Source: Heloderma charlesbogerti
Lineage: Eukaryota > Chordata > Lepidosauria > Squamata > Helodermatidae
DNA length: 64,000 bases
Assembly: GCA_026122225.1 (NCBI GenBank)
Contig: JANEZZ010002668.1
Location: forward strand, 372,001 to 436,000
Direction: 5' to 3'
This document shows, in pieces, positions 1 to 64,000 of this stretch. Numbering within the stretch: the first letter of the stretch is position 1; each line of letters opens with the position of its first letter. Under the pieces are notes generated by a model. It saw only the letters and a program-made list of their open reading frames with translations. It was not told where the DNA came from and did not search any database. The translations under genes were made by a program, and so were the position numbers.

Positions 1-289
1 AGTAATCCCCATTGACTTCAAGGGGACCTTTGCCAGGTAAGCAAGTATATGATTGCAGCCTAAATGACTTTTTTAAATATTTAAAACACCAGAATCACTG
101 TATTAATCATACTGTAATTCTTAATCATTTATGGAAAATATGAATGATTTCATCTCGTTAAAAGAGCATCATTATTAAATAATGAAGGAGAATCTACAAA
201 ATAGGTGTAATCCCTAATAAATTAGGTATGACTGTCCCATTACTTTCATTGGCAATGCAACATAGGATAGTAGAGGTAAAAGATTAAGT
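1..289. other. Sequence upstream of the CR1-type LINE, no gene seen
   Basis: AT-rich sequence without a supported reading frame. Part may be diverged upstream CR1 sequence, because the recognisable reverse transcriptase reading begins near 290 without a visible target duplication. Confidence 0.4.
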
Positions 290-536
290 TCTCACCTTTA
301 TTGATAAATTGAAAGCAAATAAATCACTGGGCCCAGATGGTATCCATCCTAGAGTTCCCAAAGAATTCAAATATTAAATTGCTGATCTTCTAACAAAAAT
401 ATGCAACATGTCCCTAAGATCAGACTCTATACCAGAGGACTGGAAGATGGCCAATGTTAACACCAATTTTCAAAAAGGGATCCGGGGGGATCCTGGAAAT
501 TGATGGTGCATTAGCTTAACATCTGTTCCGGGTAAA

Positions 537-818
537 TTGGTTGAAGGCAATATTAAAGATAAAATTAGTAAGTATATAGAAGGACAAGCTCTGCCGAAAA
601 AGAACCAATATGGCTTCTGCAAAGGTAAGTCCTGTCTCACTAACCTTTCAGAGTTCTTTGAGAGTGTCAATAAACATGTAGACAGGGGTGATCCAGTAGA
701 CATTGTTTACTTGGACTTCCAAAAGGCTTTTGACAAAGTCCCTCACCAAATACTCCTGAGCATACTTAGCAGTCATGGAATAAGAGGACAGGTCTCTTAT
801 GGATCAGTAGCTGATTAA
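537..818 (+). pseudogene. CR1-type reverse transcriptase fragment (motif A)
   Basis: An open stretch of 93 codons from the palm of a CR1-type reverse transcriptase. It holds the conserved GFCKGKSCLTNL segment and then motif A, in which YLDFQKAFDKVPH supplies the first catalytic Asp. The reading breaks at about 790, before the FADD box downstream at roughly 957-970, which lies in another frame. It is a relic of the LINE ORF2 with no upstream endonuclease. Confidence 0.75.
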
Positions 819-1386
819 AGAACAGAAAGCACAGGGTAGGAATAAATGGTAAACTCTCTCAGTGGAGCGAAGCAAATAGTGGGTTCCCACAGGAATCTGT
901 ATTAGGGCCAATGCTTTTCAACCTGTTCATAAATTATCTGGAATTAGGAGAGAAGTTTGCAGATGACACCAAATTATTTAGGGTGGTTAAAACAAAAGAG
1001 ATTGTGAAGAGCTCCAAAAGGATCTCTCCAAACTGGGAGAATGGGCATCTAAATGGCAAATGGCAAATGGTTTAATGTAAGCAAGTGTAAAATGATTGGC
1101 AAAAAATCCCAACTTCAAGTGTAGCCTGATGGGATCTGAGCTAGCTGTGACTGAGCAGGAAAGAGTTCTTGGAGTTGTGGTGGAAAGCTCAATGAAGATG
1201 TCAACCCAGTGTGCAGCTGCTGTAAAAAAGGCAAACTCCATGTTAGGCATAATTAGAAAAGGAATTTAGAATAAAACTGCCAATATCATACTGCCCCTAT
1301 ACAAATCTATGATGTGGCCACACTTGGAATACTGTGTCCAGTTCTAATCACCACACCTAAAAAAAGATATTGTAGAGCTGGAAAAG

Positions 1387-1596
1387 GTGCAGAAAAGGGC
1401 AACTAAAATGATCAAGGGGCTGGAGCATCTCCCCTATGAGAGAAGGTTACAACAGCTGGGATTGTTTAGCTTGGAAAAAAGGAGCATAAGAGGAGACATG
1501 ATAGAGGTGTACAAAATTATGCATGGTGTAGAGAATGTGTATAGGGAGACATTTTTCCCCTCTCTCAAAATATTAGAAACTGGGGTCAACCTGTGA
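1387..1596 (+). pseudogene. CR1-type ORF2 C-terminal fragment
   Basis: Codes for the conserved C-terminal segment of CR1-type ORF2 proteins (QKRATKMIKGLEHLPYERRL followed by LGLFSLEKR and a GDMIEVYKIM motif). It ends at an in-frame stop near 1594, after which the 3' UTR-like sequence leads into the CTTATG tail. Inactive. Confidence 0.75.
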
Positions 1597-1964
1597 AACT
1601 GATTGGTAGGAGATTCAGGACAGATAAAAGGAAGTACTTCTTCACATAGCACAAGTATGGAATTCACTACCACAGGATGTAGTGATGGCCACCAATTCGG
1701 ATGGCTTTAAAAGGGGGCTGGAAAAATTCCTGGAGGAAAAGGCTATCAATGGCTACTAGTCTTGATGGCTATGTGCTATCTCCAGTACCAGAGGCAGTGA
1801 GCCTATGTACACCAGTTGCTGGGGAACATGGGTGGGAGGGTGCTGTTGAGCTCATGCCCGGCTTGTGGGTTCCCGGTCGACAGCTGGTTGGCCACTGTGT
1901 GAACAGAATCTGGACTAGATGGTCCCTTGGTCTGATCCAGCATGGCTCCTCTTATGTTCTTATG

Positions 1965-4774
1965 CTTTTTAGGAAATGTTTACCTTGCCATCAAGAGACA
2001 TGCCCTTTTGTGAATAATTGTACAATCAAGGCAGCAGGTAAGCAACTCATACAAATGTAAATACTAACTTGTTCTACTTATTGTTTCCTGGAGACATGTT
2101 ATTCCTTTATCACCTGATAAAAAGTGGATTAAGGAGAGGACACCTAAACAGGAAAGACTATCACAATGTCTGCCTATGGCCTACAGCTGCCATTACTAAA
2201 CAAGCTGGATGGCGAAGGTCCCAGACTTGTGAAATCACTAATGATGTCTACATCTTCCAACCCAAGAAGATAAATGTCAAACCAGGTGGTATCCACCAAG
2301 CCCTCTCCAGGGAAAAAAAGCTCAGACATTCTTCATTAGCTGTCTGTGATCTATTAAGAGACATAATCAGGGACATGCATGCTTTATTCAACATGAATAT
2401 TAAAAACAGACTTGATTGGCATACAGCCAAAAATACCTTTGTCTCCTTGGGACAAAGTGGTTTAAGAGAGGAACAGTAGTAGGACAAAAATGATGATAGA
2501 TGTTAATCGCAAGAAAAATGAGAAAAAAAACCAATGAAAGAATGAAGATAAAAATTTAATGAAAATGAAAAACATAGTGGCTTGGATCTGAAGGTGCTTT
2601 TTCCTGAGCAGAAGGGGTTTCTGTTCACATAAGGGGTAAGGGTCAATTTTATAGAAAAAATCTGGGTGCAGCTTACGCCAGAGCAGACATTCTGCTTTGC
2701 CAGTAGACATATTTTCTGCGTTCTGGCCATGCAAATTAGCAAACTCAGAATGCTCTGAGAAGTAGAGACTTAAGCCTACCCTTCCTGTGAGCTGTATTTC
2801 TGATAAGGATTGCCCCTCCTTCCCCCCATGTCTGCAATTAGTTAAAGCAAAAGTAGATACTCTGCTGCACGCTAGGTATTTATAAAACGTCTGCTTTAGC
2901 CCTTAAGCTTCAACCCACAATGCTAAAAAAAAAATGGAAGAGAGAGACAGAAAGAGAGAGAGGGAAATGTAACTCATGATTCCTGTTTCACATTTCTCAT
3001 TAGATTTAGAGTTAAAGCAGCTCTCAGGGAGGCTATCATGGACAGGATTTATTCAGCCATTTAGACAGCAAAATAGCAAAGTTTACCCAGAATTCTGATT
3101 GCCTGATCAGGTCTATACACTGATTATGGGTTCTTTTCAACAACTGATTCATGATTCCCCATTACAATTTTAATATGCAGTACAAAACACCCACCTCTTT
3201 AAAAAGGCCTCCCTCTTCATATATATGATGAAATAGGTGGCAGTCTATGAAAGCATATGCTTAAAGGTAATAAAAGACAGCCACAGATAGCATTTTATGA
3301 ACATATGATCCAGAATGTGCTAGCTAGGGGAAAAAGCGGTAATATCAGAAGATGGACTCTATATTGCCTTCAGGTGGGGGGAGGGGGGATTCTAGCACAG
3401 GGGTAGTTATTGTTCACTTTGAAGCAAACTTCAAGTTCTACTTGCCAAGTCAATTTCAAAACACCAAATATCTTTCTTTTATGCTGGAGGCAAACTTCCT
3501 GTATCATGAAACATCCAGGCACTACTTAATTCCAAAACACTACTGTGCCAAGGCAGTTTGTCCCATTTACAGGAAGCAGCAGTAAGACCAAGATGCATGC
3601 TTCTTCTTCCTTTTCTACTGATAGTTTTGCCTTAGAATTTGTATTTTCCATTTTTCTCTGCCTGTGAAAAATACAGTGTGCCATCACAGCTGTAGACATT
3701 TGTAGCTTCTCTATCCAAATGTAAAGACTTACTAAGAGACATAAACATGTTCAGTGTCTTGAAATATATGCAAGTACCTACATGCAAAAATAAAGATAAA
3801 GCCATTTATTTGCATAGTGCTTAATCCACAATTGACCACAATAAGATTAAATATTGTATTTGACAATATTTGATGGCCTGCTAAAATCATAGAAAAAAAA
3901 TTATAAAAGTGAAGGTTGGTTAGGACTATCCATAATCTATAAATAGTATAAAAATCTAACAATATTAGGTATGTTTATAGTACAAAGAAAAATCAGATCA
4001 ATGATGGTAAAGAAACTGCAGTAAAATTGTCATTGCATTGTTCATTCATATCAGAAGATAAGAACAAAGCACATACTTTCAGGTTTAATCTAACTGCAGT
4101 TTGTAATTACATCCAACAAAGACAAACTGGCACCATGGAGGCTTTCTCTCTCTCTCTTTTTAAGCCCCTGCACACACACGTGTGTCTGTATATGTGTGTG
4201 TGTCTGTGTCCGTGAGTGAGTGAAATTTCAGGAAACAATTGGCTTGGGAAGGAAACTTTAAACCTCCCCTACCCATGAGTGATGGTCCCAATCCAGATTG
4301 GGGTCCCATGTACATCGTTTAAAGTAAGACAGGAAAGGGACAGCTACACACTATGTATTAACGTATTGTGTAGTTTGACACAAAATTTTATCTTATCAGG
4401 GTTTAGATTTATTGGCCTGGTTTAGATCATATCTCAGCATTATAGGCCAAGAATGAAGAAGCACTGTGCCACCCCTCCCAGGAGCCTCTGAATGAAACAT
4501 GGAAGTATTCAATTAAGCATTGTTTCCCACAGTTACCAGCTTCGTAACAAGCCATAGTTTGAAGCTGGTTTATGATTCCAGCTTGATCCAAAGTGACTAG
4601 CCATAGTTTCTCAGTTTGGATGAAATGGGAAACTATGATTAACTGAAGACTTCTGCATTTCATTCAAGTGACCTAAGGAACAGTGTAGGCAAATACAATG
4701 TTCATATCTCATCTTAATAAACTGAGATATGATCATGTGAACCAGCTCATGTAAACCACTGGATCATATGAACA
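1965..4774. other. Non-coding sequence, no gene supported
   Basis: AT-rich single-copy-like sequence. It contains a short GA-rich tract near 2936-2962 and a TG-rich tract near 4180-4205. No open frame has recognisable domains or splice context, and I see no RNA gene. Confidence 0.5.
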
Positions 4775-4912
4775 CAGCAAACTATGGAATTCACTACTGC
4801 AAGTTATAGTAACAGCCACCAACTTGAATGATTTTAATAGGTGATTAGACAAATTCATGTAGGATAAGGCTATCAATGGCTATAGTCATGATGGCTATTA
4901 CCTCTAGTATCA
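4775..4912 (+). mobile_element. CR1-type LINE 3' fragment
   Basis: About 138 bp that aligns by eye to the 3' region of the element at 290-1964 (its 1655-1790 part): the 'ACTATGGAATTCACTAC' segment, the 'CCACCAACTTGAATG' segment and the 'GGCTATCAATGGCTA' segment occur in the same order. It lacks the final CTTATG tail. An old decayed copy. Confidence 0.75.
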
Positions 4913-5797
4913 GAGTATACAGAAACTTTAGTACATAGATACATACAATGTTCTGAATTATGTTTTAGTCCTTTGAATTTAGTCCTTTGAGTTTCCCATT
5001 TTCAGGAGTACAACAACAATAATATTCAGAACTAAGAAAGAAGCAGTTTATAGCTTTATTTGTACCACCAAGAGCCAAGTCCTACTTGAGCAGGGCTATA
5101 AAAAGATCTAAGAACCAAACTACACATTACACTAATCACATAGTGTGGAGCTAAGGCATGTGTTTTGTTTTACTCTAGTGTGACTGCACAGTTCCAGTTG
5201 GGATCAGGGCCAGCATGCTCCAGGAGGGGGAGGGCACCACCCCTTTCCCCAAAATTACATCACACCCAGGGGTAGTAAAAAAAAATAAAAATGACTCCAC
5301 TCATGTGAGGGGCAAAGCACGGCTGTGCTCTTCAGTTCCATCACTCACACATTGTGGGGAGGTCTGAAGAGAGGGCAGATTTCTCATATGATTTAGAATC
5401 CTGCATGATCAGGTTCTAACTCATACAAGGAGCCAACATGCATAGAATAGGCTCCCTTTTTCAGACCTTCCCACACAACGCCTGGATAGCAGTGGTGAGG
5501 CCAGCAAATGGAGCCCTGCTTTCATACCCACACAAACATAGTTGCATGAGGGGTGAACAACCAAATAGGGATATAATCAGCCCCGTTCAGTGATATTCTT
5601 GAATGAATAACTGCAGGAATACTATATAGTACAACGCAGTAAAAATTAACTCTGATAAGATTAAAACTAGCTTAAAATTTGTATGAATGCCACAGTGACA
5701 GACAAGTTAGTCTGGAGATTAACCCAAAGTATTTTTTAATATTACAGCAGTATATAATGAGAATATAGTTATAATTATATCTAAAAAGAGTCAGTGT
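4913..5797. other. Non-coding sequence before BovB copy 1
   Basis: No supported gene or repeat family recognised. It ends with the target-site copy AACATGGCACT at 5798-5808 that is repeated after BovB copy 1. Confidence 0.45.
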
Positions 5798-5808
5798 AAC
5801 ATGGCACT
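5798..5808. repeat. Target-site duplication of BovB copy 1, left copy
   Basis: AACATGGCACT is repeated exactly at 9032-9042, on the other side of the LINE. This 11-bp direct repeat fixes the limits of the insertion and shows that it arrived by target-primed reverse transcription. Confidence 0.9.
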
Positions 5809-5873
5809 ACCCTTCATGGATCACTGCCTTGTTGTGGCGAAGGGGCTTGTGTAACTCAGTGAAGCCATAAGCT

Positions 5874-6896
5874 ATGCCGTGCAGGGCCACCAAAGATGGA
5901 CAGGTCATGACGGAGAGTTCTGACAAAATGTGGTCCACTGGAGAAGGAAAGGGCAACCCAGTCCAGTATTGTTGCCAAAAAAACCCCATGGAACGTAACA
6001 CAAGGCTAAAAGAGATGACACCGGAAGATGAGCCCCTCAGGTCGGAAGGTGTCCAATATACTACTGGGGAAGAGCAGAGGGTATTTCCAAGTAGCGCCAG
6101 AAAGAGTGAAGCGGCTGGGCCAAAGCCGAAAGGACACTCAGCTGTGGATGTGTCTGGTGGTGAAAAGAAAATCCGATGCTGTAAAGAACAGTATTGTTTA
6201 GGAACCTGGAATGTCAGATCAATGAATCAAGGTAAGTTGGAGGTGGTCAAACATGAGATGGCAAGATTGAACATCGACATCTTGGGAATCAGTGAACTAA
6301 AATGGACAGGCATAGGTGAATTTAATTCAGGTGACCATCATATCTACTATTGTGGCCAAGAATCCCGTAGAAGAAATGGAGTAGCACTCATAGTCAACAA
6401 AAGGGTGGGAAAAGCAGTACTGGGGTACAATCTTAAAATCGATAGAATGATCTCAGTACGAATCCAAGGCAAACCATTCAACATCACAGTAATTCAAGTC
6501 TATGCCCCAACCACTGATGCCGAAGAAGCTGAGGTTGATCGGTTCTATGAAGACCTCCAACACCTTCTAGAACTAACACCAAAAAAAGATGTCCTCTTCA
6601 TCATAGGGGATTGGAATGCTAAAGTAGGAAGTCAAGAAATCACCGGGATAACAGGCAAGCATGGCCTTGGTGTACAGAATGAAGCAGGACAAAGGCTAAT
6701 AGAGTTTTGCCAAGAGAACACGCTGATCATAGCAAACACTCTTTTCCAAAAGCACAAGAGGCGACTGTACACATGGACATCACCAGATGGTCAATATCGA
6801 AATCAGATGGATTATGTCCTTTGCAGCCAAAGATGGAGAAGCTCTATACAGTCAGTAAAAACAAGACCTGGAGCTGACTGGTGGCTCAGATCATGA
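5874..6896 (+). pseudogene. BovB ORF, endonuclease part (copy 1)
   Basis: An open frame of 340 codons covering the N-terminal leader and most of the apurinic/apyrimidinic-type endonuclease, which nicks target DNA to prime reverse transcription. Visible motifs include LGTWNVRSMNQGKLEVVKHE, then GISELKWTG (Mg-binding Glu), VYAPTTDAEEAEVDRF and IIGDWNAKVG (Asp-Asn pair). The frame runs off at TGA just before the conserved SDHELL motif, which lies in the +1 frame directly afterwards. The catalytic His is therefore lost from this product. The same break occurs in copy 2 near 43196, so it was probably inherited from a shared source. Confidence 0.9.
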
Positions 6897-6993
6897 GCTT
6901 CTTGTTGCAAAGTTTCGGCTTAAACTGAAGAACGTAGGGAAAACCACTAAACCATACAGGTATGACCTAAATCATATCCCTTATGAATATACA

Positions 6994-7437
6994 GTGGAGG
7001 TGAGGAACAGATTTCAGGGATTAGACCTGATAGACAGAGTGCCTGAGGAACTATGGACGGAGGTCCGTAACATCGTTCAGGAGGCAGCAACTCAATCCAT
7101 CCCAAAGAAAAAGAAATGCAAGAAAGCCAAGTGGCTGTCTGATGAGGCTTTACAAGTAGCTGAGGAAAGAAGGGAAGCGAAAAGCAAGGGAGAAAGGGGA
7201 AGATATATCCAACTGAATACAGAGTTCCAGAGAATAGCAAGGAAAGACAAGAAGGCCTTCTTAAATGAACAATGCAAAGAAATCGAGGAAAACAACAGAA
7301 TGGGAAAGACTAGAGATCTCTTCAAGAAAATCGGAGATCTCAAGGGAACTTTTTGTGCAAAGACGGGCATGATAAAGGACAAAGAAGGCAGGGACCTAAC
7401 AGAAGCAGATGAGATTAAGAAGAGGTGGAAAGAATAA
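6994..7437 (+). pseudogene. BovB ORF, linker between endonuclease and RT (copy 1)
   Basis: A 147-codon open segment in the frame shifted by one from the endonuclease. It covers the charged, Lys-rich linker (KKKKCKKAKWLSDEALQVA and following) between the two catalytic domains. It reads into a stop at 7435-7437, where copy 2 has an extra base (AATACACAG against AATAACAG here). This single-base loss separates the linker from the RT frame. Confidence 0.85.
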
Positions 7438-9017
7438 CAGAAGAACTATACAGGAAAGATCTGAATGTCCCTGATAGCCATGATAGTGCGGTCACTGAAC
7501 TTGAGCCGGACATCCTAGAAAGTGAAGTCAAGTGGGCCTTAGGAAGCATTACTAACAACAAAGCTAGTGGAGATGACAGTATTCCAGCTGAGCTATTTAA
7601 AATCCTAAAAGATGATGCTGTTAAAGTGCTGCATTCAATATGCCAACAAATTTGGAACACTCAACAATGGCCGCAAGACTGGAAAAGGTCAGTTTACATT
7701 CCAATTCCAAAGAAGGGCAATGCCAAAGAGTGTTCAAACTACCGCACAATTGCGCTCATTTCACATGCCAGCAAGGTTATGCTCAAAATCCTACAAGCTA
7801 GGCTTCAGCAGTATGCGAACCGAGAACTACCGGAAGTACAAGCTGGGTTTCGAAGAGGCAGAGGAACTAGAGATCAAATCGCCAACATTCGCTGCATCAT
7901 GGAGAAAGCAAGAGAATTCCAGAAAAACGTCTATTTCTGCTTCATTGACTACGCTAAAGCCTTTGATTGTGTGGATCACAACAAACTGTGGCAAATTCTT
8001 AAAGTGATGGGAGTACCAGACCACCTTACCTGTCTCCTGAGAAACCTGTACGAGGGTCAAGAAGCAACAGTAAGAACCAGACATGGAACAACCGATTGGT
8101 TCAAAATTGGGAAAGGAGTACGACAAGGCTGCATATTGTCACCCTGCTTATTTAACTTATATGCAGAGTACACCATGAGGAATGCCGGGTTGGATGAATC
8201 ACAGGTCGGAATTAAGATTGCTGGGAGAATTATCAACAACCTCCGATATGCAGACGATACCACCCTAATGGCAGAAAGTGAAGAGGATCTCAAGAGCCTC
8301 TTGTTGAGGGTGAAAGAGGAGAGTGCAAAAGCTGGTTTGAAACTCAACATTAAAAAAACGAAGATCATGGCATCTGGCCCCATCACTTCCTGGCATATAG
8401 AAGGGGAAGAAATGGAAGCAGTGACAGATTTTACTTTCTTGGGCTCCAAGATCACCGCAGACGGTGACTGTAGCCATGAAATTAAAAGACGCTTGCTCCT
8501 TGGGAGGAAAGCTATGGCCAACCTAGACAGCATAGTAAGAAGCAGAGACATCACCTTGCCGACAAAGGTCCGTCTAATCAAAGCTATGGTTTTCCCAGTA
8601 GTAATGTATGGCTGTGAGAGCTGGACTATAAGGAAGGCTGAGCGCCGAAGAATTGATGCTTTCGAACTGTGGTGCTGGAGAAGACTCTTACGAGTCCCCT
8701 GGACTGCAAGGAGGTCAAATCAGTCCATCCTAAAGGAAATCAACCCTGAGTGCTCATTGGAAGGACAGATCCTGAAGCTGAAGCTCCAATATTTTGGCCA
8801 CCTAATGCGAAGAGAAAACTCTCTGGAAAAGACCCTGATGCTGGGAAAGACTGAAGGCAAGAGGAGAAGGGGACGGCAGAGGATGAGATGGCTAGATAGC
8901 ATCACGGATGCAATGAATATGAACTTGAGCACACTCCGGGAGAGAGCGCAGGACAGGAAGGCCTGGCATGCTATGGTCCATGGGGTCACGAAGAGTCGGA
9001 CACGACTGCATGACTGA
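7425..9017 (+). pseudogene. BovB reverse transcriptase part, open (copy 1)
   Basis: A 530-codon open frame holding a complete RTE-type reverse transcriptase: motif A in FIDYAKAFDCVDHN (Asp about residue 175), the GVRQGCILSPCLFNLY segment, and the catalytic YADD at 8247-8258 (about residue 275). It continues to the C-terminal LWCWRRLLRVPWTARRSNQS region typical of BovB. This would copy element RNA into DNA at the nicked target. No internal stop is present, so the RT domain might still fold if translated. It is cut off from the endonuclease by two frame changes upstream. I list it as pseudogene because the element ORF is not intact. Confidence 0.9.
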
Positions 9018-9031
9018 ACAACAACAACAAC

Positions 9032-9042
9032 AACATGGCACT
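9032..9042. repeat. Target-site duplication of BovB copy 1, right copy
   Basis: AACATGGCACT, identical to 5798-5808, directly after the (CAA)n tail. Confidence 0.9.
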
Positions 9043-9571
9043 GATCTGTAACACTTCAAACCATGATTCATGCATTAAAAGACTGAGAGATTTCAAGATT
9101 TATTCCTCAAGTTTGAGATCCTTTAGGCTACATTTCCTCATCATGATTTCATTAAAAATATATATTGCCACTATTCGGAAAGCTGCTGATAACACTGACC
9201 TCTCACTGCTGCCATTATCTGCAGTTAACTTGAGATCTTCAATATTTATAAAGGCAGAGCCTTGAGGACTAAAGTACTGAAAGAACCTAGTGCTATCTCT
9301 GGAAATACATCTCTCCAGACATGTTTGCAATAAAGCATTTCCTTATTTTATTCTGGTGTAGTTTAGGGTATCATCATTTACCATAGGGTACTAGGAAGGG
9401 GAGCTAGAAAATTCCTCAACTGATAATATTATCTGATCCTGTGAACATACCCGTCAACTTTAGAAGCCAGAACACAAGTACTGGTGCTAATGGAAAGCAG
9501 CAACGGAAAATTTGTCTGCTAAACAAGTATTTGAGTTTTCTGCATTATCCCTCAGAATATCATCCCATGCA
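9043..9571. other. Non-coding sequence between BovB copy 1 and SINE
   Basis: No gene, RNA or recognised repeat seen. Confidence 0.45.
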
Positions 9572-9578
9572 AGATATT

Positions 9579-9823
9579 TATTTATTTATTTCATTTATAC
9601 CCTGCCTTTTTTCCTCTTGCAAGGAACCCAAGGTGGCTTACATTATCCTCCTCCTCTCTATTTTATCCTCACAACAACAGCCCTGTGAGGTGGGTTGGGC
9701 TGAGAGACTGTGACTGGCCCAAAGTCACCCGATGAGCTTCCATGGCAGAGTAGGGACTAGAACCCGGATCTCCCAGCTCCTAGTCCAGCACTCTTGCCAC
9801 TGCACCACACTGGCTCTCCAGAT
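9579..9823 (-). mobile_element. tRNA-derived SINE with A and B boxes
   Basis: Read on the minus strand it opens with a tRNA-like pol III promoter: an A-box-like TGGTGCAGTGG and a B-box-like GGTTCTAGTCC about 35-40 bp further in. The body follows with 'GGTGACTTTGGGCCAGTCAC' and 'CTCACAGGGCTGTTG', a core seen in MIR/CORE-like reptile SINEs. The 3' end is 'GGCAGGGTATAAATG' plus a (TAAA)n tail, the type of end carried by L2-like LINEs. It is flanked by AGATATT direct repeats at 9572-9578 and 9824-9830. It would be mobilised in trans by a LINE. Confidence 0.85.
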
Positions 9824-9942
9824 AGATATTGCTGTCTTGGAATGCTCTGTAATGTCTCTAATTTTGTTTTAATTAAAATACCTTTTTGAGGGGAAATGGT
9901 GCAATTGTGCATTAGTAAAATTGTATGGCTGGGGGAATAAGG

Positions 9943-10139
9943 AAAGGAAAGGAAAGGTTCCTTCTGTGCAAGCACCGGGTCATTACTGACCCCTAGAGGG
10001 ACGCCGCTTGCACTGCCGTTTTCATGGCAGACTATAGCGGGGTGGTTTACCATTGCCTTCCCCAGTCCTGACTACCTTTCCCCCAGCAAGCTGGGTACTC
10101 ATTTTACCGACCTCAGAAGGATGGAGGGCTGAGTCGACC
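9943..10139 (-). mobile_element. Sauria-type SINE, 5'-truncated
   Basis: On the minus strand: 'AGGTCGACTCAGCCCTCCAT', 'GGTCGGTAAAATGAGTACCC', 'GCTTGCTGGGGGAAAGG' and a 3' end 'GGGTCAGTAATGACCCGGTG', closing in (TTTCC)n. This order matches the body and tail I know from Sauria-type squamate SINEs, whose tail relates to BovB. The tRNA-like head is missing at about 10140. Family naming is from memory of the consensus. Confidence 0.65.
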
Positions 10140-10203
10140 TGTTCACAGGGAATAAGACACCATACCAAATGAAACTCCCAACCAAACTAAAAACTGTAAT
10201 AAA

Positions 10204-10303
10204 TCAAGTGCCAAATATGAAGACATGAAGCTGCCTTATGTGGAGTAGGACCACTGGTCCATCTAGGCCAATATTGTAAACACTGGATGGCAGCAACTCA
10301 TCA
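10204..10303 (-). mobile_element. LINE/SINE 3' end of L2/CR1 type
   Basis: The minus strand reads 'CCTAGATGGACCAGTGGTCC' then 'CATAAGGCAGCTTCATG', a common 3' terminus of reptile L2/CR1-mobilised repeats. It abuts the 10304-10497 segment that is repeated in inverted orientation inside the 5S SINE at 11 kb. Confidence 0.55.
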
Positions 10304-10497
10304 ATGACTCCAGGCAGAATCTTTTTTCTAGTTCTGCAACTTAGGACCAGTTCCACATTCTTCAGCAATCTTCTCTCCAGTGTCACCCACACTGCGGTTG
10401 CAGCAGTGGGCAACTATATCTCACCATTTTAAATTTCCAGCAGTGTCCAAAACATCACTCCAGGGTATTATGGGAAATTGAAATGGTGGCCCCCTCT
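10304..10497. repeat. Segment repeated inverted at 11091-11284
   Basis: About 194 bp that is nearly the reverse complement of 11091-11284, from 'GGCCCCCTCT' at one end to 'ATGACTCCAGGCAG' at the other. Its right part is also one arm of a local fold-back (10459-10530), whose other arm carries 'TTTTAATTTCCCACAGTGC'. Confidence 0.85.
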
Positions 10498-10936
10498 AGT
10501 GCCACTATTTTAATTTCCCACAGTGCTCCAGGTCAAAACCCAGAAGCATATTTGGCATCTTCAGGGAACTGTGGAAAAATTAAAATGGTACCTCATAACT
10601 ACCTATGTGGGGGTCCCAGGACATATGTCAGTGCTGATGGGCTCTGCTGGGACACTGCACTTGCAGGTGCCCAAGCATGCCAGGTGTGAGCATTATACTC
10701 TAAAAGGAGGAGAAATATATCTATATATTAAAAGTGATGATGCCACCCATTCACATTCCTTTGTGAACTGGTATGCCAGGGGTTGAGAACATGATTCTTC
10801 ATATGACGCCTGTATCCTACTACTGACCCTTAGCTTTCTGTCTACATGATTTGTAACAAATATAGTTTAGAAAGGCAACAGGGAATGTATGGACAAATTC
10901 AATCAATCCACACATCACAAAGCATTGATGGTAGGG
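10498..10936. other. Fold-back remnant and non-coding sequence
   Basis: The first 140 bp continue the fold-back around 10498 ('TTTTAATTTCCCACAGTGCT' against 'ACTGTGGAAAAATTAAAATGG'). The rest has no recognised feature. Confidence 0.45.
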
Positions 10937-11696
10937 GTGTGTGTGTGTGTGTATGCATATGTATATGTATACAATTGCTTATGTATCCAAGTAAGCTTTG
11001 TGGGAAATGTTTCTCTCTTCACAGTGGACATTATAAGCCAGGCAAGAAGCATTTTTCATTAGGCAGGGCTGGATGCGCCTGATCTCGTCTAGAGGGGGCC
11101 ACCATTTTAATTTCCCATAATACCCTGGAGTGATGTTTTGGACACTGCTGGAAATTTAAAATGGTGAGATATAGTTGCCCACTGCTGCAAGCACAGTGTG
11201 GGTGACACTGGAGAGCAGATTGCTGACAAATGTGGACTGGTCCTAAGCTGCAGAACTAGAAAAAAGGTTCTGCCTGGAGTCATAAGCAGGGTCAGCCCTG
11301 GTTAGTACTTGGATGGGAGACCGCCTGGGAATCAGGCTTCCTGCACTGAGCTGGGGGTTGGACTCGATGGTCTTGTAGGCCCTTTCCAACCCTATGATTC
11401 TATGGTTCTGTAAATTGGCCCCAGTAGCATTTCAGGAATTCTAGCCACATGCTGCCACACAAATGTTGCTAGGTAAACTGCCTTCTAAATCCACTTCAAC
11501 TCAGCACTGATCAGTTCTACTCCTAGCATTGCAGACAAGTCCTTGATCTCTTAAAAGTCTCATTTACTTCAGTGGAAACAACTTGTGTTTTTTGAAACAC
11601 CATTAAAGAGTATATTGATTGTGGCAACATGGAGCACTCAGAAGATTAGCTTTTCAGTAATATATCTGGAATTACATCAACAACATTTAAGAAATG

Positions 11697-11730
<34 letters not shown>

Positions 11731-12131
11731 AGTTGTTTATGTATCTAAATAAACTTTGTGGGAAATGTTCCCCTCTTCATAGTGGACATTATAAGCCATA
11801 CAAGAAGCATTTTTCAACCAGAACTCCAATACTGATAAATGTGCTACCTCCCATATAAACTGACCCTGATAGCATTTCAGGGATTCTGTCAACATTCTGC
11901 CACACAAATGTTGCCGGGTCAACTGCCTGCTAAATCCACTTCAACTCAGCACTGATCAATTCTACTCACAGCATTGCAGACAAGTCCTTGATCTCTTAAA
12001 AGTCTCATTTCAATGGAAACTTGTGTTTTTGAAACACTATTAAAGGTCTCCTGATCGTAACAACATGGAACACTCAGAAGATTAGCTCTTCAGTAATATC
12101 TCTAGAATTATATCAACAACTTTTAAGAAAT
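10937..12131. repeat. Tandem duplication of a ~430 bp unit, one unit interrupted
   Basis: Unit 1 (10937-11697) and unit 2 (11698-12131) share the same order: a (GT)n tract, then 'AAACTTTGTGGGAAATGTT' or close, 'GTGGACATTATAAGCCA', 'AGAAGCATTTTTC', 'GCCACACAAATGTTGC', 'CACTTCAACTCAGCACTGAT', 'AGCATTGCAGACAAGTCC' and 'CACTCAGAAGATTAGC'. Unit 1 has the 5S SINE inserted between 'CATTTTTC' and 'AGCATTTCAG'; unit 2 has about 45 bp of ordinary sequence there. So duplication came first and the SINE hit one unit later, replacing a little target sequence. Confidence 0.9.
11071..11411 (+). mobile_element. 5S-rRNA-headed SINE with CR1-type tail, internally chimeric
   Basis: The head 'GCGCCTGATCTCGTCT' (11075-11090) and 'AAGCAGGGTC...GGTTAGTACTTGGATGGGAG' with 'ACCGCCTGGGAAT' (11284-11332) are 5S rRNA sequence, including the internal pol III promoter region. 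A tail 'GGTTGGACTCGATGGTCTTG' ending in 'ATGATTCTATGGTTCTG' is a CR1-type 3' end. Between the two 5S parts sits about 194 bp that is the inverse of 10304-10497, in place of the expected 11-12 bp of 5S. It is not a working 5S gene because the promoter is split. Confidence 0.85.
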
Positions 12132-14885
12132 TAAATGGTGGAAGAATGGGTTGATTAGTTGATTTGTGTAAGGGAAGTTATTACCTGTAATTATATTTTA
12201 TAATATTTATGTAAATACAATCTAAACTCATTGAAGGATTTTCCTGCTACAAATTATTTCTGATACTTAAAAACCAATTAATTCTGGAAATGTTGAAAAA
12301 CATGTCATAAAAGAGATCTCATCGCAACTCTCCTTTTATATATTATGTAATCATAATTCACTACAAAATGAATAATTTCTAACTGATCAGAATCTATACT
12401 TGTTTATTAACTAATGTAACTCAAACTACATTTTAAAATATTTTAGTCCATAAATATGCTCCTCTAAACGCAAAGACTTATTAAAAATACTAATTTTAAA
12501 GTTTTAATTATATACCCCTTTTAGCTTTGTTCATATTTTCAAAAATGAAGGATCAAGCATTGTTTGTTTCTTCTTCACAGTAACCTTTGGGGGAGTCCCA
12601 GGTACAGCCTGACACTATCTCACTACCTGGTAGAGCCTTATTTGCATGTCTGCAGCCTCTTCGCACTTTCCATCTTAAGACTGTAACCAGATGCAGACTC
12701 CATAGCTTGAACAGGAGCCACCTTTTTCCTCTCCTCCCGCTCCAACCTTTTTGATTTGTTTAACAACTTGCCTGAGGAAGCATTCTGGAGAACTTGAAAA
12801 CATATGAAGTATTTTGTCACCTTGCACAGTATTTTGTGACCTTTGAGCTGGCCTAATAGAAGGTATTACCTTAACATGGATTTTGTAATTTTTCTTTGGC
12901 CAACACACCTCCCTTTGCTTTCTGTGGAATTTCAGAATCTCTTTGAGTTACAAAGTGGCTTTGCTCACTTGCTAGAATGACCTGGAGTGACCTGCTCTAC
13001 AGGCAGCTTTCTCTGCTCTGTGTTTATACCACACTTGAGTCTGGATTATATTTCTTAATCTGTGCAGAGCTCTATAGAGGATCCTACCTAGGGGATAAGA
13101 CTGGACTTAATTGTCTTCTGGACTTGAGTGCAAATTTAGAATTACTAGAATTTATTGACATTTCACCAGTAGTAGCAGCAGGGGAACAAGGGTTTTCCAA
13201 CTGCTGACAGAAAAGTATAACACAAGGGCAAAATGTTAATATTTATCCATGAGACTTTAATGCTATTTTGTAATCATACTGCAAATGGATAAGCCGCTTC
13301 ATATCTTTGTGACATAACATAGTTTAAATCCTCAGAGATTAAAATCCAGGATATTTAAGGAAAAATGTGTCTCGACTCATACACTACATTTAGTAACAAT
13401 ACACTCTACACAGAAACAGTCATAACTGCACACTGTACTCTAAAGATGAGGTTACAAGTTTCACGACATAAATGTGCAAGTAAAATAATTCACATTTATC
13501 TTGATTGGGTAAGTAGTCTTAAAAGACTGTAAAAATTGCTAATTTGGGCCAGAGTTGTTGCACTATTCCTGGAAGTAAGTCTCATGGAAATCAATGTGAC
13601 AAGGGGGCGGAGGTGCACATTACATTCAACAATCATACAAACTGTGTATACATGTTGTTGATCAACATTTATTACATGTAATAAAGTGCACATGTGTTCA
13701 TACGGGGTTTTTTTGCATTATCATCAGTATGCTTTTGCCCATCAAAGGGCATTCCTTCACCTGGAAGAACTTGCAACAGCATTCTGTAACCCCTGCATTG
13801 CTGCTGTATTCAATCTTCTTGACTAACAAACAGTAGAAATAAGGAATTTCAGGAAATGGGTTACTCTTTTTAATTCAAGCAATTGTTCATAAAAGTAACT
13901 GCTGCTAATCTACACAGAAATAGGTCCTAGTGTGTTTAGTGGGGCTTGCATAAGATTAAGCTCTCTGGAAAAGTTACTCATTCTACCTAAATCACTATAA
14001 ATATAAGCAGTCCAGCTGTGTATAGTTTCTTTTAATTGTCTGTTCATCAAAAACGCTACCATGAAACTTTGAAAACTGAACAAAAACGTTAATGAAAGTA
14101 AAAAATTGTTGACAAGTATATAACTAGGACAGGAAAAGACAGGAAGTAGTAATAGGATCAGTACAGATAAATAAACTATTTAAGGTAAGTCTATAAACAA
14201 AATAAAACAGGAAGGGCTAGAGTCCAATCTCTGAATTTTGTGATACAATTATTGGATAAAATAAGTACTATAATAAACAATGCAAAATTTTGTGCAATCT
14301 AAAAAAAAAAATAACTGGTTGATGTGGAAATAGGATGGAATACACTTATGAATGAGCACATCCCTACTTAGGATTGCCTGCTGCTACACAACCCTGGGCC
14401 AGAATACAGCCTGTCACTCCCCTGGCTGCAGAGTTCCACCGTATGCTATGAATGGTGCTTTTTATTCACTCTCTCTTGTTAGCAGACTGCTCTGTGGCAG
14501 GGAAAGCCCTGCGCTGTCCCTGATATTGGCAGTCAAATGCATGGTGCCTTTAAGAAAGTGTAGCTGGGGTCAAGCTGGGAGACTTTGGCCCAACAAAGGG
14601 GACTGCTCATCAGCTTTAGGTCACATATGCAAGGCTAGATCCAGCATAACCAAATCAATCTAAACTGCATATATTTAAAAAGCTTAAATGCAGGCAAGAA
14701 GTAAAATTAATCAAATGTGTAAGAAAGCAGTCCAGAAGTAATTCCCCCCTCCTGATTAGAGGAAACACCCTCCAAGTGTAAGAGAGCCAAATTGCATAGT
14801 TTGTAACTTTTTCACAACTTTGTAATGTTGGGAAACAGCTCTGCAGGACAGAGCATCTGGCAGTAGGATGATCGATCCTATTGTT
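12132..14885. other. Non-coding sequence, no gene supported
   Basis: AT-rich sequence. Near 13565-13605 there is a weak match to the common reptile repeat with 'AAGTAAGTCTCATGGAAATC'. I see no coding exon or RNA gene. Confidence 0.45.
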
Positions 14886-15890
14886 TTCAACCAGGAACTG
14901 TCATTCTCAGTACTTGAGAATCTTCCTGCAACTTTTCTTGTTTTTGTCTGATAGCCACAACATCAAAGCCTTGTGTAAACTGGATAAATCCCCCATGTTT
15001 TGTGTAGTCACCATGATTCATTCCAACTGTAGCTAATAGATCTGTAACATCTGGGTCATCGCTAGTGAACGCTTTGTACTCTTGGCCAACCCAGGTCCTG
15101 GCAGGAGCTCCAACTGATCTCTCAGAGACAGACAACCCATGGGGTCCCAATTAGGGCTGTGTACCGCTTCGGCCCAAAGCCTGAACTCCAAGCCAAAGTG
15201 GGGCACTTCAAGCCGCTTCCAAGATGAGGCAGAGGGGGCATGAAGCGGCACAAAGTGGGTCAGGTTGCTCTGAAGCATTTTGGCATGCTTCAGTGCAATT
15301 CAGAAGCCCAGCCATGCTGCCGCCCAGCCCCCAGATCCTTACCTGGTCCCTCAGGATGCATGCTGGCAGCTATCTTCTTTTTCCAGGAAGTCACGTGGTG
15401 ACTCCTTGTATTTCCAGGAATAGATCCTGCACAAATGGCGCCCGTCAAGCATGCAGCATTAATGTAGCGTAATTGATGGCTTGACGGCCGCTATTTGCAC
15501 AGGATCTGTTTCTGGATATACAGGGAGAAGCGATTATACTTTTTTTTTATGGAATCACCATTTTAAAAATGTCTGGCACAAGAAGATGGCTGCCAGTGCA
15601 TGTTCGAAGGGTCTAGGAGTTGGTGGCTGCAGCAGGAGAACGCAGAGCAGAGCAGGATTCAGACACCCAAATCCGACTTTGGTTCCAGAGGCTAAAGTGG
15701 GTCAATCAGCCCAAAGTGAATCAGGCCCACCTCAGAAGCACCAAAGCGGTATCCGAGGCGGACCAGGGGTGGGAGTGTCTCTGCACAGCCCTAGTTCCAA
15801 TTGCCTTAGCAAAGCCCATGGAGAATGGCCTAAAGAGTACTAGGTAGTTCTGTCACTCATCTGCTACTTATTTTGCAGAGACTAAGCATA
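14886..15890 (-). pseudogene. Unidentified reading frame split by a hAT-like MITE
   Basis: On the minus strand 14886-15150 is open for about 85 codons and ends at a stop. Its composition looks protein-like rather than random (stretches such as GQEYKAFTSDDPDVTDLLAT and NHGDYTKHGGFIQF). The MITE at 15152-15793 interrupts it. On the far side (15794 to about 15875) the same frame continues with a possible ATG near 15865 and one in-frame TAG between. The piece would total a little over 100 codons. I do not recognise the protein. It may be a retrocopy of a small gene or an old exon. No poly(A) tail or splice sites are clear. The MITE and the TAG both argue that it is dead. Confidence 0.4.
15152..15793. 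mobile_element. hAT-like MITE with palindromic core
   Basis: Its ends are TAGGGCTGTG and CACAGCCCTA, and it is flanked by 8-bp direct repeats GTCCCAAT (15144-15151) and GTTCCAAT (15794-15801), 7 of 8 matching. The 8-bp duplication and short TIR fit a non-autonomous hAT element. The interior has an inverted repeat around 15421-15452 and 15477-15515 ('AGATCCTGCACAAATGGCG' against its complement). No transposase frame is visible, so it would need a transposase in trans. Confidence 0.8.
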
Positions 15891-16988
15891 ATCTTCAGCT
15901 TCAGGTCCAACCAATCCAGGGAGAAGTATCTTTGAAACTTTAGTCTGTTTTCAGAGAACCTTCTACAAAATGTAGCCTCTACCCCATACCCACTTCTCCT
16001 ATAGAGTGTGCAGGTATGGTCAGATTTGGTCTAATTTTGAACTGTATTTGGTCAGAGTCCTGACCACTTTGTGCAGCTTAGTGGAAAGGATTGAAGCTGG
16101 GAACTCCATTTTCTTCCTCTTGTTTCCTCTTGATCTCTATCTCACTTGTCCAATTCCACCAGAAGATCTGGCCAAGTTGAGCTTGGTAAGAACTAAGTGT
16201 TCTTGAGGAATGCTGTGGTAATTGCAAGTGCAAGCACATTTCCCCTCTTTGAGAGGAAACAAGAGTGAAGTGCCCAAAGTACTATAAATTTGAGCTTTAG
16301 GTAACCTTTTCCCCCCATTCTCTTGTTATTATATGACCCTGCGTCAGGAATAGCCTGATTGCACCGTCTCTCATTAACACAAACCTCCCTCAACCCTTTT
16401 TCTTCTCCCCACTCTGTAATGCTCACCCCAAAACCTTTCTTCTTCCTTTCCCTAGAGTGTTAGTTAGGGACTCCAATTTATTTATTTCCCACTTTTTTTC
16501 TTTTTTTTTTACCTCTCACACTGAAGAGCCTGTATGACTGGTCGAACTGTTAGTGCATGTCTGTGCCCTGGTTTAAGTTCTGGAACGCTTGGATTCATCT
16601 TCCAAGAGAACATAGGTAATTCCCCCAATCCAATTCTCTCCACAGGGTTGATCGACCTAGTTAACTGATTTTTTATTTTATTTTTAAAGAAGATCCCAGT
16701 CTAAGGCCGTGTGTCATGGATTTTAAGTTCAAAATTCTTAAAACTTGGAGGGCTGAGTTGGAGACTTTGACAAACTTTACTATATTGAATTTTTTGTCTG
16801 ACTCAACTATTATTAAGGACCACATCAAACATTACCAAAACTGAAGGTAAAACATACAGACCCTTCCCTTTGTGTGCCATTAACCTGTGAAGCAACCCTA
16901 TGAGTTTGGACTCTTTAGAGCTGCTGATATAGAAGGGACAGTGCCTACAGAAGAAGAGGAATAGTTGCAGTGAGGGAAAATGGGTAAA
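15891..16988. other. Non-coding sequence, no gene supported
   Basis: Pyrimidine-rich tracts near 16480-16510; otherwise nothing recognised. Confidence 0.4.
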
Positions 16989-17105
16989 GCTGCAATCCTA
17001 TGCATGTTTAGATAGAAAAAAGTCCTACAACTCCCAACATTCCCCAGCCAGCAATGCTGGGAGTTGTAGGACTTTCTTCTGTCTGAACATGCACAGAATT
17101 GCATC
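16989..17105. repeat. Fold-back (hairpin) repeat
   Basis: A nearly perfect inverted repeat of about 117 bp. The left arm 'GCAATCCTATGCATG ... AGTCCTACAACTCCCAACAT' pairs with the right arm 'ATGCTGGGAGTTGTAGGACT ... CATGCACAGAATTGC', with a short centre near 17043-17052. This sort of small MITE-like hairpin is common in squamates. Transcription would give a long RNA hairpin. Confidence 0.85.
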
Positions 17106-17689
17106 TTGAATCCCTCAGTGCAAACCCACTACTATCTCATAAGACACCTACACGTCCCCACCCAGCCACCCCGCTGCGCATATCACAAACATGTGCCAGG
17201 GGGCAGAGAGAGTTTACAAGTCTGAGGCGTGGTCCCAATGACCAAACCGCTGATTGGCCATTACATCTGAATCAAGTCAGAAGAACTATCTTTTGTCTTT
17301 GCACCATTCAATTTTGTATGCTGTACTTGTGACAATATTCCACTACTATATTGTGCATTATTCATGCTAAAGAAATTTGAATAAATATGAGAGAATGTTC
17401 ATTAAGATATTCTGAGCTGATAACTCCTACTATGAATTAGTCTTCTGTATAACTCTCTCTGTATTGAAGCTGCATTATCTTAAGGCATTCACTGTATTTA
17501 CTTATTTTGTGAGGTTTTACACATTTCAGTATTCTTTTAAAAATGTGCTTAATCTGGTTTAACAGGTGTGACGGAGGAGGGAAGATGCCATGAAGCAATT
17601 CAAAATGCTGTGCAACATTACAAAACAAATTGCAGCATAAAATACAATTTTCTACCTTCTAGACTCTTGACATACTGATTTACTGACCA
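17106..17689. other. Non-coding sequence, no gene supported
   Basis: Contains a CCAAT-like 'GCTGATTGGCC' and an AATAAA near 17383, but no clear transcription unit. Confidence 0.4.
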
Positions 17690-17767
17690 TTTCATTTATC
17701 TTTCTTTTTTTTAATCTTTATTTTCATATTTATTGAAAATAAAGATAAAAAAGAAAGACAACTGAAA
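17690..17767. repeat. AT-rich inverted repeat
   Basis: The arms 17690-17726 and 17734-17767 pair over more than 30 bp ('AATCTTTATTTTCA' against 'TGAAAATAAAGAT', extended by 'TTTCATTTATCTTTC') with a 7-nt loop. It could be a small fold-back or a hairpin RNA. Confidence 0.8.
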
Positions 17768-18063
17768 TGACACATATGCAAAATGAAACATTAGAAACAT
17801 TAAAATATTGCTTGGGTTGAAAATCTTAACTTCAACTGAAGTGTAAGAGATGAGTAATCACATACAGCCAGGCTTATTACTCTAAAATCTATAGCTATGC
17901 CTTGTTCTATCATCATCATCCAAATGTGTTTCTCTACCACAAACTAATATTAGTAGTAGTAGTAGAAGTATTCATGATTAATTACATTTAAATGTCACAT
18001 AAATCTGTTTCCTGAAGGCAACAAAGAAAGGTTACATGACCCTTCATTCAAAGGCACTTGGCA
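17768..18063. other. Non-coding sequence
   Basis: Contains a short TAG-rich tract near 17950-17965; nothing else recognised. Confidence 0.4.
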
Positions 18064-18400
18064 ACCACTAATAGGGATGGACAGACTCACCCACGGCCAG
18101 TTTCACTGGGCACTCACCAAGCCGTAACCACTGCTCACCCACCCCTGCTTGCCATGCTGCGAAGCCCCTAAACAGCTCAGCAAGCATCCGATGAGTGACG
18201 CAGGGCTGCCCATCCTCTTAGTGAGCCACCATTTTGCACAAGTCCAAGGAAGAAAGAACAAGGGGTTTGGTGGGTGGCATGGGACTCTGCCACCTGTCAA
18301 GCCTACACAGTCCTCTTCTTACAAGGAAGGAGGCCGTGAAGGCTTGACAGGGGGCGGAGGCAGGAGTAGCTCCTCACCTGTAGTGTTGTGTAAATGGACC

Positions 18401-18405
18401 CTTTA
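18401..18405. repeat. Gypsy target-site duplication, left
   Basis: CTTTA, repeated exactly at 24736-24740. Five bp is the usual duplication size for Ty3/gypsy integrases. Confidence 0.9.
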
Positions 18406-18945
18406 TGTCAGGAGCGCCCTAGCGGCCGCTTTCAGTACACTCCAATAGCTAACTCAAGACACAGACAAAAGGATTCTTTTCAAAGCTTTAATCCTTTTAC
18501 AACTTAAACTCTCTCAGATGCTAATCACCAGCGACTAAGCAATGATCAGCAGAGTAGCCTATGCTCCGGGTAGGCAGTTGGTCCCCGTTTGAAGGAGAAT
18601 CACTTGAAGACCCTGAACTTATGGGCTAGGGAGAGATCCTCCCTCTTTCCCTTGGGTCCATGGAAGGCGGCCGTTGCTTGCGTGCCAAATGGGTGCTACG
18701 CCTCCTTTCCGCGCCCTCCATCGCTCGTCGCTCCCTGTGTCTGCATCGAGCGCCTAGGGAGCGTCGCCCCCTCCCGCATTCTCTCACTGCCCGGGTCACT
18801 ATCTATCTCAGGAATGCCGGCAGGAGTAATCTCTGCCTGGTTCTGTGCCTGTGCGGAATGAGCTGGCTCCTCTCCCACGGATTGCTGATCCTCCTCAGAA
18901 TCAGAACTGCTCTGGGGTTCTATCGGCTCAGTTTCCACCCTGACA
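18406..18945 (-). repeat. Gypsy LTR (3' LTR in element orientation)
   Basis: 540 bp bounded by TGTCAGG and CCTGACA. It pairs with 24199-24735, with roughly 40 differences by eye, many at CpG. The minus strand carries ATTAAA-like poly(A) context near 18486-18495. The purine-rich GGGAGTTGGGATGA directly next to it (18946-18959, minus strand) is a likely polypurine tract. Confidence 0.9.
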
Positions 18946-19260
18946 TCATCCCAACTCCCATGAGGCCCCGCCCTCGTGCTCCTCCCCTGGGGCCCAGGGT
19001 TTGTGGGGGTACAGCTGGTGGAAGCGCCTCAGCAGCAACGGAGCATGCACATTTTCTGCAGGTTCCCAGGTTCGCTCATCTGGCCCGTACCCCTTCCAGT
19101 CCACTACATATTGCAGGTGGCCGCGAGAAAGGCAGGAGTCCAGAATCTCCATGACCTCAAACTCCTCCTCCACCTGCACTGGTGGCGGGGGGGGGGGAAC
19201 CGACTGAGTGATGAGGGTCACCAGATACCAGGGGGGAAAGCAAGGACTGATGAAAAACAA
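18946..19260 (-). pseudogene. Gypsy integrase C-terminal chromodomain
   Basis: The segment contains a chromodomain signature, YVVDWKGYGPDERTWEPAEN, with the aromatic residues that bind methylated histone tails and so direct integration to heterochromatin in chromoviruses. The stop codon (18946-18948) touches the 3' LTR, so pol ends exactly at the LTR edge. An 11-G run at 19187-19197 disconnects this frame from the integrase core upstream. Confidence 0.85.
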
Positions 19261-19415
19261 GATGGATCTTCATGGGCGGGGAGGAGAGCCAGGCGAAAAG
19301 CAACAGGGTTAATCTGGGCCGTAATCTGGAAAGGCCCCATGCGGTGAGGTGAGAGCTTCCTTGCAGGTGAGTGAGAGGGGAGGTATTGGGTGGACAACCA
19401 ACCCCAGTCCCCCGG

Positions 19416-20282
19416 TTACACAGATGGACCCGGCTGGCGCCGCCGGTCTGCAGAGGCCTTGTAGGCTGTCTTGGCTTGCTCGAGGGAATCCCGTAAGAGG
19501 TGGTATACCGCTCGCAACTCCTCTAAAAAGTTATGGGCCGCTGGCACCGAAGAGGGAGCTAGGGTGGACGGGAAAGCCTTGGGGTGGTAACCAAAATTGG
19601 CAAAAAATGGAGTTTGGCGGGTGGAAGCATGGCAGGCATTGTTATAAGCAAATTCTGCAAGAGGCAGCAAGGAAAACCAATCATCTTGCTGGTAATTGAC
19701 ATAACAGCGCAAATATTGCTCCAGAGTCGCATTGGTGCGCTCGATCTGACCGTCCGTCTGTGGATGGTGGGTGGAGGAAAGACGGAACATCACATGGAAA
19801 AGCCTAAGTAGCTCCCTCCAGAAATGGGCAGTGAATTGGGCCCCCCTATCCGAAATGAGACCCTCGGGCCATCCGTGGAGCCGGAAAATATGCGCCAAAA
19901 ACAGCTCTGCCGTCTCCCTGGCTGTGGGCAACCCAGAGCAGGGGATGAAATGGGCCATCTTAGAAAACAAATCCACCACCACCAGAATGGTGGTCTTACC
20001 GTGTGAGCGAGGCAAGTCAGTGATGGAGTCAAGGGAGAGCAGTTTCCAAGGTCCTGAGGGGGTAGGCAGGGGGTGAAGCAAACCTGTGGGCTTGCCTGAG
20101 GGGGCCTTCGCCTGCTGGCATGTTGGGCAAGAGGAGACATAGGTCTTGATGTCCTGACACACACGAGGCCACCAAAAATCCCACGTCACTTCGTGCAGGG
20201 TCTTGGCGAAGCCAAAATGCCCAGTGGTGGGGGAGTCATGGCACTGATGGAGGACCTTCTCGCGGAGGGGTCTAGAAGGCAC
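19416..20282 (-). pseudogene. Gypsy integrase core
   Basis: 288 open codons carrying the zinc-binding HHCC module (HDSPTTGH then CPTC) and the catalytic DDE triad: Asp in LSLDSITDL, Asp in ISDRGAQF, Glu in TDGQIERTNATLEQYL. It is the best preserved domain of the element. The enzyme would join cDNA ends to host DNA with a 5-bp stagger, which fits the CTTTA repeats. It is cut off at both ends by frameshifts. Confidence 0.9.
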
Positions 20283-20457
20283 ACAGACCTGACCGGAATG
20301 GTAAAGCAGGCCACCTCACAAAGAGAAAGAGGTAGAGGGGGGGGGCGCAGAGGCTAGCCCCAATTCCTCCACTTTTGTGCGAACAAAAGCATCCTGAGCC
20401 TGTGCAGAGTGAAGGAGCTCCTCCCAAGAGCGAGGTACCGCAGCTGCCGCCAGGCTC

Positions 20458-20883
20458 TCAGGGGGAAGAATCAGAGGGGGGGGGATTTCCCTCACCCCCT
20501 GGCTGGAGGTCCGGCTTACGAGAAAGAGCATCTGATTGTAAGTTGTCGGAGGCCTTCACATGGCAAATCTTAAGGTGGAACCGGGGGGAAAAAAGCGACC
20601 ACCTAATCTGCTGCTGGTTTAAGGCACGGGCGGTCTGAAGATGTTCCAGGTTGCAATGGTCGGTTCTAACTTCAACTGGGTGCTGTGCCCCCTCCAGCAG
20701 ATGACGCCAGGTCTCCAAAGCGGACTTGATGGCCAACAGTTCCTTCTCCCACATGGTATAATTCCTCTCAGACATGGTCAGCTTCCTGGAGTAGTAGGCG
20801 CAGGATTGCAAACCACCACCCACCCGATCTGGCTGAAAAAGCACCGCCCCCACCGCAAAGTCAGAGGCATCAGTTTGCACCAC
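20458..20883 (-). pseudogene. Gypsy RNase H domain
   Basis: 141 codons of RNase H: TDASDFAVGAVLFQ (first catalytic Asp), then the WEKELLAI helix with the catalytic Glu, then TDHCNLEHL with another Asp. It degrades the RNA of the RNA-DNA hybrid. It is joined in the family directly to RT, but here lies in another frame from the segment at 20778-21188. A G-rich stretch near 20476-20487 and a 9-G run at 20337-20345 mark further breaks towards integrase. Confidence 0.85.
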
Positions 20884-21233
20884 AAAGGCTTTCTCAGGTC
20901 GGGATGTAACAGGATCGGCTCAGAACTAAAAAGCTTCTTAAGTTCCTCGAAAGCCTGTTGGGCATATGCCATCCAATGAAAAGGAGATTTCCTGTCCTTA
21001 AGGAGGTCTGTGAGAGGAGATGTCAGCTGAGCAAAGCTGGGCAGGAACTTTCTGTAGAAATTAGCAAACCCCAGAAAACGTTGCAAGTCCTTCTTGGTGG
21101 ATGGAGCCTGCCAGGAGAAGACAGCCTGGACTTTTGCAGAATCCATCCTGATACCGTCAGCTGAGATAATGTAGCCAAGATAGTCCAAAGAGGTTAGGTC
21201 AAACGCACATTTCTCCAGCTTGGCATACAGATG
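20778..21233 (-). pseudogene. Gypsy RT thumb/connection, downstream of the MITE
   Basis: Continues the reverse transcriptase after the inserted MITE: LGYIISADGIRMDSAKVQAV followed by KDLQRFLGFANFYRKFLPSF, the strongly conserved thumb segment of Ty3/gypsy RT. It joins the palm part at 22020-22160 if the 786-bp insertion is ignored. Confidence 0.85.
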
Positions 21234-22019
21234 TAGGGATGGCGGAGAATTTCTCCCCGAATCTTTGGGGGGCCGAGTGTCAACGCATTCGGCCCCCTGA
21301 AATCGGCAGTGAAATTCTCCGTCACCCCCCCCGGGATGGGACTTACCTTTGGCGAATGTCCCTCCCGGTGGCGGGTCCCGGCGGCAGTTCGTCGGCCTTT
21401 CGTCGGGAGCGGGGGCGGCAGCCGGTCTTCTGACCGGCTGCCGCCGCCGCCATTACAAAATGTAAAAAAAAAAACAAAAACCCGTGATAGGCTACGTAAC
21501 AATTAACGTAGCCTATCACGGCTAGATTTCCAAAGTCAGCCGTAATAGGCACGTAAATTGTTACGTAGACTATCACGGGTGACTTTGGAAAAAAAAAAAA
21601 GTGTGTATGCAAATGGCGGCGCTTACGTTCCTTATTTGGTCCTGGTAGTCTGCGTAAAGATTTACGTAGACTACAGTGTAGTCTACGTAAATCTTTACGT
21701 AGAATACCGGGACCAAATAAAGAACGCAAATGGCGGCGCCCATAGGCCGCCACCATTTGCGTACGCTGACTTTGGAAATCTAGCCGTGATAGGCTACGTT
21801 AATCGTTACGTAGCCTATCACGGGGGGGGGTTGTTTTTTTGTTTTTTACACTTTGTTTCGTGGCCGGGGAGACGGGGCACTTCTCCCCGGCCTGAATTTC
21901 GGCCAGGCGAGGTGGGATGGCTCCCCCCCCTTGCCTGAACTTCGGGGGGAGAAGCGAAGTGCCTCCCCCCCACCGCGAAGCACCCCTGCGAAAAGGTAAG
22001 TGACTTTCGTACATCCCTA
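21234..22019. mobile_element. Inner hAT-like MITE in the gypsy RT, palindrome-rich
   Basis: It starts TAGGGATGG and ends CATCCCTA, with 8-bp target copies TACAGATG (21226-21233) and TACAGTTG (22020-22027). The interior has palindromes of the GTGATAGGCTACGT type at 21482-21521, 21540-21578 and 21784-21822. A longer palindrome, about 21618-21732, is built from GTAGTCTACGTAAA half-sites and flanked by CAAATGGCGGC modules. The termini match those of the copy at 61910-62422 in reverse orientation. No transposase is encoded. Confidence 0.85.
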
Positions 22020-22851
22020 TACAGTTGGTGCTTGCGGAGGAGCTGGAGGACGGCAGAGACATGGTGCTGATGGGTGTGGGAGTCCTCAGAAAATATAAGT
22101 AAATCATCGAGATACACAATGAGGAAAGAGTCCAAATAGTCCCGGAAGATGGCATTCATAAAACGCGAAAACGTGGGGGGGTGCAGGTGAGCCCAAACAG
22201 CATCACTAGGTATTCATACGCTCCATGCCAGGTGCCGAAACAGGTCTTCCACTCATCCCCCTCCCGAATGCGAATCAGATTGTAGGCGCCACGCAGGTCC
22301 AACTTTGTGAAAATCTTGGCTCGCCCCAGGTGCTCCAGCATCTCAGGTATCGGGGGAGGGGGTACTTGTCAGGGTTTGAGACTGAATTGAGGGCTCTGTA
22401 GTCGTCCACCGGGAGGAGTTCGCCAGATTTCTTGGTCACAAAGATGGTAGGGGCGCAGGCGGGGGAGGAGGAAGGGCAAATGAAGCCACGTCTGAGGTTT
22501 GTGTCCAAAAACTCCCGCAGAGCTCGAAGTTCTGGCTCCGACATCAAATACAGTTGGCCAGCAGGGATCGTCGCCCCCGGAATGAGGTTAATGGCACAGT
22601 CAAATGGGCGTTGCGGGGGGGAGTTGGTCAGTCTCCTTCTTGTCGAAAACATCCCGTAAAGCCGCATACTTCTCTGGGAGGATCACGGTAGCTGAAGAAC
22701 TGCCAGAAGCAGATGAGGAGGGGGAGGAAAGGCTTAAGGCCTGGACTGGGACTGGCACCTCGATCGGGAGGCAATGCTCCCAGCAGTAGGGAGACGCAAA
22801 CTCCACTTGCTGAAGCTCCCAAGAAATCTGAGGATTATGCTTAGAGAGCAA
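22020..22851 (-). pseudogene. Gypsy RT fingers and palm
   Basis: Pieces in different frames cover the fingers (CAINLIPGATIPAG, FVTKKSGELLPVDDYRALN) and the palm ([17 protein letters not shown] with the first Asp). The catalytic YLDD box is at 22103-22114. The palm frame then runs into the MITE at 22019. Small frame changes separate 22275-22667 from 22156-22341. Confidence 0.85.
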
Positions 22852-22948
22852 GGAAATACGAATGGGTATTGGGGAACCTTGGCCAAGTGAAACTGAATCT
22901 GTTCAGTGCGGGACTGGGCGCGCAGAGTGAGCAGAGCTGTAATCCGGG

Positions 22949-23191
22949 TCACCGCGCCCGAAGAAAGAGGATGCCTATGGTCTCCACTGCCAAGGGGCCA
23001 GGAAGAGGCAGGGTAGGAATCTTGTGGAAGTGAGTGAAGGTTTCATCCATGAAACTGGTCATAGCTCCTGAGACCACTAAAGCCAGGGCCTCCACCCCAC
23101 CCCACTGGGAGGAGCTGAGGTGAACATGCAATAGCAGATGGGAGGGGGGGTTGCGGAAGGCACCCACTGGGTGTGGAACCGACCCCCACAC
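22949..23191 (-). pseudogene. Gypsy protease with mutated active site
   Basis: The retropepsin-like region has the ALxxSGAMTSFMDE context, but the codon that should be Asp in the D-S/T-G triad reads GTC (Val) at 23072-23074. One A-to-T change from GAC explains it. Without this Asp the enzyme cannot cut the polyprotein. Confidence 0.75.
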
Positions 23192-23279
23192 TGGAGACCC
23201 CCATCAGGCTTGGGTGGCAGCCTAGTCAGGCCTGGGGGCGAGGAGGAGGAGGAGGAGGAAGGAGAGGAGGGGGAGGCAG

Positions 23280-24152
23280 AGGAGCTGCGGGTCTAGTGCA
23301 GCAGGTTTTGGCGAAATGTCCCACCTTTCAACACCGAAAGCATCAGCGCTCAGCGCGCCTTCGCTCTAGTTCCTCCGGCGGCAGCGGGGCTCGGGTAGCT
23401 CCCAGCTGCACTGGGGTCTCCTCCGCCCCCACTGCAGAGGCAGGGGGTGAGGGAGGGGGCAGGAAACGGGGGGAATGGGAGGGAAATCTCAGCTCCCAGC
23501 ACCAAGCTGGGTCTGCCGGCGCCCCTCCAGCCAACTATCTATCTGGAGGCAGGTCTGGATGAGGTCCTCCAAAGTAGGCGGGCTGGGCGCCAACTCGTCC
23601 AAGATCCCGTCGTTCAACCCGTCCAAAAACTGAGCCACCAGCGCGGCATCATTCCACTGTAAATCCTGCATCAGCAAGCGAAAAGTTGTCGCATAGCTGG
23701 AAACTGAGTCCTTGCCCTGCCTGAGGCGGCGAATCTCCCGAGAAGCCATCTGCGTGCACAAGGGGTTACCGGAAAATCTGGCCATCGTTGTCATGAAACC
23801 TTGATAGTTCCCGAGCAGGAGGTCATTAGCGAGAAGAAGTCCCGAAGCCACGCCTGAAAGTAGGTTAATGATGAAGCCCACACGAACCTGTTCTGTCAGG
23901 AAATCCTCAGGTCGAAGGCGCATGTACAGCTCCAGTTGGGCCTGAAAAATCTGAAAAAGTCCTTTCTCACCAGAAAACTTCTCTGGCAAAGCCACCGGGC
24001 ACTTGCGGCGGGGGGGGGGGAATTGGAGGTGGTGGGGGTTGAACCGCAGCTTGCAGATTCTGTATGGCAGTCGTCAGTTGAGCCACTTGATCACTGAGAA
24101 TCTGGTTCTCTTGCGCCAGAGCTTGCACCGCCAGGTCCCTGGCACCCTCCAT
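23280..24152 (-). pseudogene. Gypsy Gag-like region with zinc knuckle
   Basis: Starts at ATG 24152 with a heptad-like N-terminus (MEGARDLAVQALAQENQ), probably a coiled coil, then a Pro-rich stretch. An 11-G run at 24010-24020 shifts the frame. The capsid-like part (23489-23995) has LPEKFSGEKGLFQIFQAQLE and a YATTFRLLMQDLQWNDAALV segment, akin to the Gag of sushi-ichi-type elements from which the host RTL/PEG10 genes came. At 23301-23342 a CX2CX4HX4C zinc knuckle is recognisable, but its fifth codon is a stop. Confidence 0.8.
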
Positions 24153-24183
24153 TCGGCAGTAGAAGAGAGAGGAAAAAAAAGAG

Positions 24184-24195
24184 GAACAGGGACCA
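24184..24195 (-). promoter_or_regulatory. Putative primer-binding site
   Basis: The minus strand reads TGGTCCCTGTTC three bases inside the 5' LTR. Position and the TGG start fit a tRNA 3'-end complement. I cannot name the tRNA. Confidence 0.45.
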
Positions 24196-24198
24196 AGC

Positions 24199-24735
24199 TG
24201 TCAGGAGTGCCCTAGCGGCCTCTTTCAGTACACTCCAATAGCAAACTCAAGATACAGACAAAAGATTCTTTTCAAAGCTTTAATCCTTTTACAACTTAAT
24301 GACTCTTTCAGATGCTAATCACCAGCGACTAAGCAATGAACAGCGGAGTAGCCTATGCTCTGGGTAAGCAGTTGGTCCCCGTTTGAAGGAGAATCACTTG
24401 AAGACCCTGAACTTATGGGCTAGGGAGAGATCCTCCCTCTTTCCCTTGGGTCCACAGGAGGCAGCTGTTGCTTGCACGCCAAATGGGCGCTATGCCTCCT
24501 TTCCGCGCCCTCCATCACTTGTCACTCCCTGTGTCTGTGTCAAGCGTCTAGCAAGCCCCCCTCCCGCATTCTCTCACTGTCTGGGTCACTATCTATCTCA
24601 GAAATGCCGGCAGGAGGAATCTCTGCCCGCTGCTGTGCCTGTGAGGAATGAGCTGGCTCCTCTCCCACGGATTGCTGATCCTCCTCAGAATCAGAACTGC
24701 TCTGGGGTTCTATCGGCTCAGTTTCCACCCTGACA
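24199..24735 (-). repeat. Gypsy LTR (5' LTR in element orientation)
   Basis: 537 bp, TGTCAGG to CCTGACA, partner of 18406-18945. The minus-strand start of both LTRs opens a short acidic reading frame (METEPIEPQSSSDSEEDQQ), 80 codons in one and about 62 in the other. Function unknown and possibly chance. Confidence 0.9.
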
Positions 24736-24740
24736 CTTTA
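24736..24740. repeat. Gypsy target-site duplication, right
   Basis: CTTTA, matching 18401-18405. Confidence 0.9.
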
Positions 24741-25183
24741 CAGCTGTCATTTATGCAACATTAGATTCCCGGAAATCCCCAAGCCACCATTTTTACACAA
24801 AATGCCAGCTTGCTTAGGGACTGGGCAAGTGTTGGACCTGCTCGCCAGGTGCAAGGCTGCTCAGTGAGCAGGTCCAGGTGAGCATGGAGTCTTGGTGAGC
24901 AGGTCTGGGTTGTGTGAGTGGGGAGGAGTCCACCGGATTCCACCCCCTTCCCAGACTCTCAATACATCCCTACCACTAGAAATGTTTGAACCTGTTGCAT
25001 GCACTGGATCCCTCTCTTGGCCAAACACAAAATTTGGCATTCTTTTAGAAGCTATCACAAGCCACCATAAAATGAGATTTCACCAAAAGTAGAATATATT
25101 GCATTACATAATTTGTTATTTATAGCCTTGTATTATCTGATTTAATCAGGGAGGTCCACTCTGTGAGCCCAGCAACCACTGTG

Positions 25184-25377
25184 GCAATGTTCCCCAACCT
25201 GGTGTCCTCCAGATGTTGTGGACCAACTACTATCAGTCCCAGCCAACATGGCCAATGGCCAGGAATGCTGGGCATTGTAGTCCAAAACATTTATTTTATT
25301 TATTTATTTATTTATTTATTTCTATACCACCCAATAGCCGAAGCTCTCTGGAAGACACCAGGTTGGGGAAGGCTGCA
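25184..25377. repeat. Fold-back repeat split by an L2-type 3' end
   Basis: The left arm 'TTCCCCAACCTGGTGTCCTC' at about 25189 pairs with the right arm 'CTGGAAGACACCAGGTTGGGG' at about 25349. In between, (TTTA)n plus 'TCTATACCACCCAATAGCCG' (25291-25348) is an L2-type 3' terminus like that at 52861. The fold-back family also occurs at 36201-36331. Confidence 0.75.
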
Positions 25378-28300
25378 CTATGGGAATAGGAAGCAACCAC
25401 ATTCTTTGACAGACCTATGTGGTTACTTTTTTCAGATGTTACAAAAGTGGTTTGAGGACTGGAACACAAGGAAGCAATTCCCACACTTCTTTGGTAACAA
25501 CTGAATGGGTCTCTTGTTTACCATCATTTAGTCAAACACTAATTCAACTAATAGGCTGCTACTACAACAGAATTATAGTTGCAGCCAAAAAGTACATGCA
25601 TTTCTCGACCTATCTGATAATTAGTTTTCCCTAGCCTTCTTTTAAAGAGACATGTTGGTAAAGTTTAAGGCTGGTCATACAGGATTCCCCACCCCCACTT
25701 CCATACATAGAGAGAATTCCTGTGTTAAATGGGCCTAAGGGAACTGCTTGATTTCAATCTCAGTGATAGGTGCAGCCATATGCATAACGTCCCACAAATC
25801 AGCTTACATGTCTTGTCTTCACAAAACACAGAAGCAGATTTGCACAATGGGCACTTGTACAGACATTTTCTTAGACCGAGAATCCGGGTTACGATAAGCA
25901 GAAAATATGATCATGACCAGAGACAACATACTATTCTAGCCCCTCCTTATTTTATCCATTCTCATAACACAGGGCAATGTCACATTCTATATGATGCCCT
26001 AACACATAAAAAAAATCAAGTACAGTGAATCCCCAAAGCCACAGAATGGTAGCTTTACAAAGGCTACTGAACCTTTGAAAGTCAACAGATGTGTTAAGAC
26101 TGAGTAACTGATGTGGAAAATCACTGGCATTTCCCAGGAAGTAATCTTCATTCTGTTTAGTTAAAAAGTTAATCAGCTGCAGGTTTAGTTGAGAAATTGG
26201 TGGTAGCCAGTTTTAATTAGTGAAAGCAGAAGTGGTGAGGTTGCCTGAAGAACATACTTTTTATTATTTTTCTGGCACAGTAATAGAAAATGAAAAAGAT
26301 GGCACTTCATTCTAACAATGAACAGTAACAAATTTAATGACGTCTCGTGCTTCTTTAAATATCCTTTTAAAAAGCTCCTATATTAAGGTTTTGATAATAT
26401 GCAAACTTATTTAAATTAGTTAAAGCAACTGATTAGGTCTGTCATTAAATCAGTCAACAATCCTATTTTCAATGCATTTTTCCTGCCTGGAAATAATCTC
26501 TACTGTCTCATTCTTGAGCTATTATTACTTCACCATCACATCAATGTCTCTTCTTTTTTAAAATCAAACTCCACTCTAACATGGCATCAAAATAATTATA
26601 CAAAACTCCAATAGCTTCTGATTAAAATCAGATTTTCATGCAGCAGAGGTTTATGGGATTCAGCTAAGTACTTATGCCTTAATGAATAAGGCTACTACAG
26701 TTCCACTTTGGAGAATAATGAGGTGCTAATGGTGCAGACCAAATTACTCTCTTCTTCGGAAAAGCCTGCAGACTGGGGAGACAAAAACTACACACAGATT
26801 CCTGTAAACCCTCTTACTGAGTTGAGTCTCCAGGAAGAAAGGACCACCAGGAATGTAGTTAAATTAGGCTGTGATTTTAATAGTCAACACCACTTAAGCA
26901 TGCAACTTTCCTCTTTCTGGGTTCTTCTCATTTCCTTATAATCTTAATTCCAAGGCTGGCTGTTTACATGGTTACTTTTTTTTTTTTATAAAACACGAAA
27001 ATGTCATCATGAGCTGAAAAATCTCTGCAATTCTTCCAAGAACTGCTTCTGGGTGTATTTCAAAGGGCTGGCAATAGCCCTTAACAGTCTGCATAAAATT
27101 AGAGCGTGTCTCTCTGCCCATATTTCCCTCTGCCCTGTGTCCTCTGATCCTTCAGGAAAGCCCTGTTCTGTGCCCCCTTCCTTTTCTAATGTTGTACTAT
27201 GAACTTCATAATGGACTATGAAGGCAGAGTCAGAACTTCTCTGTTGTAACACCCACATTATGGAATTCCGTGCCTAGTAATGCGCATTTAGTTCCTATCC
27301 TGTTTCATTCGCAAAAGTAAACCTGGCTATTTCAAAAGAGTTTCCATGCTGTGCAACTGAGTGTTTTATTGCTGCTGCTTTAATCCAGTTATGAATTCTT
27401 TTATTTGGTAGCGCTGCTATGTTGATGGTTTTAGACTCAGCAGATATGTAGAGTTTAAATGGTCAAAAAAAGAGCTGTCTCGTGTGGTCATCTTTGAACA
27501 AGATAAGCTACTTCTGGATCTGACCTCACTTACTCTTCTGGCAAATTGTTGTGTCCCACTACATTCTTGGCAGGACCACCAGGAACTGGATGAGACTTCA
27601 GAGGATGAGGAGGATCCTACTGCAGGCCCTAGTGTTTGCGGAGGTCAAAAGGAACTGGAGGGTGCCAATAGCCTTCTGGAGACCACCAACCAGGGGGGAT
27701 GGGCCCCTCAAGGAGGCTGTGACATTGGAGGAACTAAAGTGCCCATTTTAGTCTCATCTTCTTCTCCTGCGTCTGATCCACCAGGATCACCCTCAGGACT
27801 GGAAGCAGCAGTGTGTCTGGATGGAGGTCTAGAGCTGGAGGCACAGTGCCTATCGGGCAGCATAAGTACCCCTGAGCCCTACTCATGAAGTGGAAGCATG
27901 ATGTGAATCTAGGCCCTGCTTTGAAGCCAGGTAGGGCTAGGGCTTCATCATCACCAATAATAATCAGTTTAAACCTAGCCACTACTGGATAATCTCTCTT
28001 GCTGTGCTCCATGCTGGGCAGCTCCTCTGTTAATCTGAACTCCATTATCCTTGACCCATGGGACTACATCTGGGAAGATAGGACTGGACTCATGTGGCAG
28101 ACCTGGCAGAAAGGCGGAACATATGCAGCAGTGAAGAAGAGAGCACTGGGCATAAACAAGGCAAGCTGGCTTCTTATTATACTCTTCACATTCTACAAAT
28201 CCAACCTCCCCCTATTATAGTATTCAAAAACATGAAGAGTCATAGTTAAGTAGCTCCTAGTAAATTGCTGACTGGTCCTTCTCCCATACAGACATCTGGA

Positions 28301-31116
28301 CTATTCATGTTAATTATTAGCTAACACCACACTAGAGAGGTGGACAGACTTCAGTTTTGGATTCAGCTCCTTGTTCAGAGAGACTCAACAATGTCTTCCA
28401 AAACATGCAAGAAACCTGAGTCAGAAAATGGAATTCATCCCTTCATCGCAAGGCCATGGTTCCAGGTGAATATCCCAATTCAAAAAGAAAATAACTTTCA
28501 ATGAAACTCCCTGTTTATGACATTCATAGAGGAACAATACATGAGAGAAACTGTATGTTTAAAATGTAAGAGAAACCTATTGGGATCAGGGAAAAAACAG
28601 CCTTTGTCAGATGTACAAAACTGCAACAGATGCAGCAGAAGAAATCAACTCAGAAAAGTCACCTTGAAAAACACTGGAACACAGCATTTATTCATCACAA
28701 GGGAGAATAAATGAGGGGATGAGATGACATTTGCTACACACACAGAGAGATGGTTAGGAGAATGTTCTTTCTATGCTGGTCTCTATTTTTAAACCTACAT
28801 TGCCATTTATAAATCTCTCGCACTCACCCATCTTTAAAGAGTTCTTTGCAAGCTTTTACTGAAAATACCATTTCAGTACCTTTACTTATTTCAGTTGGCA
28901 CATGTGACAGGTTAGATCTGGCCCACTCATCGAAAGGCAACAAAGCCATGTCAGGGACTGAAGATGAGCGTATTTGTGAATTTCACTACTGAAGAGATAC
29001 AGCACAAGCAAAGTTAGAAGACAGGATAGTCCAGTTCCATTTTTCTTTGGTAATATTTTACGCTTGTAATTTTTCTCACATTGCCTGAGGAAGCAGTAAT
29101 CTCTGTTTCTGAGCTCAAGCTAAATGCCAGCGTACCAACAGAGGATTTCTGCCTGCTGCCATCATTCCAACAGATCTTTCCTACAGAAATAGTAAGAAAA
29201 GGATTGCATTTTGCCATTTGGAGTAGTATTTTCTCCAACACCTCCACCCTTCAACATGAAGTTGATGGAATGCCAATTACACACTCCAGGTGTAAATTAA
29301 TGCAGTCTTGATGCTTTGTTTTTATTTTCCCCCAGGCATACATTAATCAGATACATTTTCTCCCTAAAAAAAGTCAAGACTCTAAAACTATTTCTTATGA
29401 AAATTTAATTGTTTTGATTTTGAATATCTCCTACATTCTAAGTTCTGAAATATGTACATTCTGAATACTGAAGGAAAGGCAACTGCATTAGCTTCTTGGT
29501 GACATCCCCAAATGAATACCCTATTTGAGACATGCCTGTAGGTACAATAGCTTAACTTCCCTCCATCCCTCCCTCCATTTACATTTTTCATTTCTCCATC
29601 ACAGCTTCTTGCGATATAGCAACACAGCGTGAACATCCTTCTCGCAGCAACACTAATGAACTAGTAAAACAAAACTCTCACAAGAATACATACGATTCAA
29701 GCATGAGGGATTCAAGCATGAATTCTTCCTAAGTATTCATCATATGTAATGAAGACAGCCTTAAATAATCTAACCAGGTAAGATTAATTTGCTCCTTACA
29801 AACCCGATTTCAAAGGAAAATAAAGTAAGATGGTAAAGCACATGACCATTACAGAACTAAGAGCATTTCATTGCATTCTGGGCATGCTAGCTGGACACAG
29901 TAAAAATTACTTTTATCTGATGTGAAGAACACTTCAGAACACTTTGGAGGGAAGACCACAATGCCTTGTACAGGTGTGTTAAGCAATATGTGAGCAAAGA
30001 TATATGTGTGTGTTTTAAGGAAAAAAACTATTTTTAGTTGAATTTCTCAAAACAGCATTTCTCAAAAGGTACCCAAGCTAAACTGCCTAGTATAGTTGCC
30101 AAGTAATTCAAAAACGAAACAGAAGTTAATGAGAGAGATTATAATGCAGCCTTGTATTTAAGCACTCACGCAGTAGCCATAGGCAACAAGGAACTACATG
30201 CAGGCAAGCATATGGACTTCTATGTGGGCTGGCAAAAAGGAATGAAATGCTTCTTCCTTCCTCTGCACCCAGCACAGAAACCAAGTGGGCGGTGAGGGGA
30301 GAGAATCCCCTTCCTCCATACTCAACACATTAATGAAGCAGGCTGTTGAAGAAGGAACAGAGCTCTTGTCCCTCCTCTATCAGCACAGAGTAGGCTAGTA
30401 TTTTTTTCAGGCTAGTAACTTTTGCCAGCTTATTTACAAGGCTGTTATGAATATGTGCTTTATGTACAAAACAGGCTTTCAACTGATCCTAACTGCTTGA
30501 AGTATCATGCAGGGTGAGGGAGGGAATGTGACAGCAGCAATGGCATCTGTGAGGACCCAAGACACTATGTCTCTGGGATATGAAGAAAAGAATGAGAGGC
30601 AGCTGTTAAGCTATGAGGGTGAAGTTGGAAAAACAGGAGGGGGCTGATGGCATCAGAGGTGAAAAACAGAGGTAGGAGAATTTGGATACAGGAGGCTAAA
30701 AAGATTCCAACCTATATATGTGACTACTGGCATTTCCAAAATGCTTCCTGTCTGTTACATGGAAAGGGGCAAAATCCAACTATACACAGTGTCCAAGCAC
30801 ATGGCCTGATTGGCTCCAGAGGATCTAACAAAAATCTTACAAAACCTGGATAATGCATATAGATAAAGGATGGAAATAACGTAGCATAAACATATTCAAG
30901 TATGGTCTACAACTTAGCCTCATTTTCTTTACTTTTGAGAATGGACTTGCAGGCCAGGCCAGGCCCCTGCTAGACCTTCAGGCCTGGGAAAAGTGCCTCC
31001 TTCCCCACCCCATGCCCCATCTGGTCCCTCTTTACAAAGGCTTCATTCATATGGTTCAAATTTCATATTACATCTCTTCTGACAGAGAGGTGTACTAAAT
31101 TAGGATCTGGATCAGT
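25378..31116. other. Long non-coding interval, no gene supported
   Basis: 5.7 kb, mostly AT-rich and single-copy-like. At 27484-27888 there is a 134-codon open stretch rich in Glu, Asp, Pro and Ser without a known domain. At 28517-28714 a short Cys-containing stretch does not form a zinc finger. I see no splice-supported exon, tRNA or clear repeat here. Parts of 27550-28200 could be an old LTR, but I found no matching ends or target duplication. Confidence 0.4.
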
Positions 31117-31124
31117 TTAGCCAC

Positions 31125-31816
31125 TAGGGATGTACAAAATCCCTACCTGGCTCCGTGCCGGTCAATCTGCAGTGGGGTAGAGGCGCTCCGTCCCTCCCCT
31201 CGGAATCCTTCCTGGCTGGCTCCACTCCATGGCAGCTCCGCAGAGCCACTGGCCGGGGCTGGCCACAGCCGGAGTTCCGGGCGCTGCTGGGCTGCTGCAG
31301 CTCCAAATGGTGGCCGTCGTAGCGGCCGCCATTTGTGTCCTTGCTGTAAGCCATGATAGGCTACGTAAGTATTTACATAGCCTATCACGGCAAAAGTCAG
31401 CCATGCAAATGGCGGCCACTACACCATTTGCGTGGCTGCCTTTTGCCGTGATAGGCTACGTAAATACTTATGTAGCCTATCACAGCTTACTGCAAGGACA
31501 CAAATGGCATAGCAGCCGCCATTTGCGCCCCTGCTCTTTGCCGTGATAGGCTACATAAGTATTTATGTAGCCTATCACAGCCTACTGCGAGGGCACAAAT
31601 GGCAGCTGCTATGATGGCCGCCATTTGTGGCCGCAGCAGCCCGGCAGCGGCCGGGAGACCAGCTGGAGCCGCCGGATCCGCAGGATCCGCCGCCAGGTAC
31701 ATTCCGTCCCTGCGGTGTGGCGGGGTGGGGGAGGCCGTTCCGCCACGGATTCTGGGGAGCCGGATTCTAGAGTCCAGCCTCACTGGAGTCCGTGGCGGAA
31801 TTATCTGACATCCTTA
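31125..31816. mobile_element. hAT-like MITE with exact 8-bp TSD and palindromes
   Basis: The element starts TAGGGATGT and ends CATCCTTA, with identical 8-bp repeats TTAGCCAC at 31117-31124 and 31817-31824. The interior carries three palindromes of the GTGATAGGCTACGTAA type (31351-31390, 31446-31484, 31541-31580). Between them are GCCGCCATTTG / CAAATGGCGGC modules. GC-rich flanks resemble CpG islands. No coding capacity. Confidence 0.9.
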
Positions 31817-31824
31817 TTAGCCAC

Positions 31825-32371
31825 AAAAAAGCAACACAGGTTCATAGCACCACCAAGAGGTGGTGAGTAGGAAATGCTGGTTCAGATGAAAATTATCTGT
31901 GTCTTAGCCAGGAAGATATTTGTCTATCCTTCCTTCTCAGCTGTTATGTATTCGGGCATCCATTTTTGTCTGAGTGCCCTTCCTATCCATAAAATGATCA
32001 GTTATGTTTGTGGTGTTGCAAAAATGGCTAGGCATCTCTAATATCTCCTTGATTTCCCGAATGCCATTTCCCAACAGGCTGCCCAACTGGGAAACTCCTT
32101 ATTATTTACTCTTGCCAATTCATCTCACTTGTAAACAGAGCACTAGTGGTCTTTCAGTATGGGATGCATCAGATCAAAGTCACAAAAAAGTAAGATCAGG
32201 GGTGCTTCCAGACAAAGGTTTTATTGTGCAATTACCCTGCCTCATTTATGGAGCTTTCCAGGGGGTCCAGATGACATTGACTTCAGTTTGTAACCCTCCT
32301 CCCCACTGCTTCTTCCATTGCTTTTCTTAGCAGAAAAATATCCATTATGGAGGAAAAGACAAAATAGCTAC
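31825..32371. other. Non-coding sequence
   Basis: No recognised feature. Confidence 0.4.
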
Positions 32372-32376
32372 ACAAT

Positions 32377-32960
32377 TGTCATGGATGCTAGCTCTCCCAA
32401 CTGAGTAATGAAGCAGAGGAGACTTGCTGTGCAATCCACACACTGTTTATTCAGCTAATAGCACCTTTTCACTTCTGAAGCGACTACAAAAGCTTAGAGC
32501 TGTCCTCTAGGCCTAATTTACAAAGTAAATCTTTTGGTAAGAGAGATACTGAAAGAAAGTTAGTTGCCTTTCAACTTCTGAAGGGTTTCCCACCATGCTT
32601 AGCTGGCTTTTTCTGAGCTCCTGCCTTCAGGGAGGATCCCCTCGACCCAACTTCTGATGGGCAGCCAATCTGGTGTGATGCCTCCCACCTCTCAACTCTG
32701 CCTGCTTACCTTGGCATTGGGTTCTGGCATCTGTCAATCCCAAAGCTCCCTCCCCTTCCAACAGAGCCTGGGTTCCCACCGCGGGAGCGGGGAGGGTCTC
32801 TGAGCCTGGCCCTCCTCAATAAACCCCTGGGAAGGTTCTTTGCTGATTCCTGGCAAGAATTTCCTCCCCACACCCTATCTCTACTGGGCTTAACTCCACT
32901 TCCAAATCTGAATCACAACAGTCCGAAACCAAAACAGACGGCCTGCGCAAAATCCTGACA
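32377..32960 (-). mobile_element. Probable solo LTR of gypsy type
   Basis: 584 bp beginning TGTCATGG and ending CCTGACA, with near-matching 5-bp flanks ACAAT (32372-32376) and TCAAT (32961-32965). Terminal bases and duplication size resemble the complete gypsy element at 18406-24735, but the body is different. The minus strand has an AATAAA signal near 32446-32453. A solo LTR forms by recombination between two LTRs. Confidence 0.6.
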
Positions 32961-33124
32961 TCAATGTCCTTTCATATGCAGTTCTAGGAGCCTTCCATCT
33001 GGAAGCACCCAGGAACAGAAGGCAAAAGCTAGATGACAAGCAAGTGCAGAGCCAGGCACAAGGGTCCAAGCTGATGTTGGAGAGGGTGGGGCAGTGCTGA
33101 GGCTAAGAAACAGTGGCTTTCATC

Positions 33125-33660
33125 TGTGACAGTAATCTCTTGGCCTCTGTGCCTCCATTTTGTTCTGTCATTTCAGCTGATTGTGTCTTAATAATGATCT
33201 TAAAGCAGCTTAACCTTTTACACTTCCTTTAACTGTTGAAATGACTAAAGGTAACTAAAAGCAGACAACCGCTACCACAAGTTGTCTAAAAGAAATCTGT
33301 GGCTAAGCATGTCTCTTCTGGCTGAAAAACAATCTATTAGGTTCCTTTTCTCATTATATTGCAAGGCAAATATAAGTTGACCATTAGCACCCCCAAGGGG
33401 AAAGGCTAGCTGATGCTTCTGCGCATGCTTGACATGTTTCAATCTTGAAGACCAATCATATTAAAGAGGAATGTCCTGTCCATGTATTTTTTTCTGTGTG
33501 TATAAAACTTTGTGTAAGCTAATTGTTCAAGGTCCAGTCTTGAGCCAGTCTTGACTGTACCACACCTTGGTATTTGCTTTGAATAAAACATCCGCTCAAA
33601 CTACCGTCTCTGGTCAGTGACTGAGAGGGAAGAAGCAGGAGGCTTAAATTCTGCAGCACA
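33125..33660 (+). mobile_element. Probable solo LTR of an endogenous retrovirus-like element
   Basis: Begins TGTGACAG and ends CAGCACA. Inside, in the expected order for U3-R-U5, are a TATA box TATAAAA (33500-33506) and a poly(A) signal AATAAA (33582-33587), with a short downstream region. No flanking duplication could be matched, so the exact limits are uncertain. No internal coding region is adjacent. Confidence 0.5.
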
Positions 33661-33705
33661 CCTGTACTTGTACAGTCTCTATGTCTCCAACCCCATATTT
33701 ACTTG

Positions 33706-34083
33706 GTTAGGGCTAGTCCCCTAATCATGCATAGTGGTGCTATGCGTAATTGTTTTCCCTACTCTCCTGCAGGCGTCTATGGCCCCACTTCAGGAGAGGA
33801 GGGCCTTTGTGTCCCGTCCCGCCATTTTTGTCCCAAAATTCCACAGACCCTGCGGGAGGAATTTTTAAAAGCAAGAAAAAAGCCTTCATCGGAATCAGTG
33901 GAGGCTTTTTTTTTCTTTTTTTTTCAGCCCTCCACAAACATGGAATTTCAGGACAAAAATGGGTGAGTGGGACTTAAGCCCTCCTCTCTTGAAATGGGGC
34001 CACACACGGTTGCAGAAGAATAGGGAAAACAATCATGCATAACTCTGCTATGTGTGATTAGGGGAACGTTTAGTTTGGCTGTG
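33706..34083. repeat. Fold-back element (same family as 41895-45620)
   Basis: The left arm 'CCCCTAATCATGCATAG' with 'AATTGTTTTCCCTACTCTCC' pairs with the right arm 'GAATAGGGAAAACAATCATG' and 'GCTATGTGTGATTAGGGG'. The centre has T-rich and A-rich tracts. No coding capacity. The related copy at 41895-45620 was hit by BovB. Confidence 0.8.
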
Positions 34084-36200
34084 ACAGGCCTCAGGCAGGA
34101 TCTTCTATCGTTTTATGACCCTTTCATCTCAGCTCACACACACACACACACCCTAGGCCTTGGCAGTGTGGGGTGCCCTTTTGTACTTGCCTCTGCAAAT
34201 TCTCCTGCTGCTGCTTCTGCTAATCAGTATCTGGGATTTGTACTACCTCTCCTTTGAAAAGAATTGTAAGTAACAATCTGCACTGTGGCACAGAACCATC
34301 AGAGCTTTGCCCCAAATGTGGGTCTTTGGGGGGAAAGGTAACATAAGCAGCGAACAGCTTAATTATATTCCCTTTTATTTACTTTTATTGTATTAGAACT
34401 GTGTATTCATGTTACTTCAGGGCTCCCAACTGGATGACATCTTTTCACTTAACTTCTGAAGATAACACAGCCAGAAATGTGTTAGAAATCACCACTTTTA
34501 ATTTAAGATACTGTTTAAGCTGGCAACAATTTTGAAGGCTTGCCTGCTTCCACACATTTTTCAGTTACCCTTCTGTGTAAACAATTCTTATTGCACTGCA
34601 AGAGCTGCTGAATAATATATTGCCAGCAGGAAAGCAAGCACTGCCTAAAATGTTCTCAGTGACTCAGCATCCAAGAGGCCTTCAAAACACAAGCAAGTAA
34701 TTCTGCCTCACAGAAGCTGTATGTCACTAACCTCAACCAGTTCAGAAACCCAAAGTGGAAAAGAGACAGCTGGACACATTCTCTAAAGGTTGCATTCATC
34801 AATTGAACTAATAAATAAATACATTGTTAAAAGTGCTGCTCAACCATTATGCTTGATCAGGATCATGCAAGGTGCTGTGGAAATGAAGCATACAGAATCC
34901 ACATGAATGTAGCTCATACCTTCTAAAATATAATATATAGGCTGAATGTATGGAAGGGGAAGTAAAATTGCACATGCTCTTGTCTCTGAACAGTGTCTAA
35001 ATGTGTAGGCTATGTACATGTGGGTACCTGCCTTTTGCAGGGCTCTTGATTGCATGGAGGTGCCTATGTGTGTACCCTTGTATGTACCTATTCTGTTCAG
35101 GCCTCTGGCTCAATGCACAGTGGTTGGGAGCCACAGAGACTGCGAGGCAAAGATTACAGGTATTATCCCAGTTCCCCTTTCACACACTTTGGCAGCGTGA
35201 ACACAGCTAACATTTGATGATAATAAACAGCATCACATTTAATTTAGCCCGCAATCCTATGGACCCTGGAGAACAACCCCAGGCCCATAGAATCATTCAC
35301 ATTTCCTCTCCTGAAGCTGTAGACACTGCTATGACTTCAAGATCTGATCCCTCCCACTCTCCATCACCATGGAAAGAAAGCCACCTCAGATAACCTCACA
35401 AAGGTCAAAACAGGGACATTCCAGTAGATGGGGTGGGGAGGGGAATGGCCAGGAAATGCAAAATCCTATGGTCTCTCCAACCCTGGCCCTGCTCCCAGCA
35501 GTGTGACTGCTCTAGATGGTCTCAGAGGCCTGTCCAGAGGAAAAATGAAAAAAACAGGGGGACAGACAGACAAAAATCACCTCCATCACTCCTCTCACCC
35601 TGTTGGCAGCAGCCTGGCAAGGCACAGGATACTGAGAAGCCTCCAACATCGATCCTCCAATAGGGTTGCACCCTTAATGTTCTAATATAGTAGTGAATAT
35701 ATTAGCTATGGACATTTCCATGTGACTTTCTACAGTGTGATTTTCCCCAGCTTCCTACAATTTTATGTCAAGTTAAAAGTAGGATTAAAAAAAAAAAGAG
35801 AAAAGATGGTTGCAAATAATGTATCTAAAAAATTAATCATTGTTGAAATTTGCAGGCCAATAAATAAGTATTTATTTTAAATGTAAAATGATTTATTTCA
35901 AGTTAGGTATTAATTTAAAATTCTCATTCAAAAATGAAGACGCAGACGATACATTCTTAAATAAATAAAATTAATTATTCAAACCCAATATATTGAAGTA
36001 GTTATTACCACAATGATCAAGCATGATACACATCTGACAAAAGCATCACCATACTGCCCAGCAACTCAGATTGCACAACACATAATACACAAATGTACTG
36101 GTTGTCTTAATGGCCTTTCTTGATACTAACCATATGCAAGACAGGGAATATTTCCATCTGATAAATGATAGATAATATTTATATGCATGCACAGATTATA
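34084..36200. other. Non-coding sequence
   Basis: Contains a (CA)n tract near 34134-34151; no gene or RNA supported. Confidence 0.4.
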
Positions 36201-36331
36201 GCAGCCTTCTCCAACCTACTGCCCTCCTGATGTTTTGGTCTACAACTTCCAACATTCCTGATGCCACGCTGACTGGGGCTGATGGGAGATGAAGCCAAAA
36301 CATCTGGAGTGCACCAGGTTGGGGAAAGGTG
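36201..36331. repeat. Fold-back repeat, family of 25184-25377
   Basis: 'GCAGCCTTCTCCAACCT' at the left pairs with 'ACCAGGTTGGGGAAAGG' at the right; 'TGATGTTTTGGTCTACAACT' is matched by 'GAAGCCAAAACATCTGGAG'. About 131 bp. Confidence 0.75.
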
Positions 36332-38681
36332 GGTTATGGTCTCACATATAAATTCAGGCCATGAGCATTCCATTAAATGCAAAAGAAAAATGATGATTTT
36401 GAAAAATGTAAATCTATTGGTGCTTTTGAAAATTTGATGTAAAGAGAAACATCAACAGCTATACTAATTCTTCCCCACTCCCAATAAATGTAATACATAT
36501 TTGCATTATAGTTGCCATATGAACTTTTTTGTCATATGCACAACATTGTAGCAGACTATTCCATAACCATTTCATATTTATTTTCAAGAACACATACATT
36601 GTCACTAAGCAGACATATCATCATGTTTTTAAAACATTAAATCAGGGAGGTTTATTCCAAACCAGTGCAGACAGATGTGTCCCCTTAATTGTATTCTGTG
36701 GACTTTTAGCCAGTTTGGGCATCTCAGTCATTGCAAGCCATTTTGACAGCAGATTCTGATAGCTCACCTAGTGCCTACACAAAAAGCAGAAAAAATATAT
36801 CAGCACAGACACTGCTGTAGAAATTGAGATGCCAGTGCCATTATCCTGCTTGGACTGGTAATGAGTATATCATTTTTCCCTATTGATTGAGCTCTACTGT
36901 ACTGCCCCTCCCCATGATGCAGTCATCAACAGCAGACCCAGACTGACCAAAAATACATATTGGGGGGGGGGCAGGCTGCCTCCCATGCTATAACCACCAT
37001 TCAGAAGCATCCTGCATAATTTTAAGAAATTATCTCAGTCATATACATACACAAACAACAACTATCTGAAAAACCTGACTCTGCATTTTGATACAGAGAT
37101 CTGATCTGAGTGAATGTCACAAATCCTGCATCACTATAAGCCTGTCTCAGCACATTCTACCTTCCTAAACAGTCATACTTACAGTGCTAAAAAAAGGAAA
37201 GAATTATCATTTACCTTGGTTGAAGAGTTCCCTTTTGTCTTTTTGTCCGTAGCAGTATGTCAAGTTTATGTTATGAAACACACATACAAACAGGGTTGCA
37301 CCAATAAACTTCAAAGATCCTCTCCTGCGGCAGAAAGCAAATTGACAGAGAGAGAGAAAAGATTTCAAGCTGTGACCTCAGAGCAAAGCACAGCCGTTCT
37401 CTCTCCGCCAACCTTCTGAAGAAAACAGACTAGGCAGCAGGGAAACTGGCTTTCTAGATGGCTGCAACACTTTCAGATCAAGCATTCTGTGCACTGTAAG
37501 CTCATATCTTCTTAAACAGGCTGTCCCATACACCCTTGCCCTGCCCTGTGCGCCTGGCAATATAAAGCATTTCACTGCAGTCACTTTCTGCAAAAGATCA
37601 TCCTGTCATGTTGAGATCTTTGTCACTCAGCTCCGAGACTCAAGCAATGAGCACAACATGCATAATACACACACTGAAATATTCAGTGCACTTCCTGCAG
37701 CCAGCATTGCAGCCAGTAATGGGAATATATTGATCAGCTCACTAAAATAATCAAGATGAGACACTGACTCACTGCTGCAAACAGTTGTTACAGCCCACGT
37801 CAGATGCAGATCTAGGTTTTGCATCCCTACAACACTGAAATGTAACTTGTATGGCACAATACATCTATATTTCTCCCCTCTTAATCTGGGATCTACTGCT
37901 CTTATTTTGGAAGAAAAAATACTGCATCAATTGATGCTCCCTCCCCCCCACAACACACACACACACACACACACTTTATTCCAACTGCATACTATCTGCA
38001 CTACCTGGCTGTCCACTCTAAATTCCACAGGCTCAATGTATGATTCTGTCAACCAATGATACAGCATAGTAGCCTACTGAAATCACAAAGCTAGAGTCAG
38101 AAACACCAAGCTTTATTTTTTCTACTTTAATTGTTTCAGGAGTACTATATATTCTATTCCCATAGTACAGAGCTGAATTGTCTTTCACTGAAATAGTTTG
38201 AAAATCACAGATATTAAGCAGAAAAAAAGGGGCATTCCCATCCAATTGTCAGCAACTAGTGATAGTTCAACCATAATTTATGGTCCTTCTACTCCTGATA
38301 TCCCTAACTATTCCAATTCTGGGAATTTTACTCCATCAAAACCACTTTAAAACAGAAGTGAATATAAGATGATAGTTCTCACACATAATCATTCAGATGG
38401 ATTATTGCTGAGGATGGGAATGTATGTTCTTTCTAATAGAACTTTTGTGGTGGAACTGATTTTTCTGTAAAACCACCTGATCATCACTGTGAAATACATC
38501 ATGAAATGGATCATTATGAAGGAACCTAATTCTCTTAAAACTGAATCCAAGAAACAACTAAAAACAGTGATACTAAACTGGAGACAAAAAAGACAGAATG
38601 GAATTTAGGGACTTCAGAGATATTGTAGAAATGGTATCAACAGAAGAATCCATATTAACCCTCACACCAAATATAAGGCTC
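36332..38681. other. Non-coding sequence
   Basis: Contains a 10-G run near 36961-36970 and a (CA)n tract near 37954-37974. No supported gene. Confidence 0.4.
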
Positions 38682-38723
<42 letters not shown>

Positions 38724-38743
38724 AAGGTAGGTAGGTAGGTAGG

Positions 38744-38781
<38 letters not shown>
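38682..38781. repeat. Compound microsatellite (GATA)n-(GGTA)n-(GATA)n
   Basis: About 100 bp of tetranucleotide repeat with an inner GGTA block. Likely length-polymorphic. GATA repeats are frequent in reptile genomes. Confidence 0.95.
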
Positions 38782-38783
<2 letters not shown>

Positions 38784-38937
38784 TCAGTGTCACTATATAG
38801 TTCAGGAATTCCACTAACAAGACCCATATTTATTTTTTGACATAATAAATGCACCACAGGTTTAAATGACGATCAAAGGATTCTATCTACATGTCTCCAG
38901 AATCACCCATAAAATCATCTTTTAGGCCATAGTGACT

Positions 38938-39732
38938 CTGTTCGGATGCACAGGGGGGAAGGGTGATTAGACTAACCATGGTGCAGGGTAGTTAGCGATA
39001 ACCACTGCAAGAGCCCCTGCCACACGTGCAGCTAACCATAGCTCACAGTGTGGTTAGGCTAACCACTCTCTAACTACCTACTGTCCTGCAGTCCTCCAAC
39101 TGCTCTGTCACACATCCCAGCAGCCTCTGTGGTTCACACAGCCATTATAGGAGCGGCACTGCTGATGGCCACTGGCGGCCATTATCTTCTTTCTTTCTGC
39201 TTCCATTACAAAAATAAGCAAAAATAAATAAAAACAGTGCAAAATGGTGCAAAATCGCCGTATCGCTAAAATGCACAAAATTGCTGTATCACAAAAATAC
39301 ACATTTGCGCATTTGCACAAAATCACTATACTGCAATACTGATTTTGCACAAATGTGCATGTGCACATTTTAGCTATACGGTGATTTCACACATTTTAGC
39401 AACATGGCAATATCGCTTTTTTTTTTTTTGCTTATTTTTGTAACGGAAGCAGAAAGAAAGAAGAAAATGGCCACCAACAACCATTAGCAGCACCGCTCCT
39501 GTAATGGCTGCTTTCAGCTGCTCTTGCCATGGAGCTCTATGGTAGTGTTCTGTTAACTGCAGGGGCCAGTTCAGATGTCATGCTAAGCCATGGTGGAGTC
39601 CACTAACCATCTTGCAGCAAGTGGTTAATAAACCACCATGATTGGGTCAGATCCCTGTTCAGATGTCATGTTAAGCCACCATAGTTAGCTCAAAACTCCT
39701 AACCATCATGGCTTAGTGTGACATCTCAACAG
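38938..39732. repeat. Nested fold-back elements
   Basis: A large inverted repeat has arms about 39138-39222 and 39427-39511 ('TTCTTTCTTTCTGCTTCC' against 'GGAAGCAGAAAGAAAGAAG'), with a second set of paired segments in the centre around 'GTGCAAAATCGCCGTATCG'. It lies between 'CTGTTCGGATG' at 38938 and 'CATCTCAACAG' at 39722-39732. A separate tight hairpin occupies 39656-39731 ('CAGATGTCATGTTAAGCCA' against its complement). No coding capacity. Confidence 0.7.
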
Positions 39733-39794
39733 GCTCACTGACTTTTATTAACAATGAATACATCTTAGGTTATTAAATATTTTCTATACGCAGA

Positions 39795-41390
39795 TATATT
39801 TAGAGGGGGATCCAAGATGGCATTGTGATCAGACATGTTTGCCTGGAGCTCTGTAATTATTTGTCATTACCTGGCTTTTGAATAAGAGGAGCTCATCTGT
39901 ACCAATTCTTCTATTTCTTTTCCTTTTATCATCCCCTTCTTTTTACTGTCTTCTGAAAAGTGAAACTGCGTGAACTGTCTCACAGCAAAATACTGGCTTT
40001 TTATCACCCTCCTCTTTATTTCTTATCCCTGTTCCTGCCTGGACTTTATAACAAAGTCAGAACAGAGCAGAGAATAAGATTTGAAAATGTGGAGGACAGA
40101 AGGAGAAGAGGTAAGAAGTTCACCTGTTGCATGTGAGCCAGACAGTACAAGTAAGAGTGGACTGTGAAGCCCTGGGACTTAAACATAAACATGCAAAGGG
40201 AAGGAGTATTGGACTGGGAAATAGAAATTTGTGGGGAGGTTTTATCAGCGTTGGAAGTCTTTGTTGAGAAATGGTGCTTCCCAGAAAGGCATACAGAGCC
40301 TTGGGGATAGTACCCACCTCTGAGAATATCCCTTTAAATGGCCGGAAAAACCAAACGAAGATTACACATTTTTTTTCTGCCAGGGCAGAAGATAAGGAGG
40401 TGGAAGATGATTCTTTACATACCCTGAATCCTATATTAGACTGGTCTGTAGACCTTAAAAGTAGCATTCAAGACTTTAAAGAGGACTTATCCTCTATAAA
40501 TTTTTCATTAAGAGTTGACACTTGCTGAGAATATGGCATCCCAAGCATTAATACAGCCACCTGAAAAGGATAATGAGCTAAATGAACTAATGTTAAGAGA
40601 AATATCTGAGCTATCTCACAGTGATGGAAAGGCAAGTAAGAGTCCTCCAATCAGAACGAGACAACAAATGGGGACAGCCTACCAATTGAAGGATGGCTCT
40701 TTATGTTAACAAAGGATATCAAACATGTTAAATCTTTCTTGTCTGAATGTAATAAACTTTACACTTGTGGAAGCATATAAAAAGACTGCCCCAGGGCATG
40801 AAGAGGAGAGGCTGGGAATGGAGCCTAGTAAATGCAGGTTTCAAACAAACATGCCAACTGTGATGAATAAGCAAGATGTGTTAAAACAGTGGCCCAGAAG
40901 AAGGAAGGCAATAAATTAAAGAGTAAAAATATTAAAAATTTAAAGGGCACACATTGTAAGAAAATGGATTTCAAGAACCTTTTTAAACCATTAGACAAAA
41001 AGTCCCAAACAGAAAACAGAACAGATGACTAAGAAGGAAATTAAGAATAAGTAAAATAGATGTGACAATGCCAACATCCATCTTGAAAATATAGATGGCC
41101 TCTCACCACAGCCCCCTTCATCCATTCCAGTCCAGGCCCAGGAATCTGATATGCAGGACCCATGATCACACGTACTGTTGGAAATAAAAGAATGTCAGAA
41201 GAAGATTGCAAATGGCAATAACTGGAACCTAGTATGTCATTGTCAAAAGTTAGTTTTATCCAACTATCCTAATCCAAAGGGGCTTTTAACACAGAATGAA
41301 TGTAAACTGCATCTTCTGCAAATTATGGATGTGGTTTTTCCAGGTCTGTTTACCATTGCTGAAATATTTAAGGCACGATAAACAATATGG
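39795..41390 (+). mobile_element. Possible degraded L1-type LINE 5' region
   Basis: Opens with 'ATCCAAGATGGCATTG', like the start of L1 5' UTRs, followed by pyrimidine-rich sequence. Near 40330-40500 broken frames give NGRKNQTKITHFFSAR and a following charged segment, reminiscent of the N-terminus and coiled coil of L1 ORF1. Later frames (40515-41381) are short and broken. No RT is present. This is a weak assignment. Confidence 0.35.
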
Positions 41391-42538
41391 GAAATACAAG
41401 TTCCAATTATTTCCCTAATATTTACTTATAGATTTTTTTAAGAGATAAGAAGAATCCCATACTCCACAGCAACTAGTTACAGCCAGTGAGCACAGATTCA
41501 TATTTTCTTCTGCCCCCTCATTAAGAAGGAAAAGAAAACTACAAATCCAATGCTCTCCAACAGGAAATAAGGCTCCAGAGCATGATTGGAAATGTCTTTT
41601 CCAGCTAAGGAAATGCCAGAAAGGCCTCCCCTGTATGTAATCAGCCTTCCCCATATCACTGATTACTCCTCCTCCTCAACACAAAGACTTCTTTTGCTCT
41701 AGAAGAGGCAGCGGAGTAGGGTGACCACTGAGTAACTGACAAAAAAGAGGAAATGCTTCACCCAAAAAGAGGACAAAGGAGGAAACAGATTTGGATAAAA
41801 GTTTCATATGCTAACTGATATGTATATATGCCAATTTAGAAATATTTACTATAATTTAAATAGGAATTCAATACATCTCAGCATGGTGGGGAAGAAACTA
41901 AACATTCAATGAAGCACGCACAGTAGGGCTATGTGTGCTAGCTTTCTCTACTGTCTTCTAAGAATGTGTGCCCCCAATTTGGACTGGGAGCATGGCAGTC
42001 CAGGAGTGGAGGATAAATGGAGACTTTTTTTCCTTTTTTTACCCTCCCCCAACCCCTTGCAGGGAGTGGGATTTCATGAAAAATATGGGTGAAGGAGAAA
42101 GCTTAAATCCTCCTTTCCTGGAACAACATGATCCTGCCTACTGCCTTGTTGTGGTGAAGGGGCTTGTGTAACTCAGTGAAGCCATAAGCTATGCCGTGCA
42201 GGGCCACCCAAGACGGACAGGTCATGGCGGAGAGTTCTGACAAAATGTGGTCCACTGGAGAAGGAAATGGCAACCCAGTCCAGTATTCTTGCCAAGAAAG
42301 CCCCATGGAACGTATCACAAGGATAAAAGATATGACGCCGGAAGATGAGCCCCTCAGGTCGGAAGGTGTCCAATATACTACTGGGGAAGAGCAGAGGGTA
42401 TTTCCAAGTAGCGCCAGAAAGAGTGAAGCGGCTGGGCCAAAGCTGAAAGGACACTCAGCTGTGGATGTGTCTGGTGGTGAAAAGAAAATCTGATGCTGTA
42501 AAGAACAATATTGTTTAGGAACCTGGAATGTAAGACCA

Positions 42539-43117
42539 ATGAATCAAGGTAAGTTGGAGGTGGTCAAACATGAGATGGCAAGATTGAACATCGACATCTT
42601 GGGAATCAGCGAACTCAAATGGACAAGCATGGGCAAATTTAATTCAGGTGACCATCATATCTACTACTGTGGGCAAGAATCCCTTAGAAGAAATGGAGTA
42701 GCACTCATAGTCAACAAAAGAGTGGGAAAAGCAGTACTGGGGTATAATCTCAAAAATGATAGAATGATCTCAGTACAAATCCAAGGCAAACCATTCAACA
42801 TCACAGTAATTCAAGTCTATGCCCCAACCACTAAGGCCGAAGAAGCTGAGGTTGATCGGTTCTATGAAGACCTACAACACCTTCTAGAACTAACACCAAA
42901 AAAAGATGTCCTCTTCATCATAGGGGATTGGAATGCTAAAGTAGGAAGTCAAGAAATCACCAGGATAACAGGCAAGCATGGCCTTGGTGTACAAAATGAA
43001 GCAGGACAAAGGCTAATAGAGTTTTGCCAAGAGAACATGCTGATCATAGCAAACACTCTTTTCCAACAGCACAAGAGGCGAATCTACACATGGACATCAC
43101 CAGATGGTCAATATTGA
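42539..43117 (+). pseudogene. BovB endonuclease fragment (copy 2)
   Basis: 192 codons of the endonuclease with NIDILGISELKW, VYAPTTKAEEAEVDRF and IIGDWNAKVG. It begins after an upstream stop at about 42493 and ends at a TGA where copy 1 has CGA (about 43096-43117 region). Both stops look like CpG deamination. Confidence 0.85.
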
Positions 43118-43703
43118 AATCAGATTGATTATGTCCTTTGCAGCCAAAGATGGAGAAGCTCTATACAGTCAGTCAAAACAAGACCTGGAGCTGACTGGTG
43201 GCTCAGATCATGAGCTTCTTGTTGCAAAGTTTCAGCTTAAACTGAAGAACGTAGGGAAAACCACTAAACCATTCAGGTATGACCTAAATCATATCCCTTA
43301 TGAATATACAGTGGAGGTGAGGAATAGATTTAAGGGATTAGATCTGATCGACAGCGGGCCTGAGGAACTCTGGACGGAAGTCCGTAACATTGTTCAGGAG
43401 GCAGCAACTCAATCCATCTCAAAGAAAAAGAAATGCAAGAAAGCCAAGTGGCTGTCTGATGAGGCTTTACAAGTAGCTGAGGAAAGAAGGGAAGCGAAAA
43501 GCAAGGGAGAAAGGGGAAGATATATCCAACTGAATGCAGAGTTCCAGAGAATAGCAAGGAGAGACAAGAAGGCCTTCTTAAATGAACAATGCAAAGAAAT
43601 CGAGGAAAATAACAGAATGGGAAAGACTAGAGATCTCTTCAAGAAAATCGGAGTTCTCAAGGGAACGTTTTGTGCAAAGACGGGCATGATAAAGGACAAA
43701 TAA
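43104..43703 (+). pseudogene. BovB endonuclease end and linker (copy 2)
   Basis: 199 codons in the frame that holds the conserved SDHELL endonuclease motif and the Lys-rich linker. It stops at TAA near 43701, where copy 1 has GAA. That the SDH motif is in a different frame from the preceding endonuclease is shared with copy 1. Confidence 0.85.
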
Positions 43704-43943
43704 GGCAGGGACCTAACAGAAGCAGATGAGATTAAGAAGAGGTGGAAAGAATACACAGAAGAACTATACAGGAAAGATCTGAATGTCCCTGATAGCCATG
43801 ATAGTGCGGTCACTGAACTTGAGCAGGACATCCTCGAGAGTGAAGTCAAGTGGGCCTTAGGAAGCATTACTAACAACAAAGCTAGCGGAGATGACAGTAT
43901 TCCAGCTGAGCTATTTAAAATCCTAAAAGATGATGCTGTTAAA

Positions 43944-44393
43944 GTGCTGCACTCAATATGCCAACAAATTTGGAACACTCAACAGTGGCCACAAGACTGG
44001 AAAAGGTCAGTTTACATTCCAATTCCAAAGAAGGGCAATGCCAAAGAGTGTTCAAACTACCGTACAATTGCGCTCATTTCACATGCCAGCAAGGTTATGC
44101 TCAAAATCCTACAAGCTAGGCTTCAGCAGTATGCGAACCGAGAACTACCGGATGTACAAGCTGGGTTTCAAAGAGGCATAGGAACTAGAGATCAAATCGC
44201 CAACTTTCGCTGGATCATGGAGAAAGCAAGAGAATTCCAGAAAAATGTCTATTTCTTCTTCATTGACTATGCTAAAGCCTTGGATTGTGTGGATCACAAC
44301 AAACTGTGGCAAATTCTGAAAGAGATGGGGAGTACCAGACCACCTTACCTGTCTCCTGAGAAACCTGTCACGAGGGTCAAGAAGCAACAGTAA
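43944..44393 (+). pseudogene. BovB RT fragment, fingers and motif A (copy 2)
   Basis: 149 codons from the start of the RT domain to just after motif A (FIDYAKALDCVDHN). The frame is lost at an added G near 44326-44330 before the GVRQGC segment. Confidence 0.85.
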
Positions 44394-44620
44394 GAACCAG
44401 ACATGTAACAACCGATTGGTTCAAAATTGGGAAAGGAGTACGACAAGGCTGCATATTGTCGCCCTGCTTATTTCACTTATATGCAGAGTACATCATGAGA
44501 AACGCCGGGCTGGATGAATCACAGGTCAGAATTAAGATTGCCGGGAGAATTATCAACAACCTCAGATACGCAGATGATACCACCCTAATGGCAGAAAGCA
44601 AATAGGATCTAAAGAGCCTC

Positions 44621-45535
44621 TTGTTGAGGGTGAAAGAATACACAGAAGAACTATACAGGAAAGATCTGAATGTCCCTGACAGCCATGATAGTGCGGTCAC
44701 TGAACTTGAGCAGGACATCCTAGAGAGTGAAGTCAAGTGGGCCTTAGGAAGCACTACTAACAACAAAGCTAGCGGAGATGACAGTATTCCAGCTGAGCTA
44801 TTTAAAATCCTAAAAGATGATGCCGTTAAAGTGCAAACCAGTGCAAAAGCTGGTTTGAAACTCAACATTAAAAAAACGAAGATCATGGCATCTGGCCCCA
44901 TCACTTCCTGGCATATAGAAGGGGAAGAAATGGAAGCAGTGACAGATTTTACTTTCTTGGGCTCCAAGATCACCGCAGACGGTGACTGTAGCCATGAAAT
45001 TAAAAGACGCTTGCTCCTTGGGAGGAAAGCTATGGCCAACCTAGACAGCATAGTAAGAAGCAGAGACATCACCTTGCCGACAAAGGTCCGTCTAATCAAA
45101 GCTATGGTTTTCCCAGTAGTAATGTATGGCTGTGAGAGCTGGACTATAAGGAAGGCTGAGCGCCGAAGAATTGATGCTTTCGAACTGTGGTGCTGGAGAA
45201 GACTCTTACGAGTCCCCTGGACTGCAAGGAGGTCAAATCAGTCCATCCTAAAGGAAATCAACCCTGAGTGCTCATTGGAAGGACAGATACTGAAGCTGAA
45301 GCTCAAATATTTTGGCCACCTAATGCAAAGAGAAAACTCTCTGGAAAAGACCCTGATGCTGGGAAAGACTGATGACAAAAGGAGAAGGGGATGGCAGAGG
45401 ATGAGATGGCTAGATAGCATCACTGATGCAATGAATATGGACTTGAGCATGCTCCAGGAGAGAGCAGAGGACAGGAAGGCCTGGCGTGCTATGGTCCATG
45501 GGGTCACGAAGAGTCGGACACGACTGAACGACTGA
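44621..45535 (+). pseudogene. BovB RT C-terminal part with inserted duplicate (copy 2)
   Basis: 304 codons. The first about 70 repeat the segment found upstream at about 43748-43943 (YTEELYRKDLNVPDSHDSAV onward). They then join the RT thumb and C-terminal domain (SAKAGLKLNIKKTKIMASGP onward). YADD lies upstream in a broken frame near 44566-44577. The join has short homology (GTGAAAGA against GTGGAAAGA at one side, AGTGCAAA at the other). Confidence 0.85.
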
Positions 45536-45799
45536 ACAACAATGCTTACAGGAGAGTAGAGAACGCTAGCACACATAGCCCCACTATGCATGCTTTAACA
45601 AACATTTAGTTTGGGACCAATTGACCTGCATGCCTACTTGATGTCTGACTGTCAAGGCCCAAGATTTTTCACGTTTAGCCTGGATTTCAACTGGGCAGCC
45701 CTTCAAACAGAGGACAACTTCAAAATACAGGACAGTCCTCTGGCAGTCCTTCAAATACAGGACTGTACTCTGTAAAGTAGGACATAAGACTGCAATATG

Positions 45800-46410
45800 C
45801 TTCTGGTCAGAATTCAAGGTGCTGGTGATGACATTTAAAGCCCTAAGAGGCTTGGGACCTCAATATTTGAGGGAGCACCTCTCCCTATATATGCCTGCCC
45901 GAGGATTGAGATCTGTTGGAGGGACCCTCCTCTGCATCCTACCCGTGCGAGACATACATATGGTGGGACATGGGAGAGGGCCTTCTCACTGTGGAACCGC
46001 GGTTGTGGAATGCCCTTCCTTTGGAAGCCTAATTGGTGGAGATGTTGGTTTCATTTCGGCGCCAGGTTAAAACACAGCTTTTTACTAAAGCCTTTCAGGG
46101 CTAATTGAATTCCCTAAAGTTGCACACTGTTTTAACTGTTTTATTGTTTTCGATTTCTAATTGGTATTAGTTTGTTTAATGGTTTAATATGCATTTGAGC
46201 ACACTCCGGGAAAGAGCAGAGGACAAGAAGGCCTGGCATGCTATGGTCCATGGGGTCACAAAGAGTCAGACACGACTTAATGACTGAACAACAACAATGC
46301 TTTTAGCTGTTTCAATTATTCATTGTTTTATACTGTTTAAATTGATTTTATCTGTATGCCACTGTGAGATCTTAATGATACAGGGCGGGATATAAATGTT
46401 TTAAATAAAT
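45800..46410 (+). mobile_element. L2-type LINE 3' fragment
   Basis: Remnant of the end of an L2-type ORF2 ('TTCAAGGTGCTGGTGATGAC', 'TTTAAAGCCCTAAGAGGC' and 'AGAGGGCCTTCTCACTGTGG') and a 3' UTR ending 'CAGGGCGGGATATAAATG' with a (TAAA)n-like tail. It is interrupted by a BovB 3' fragment at about 46194-46297. Confidence 0.8.
46194..46297 (+). mobile_element. BovB 3' fragment inserted in an L2 remnant
   Basis: About 104 bp of the extreme BovB 3' end ('GAGCACACTCCGGGAAAGAG' to 'GACTGAACAACAACAA'), a heavily 5'-truncated insertion. Possible short target match ATGC on both sides. Confidence 0.85.
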
Positions 46411-46427
46411 AAATATGGCCACCCTAT

Positions 46428-46622
46428 GAGGGAGGGACGCACACCACATATTTGCAGAACACCCCCTCCAGTTCTGTTTGAGTTGTATGTTTTTTTAGCA
46501 CTTTCAAGGAAAGCTTTGAAGAAGAATACTTTTTAAGGCAAGTCCAGTGGAGGTTCTCAATCACTATTCCACGTTCATGAACTGATATGTACATATATCT
46601 TGAACTTAAAAAGCAACTAGGG
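46428..46622. other. Non-coding sequence
   Basis: No gene or RNA seen. Confidence 0.4.
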
Positions 46623-46724
46623 CAAACATGAGATTCCCAATCCCATGTTTGCTCTCAAGTGTGCAAGCAAGCAGAGGGGTTTGCACACTTGAAAGTAAAC
46701 ATGGGATTGGGAATATTATGTTTG
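46623..46724. repeat. Strong hairpin with 43-nt arms
   Basis: Left arm 46623-46665 and right arm 46682-46724 pair with about five mismatches ('TTCCCAATCCCATGTTTG' against its complement, 'TCAAGTGTGCA' next to the loop) around a 16-nt loop. This geometry resembles a microRNA precursor or a small MITE. No flanking target duplication is clear. Confidence 0.8.
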
Positions 46725-48455
46725 CTGCCAAGCATTTAGTTCCACTCTTGGTCTCTTGCAATATGCTTTTTGAAATGAAGCCACTGGGTGAGATCAAGGC
46801 TTAGGCATGCTTAGAGTAGACCCACTGAAATCAATGGGACTTAAGTTATTATTAACTTGTCCTATTGAGTTCTATGGATCTACTCTAAGCATGACTTAGT
46901 CTGGAATCTGGATCTAACACATTATCTGCAGCATAACATGCAGTTATAATATTGCTTGAACTGGGACCTTTGGACTACAGTCAAATATATACCTCCTTGA
47001 AAATGAGTCCCACTGAGCACAGTGTCATTAGATACACGTAAATATGCATAAAATAAGACTGCTGGTTACATTGTTAAAGGTACCCTATCCAATTAACAAA
47101 TTGGATTCTAGGCAGCAGACTAAATACAAGTCTAAAAGTCTTGAATGCTACACAGCAGACTAAACAGTAATCTAAAAAGCAGACTAATATCTTACTAGCA
47201 AAGAAGATGTAACAAAATTCCTCAAGAGGTTGTCTTCTTCAAACATAGACTGAAGTATCAATGCAATCTTACACATGTCTACTCAGAAGTAAGCCTTACT
47301 CAGTTCAATAAGGCTTAAATCCCAGGTGGGTATAGGATTGCAGTCCTAGTCTCTTAACTGCTGGAATGGAACCCACTCTCTTCCTCATCAGAGGAATTGT
47401 TTGGCTATTACCATATTCTACATTAGCAGGAGTCCATATGTGCTCTTGGTAGGTGCAAGTAAAAACGTTTAGTCTAGAAGACAGATGGGAGCTTATCTCT
47501 GACCTTGTGTGAATCTATAAAGGTACCCAGAAAGCAGTGAACCTTCTTGTTGATACTGAGGGCCTCCAAAGCTCGGTACAATTTCACAGATAAACCAAAT
47601 GCCCCTCCCAGGCCACCTTCACACATCATTTTTTTAGCAGGATCGTTTTTCTTTAATCACTGGTTTTCATGGGAGCTTTAGAAGACGACACTGCTCTCCT
47701 GCTGCTATCTCACAACTTCCCCTCCCTCTTCCCATTTTATCTGAGAATGGGGGAACACCCATCATTTTCTGTGCTTGCAACTGAAATCACCATTTCCCAC
47801 CTGTGTATTTCTTCTTTAGCACTTTGCCCAGCAATGATGAATAACTTTATGACAAAAAATGACAACAAGGGGGGGGGGTCACTGACCAACTTCCAGTGAT
47901 GGTTTCTGCCTCTCTCCCATTCCACAATGAGCAAGTGAACTGTAAAGTGGTTAACCATCCCAAATGCTTCTCCAAGATCCCCCTGAACACAGCAATGCTT
48001 ACTTCTGAGTAAACTCATTGGCTCTAAGGCTTTCCTTTCCTGGGAGTAAGTGCCACTGAAATCTGTGTGGCTTGTTTCTGAGTAAGCATGCATAGGCATG
48101 CATTGTAAGTCTACTTAGAGTAGCAGTCTTAAGGTCTCCCATCCCCTTCAATGCATGTACTTGGAACTGCCCCCTCCCATTGACTTCACTGACTGCTTCT
48201 TCCTTTTGCTCACCAGCTTGATGGGCTTTTTGCCTCCCAGGGTGGATAGGGGAGTCTCCCTTCTCAGCCATGCAGGAGAAAGGCTTGAGAGTTAGGATTT
48301 CAATGGGTATGAAAAGTTCCTTTTTTCCTTCCCTGAATAAATTCATCATGCAGAGCTTGGAATGGTCATTTTTAATGGTTTCTTTTTTGTGTGTGGAGTT
48401 GTTTTAGATAAGGCAGGAGTGCTGAGGTGGTTTTCCATAGTACTCCCTCCCACCT
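46725..48455. other. Non-coding sequence with fold-back repeat remnants
   Basis: Three pieces of the common reptile repeat with 'CAATGGGACTTA' / 'TACTCAGAAGTAAG' words occur at about 46798-46920 (palindromic), 47256-47345 and 47990-48110. A 10-G run lies near 47870-47879. No gene seen. Confidence 0.5.
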
Positions 48456-48641
48456 AGCCAGCCACTATCTCTTCTCCTAGCCCACCCTGCAAGGTCATTG
48501 GGAAGCCAGAACAAAGGGGAACAGCAACAACAGCGTGGGGGGGAGAGAAAGCCAGCCACTATCTCTTCTCCTAGTCCACCTTACAGGGTTGTTGGAAAGC
48601 CAGAATAAGGGGGAAGAACAACAAAAGCGGTGGGTGGGGAG
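48456..48641. repeat. Tandem duplication, ~94 bp unit
   Basis: Two units beginning 'AGCCAGCCACTATCTCTTCT' at 48456 and 48550, each followed by 'CCACC' plus 'AGGT' or 'GGGT' and 'GGAAGCCAGAA' or close. They have diverged by a few bases. Confidence 0.8.
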
Positions 48642-51042
48642 CAAGATGGGTCTAATGAAGAAGGTGTTCCCGTGAAGCAGTCACCTGGTGGGGGGCTGCT
48701 AGGGATGGCTTGGTGCATTGACTGTATACAAGCCTGTTTGTGGATTTCTTACTTCTGTAGTTGGGAACCCAGAAATCGGTATACCTTTCAGACTCAGTAG
48801 TGCAAGCAATGTACTGAGTTTAATTCCATCACACACTGACATATTTAACAGAGAAGGACTAGTAGCACCAGCAACCTTGGGAAGTAGTGCCAGCAACACT
48901 GAGAAGACCCTCTCTCCCTCGCCCCAAAGTTGGAGGAAGGAGAAGGGCAGGGGACCAGGTCCCATAGCCCACTATCCCAGTCACTAGAAGGGCTTCTGAC
49001 TTCCCTCCTGCTGTGGAAGAGTGGAAGGACAGGCGGAGCAATCAATCATGTTACAGGAACCAGTGATCAGGGGAGGGGGGGCACGGGGGAGGGAAGCGGG
49101 TACCCCTTCTGTCCTGATTTTTCCGTGATGCTCCACCCAGCTATGAAAAGGTATAGAGCTGAGGGAGAGATGCCTGTATACAGGGCCAGTCTAAATCCCG
49201 GAAAGGATCCAGAATCAAGGGGGCAAAGTTGGTGGTGACAAAAAAATTGGATAGCTAGTTCCTGTGTCTTCTAGGCAATACATTCCGTGGAAATCTATGG
49301 AACCTTTTCAAATTAAAAATGTGTTTACTTGGATAGGAATGTTCAAAACAAGCAAAAATAAATTATGAAAACTGGATAATTTGCATAACCACATTTGATC
49401 ACCCAAACAGCAAATCTGTTGAGGGAAATAAATTCTTTGTCTAGTCCAACAATTAGATTCCCAATGTTACAATGTTTTTATTGCATTATAATTGTAGCAG
49501 ATTTAAAAACTACAAATGGGTATTACTTAAAAGCCAATGAACGTATTCTCTGTTTATCTTTCTAATAAGTTATGATAGAGTTAAATAACCTCAAAATGAC
49601 TGTGAAAGCCAAACCTACATAAGTCAATCGGAAAGCAATTTTAAAAATTGAGTTAGACAGTAGCCAACCACATTTTTAGATTTGTTACTTCTGCTTTTCT
49701 TCTTCCAAATCTCTTGCCTCTTGACAGATAGATCTTAAAAATATTTTTGACTTAACAAAAATAAAAAGCCTGATCTTGACCACATTATCAACACTGCTAG
49801 TGTTTTTTAATTCAAATTATACTTTAGATATTATTAGAATGGTACTCAGTACTCTCTTGCCAATAATATAGAAAAGTGAACAAAATATATGAAATATTGC
49901 ATTAATGTATAAACTGTCTGTTTTTTTTGAAGTAAGACTGAAGGACCCCATTCCAATCCAGAGCTACATGTATTCTCCACGATATACATAGAGCTCCTGA
50001 GGACATGGATGTCAGAGCACGTTGTACTTCAGAAAAAGAGGACAGTTCGGTGTATTCCTTTGGAGCTGACACTTCCATACGAGAGAACAGAAAAGCCCTT
50101 GTGGGCCGCAGAACTTCATGTGTACATGTGAACCCTTACTAAGGATCATGGGCTAGGAGCACTTGGGGGAAAAAAAGGTTCAGGGAGAGTTTAAGAACAG
50201 TAGTTTTGTACAATGCAAAATAGTGAGACAGAATAAAAAACAGAAATGCAAAGTATTCAAAGCGATTATTTGATGTACATATACATTTAAGTGAACATAC
50301 ATTTACCTGTCATTCTTTGTGCTAAAAATTAGAAAAAAAGAATACCCACATTGCAAAATGATGTTTGGATGACAGTCTAATGAATGGCAATTAACCATAA
50401 TCTTTCCACTTGTTGGTACGATGAAAACAGCAACTGCTCCTTATCAACTAAACACACTATGACATCAATGGTTCCCTGTCAGCTAAACACAGCATGATAC
50501 ATATAAAACTTGAGGCATATCTTAGAAATTGCAAGGTCCATTAGAGAGTCTGTAGATACCATGGTATTGGTTTGGACATGTAAAGTAATCCTTTATTACT
50601 GAAGGACTAAAATAAAAGCTGACACTGTGAAATCAAGCATTGCTCACTTTAGTTGAAGTTAATGATTCCTGTTTATCTGAAAAGAGCACATCTAGTTTAA
50701 TTAAACCATGAGAGGCATGTGGCTACTTTGCTGTTGAAAGAAAACTATTTCCTGTTTTACACAGTGACCCTTATCCTACCTCCTTCCCCCCCCTCCCTTT
50801 TCTATATTTTCCTTCAGGTTCCTACTATGCGTAAAAACATCTATAAATAAAAACCACATGTTTTTAAAAAGGAAAGGAGTCCCCTGCCCCCAGGGGAAAA
50901 CAAAACAAATGGGGCTCAGTGTGCTACAATCTCAGAAATCAGGGCTTATAATTACCTTTCTTAGACATTCTGCCTTGAGCTATCTGTTCTATTCCTGGTA
51001 CATTTGTGTTGGACATACTGTGCACAAAAATCAGGAAAACAG
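48642..51042. other. Non-coding sequence, no gene supported
   Basis: The GC-richer part 48700-49240 has short open stretches on both strands without recognised domains; the rest is AT-rich. Confidence 0.4.
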
Positions 51043-51250
51043 ATAGGGATGCACAAGAATTCTGCTCCTGTTCGCAAATCATGCAAACATGTACTGTCTG
51101 CAACCCTGAATACAAACGTGAACAGGAACACAATTCTTGAGAAATTTTCACATTTTTCCTGATGAAAAATATGCATTTTTTCTATAGGCTAAAGCATGAA
51201 AATGCAGATTTTTGGAGGGAGCACAACTGTGCACATGCATTATTCATTAT
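51043..51250. mobile_element. Possible hAT-like MITE fragment
   Basis: Starts TAGGGATGCACAAG, a hAT-like terminus, and has an internal inverted repeat ('GAATTCTGCTCCTGTTCG' against 'GTGAACAGGAACACAATTC'). I cannot find a matching right terminus. Confidence 0.35.
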
Positions 51251-52362
51251 AATGAATAACATTCATTATTGGTGGTCAGTGATCCAAAAATACTAATAAT
51301 ACATTCCACTGATGCAAACGAAGACCAGATAAGCAGAACACCATTATCAGACACAAAGACTTCTATCTGGCATAAATCAGTTACATCTTTATGTCCTCCA
51401 TTGCAAAACAGAAGAAGTCAGGCACTAGAGTGGTGGGGAAATTACTGGGCTTCCAGATACTGTATATCGATCTGAGTCTGAATCATTTTGAAAGTTCAAG
51501 GATATAACAAGTCTGTTAAATATTTCTGAATGCCAGGAAACCTTGTTGTAAATGGCATTCATAGCAACAAAGTAAATTCTACTGAGTCACAAGATACGTT
51601 TAAAAAAGGATATGTTGGAGTGGAGAAAAAAACCTCTTTACCAAATAGGATCAGCCAATAGGTACTTAATTCACGAACATCAATTTAAGTCAAATATTAA
51701 TATAGGGATAAAGTAGGTTCCTCAAGAGGAACCTCACATTAGCACTCCTAGCCAAAACAGACATTTACTTTAAATCTGTGTCTAGCTCCTACATCTTTTT
51801 TTTAACTCTAGAGTAGGTGCAGGGCCTCCCAATCCAGATCTTAAAAGCTCCCATACTCCCCACACTAGAGTCCTGATCCAGATTGCCCACTGTGCTTACT
51901 CTGGAGTAAAAATGGGGGAAAAACATAGCTACTAGACACAGATTTAAGGTAATGCCTATATTGGCCTTGAGGCTGAAATCTTACAGACACTTACCTGGGA
52001 ACATAATGGGACTAATTTCTGAGTACACATACACAGGACAGTGCTGTTAATGTCATATAACTACAAAAAAGAAAAAGTCCAGACATTTGATAAAATACCT
52101 GAGTAAATGGAATTATGGCACTCCATGAGGAGTTATCGTTATTAATGCATTACATTTATACCACGATTCTTAGCTAAGAAAAGTCCCCAGAGTGGCCTAC
52201 AAGGAATACAAAACAAACAAAAACAAACAAAACAATATAGAATACGACAACAGCCCAAACTATAAACAGCCAACCCACACAAGCTTTCCTAAAAGGTAAG
52301 TAGACGGAAGGGAGAGCCATCTTACATCTATACAATTTTTGCTGTTTGGAATTGGCCTCTGA

Positions 52363-52367
<5 letters not shown>
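51251..52367. other. Non-coding sequence
   Basis: 52160-52230 resembles a SINE/LINE 3' tail ('AAGTCCCCAGAGTGGCCTAC' followed by A-rich repeats). Otherwise nothing recognised. Confidence 0.4.

Positions 52368-52408
<41 letters not shown>
52368..52408. repeat. (CT)n microsatellite
   Basis: About 20 uninterrupted CT units. Confidence 0.95.
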
Positions 52409-52412
<4 letters not shown>

Positions 52413-52859
52413 ATGCCATATATACTGGACAGGACCTTGAGATGTAGCAATCTCACCTGTTATTCTTGGATTAATGAGGGACTCCAACCCTTTGCCATGA
52501 GGCTGAGACTCACTTCCGATATAATCCTGCTGAGTCAAAGCAGAATGTGTCAGTTCTCCCACAGTTTCCTTTCCTCTGTAAAAATGGATTGACAGTCTTT
52601 GCATGTGCCCTATCTAGGAGATAGATTCACAATTTATCTCAGCGTGTTGAAAGCAATGTGTATTTCCAGTGAAGTATTTGTCCACAGGAAAAGATAGCAC
52701 AGAAAATGTCCAAACTGGCTCTAAGAAATTTGCAGATGTGAACAGGCATACCCAGTCTTCCGTTCTGTTACCTTAACAAATAACTCACCTGACCAGAAAG
52801 CAATTAGCTAGAAAGGGTTTGGAATCAGATTTGAAATCTGCAATTCCAAAAGCATTTTG
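52409..52859. other. Non-coding sequence
   Basis: Nothing recognised. Confidence 0.4.
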
Positions 52860-53112
52860 TATTCATTCATTCATTCATTCATTTCATTTCTATACCGCCC
52901 AATAGCCGAAGCTCTCTTCGGTTCACAAAAATTAAAACCAAAAAGCGCACAGTAAAACAATATAAAATATAAAAACATTAAAATACAAAAACATTAAAAC
53001 CACAATATAACAATACAACCAGAATAAAACCACAATAAAACCAAATAGCAATGCAGAGATTTAAAATACAGATTTAAAACAGCAAAGCTAAAAAGTGTAG
53101 AAAACTAAAATG

Positions 53113-53454
53113 CTAAAACGCCTGAGAAAATAAAAAGGTCTTCTTCACCTGGTGCCGGAAGGAATACAATGTAGGTGCCAGGAGAACCTCACTAGGGAGC
53201 TCATTCCACAGCTGGGGTGCCACAGCAGAAAAAGCCCTCTTCCTAGTAGCCACCCACCTCACTTCCTTTGGCAGAGGCTCACGGAGAAGGGCCACTAAGG
53301 ATGATCTTAAGGTCCAGGCTGGCACATATGGGAGGAGGTGATCCTTCAGATAACCTGGCCCCAAGCCATAAAGGGCTTTGAATGTTAATACCAGCACTTT
53401 GAATAGGGCCTGGAAATGGACTGGCAGCCAGTGCAGCTGGAAAAGTACTGGCAT
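53113..53454 (-). pseudogene. L2-type ORF2 C-terminal fragment
   Basis: 113 codons with LHWLPVHFQALFKVLVLTFKA and then RKRAFSAVAPQLWNELPSEV, the conserved C-terminus downstream of RT in L2-type proteins. It ends at a stop before the 3' UTR. Confidence 0.8.
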
Positions 53455-53634
53455 AATATAAGCTCATTGGCCAGTCCCTGTTAACAATCTTGCTGCTCTA
53501 CTTTGGACCAGCTGAAGTTTCCGGACCATTTTCAAAGGCAGCCCCATGTATAACGCACTGCAGTAATCCAGAAGAGAATTTATCAGAGCATGGATAACTG
53601 TAGCTAGGCTATCTCTGTCCAGATAAGAGCATAG

Positions 53635-54530
53635 TTAGTATACCAGCCTAAGCTGATAAAAAGTGCACCATGCCACTGAGTTCACCTGTGCCTTGGGTAA
53701 CAGTTCTAGGTCCAAGAGCACCCCCAAACTATGAACGTGATCCTTTAGGGGGAGTGCAACCCCCTCCAGAACAGGTTGAATATCATCTAGCTGGGCAGAC
53801 GAACCATCCACTAACAGTACCTCTCTCTTGCCTGGGTTGATTTTCAGTTTATTGGCACTCATCCAGTCCATTATCGTGCCCACACACTGATTTAGAACAG
53901 CCACTGCTTCACCTGGGTTTGATGAGAAATAAAGTTAGAGCTGGGTGTCATCCACATATTGATGGCACCTCAGCCCACACCTCCGGATTACCTCCCCCGT
54001 GGTTTCATGCAGATGTTGAACAGCATGGGGGATAAAATAGAGCCCTGTGAAACCCCATGGCGTAATTGTCAAGGCACAGAGCAATAATCCCCCAGCACCA
54101 CCTTCTGGAATCGGCCATCCAAGTAGGAGTGGAACCACTGCAGTGCAGTGCCTCCAACTCCCAACCCAGACAACCTATCCAGAAGGATACCATGGTCGAT
54201 GGCATCGAAAGCCGCTGAGAGATCCAGGAGAATCAACAGGGTCACACTCCCCCTGTCCCTCTCCCAGCAGAGGTCATCCCACAGGGCGACCAAGGCAGTT
54301 TCTCTTCCAAAACCAGGCCTGAGGTCCGACTGAAATGGATCTAGATAATCCTTTTCATTCAAGAGTGCCTGGAACTGTCCTGCAACCACCCGCTCAAACA
54401 CCTTGCCCAGGAAGGGGATGTTGGCCACTGGCCTATAATTGTTAACGTCCTCCAGGTCCAGGTTCGGCTTTTTCAGGAGTGGTCTGATTACCGCCTCTTT
54501 TAAAGAGGCTGGTACCACTCCTTCTCTCAA
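53635..54530 (-). pseudogene. L2-type reverse transcriptase, broken
   Basis: From 54530 down: fingers [20 protein letters not shown], motif [21 protein letters not shown], then in another frame the catalytic YVDDTQ near 53943-53975, then KINPGKREVLLVDG. The catalytic Asp residues are recognisable. At least two frame changes and a stop between the blocks make it inactive. Confidence 0.8.
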
Positions 54531-54967
54531 GGAGGAATTTACAATCTCCTAGACCCAGCCAGACATACCCTCCTTGTTTGATGTAATAAGCCATGAAAGG
54601 CAAGGGTCAAGCACACAAGTGGTCAATCAGACTTGGCCAAGCACCTTGTCTGCATCCTCAGGCCACAATAAATGAAACTCATCCAATAAAACTGGACCAG
54701 ACAGTGCTCTGAATGCCTCTACCAATGGAACTGCGTTAATCATGGTGTCCAATTCATGACGAATCTGAGTGACTTTATCTTCAAAGTGCCGTGCAAACTC
54801 ACCACAGCATGCAACTGAGGGTTCCACAGTCTCTCTCCCTGGCCCAGAATATAATAGGCTGCAAAGCACTTGGAAAACTGAGAAGATGCAATGCTGGTGG
54901 AAAAGAACTGTCTCTTTGCCAGCCTCACTGCCACAGAGTAGGCTCGATAATGAGCTCTAACCTGTGT

Positions 54968-55925
54968 TCAGTCAGACTCAGCACGAGTTTTCCTCCACCT
55001 ACATTCTAGTCGTCTCCCCTCTTGCTTCATTGCCCTCAGCTCAGGAGTATACCAAGGAGCTGGCCGGGCTCTGCTCAGAGGGAGAGGGCACTTGGGCGAG
55101 ATCATGTCAACCGCCCAAGTCATCTCTGCATTCCACAGAGCGGCCTGGGCTTTGACAGGAGCACCAACCATACCAGCAGGAAAATCCCCCAGAGCCCTCT
55201 GGAATCCATCGGAATCCATTAGCCTCCAGAGGCGGACCATTTTAATAGGTACCCCACTCTTGCAGAGGGGAAAGGCTGCCAAAAGTCTAAACCTCAGCAG
55301 GAAGTGATCTGACCATGACAAAGGGACAGATGTTAAGTCCTCCACTTCCAGATCACCATCCTCCTGCCCAGTCAAGAAAACCAGATCAAGCGTGTGTCCT
55401 TTTACATGTGTTGGGCCGAAGACATTTTGGGACAGTCCCATGGTTGCCATGGCAACCATGAAGTCCTGAGCCGCCCTGGATACAGTGGCCTCAGCATGGA
55501 AGTTGAGATCCCCCAGGACCATCATCTTAGGGGTCCTCAACACCAAATCCAAGACCACCTCCATCAGCTCATGCACGGAGTCTGATGGGCAGCAGGGTGG
55601 GCGGTACACCAGCAGAATCCCTAATCTGTCCCAGGTACCCAACACAAGGTACAAACACTCAAGATCTGCACTCGAATGAGCAGGAAGCCTAGAGAGAGGG
55701 ATTTAATTCCTATAGACCACAGCAACCCACTCTCCCCGATCCTCGAGTCGGTGTTGGTGCTGCACTGAGTATCCAGGAGGGCACAGCTGGGAGAGAGTAA
55801 CCCCTCCCAGTTCCCCCGCCCAGGTCTCCATAATACATACTCAGTAATACATACCAGGTCAGCCCCCTCATCCACAATCAAATAATGGATGAGGGAGATT
55901 TTATTTTGGATTGACTAGGCATTCA
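54968..55925 (-). pseudogene. L2-type endonuclease, broken
   Basis: Begins near 55925 with the ADLVCITE motif (catalytic Glu), continues with YRPPCCPSDSVHELMEV, MVLGDLNFHAEAT (Asp-Asn), HTLDLVFLTG and PLSWSDHFLLRFRL (Asp-His). So all apurinic-endonuclease signature blocks are visible, split over two frames near 55630-55650. Confidence 0.8.
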
Positions 55926-56150
55926 GCACCAGACCTGAGGGCAAGCTGGTAAGGCTGCCAGGAACCAACAGGTTGGGGGAAGAACCAGAAGAGGGGATAA
56001 TCATAAGGTGCCTAGCCCCTCTTCTCCTCAGCTGGCCTGTTAATCCCCCAACGCCAAACCTCCCCCTACCCATGACCACAGTTATGGTGGCACCTCCCCG
56101 ACCTCCTGAGTTGCTCAATGGACTTCCCAGGCACATATTCAAACCTTACA

Positions 56151-57760
56151 ATATAAACTATAAAATAATATAAAAGAGAGAGCAACAGCTAAGAAGGGGC
56201 AGATAAGATCTGCATCTGCCCCTTTCTTCCTGTTCTTTAAAGGTGCTGCTAGTAACTGGTTGCTGGTATCTCTGGGAAGGCGACGGGTGGGTCTTCATGT
56301 GCTCCTCTGTGCATCTCCAAGTGCGATGTTAAGTGTGATGCTATTTCACCAAAAGATGTATAGCTGATCTACCCATTTGCTTCCTAAATGGAAGTACTGA
56401 AATGGAGTTTAACAAACACGTCATGAACCTTGGTAGATGGACAGGTGAAATTCCTACAGGAGTGTGTAAGAGGGAGCAGTGCTACATCCCATGGGCCACT
56501 CCTGATCCCTTAAGTCTGATTTGCATTTATTTTGCACTGGGCCTCTCCATTCAATATCCTTCCTGTAGACATCCTTATATCGGTAGACATAAGATGATAC
56601 CAGCATACACTGGCACTAAATGAGCTGTCATTATCATGCAACAGCAGCTAAGGCTGGGAGGCGCATGAAATTTGATATGTGGTGAATACTTCCAAAAACA
56701 GCTTACATTCTGCTAAGAAATTAATGTGACATTCAGAATCAGGGTGAAAAAATGAAGTAAAACACCAGAGGCAATATCAGTGTGCCTTAACACCACTTCA
56801 AACATCATGCATTTCCTCCATGAACAAATCACTTCCATGAAGAAAAAAGTGTGAAACACACATGTAGTTATATATGTCTTTTGCGCACACATGTATTTTG
56901 CTGTATGTACAAGTTGGCTACTTACGCTACAAGCCATGGCCAATCCTAGCATATGCACACACAGTGGAACGAAGAATGCAGCAGCATCACATGTAATGAC
57001 AGACCTACATTTTAAATTCTTTTCCCTGCACAGAACAGTTTTTCATATGGAATGCACATACAGTTTTAAGCAGCCCCATTAGAATCCCTACTGAATGTTC
57101 ATCAAGAAGCCAGTCAGAATACTGTTTCTGAAAATAACAAGATTTACACTTTCTGAACTCTCCTTTATTGCACATTGCACCATTCGGGGGAACTCCTTTA
57201 TTTGTCCCTTCTCTCTCCCTTAAACAGTTCTGATCTGTTTCTATTTCTCCTCACACACCTCATATTTCACAATCCATGTTTGGACCCTGACTCTGCACCA
57301 CAAAAGTTCTGTTGACCTCTCTGGGATGTTTGTGCTTGGCTCCATGGTTTCTCAGGGCAATGGTACAGCTTTCCAAGTGAATAGCCATGAGTTGCCACAT
57401 TTGGAACTTGCTGCCTTATCTATCAGAAGTGGAGTTTGACAGAATTTCAACTGCACTGAAAGGCTTTTTTGTTCACTGAGGCTGCTGAACGCACATTATT
57501 TTGTTTTTGTTCCGTACTGTTCTTTGTTCTAGTTAGTTGGGTGTCCAAAGCCAAGCAATTTGGTTTAAGGGAAAAGAGCTGCACTGTTTCAAATTTAGTT
57601 GGGCGGATTATCTTGTACGACTTTTATCATGCCTGTACCAATATGGAGAAATTAGCTGTTTAGTAGTTAACTATATTAGATTTATGTTTCCAAGTACAGG
57701 TGATGATCCTGTTTAGATCACACACATGTTCACAGAAGGCTCTACATCCAACCTCTAAAA
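56151..57760. other. Non-coding sequence
   Basis: No gene or RNA supported. Confidence 0.4.
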
Positions 57761-58113
57761 CAGGGATGGGCAATGTGGCACCATGGGCACCAATGCACCC
57801 TTGGACAGCTTTCTTGGCACCTGCCAAGGTGCCCTACCCCTCCTATTTTTAAAATGTTGAATAACAGAATTTCTTACAGGCACCTGCGATCACTTCAAAG
57901 CAAAATGAGGACCTCTAGCTGCCCCCATCTTCTTTTCCCATAAATGCCTCTGGGCCACACGCGGGGCTCAGACACATTTTTAGGAAATGAAGATGGCAGG
58001 TGGCTACAGGTCGATACTTTCCTTCTGCAATGCGCCCATTTTGTTGTGGTACCCAGGACAGTTTATTAAACTGGCAACTGCACCCACAGGCCCACAAAGG
58101 TTGCCTAACCCTG
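57761..58113. mobile_element. hAT (Charlie-like) MITE
   Basis: Ends CAGGGATGGGCAA and TTGCCTAACCCTG are near inverted repeats of the classical hAT terminus. Flanks CTCTAAAA (57753-57760) and CTTTAGGA (58114-58121) agree at 5 of 8 positions, all differences being transitions, as expected for an old 8-bp duplication. 353 bp, no transposase. Confidence 0.65.
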
Positions 58114-58121
58114 CTTTAGGA

Positions 58122-58569
58122 AGCTTAAAGCAATCCTATTACTTCTTGTTTCCCCTGATATTCCTGCCCCAAGACACTAAGTAATAGGTAGAGATGCCAC
58201 TGGGTTTTCTAATTCCTTGGTTCAAAAGATAAACTTCAGCTTCTAGTAATGCTCAACTTAAACATTAGGCAAGCAATACAGTCCCTTCCCTGCCACCCAT
58301 CCCAACCCTGAGGGGTTTTTTTTCTGGCTTGATTTCCTTGCTTCTTCCCTCCCACCCTCATGCTGCTCTGACATCGCTGCAGGAGAAAGAGAGAGGGAGA
58401 TGTATATGCCTTTCTTCCTCCACCATGGCTACTAGAATAGTAGGAACCCCAATCTGGCAAAGAAATAACCAAGCTGCTTTTGGCATTTTTAGGCAAAAAG
58501 TTCAGTTAGCTGAGCCCAAATACAAATCAAACTAGGGAGTAGGGGGGAATTCTCTTTCATAAGTAGTTG
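58122..58569. other. Non-coding sequence
   Basis: Nothing recognised. Confidence 0.4.
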
Positions 58570-59548
58570 GGTTTGATGACAGGATTGGGTTGCTTCTGCT
58601 TAATCCAGACAATACAGAGGTCCTCATGATCAGCACAGCTGACCCAAGAATTTGGGCTCAACCAGTCTAGGATGGGGTAGCACTCCCCTTGAAAACACAC
58701 AGGTTAGTAATTTGGGGACCGGGCCTTGACCGTGGATGCCTTTGGCAGCTGTAACCAGGAGTGCCTCTGCCCAGCTGGTGCACCAATTATACCCATTCCC
58801 TGGAGAATGAAGATCTGACTATGATGGCAGATGCTCTAGTTACATGACATCTGCATTACTGCAATATGCTGCTTTGAAAAGTACCCAGAGACTACAGGTG
58901 ATCCAGAATTCTGCAGCCAAGCTGTTAATAGGGAGTGCATATAGGGAGCATGTAACACCCTTCTTGAAACAGCTGTATTAACTTCCTAATTGTTTCCAGG
59001 TACAGTTCTAAGGACTGGTGATGACCTTTGCAGCCCTTTATGGTTGAGGACTGGACTGTCTTCTCCCATATGAGCCAACCCACCTATTGGGATCATTGGG
59101 GGGGGGGGGCTCTTGAATATCCCAATGTCCCCAGAAATATGTTTAGTTAGGACCAGAGAGAGGGCCTTTTTGGTGGCTGCACTTGGGCTTTGGAACTCCC
59201 TTCCATGGGAAGCAAGTCTTGGTCCCTCTTTATTGGCCTTTCATAAATTCATAATCTTCTCTGTTAGGGAGGCATTTCAGTAGTGAATGGCTGATTTTTT
59301 ATTGTACTGATTTTAACTGTCTTGGGATTTTGTATAATTTTTATTGCTGGGGTGGAGGTTGTTCTTTCTTACTGCTTTACTGTTCTTTCTTACTGTTTTG
59401 GTGTTTGGTGTTTTAGTGTTAGGATGATAATACTAAGTGATGTTTACGTGATGTTTCCAATTTTTAATATATGGTTTTATCTTCTTTATTAGCCGTCTTG
59501 AGCACTTTGGAGGAAAGGCAGGATATAAATGTTTTAAATAAATAACAA
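58570..59548 (+). mobile_element. L2-type LINE 3' remnant
   Basis: Starts near 58590 with LNPDNTEVLMIS, matching the region after the YVDD box in L2-type RT. It continues through 'CTACAGGTGATCCAGAATTC' and 'AGAGAGAGGGCCTTTTTGG' and ends 'GGAAAGGCAGGATATAAATG' with a TAAA-type tail. Much decayed; a G run of 12-13 near 59098-59110. Confidence 0.75.
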
Positions 59549-61258
59549 ATGTATCTCCGAAACATCACTGCTATTTAGGATAGCTTTTTAGCATTTTATG
59601 AATTACACAGCAGCAAATCTGGGCATAAATCGAACATTGTGTGAGCAGTGTTCCAGGCACTCAAAGGGACTCCTCCCACCTCTCCTCCCCACACCCTTGC
59701 AGTTTCCCACATACATGCCAAATCTGTTTTGGAGGGTCCACCAAACCCCTGGAGCAAAGTTGGGGGTGCATGGGGGACTGCAAGGGGGTGGTAAAATCCC
59801 TTCCCCAGTGGATTCTGTTCTGTTGCCAGAAGAACAGTTAGATCCAAGCCTCAGATTTGCCATTAAGTGTAACAATGAAAGCTGTAGTCAAACTGAGTCC
59901 CTAATGAGTGTATCTACATGTTTCATATGTTCAAAGGAATATATTTGTTCCAATCACACTTGAATGTGCTTTACATCTACACCTAAAAATGTAATATGTG
60001 AAATAGCCTTTGGCAACAGAGTAAAAGAAGGGACTTATAGTAATGGATCAATACTGAAAGACTGAGACAGAGGTTAAGTCTGACAAAAGTCTTAACAGGA
60101 ACAGATAGAATCTTCCTATAAGGAAACTTTTTAAAATATTGTTTTTCCCTCAAAACTGTAGAGAGGAAACTGAACGTATGTGATTAAAAGGACTTATTTA
60201 AGCTTGGCAAAACGAGACTGAAGAGAGTCATGGTTCTGCTGTAAAAATGAATAATGGATGTAAATGTAAGACAGTAGAAAGTGCTCATTTAATTTTAAAG
60301 AAAACATTGGTTAAAATAAATTTAGACTATAAATTAAAAATATAAAGTGGGAAATTGAGTTCTCTAACAGTCCAACAACAGACTGTGAAGGAATGAAAAC
60401 AAATGTGTCAGTGTTAACTTAGAGCTTGACGAATGTATGAGTGATGATACTGAATTATAACATTCGTGATTTATGCCCCAGTCATCTACAGGATGACTAG
60501 ATGGTTCTGAACTGGGTTTTTCCCATATACGTTTTTTGTATTCTACTAAAGCAGTTACACGCATAGGGGTAATGGAAGAGCCGAGAGCTTCCCCTCAGAA
60601 AAGCAAGTGTGTACACACAAACACACCACTTTTCCACTTTTCCCATGGGTGGATCTCCATTTACTGGTAGAACTGGGCTGTGTGGTCTTAGAAAAACAGT
60701 CCACCAGGCCAAATAAATGTGCCTACTTGACTTGATGGAGGCACATTTATTTAATAATCAATGGGACATTAGAAATATAGTGTGAGAAAGATGGCTACAG
60801 CTAATTTACATACATTGTTTCTTGTTATCACCATAACTGACACTAAGAAGCAGATGGTGGAAATACTCTCATGTAGCCACTAATACATTGGAATTTAAAT
60901 GCGGTCTGTCTGTTTAGGCTGAGATGCAAACAGCCACATGTGGGATTGTCCATAAGCACAGAGGCCCTTTCAGTAGCACCCCTCCCCAAAAGAGAGCTAT
61001 TCCTGAAAGATAGGAATTCCTCCAAAGTAGTATCTGAAACAGTATATAGGCTAGAGCTAGAAATAAAAATTGTCAGAATCCCACACACACACAGAGGAAC
61101 ACTTCAGATGTGTATATGCATGCACACACATGCGTGCACACACATGGTAATAGAATAAATCAGTCCATTGCTATTGTGTGCAATGTACAGTTTTGTACTT
61201 AAGACAAAGAAGCCCAGTTCTACATACACTCTTTAAATAAATATCATTGAACTAAGTA
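59549..61258. other. Non-coding sequence
   Basis: CA-rich tract near 61080-61145. No gene supported. Confidence 0.4.
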
Positions 61259-61562
61259 TTCCCCTTCATGGATCACTGCCTTGTTGTGGCGAAGGGGCTT
61301 GCGTAACTCAGTGAAGCCATAAGCTATGCTGTGCAGGGCCAACCAAGATGGACAGGTCATGGCGGAGAGTTCTGACAAAATGTGGTCCACTGGAGAAGGA
61401 AATGGCAACCCACTCCAGTATTCTTGCCAAGAAAACCCCATGGAACGTATCACAAGACTAAAAGATATGACGCCAGAAGATGAGCCCCTCAGGTCAGAAG
61501 GTGTCTAATATACTACTGGGGAAGAGCAGAGGGAATTTCCAAGTAGCGCCAGAAAGAGTGAA

Positions 61563-61909
61563 GTGGCTGGGCCAAAGCCGAAAGGACACTCAGCTGTGGA
61601 TGTGTCTGGTGGTGAAAAGAAAATCCGATGCTGTAAAGAACAATATTGTTTAGGAAGCATTACTAACAACAGAGCTAGCGGAGATGACAGTATTCCAGCT
61701 GAGCTATTTAAAATCCTAAAAGATGATGCTGTTAAAGTGCTGCACTCAATATGCCAACAAATTTGGAACACTCAACAATGGCCACAAGACTGGAAAAGGT
61801 CAGTTTACATTCCAATTCCAAAGAAGGGCAATGCCAAAGAGTGTTCCAACTACTGTACAATTGTGCTCATTTCACATGCCAGCAAGGTTATGCTCAAAAT
61901 CCTACAAAC
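61563..61909 (+). pseudogene. BovB leader fused to RT start (copy 3)
   Basis: A frame that runs from the N-terminal leader (GPKPKGHSAVDVSGGEKK) directly into the RT start (SITNNRASGDDSIPAELFK). The deletion keeps the frame: the distance between the two TTAGGA words in copy 1 is 1341 bp, a multiple of three. It then continues into MITE sequence after 61909 and stops near 62105. Confidence 0.8.
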
Positions 61910-62422
61910 TAGGGATGGACGAAAGTCCCTTACCTGGTCCCGCAGCTTTTTTCGGTGGGGAGGGAGGCGCTCCATTTCTCCCCCCAAAATTCTTGGCGGG
62001 TGGGGAGGCGCTCCGTCCCTCCCCGCCAAAATTCTGGCCGGAGGGGAGCGCTCCGCCTCTCCGGCTGCGAAAGAAAAAACTAAAGTAAAAAAAAAAACAA
62101 CGTGATAGGCTACGTAAAGATTTACGTAGCCTATCACGGCTGACTTTGAAAATCTAGCCGTGATAGGCTATGGAAATCTTTACGTAGCCTATCACATTTT
62201 TTTTTTACTTTGTAATGGCGGTGGTAGCAGCCGGTCGGAAGACCGGCCCCCGCCGCCGCCGAACTGCTGCCGGGAGCCTCCGCCGAGAGGGACATTCGCA
62301 CGAGGTAAGTCCCATACCAGGGGGGGCGGGGTGTCGGAGAATTTCCCCACCAATTTTGGGGGGCCGAATGCATTGGCATTCGGCCTCCCGGAGATTCGTG
62401 GAGAAATTCTCCGACATCCCTA
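61910..62422. mobile_element. hAT-like MITE in BovB copy 3, palindrome-rich
   Basis: 513 bp from TAGGGATGG to CATCCCTA, with 8-bp target copies CTACAAAC (61902-61909) and CTACAAGC (62423-62430). BovB copy 1 has the uninterrupted CCTACAAGCTAGGC at this point, which proves the insertion. It contains two GTGATAGGCTACGTAA-type palindromes (62101-62139, 62158-62196). Its ends match those of 21234-22019 in reverse order. Confidence 0.9.
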
Positions 62423-62446
62423 CTACAAGCTAGGCTTCAGCAGTAT

Positions 62447-63646
62447 GTGAACCGAGAACTACCGGAAGTACACAGAGGAACTAGAGATCAAATTCGCTGG
62501 ATCATGGAGAAAGCTAGAGAATTCCAGAAAAATGTCTATTTCTGCTTCATTGACTACGCTAAAGCCTTGGATTGTGTGGATCACAACAAACTCTGGCAAA
62601 TTCTGAAAGAGATGGGAGTACCAGACCACCTTACCTGTCTCCTGAGAAACCTGTCAACGAGGGTCAAGAAGCAACAGTAAGAACCAGACATGGAACAACC
62701 GATTGGTTCAAAATTGGGAAAGGAGTACGACAAGGCTGCATATTGTTGCCTTATATATCACTTATATGCAGCGTACATCATGAGAAACGCTGGGTTGGAT
62801 GAATCAGAGGTCGGAATTAAGATTGCTGGGAGAATTATCAACAACCTCAGATATGCAGATGATACCACCCTAATTGCAGAAAGCGAAGAAGATCTAAAGA
62901 GCCTCTTGTTGAGGGTGAAAGAGGAGAGTGCAAAAGCTGGTTTGAAACTCAACATTAAAAAAACTAAGATCATGGCATCTGGCCCCAGCACTTCCTGGCA
63001 TATGGAAGGGCAAGAAATGGAAGCAGTGACAGATTTTATTTTCTTGGGCTCCAAGATCACTGCAGACGGTGACTGTAGCCATGAAATTAAAAGACGCTTG
63101 CTCCTTGGGAGGAAAGCTATGGCAAACCTAGACAGCATAGTAAGAAGCAGAGACATCACCTTGCCGACAAAGGTCCGCCTAATCAAAGCTATGGTTTTCC
63201 CAGTAGTAACATATGGCTGTGAGAGCTGGACTATAAGGAAGGCTGAGCGACGAAGAATTGATGCTTTCAAACTGTGGTGCTGGAGAAGACTCTTACGAGT
63301 CCCCTGGACTGCAAGGAGGTCAGATCAGTCCATCCTAAAGGAAATCAACCCTGAGTGCTCGTCGGAAGGACAGATACTGAAGCTAAAGCTCAAATATTCT
63401 GGCCACCTCATGCGAAGAGAAAACTCACTGGAAAAGACCCTGATGCTGGGAAAGATTGAAGGCAAAAGGAGAAGGGGACGGCAGAGGCTGAGATGGCTAG
63501 ATAGCATCACCGATGCAATGAATATGGACTTGAGCACACTCCGGGAGAGAGCGGAGGACAGGAAGGCCTGGCATGCTATGGTCCATGGGTTCACGAAGAG
63601 TCGGCCTGGCGTGATATGGTCCATGGGGTCACGACTAAACAACTGA
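62447..63646 (+). pseudogene. BovB RT remainder (copy 3)
   Basis: Two frames: 62447-62680 with the motif A block (FIDYAKALDCVDHN), and 62690-63646 (318 codons) with the catalytic YADD near 62852-62863 and the C-terminal domain. An insertion of two bases near 62655 relative to copy 1 separates them. Confidence 0.85.
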
Positions 63647-63667
63647 ACAACAACAACAACAAAAGTA

Positions 63668-63954
63668 CTGTATTATCAAGTAGCTTTAGTTCTGAATGTA
63701 TTAAGGTAATTCGCCAATCTCTCTAAAAAAAAAAAAGTATATACTTTATTCCTGGATTGTAGCTGGATCTATTCAAAATCCAGATGCCATTGCCAGAATT
63801 AATGTCTATTAATGTGATCCAGAAAAAACATAGCATGTCCAGTTGCCTCTGCACCTCCCCAAGCAAACCAGTTTGCCCTTTGTGGGATACGACTGCTTGT
63901 GGATCATTTTTAAAGCATGCCAGATTTCTCCTACCACTTTTAGTAAGAAGATAC
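63668..63954. other. Non-coding sequence
   Basis: Nothing recognised. Confidence 0.4.
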
Positions 63955-64000
63955 TAGGGATGTCAGAGAATTCCGCGACGGATCTCGGTGAGGCCGAATG
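63955..64000. mobile_element. hAT-like MITE, left end, cut by window edge
   Basis: Starts TAGGGATGTCAGAGAATTC and continues to GAGGCCGAATG. It matches the terminus of the MITE at 61910-62422 read from its right end (TAGGGATGTCGGAGAATTTC ... GAGGCCGAATG). Confidence 0.75.

What the first reader, a model, noticed from the sequence alone, without database searches (positions are those of the whole stretch)
18064..24980. Three-level nest: hAT-like MITE holding a gypsy element holding another hAT-like MITE
Seen directly: TAGGGATG/CATCCCTA ends with ACCACTA(A/G) flanks enclose a gypsy element that has its own CTTTA target copies. That element encloses a second TAGGGATG/CATCCCTA element with TACAG(A/T)TG flanks. 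Both hAT-like elements have the same termini, so the same transposition activity acted both before and after the gypsy insertion. This gives a local relative clock: outer MITE, then gypsy, then inner MITE.
Basis: partly seen in the sequence, partly recalled or inferred. Interest (0 to 1): 0.75.

Follow-up and report, generated by a model that had tools for sequence, protein, structure and literature searches.

The report
Nested jumping genes in a lizard genome
A small DNA transposon was interrupted by a retrotransposon, which was later interrupted by another small DNA transposon of a different family; such nests are ordinary in animal genomes, although this one suggests that a common way of dating such elements can overstate their age.

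Summary
The three-level nest is real. The outer element (18072-24972) is a 566-bp Ac-type hAT MITE split by a decayed chromodomain Ty3/gypsy retrotransposon (18406-24735). A second MITE (21234-22019) interrupts that element's reverse transcriptase. At least 8 of 20 fetched relatives of the outer MITE run uninterrupted across the gypsy site. A Podarcis relative of the gypsy protein runs uninterrupted across the inner site. The order outer MITE, gypsy, inner MITE stands.

Two corrections. The outer target copies match only if the right one shares the terminal A of the repeat, so one base was probably lost. And the two MITEs are different families: beyond the 8-bp terminus, which is the generic Ac/Ds sequence, their ends show no significant similarity. 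"The same transposition activity" is not shown.

MITE age from family divergence fails here: the inner copy is 3.5- to 11-fold further from its family consensus than the gypsy's age allows. A sister MITE inside a young BovB-like LINE shows the same. Nesting as a relative clock is well known. Low interest.

The parts
18064..18071 (+). left target-site copy of outer MITE, ACCACTAA
18072..18405 (+). left arm of outer MITE (TAGGGATG end, CTCAC subterminal repeats); last 5 bases CTTTA are the gypsy target site
18401..18405 (+). left CTTTA target-site copy of the gypsy element
18406..18945 (-). LTR (540 bp), left; the 3' LTR in the element's own orientation
18949..19269 (-). chromodomain piece (PF00385, E 3.1e-13)
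19419..20315 (-). integrase piece (PF17921, PF00665); best-scoring named relatives from lizards
20461..20919 (-). RNase H piece (PF17917)
20781..21233 (-). reverse-transcriptase piece downstream of the inner MITE; aligns to Podarcis P0078 residues 61-175 and to Ty3 RT (4ol8) from 243
21226..21233 (+). left target-site copy of inner MITE, TACAGATG
21234..22019 (+). inner MITE, TAGGGATG...CATCCCTA, palindrome-rich core, 786 bp
22020..22027 (+). right target-site copy of inner MITE, TACAGTTG
22022..22213 (-). reverse-transcriptase piece upstream of the inner MITE (PF00078); aligns to P0078 residues 9-61 and to 4ol8 up to 241
23492..24073 (-). gag piece (PF16297 DUF4939, PF03732)
24199..24735 (-). 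LTR (537 bp), right; the 5' LTR in the element's own orientation
24736..24740 (+). right CTTTA target-site copy of the gypsy element
24741..24972 (+). right arm of outer MITE (CATCCCTA end)
24972..24979 (+). right target-site copy of outer MITE, ACCACTAG, sharing its first base with the terminal repeat

Best explanation
Three independent insertions, each into the one before, in what is most likely a squamate genome. (1) A non-autonomous Ac-type hAT element (outer family, 566 bp here) inserted with an 8-bp duplication (ACCACTAR); one base was later lost at its right junction. (2) A chromodomain Ty3/gypsy retrotransposon integrated, in minus orientation, into CTTTA inside that element. (3) A non-autonomous hAT element of a second family (786 bp, palindromic core) inserted into the retrotransposon's reverse transcriptase with an 8-bp duplication. 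Shown here: the junctions, the uninterrupted relatives at levels 2 and 3, and the lack of similarity between the two MITE families beyond the terminus. Inferred: cut-and-paste movement by hAT transposases supplied from elsewhere, the single-base loss, the host group, and the absolute age.
For: Ends and target copies. Gypsy site empty: in at least 8 of 20 fetched loci of the outer family (L026, L032, L033, L035, L037-L040) one BLAST piece crosses it, and 82-95 bases of the 110-base site are identical there; CTTTA itself is exact in 4 of these 8 and changed at one or two bases in the other 4. 11 of the 20 loci show a terminal pair with 8-bp copies in register 0 within two mismatches (L024 and L025 are one duplicated insertion). 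Inner site: two reverse-transcriptase pieces abut in Ty3 RT (to 241, from 243) and overlap by one residue in Podarcis P0078 (9-61 and 61-175; 47% and 52% identity), as an 8-bp duplication predicts. Inner family: 7 of 10 loci scanned gave a full-length copy with 8-bp target copies, besides three in the window. Empty site for a sister copy in two BovB-like LINE copies. Gypsy domains: 6 of 8 pieces matched Pfam.
Against: The outer target copies are one base out of register, and the pairs of both MITEs differ at one of eight bases. No orthologous locus from another species was available, and no transposase was found or tested: the hAT domain searches did not complete. The outer right arm was never searched on its own. 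Divergence from family consensus does not reproduce the nesting order at masked sites, which I attribute to diverse MITE sources but have not proved.
Confidence: 0.95

Rival explanations
1. The two outer ends belong to two separate elements that happen to flank the gypsy insertion.
For: The target copies need a one-base shift, and the window holds no second outer copy at E 1e-3.
Against: Genome copies carry both arms in one stretch, uninterrupted across the gypsy site. Consensus 5' and 3' ends of the family resemble each other (0 of 500 shuffles as high). Both arms carry inward CTCAC repeats.
Confidence: 0.02
2. One hAT transposase moved both MITE families, before and after the gypsy insertion; the families are like different Ds classes of one Ac.
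For: Identical 8-bp ends and 8-bp duplications. [quoted passage not shown]
Against: The outer and inner subterminal regions, which in Ac most likely give specificity (same paper), show no significant similarity, and CTCAC repeats occur in the outer ends but not in the inner copy's. The 8-bp end is generic for Ac-type elements.
Confidence: 0.25
3. The gypsy element is much older than its LTRs suggest because gene conversion made the LTRs alike, so that the inner MITE's divergence from its family is a true age.
For: Inner copy K 0.122-0.208 from consensus against about 0.035 per lineage for the LTRs. LTR gene conversion is known (recalled).
Against: The same excess is seen for the sister MITE 61910-62422, which lies in a LINE without LTRs whose copies differ at only 5-8 of 258 sites.
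Confidence: 0.15

Closest known systems
Maize Ac/Ds family (hAT superfamily); PMC3260210, passages seen
   Same: C/TAGGGATG start, CATCCCTA end, 8-bp target duplication, non-autonomous classes of very different make-up
   Different: only 8 of the 11 terminal bases are shared (inner and outer continue differently); no link to a transposase shown; animal host
Chromodomain Ty3/gypsy (Metaviridae; the name is recalled) of vertebrates
   Same: gag with DUF4939/Retrotrans_gag, RT, RNase H, integrase, chromodomain in that order; 5-bp target duplication; TG...CA LTRs
   Different: decayed copy interrupted by a MITE; no protease piece identified; the best-scoring integrase relative is a 62% identical Anolis protein, so the family name was not determined
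Nested-insertion (interruption) analysis of mammalian transposons; PMC2517846, passages seen
   Same: older elements are interrupted by younger ones and the nesting is used for relative age
   Different: single locus here, probably in a squamate; the order is read from one nest, not from counts over a genome

Membership tests
hAT superfamily (outer MITE) | 8-bp target-site duplication | tested here: met
   (one mismatch, one-base register slip); register 0 within two mismatches in 11 of 20 fetched loci, none found in 9
hAT superfamily (outer MITE) | short terminal inverted repeat of the C/TAGGG type | tested here: met
hAT superfamily (inner MITE) | 8-bp target-site duplication and TAGGG-type ends | tested here: met
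   7 of 10 loci scanned
hAT superfamily (both) | mobilised by a hAT transposase (hAT dimerisation domain) | not tested
   PF05699 search of the genome sent, never answered
MITE | short, no coding capacity, many copies | tested here: met
   566 and 786 bp; the one frame of 150 aa or more lying wholly inside the inner element (151 aa) has no Pfam match at E 0.1; frames of the outer arms were not scanned. Outer left arm: 88 matching pieces, several per element, a lower bound. Inner family: 10 full-length copies among those examined
inner and outer in one MITE family | shared subterminal sequence | tested here: not met
   single copies without the 8-bp end: 39 to 83 of 300 random window pieces score as high; consensus ends: 74 to 278 of 500 shuffles as high; with the 8-bp end included, single copies: 11 to 129 of 200 shuffles
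Ty3/gypsy | gag; RT, RNase H and integrase in this order; LTRs with a 5-bp duplication | tested here: met
Ty3/gypsy chromovirus-type | chromodomain after the integrase | tested here: met
   PF00385 at 18949-19269

The most novel reading that the evidence does not exclude
The inner hAT MITE family was propagated by a persistent, diverse swarm of sources rather than one master. Copies inserted after a gypsy element or a young LINE therefore derive from lineages that split much earlier, and consensus-based dating overstates their insertion age several-fold. Nests like this one would allow that bias to be measured genome-wide.
Probability: 0.45. Interest if true: 0.4.

Novelty: new member of a known kind. 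Interest (0 to 1): 0.2.

Why it matters
The locus itself is ordinary. Its use is as a calibration point. The inner MITE cannot be older than the gypsy insertion, whose LTRs differ by 0.069 at all sites. Yet it is 0.12-0.21 from its family consensus at its two ends. A second such bound exists at 61910-62422. Repeat landscapes that read age from consensus divergence would misplace both copies.

Tried and rejected
Rejected: a chance pairing of the outer ends; inner and outer as one family; MITE age from family consensus as a check of the order.

Led nowhere: viral contigs for the integrase (11 pattern matches, none a relative) and for an outer 20-mer (none); Rfam at gathering scores (none); paper search for TAGGGATG (the 20 of 821 listed are telomere motifs and papers whose titles do not concern transposons). 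Paper searches on hAT, MITE, gypsy and squamate terms listed 20 of 584, 20 of 34 and 12 of 14 papers; no listed title names these families. That is no claim that they are undescribed.

Row choices: the outer set left out L025 (100% identical to L024 over 2064 bp) and L031 (369 bp, internal deletion) and added L010b. The inner set keeps the distant L046 and W31125. Outer copies were picked by similarity to the left arm, while inner copies were met by chance in those loci, so the two sets are not equally sampled. The smaller inner set gave 0.146 and 0.166 (masked 0.094 and 0.111) for the inner copy and 0.135 and 0.270 for the 61910 copy. The LTR mask uses both sequences and the MITE mask the consensus, so the ratios are rough. 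In one search the inner ends showed repeated short words of their own at similar odds (11 and 8 of 1000 shuffles, against 9 and 4 for the outer ends), so repeated words alone do not mark a family. In one search the site alignments shown for L038 and L040 fell on the palindromic counterpart; one search repeats all 8 within the proper piece.
Full report
What was checked. The finding claims an outer hAT-like MITE holding a gypsy element holding an inner hAT-like MITE. All stated ends are in the sequence. Outer ends are TAGGGATG at 18072 and CATCCCTA ending at 24972. The gypsy LTRs are 18406-18945 and 24199-24735 with CTTTA on both sides. The inner element is 21234-22019 with TACAGATG and TACAGTTG on its sides. 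Of 6 convergent exact terminal pairs within 9 kb, 3 have matching 8-bp flanks within one mismatch, allowing a one-base shift, against about 0.01 expected. The outer pair is the one that needs the shift: the right copy ACCACTAG begins at 24972, the last base of the terminal repeat. Of 20 regions fetched from the same genome, 11 show a terminal pair with target copies in register 0 within two mismatches (5 exact; two of the 11 are one duplicated insertion) and 9 show none. The loss of one A is the simplest reading.

The outer element is one element. A search of the window's own genome (2.30 Gb; the window is C2437:372001-436000) with the left arm gave 88 matching pieces, several per element and a lower bound. 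Twenty regions were fetched. In at least 8 of 20 (L026, L032, L033, L035, L037, L038, L039, L040) one BLAST piece runs straight across the point where the gypsy element sits here. Of the 110 bases around the point, 82 to 95 are identical in these 8. The 5-base target reads CTTTA in 4 of them and differs at one or two bases in the other 4; the largest gap total is 12 letters, in L040. The family's two consensus ends also resemble each other (score 142; 0 of 500 shuffles as high) and carry inward CTCAC repeats (3 and 4 in 200 bp; 12 of 1276 sampled 200-bp windows reach 3, and 7 of those 12 lie over these arms).

The gypsy element. It lies on the minus strand with gag, reverse transcriptase, RNase H, integrase and a chromodomain, in that order; 6 of the 8 pieces scanned matched Pfam, and no protease was identified. 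The best-scoring integrase relatives are named as Anolis carolinensis, with Podarcis, Salvator and Varanus, but also two frogs, among the 120 listed of 5711. The search with the RT piece downstream of the inner MITE listed mostly fish among its named hits, with one squamate, the gecko Eublepharis (P0134; 75 proteins). With LINEs that I recognise from memory as BovB (Pfam shows only endonuclease and RT), this points to a squamate without proving it; a 2026 paper calls squamates the only reptilian group harbouring Bov-B (PMC13295347, passages).

The inner element interrupts the reverse transcriptase. The piece on its right (22022-22213) aligns to Ty3 RT (4ol8) up to residue 241 and the piece on its left (20781-21233) from residue 243. 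In a Podarcis lilfordi protein (P0078) the pieces align to residues 9-61 and 61-175. The relative is thus uninterrupted, and the one-residue overlap fits an 8-bp duplication. Coding sequence was not joined. The inner family has ten full-length copies with 8-bp flanking copies among those examined: three in the window (21234-22019, 31125-31816, 61910-62422) and one in each of 7 of the 10 loci scanned. A fourth window copy starts at 63955 and runs off the end (46 bases). For 61910-62422 the empty site CTACAAGC is intact in two other LINE copies of the window.

Same activity or not. The common 8 bp are the start of the Ac/Ds terminal repeat C/TAGGGATGAAA (PMC3260210, passages). Beyond these 8 bp, outer and inner ends do not score above random window pieces (39 to 83 of 300 as high for the four comparisons), and the consensus ends do not score above shuffles (74 to 278 of 500). 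With the 8 bp included, single copies gave 11 to 129 of 200 shuffles as high. I therefore treat them as different MITE families of one superfamily. That the same transposase served both remains possible: the same paper reports Ds1 elements that share little with Ac yet respond to it. The searches for hAT transposases did not complete.

Ages. The LTRs differ by K2P 0.069 at all 535 sites, 0.039 without CpG sites (480) and 0.026 without CG/TG/CA sites (348). With 0.0013 substitutions per site per million years, the rate used in PMC13295347 (passages), this is roughly 27, 15 or 10 million years; the spread shows how rough it is. The outer copy differs from its family consensus by 0.268 and 0.235 at its two ends (masked 0.099 and 0.105), and the inner copy by 0.122 and 0.208 (masked 0.111 and 0.143). 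Unmasked values agree with the nesting order; masked values do not separate the two. More important, the inner copy cannot be older than the gypsy insertion, which is about 0.035 (masked 0.013) per lineage, yet it is 3.5- to 11-fold further from its consensus. MITE 61910-62422 repeats this: 0.197 and 0.304 from consensus, but it sits in a LINE differing from two other copies at 8 and 5 of 258 sites. Diverse source lineages are the likeliest cause; these consensus sequences rest on ten copies each, the tested copy left out of its own. LTR gene conversion could explain the first case but not the second.

Verdict. The inference of one shared transposition activity is unproven, and the proposed age check is unreliable. 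Interruption of old by young elements and its use for relative age are established (PMC2517846, passages). Interest is low.

Noticed in passing
window 61910-62422: Inner-family MITE inserted in a BovB-like LINE, target copies CTACAAAC/CTACAAGC, empty site intact in LINE copies near 7796 and 44114.
   Followed up: yes
window 31125-31816: Distant member of the inner MITE family (K about 0.7-0.8 from consensus at its ends) with exact target copies TTAGCCAC and a long internal palindrome.
   Followed up: partly
window 15152-15793: Another hAT-like element with TAGGGCTG/CAGCCCTA ends and target copies GTCCCAAT/GTTCCAAT. Its left end scores weakly with the outer right arm (4 of 300 random pieces as high) and a few inner-family ends; no clear relation.
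   Followed up: partly
window 43857-44834: The BovB-like LINE at about 42494-45535 repeats part of its own coding segment: a stretch matched within 43857-44114 is matched again at 44744-44834.
   Followed up: no
L010 213-1060 and 1300-2168: An inner-family and an outer-family copy lie about 240 bp apart, both with 8-bp target copies.
   Followed up: no
L024 and L025: Two regions about 61 kb apart on one contig are identical over 2064 bp in opposite orientation, outer-family copy included: an inverted segmental duplication or an assembly duplicate.
   Followed up: partly
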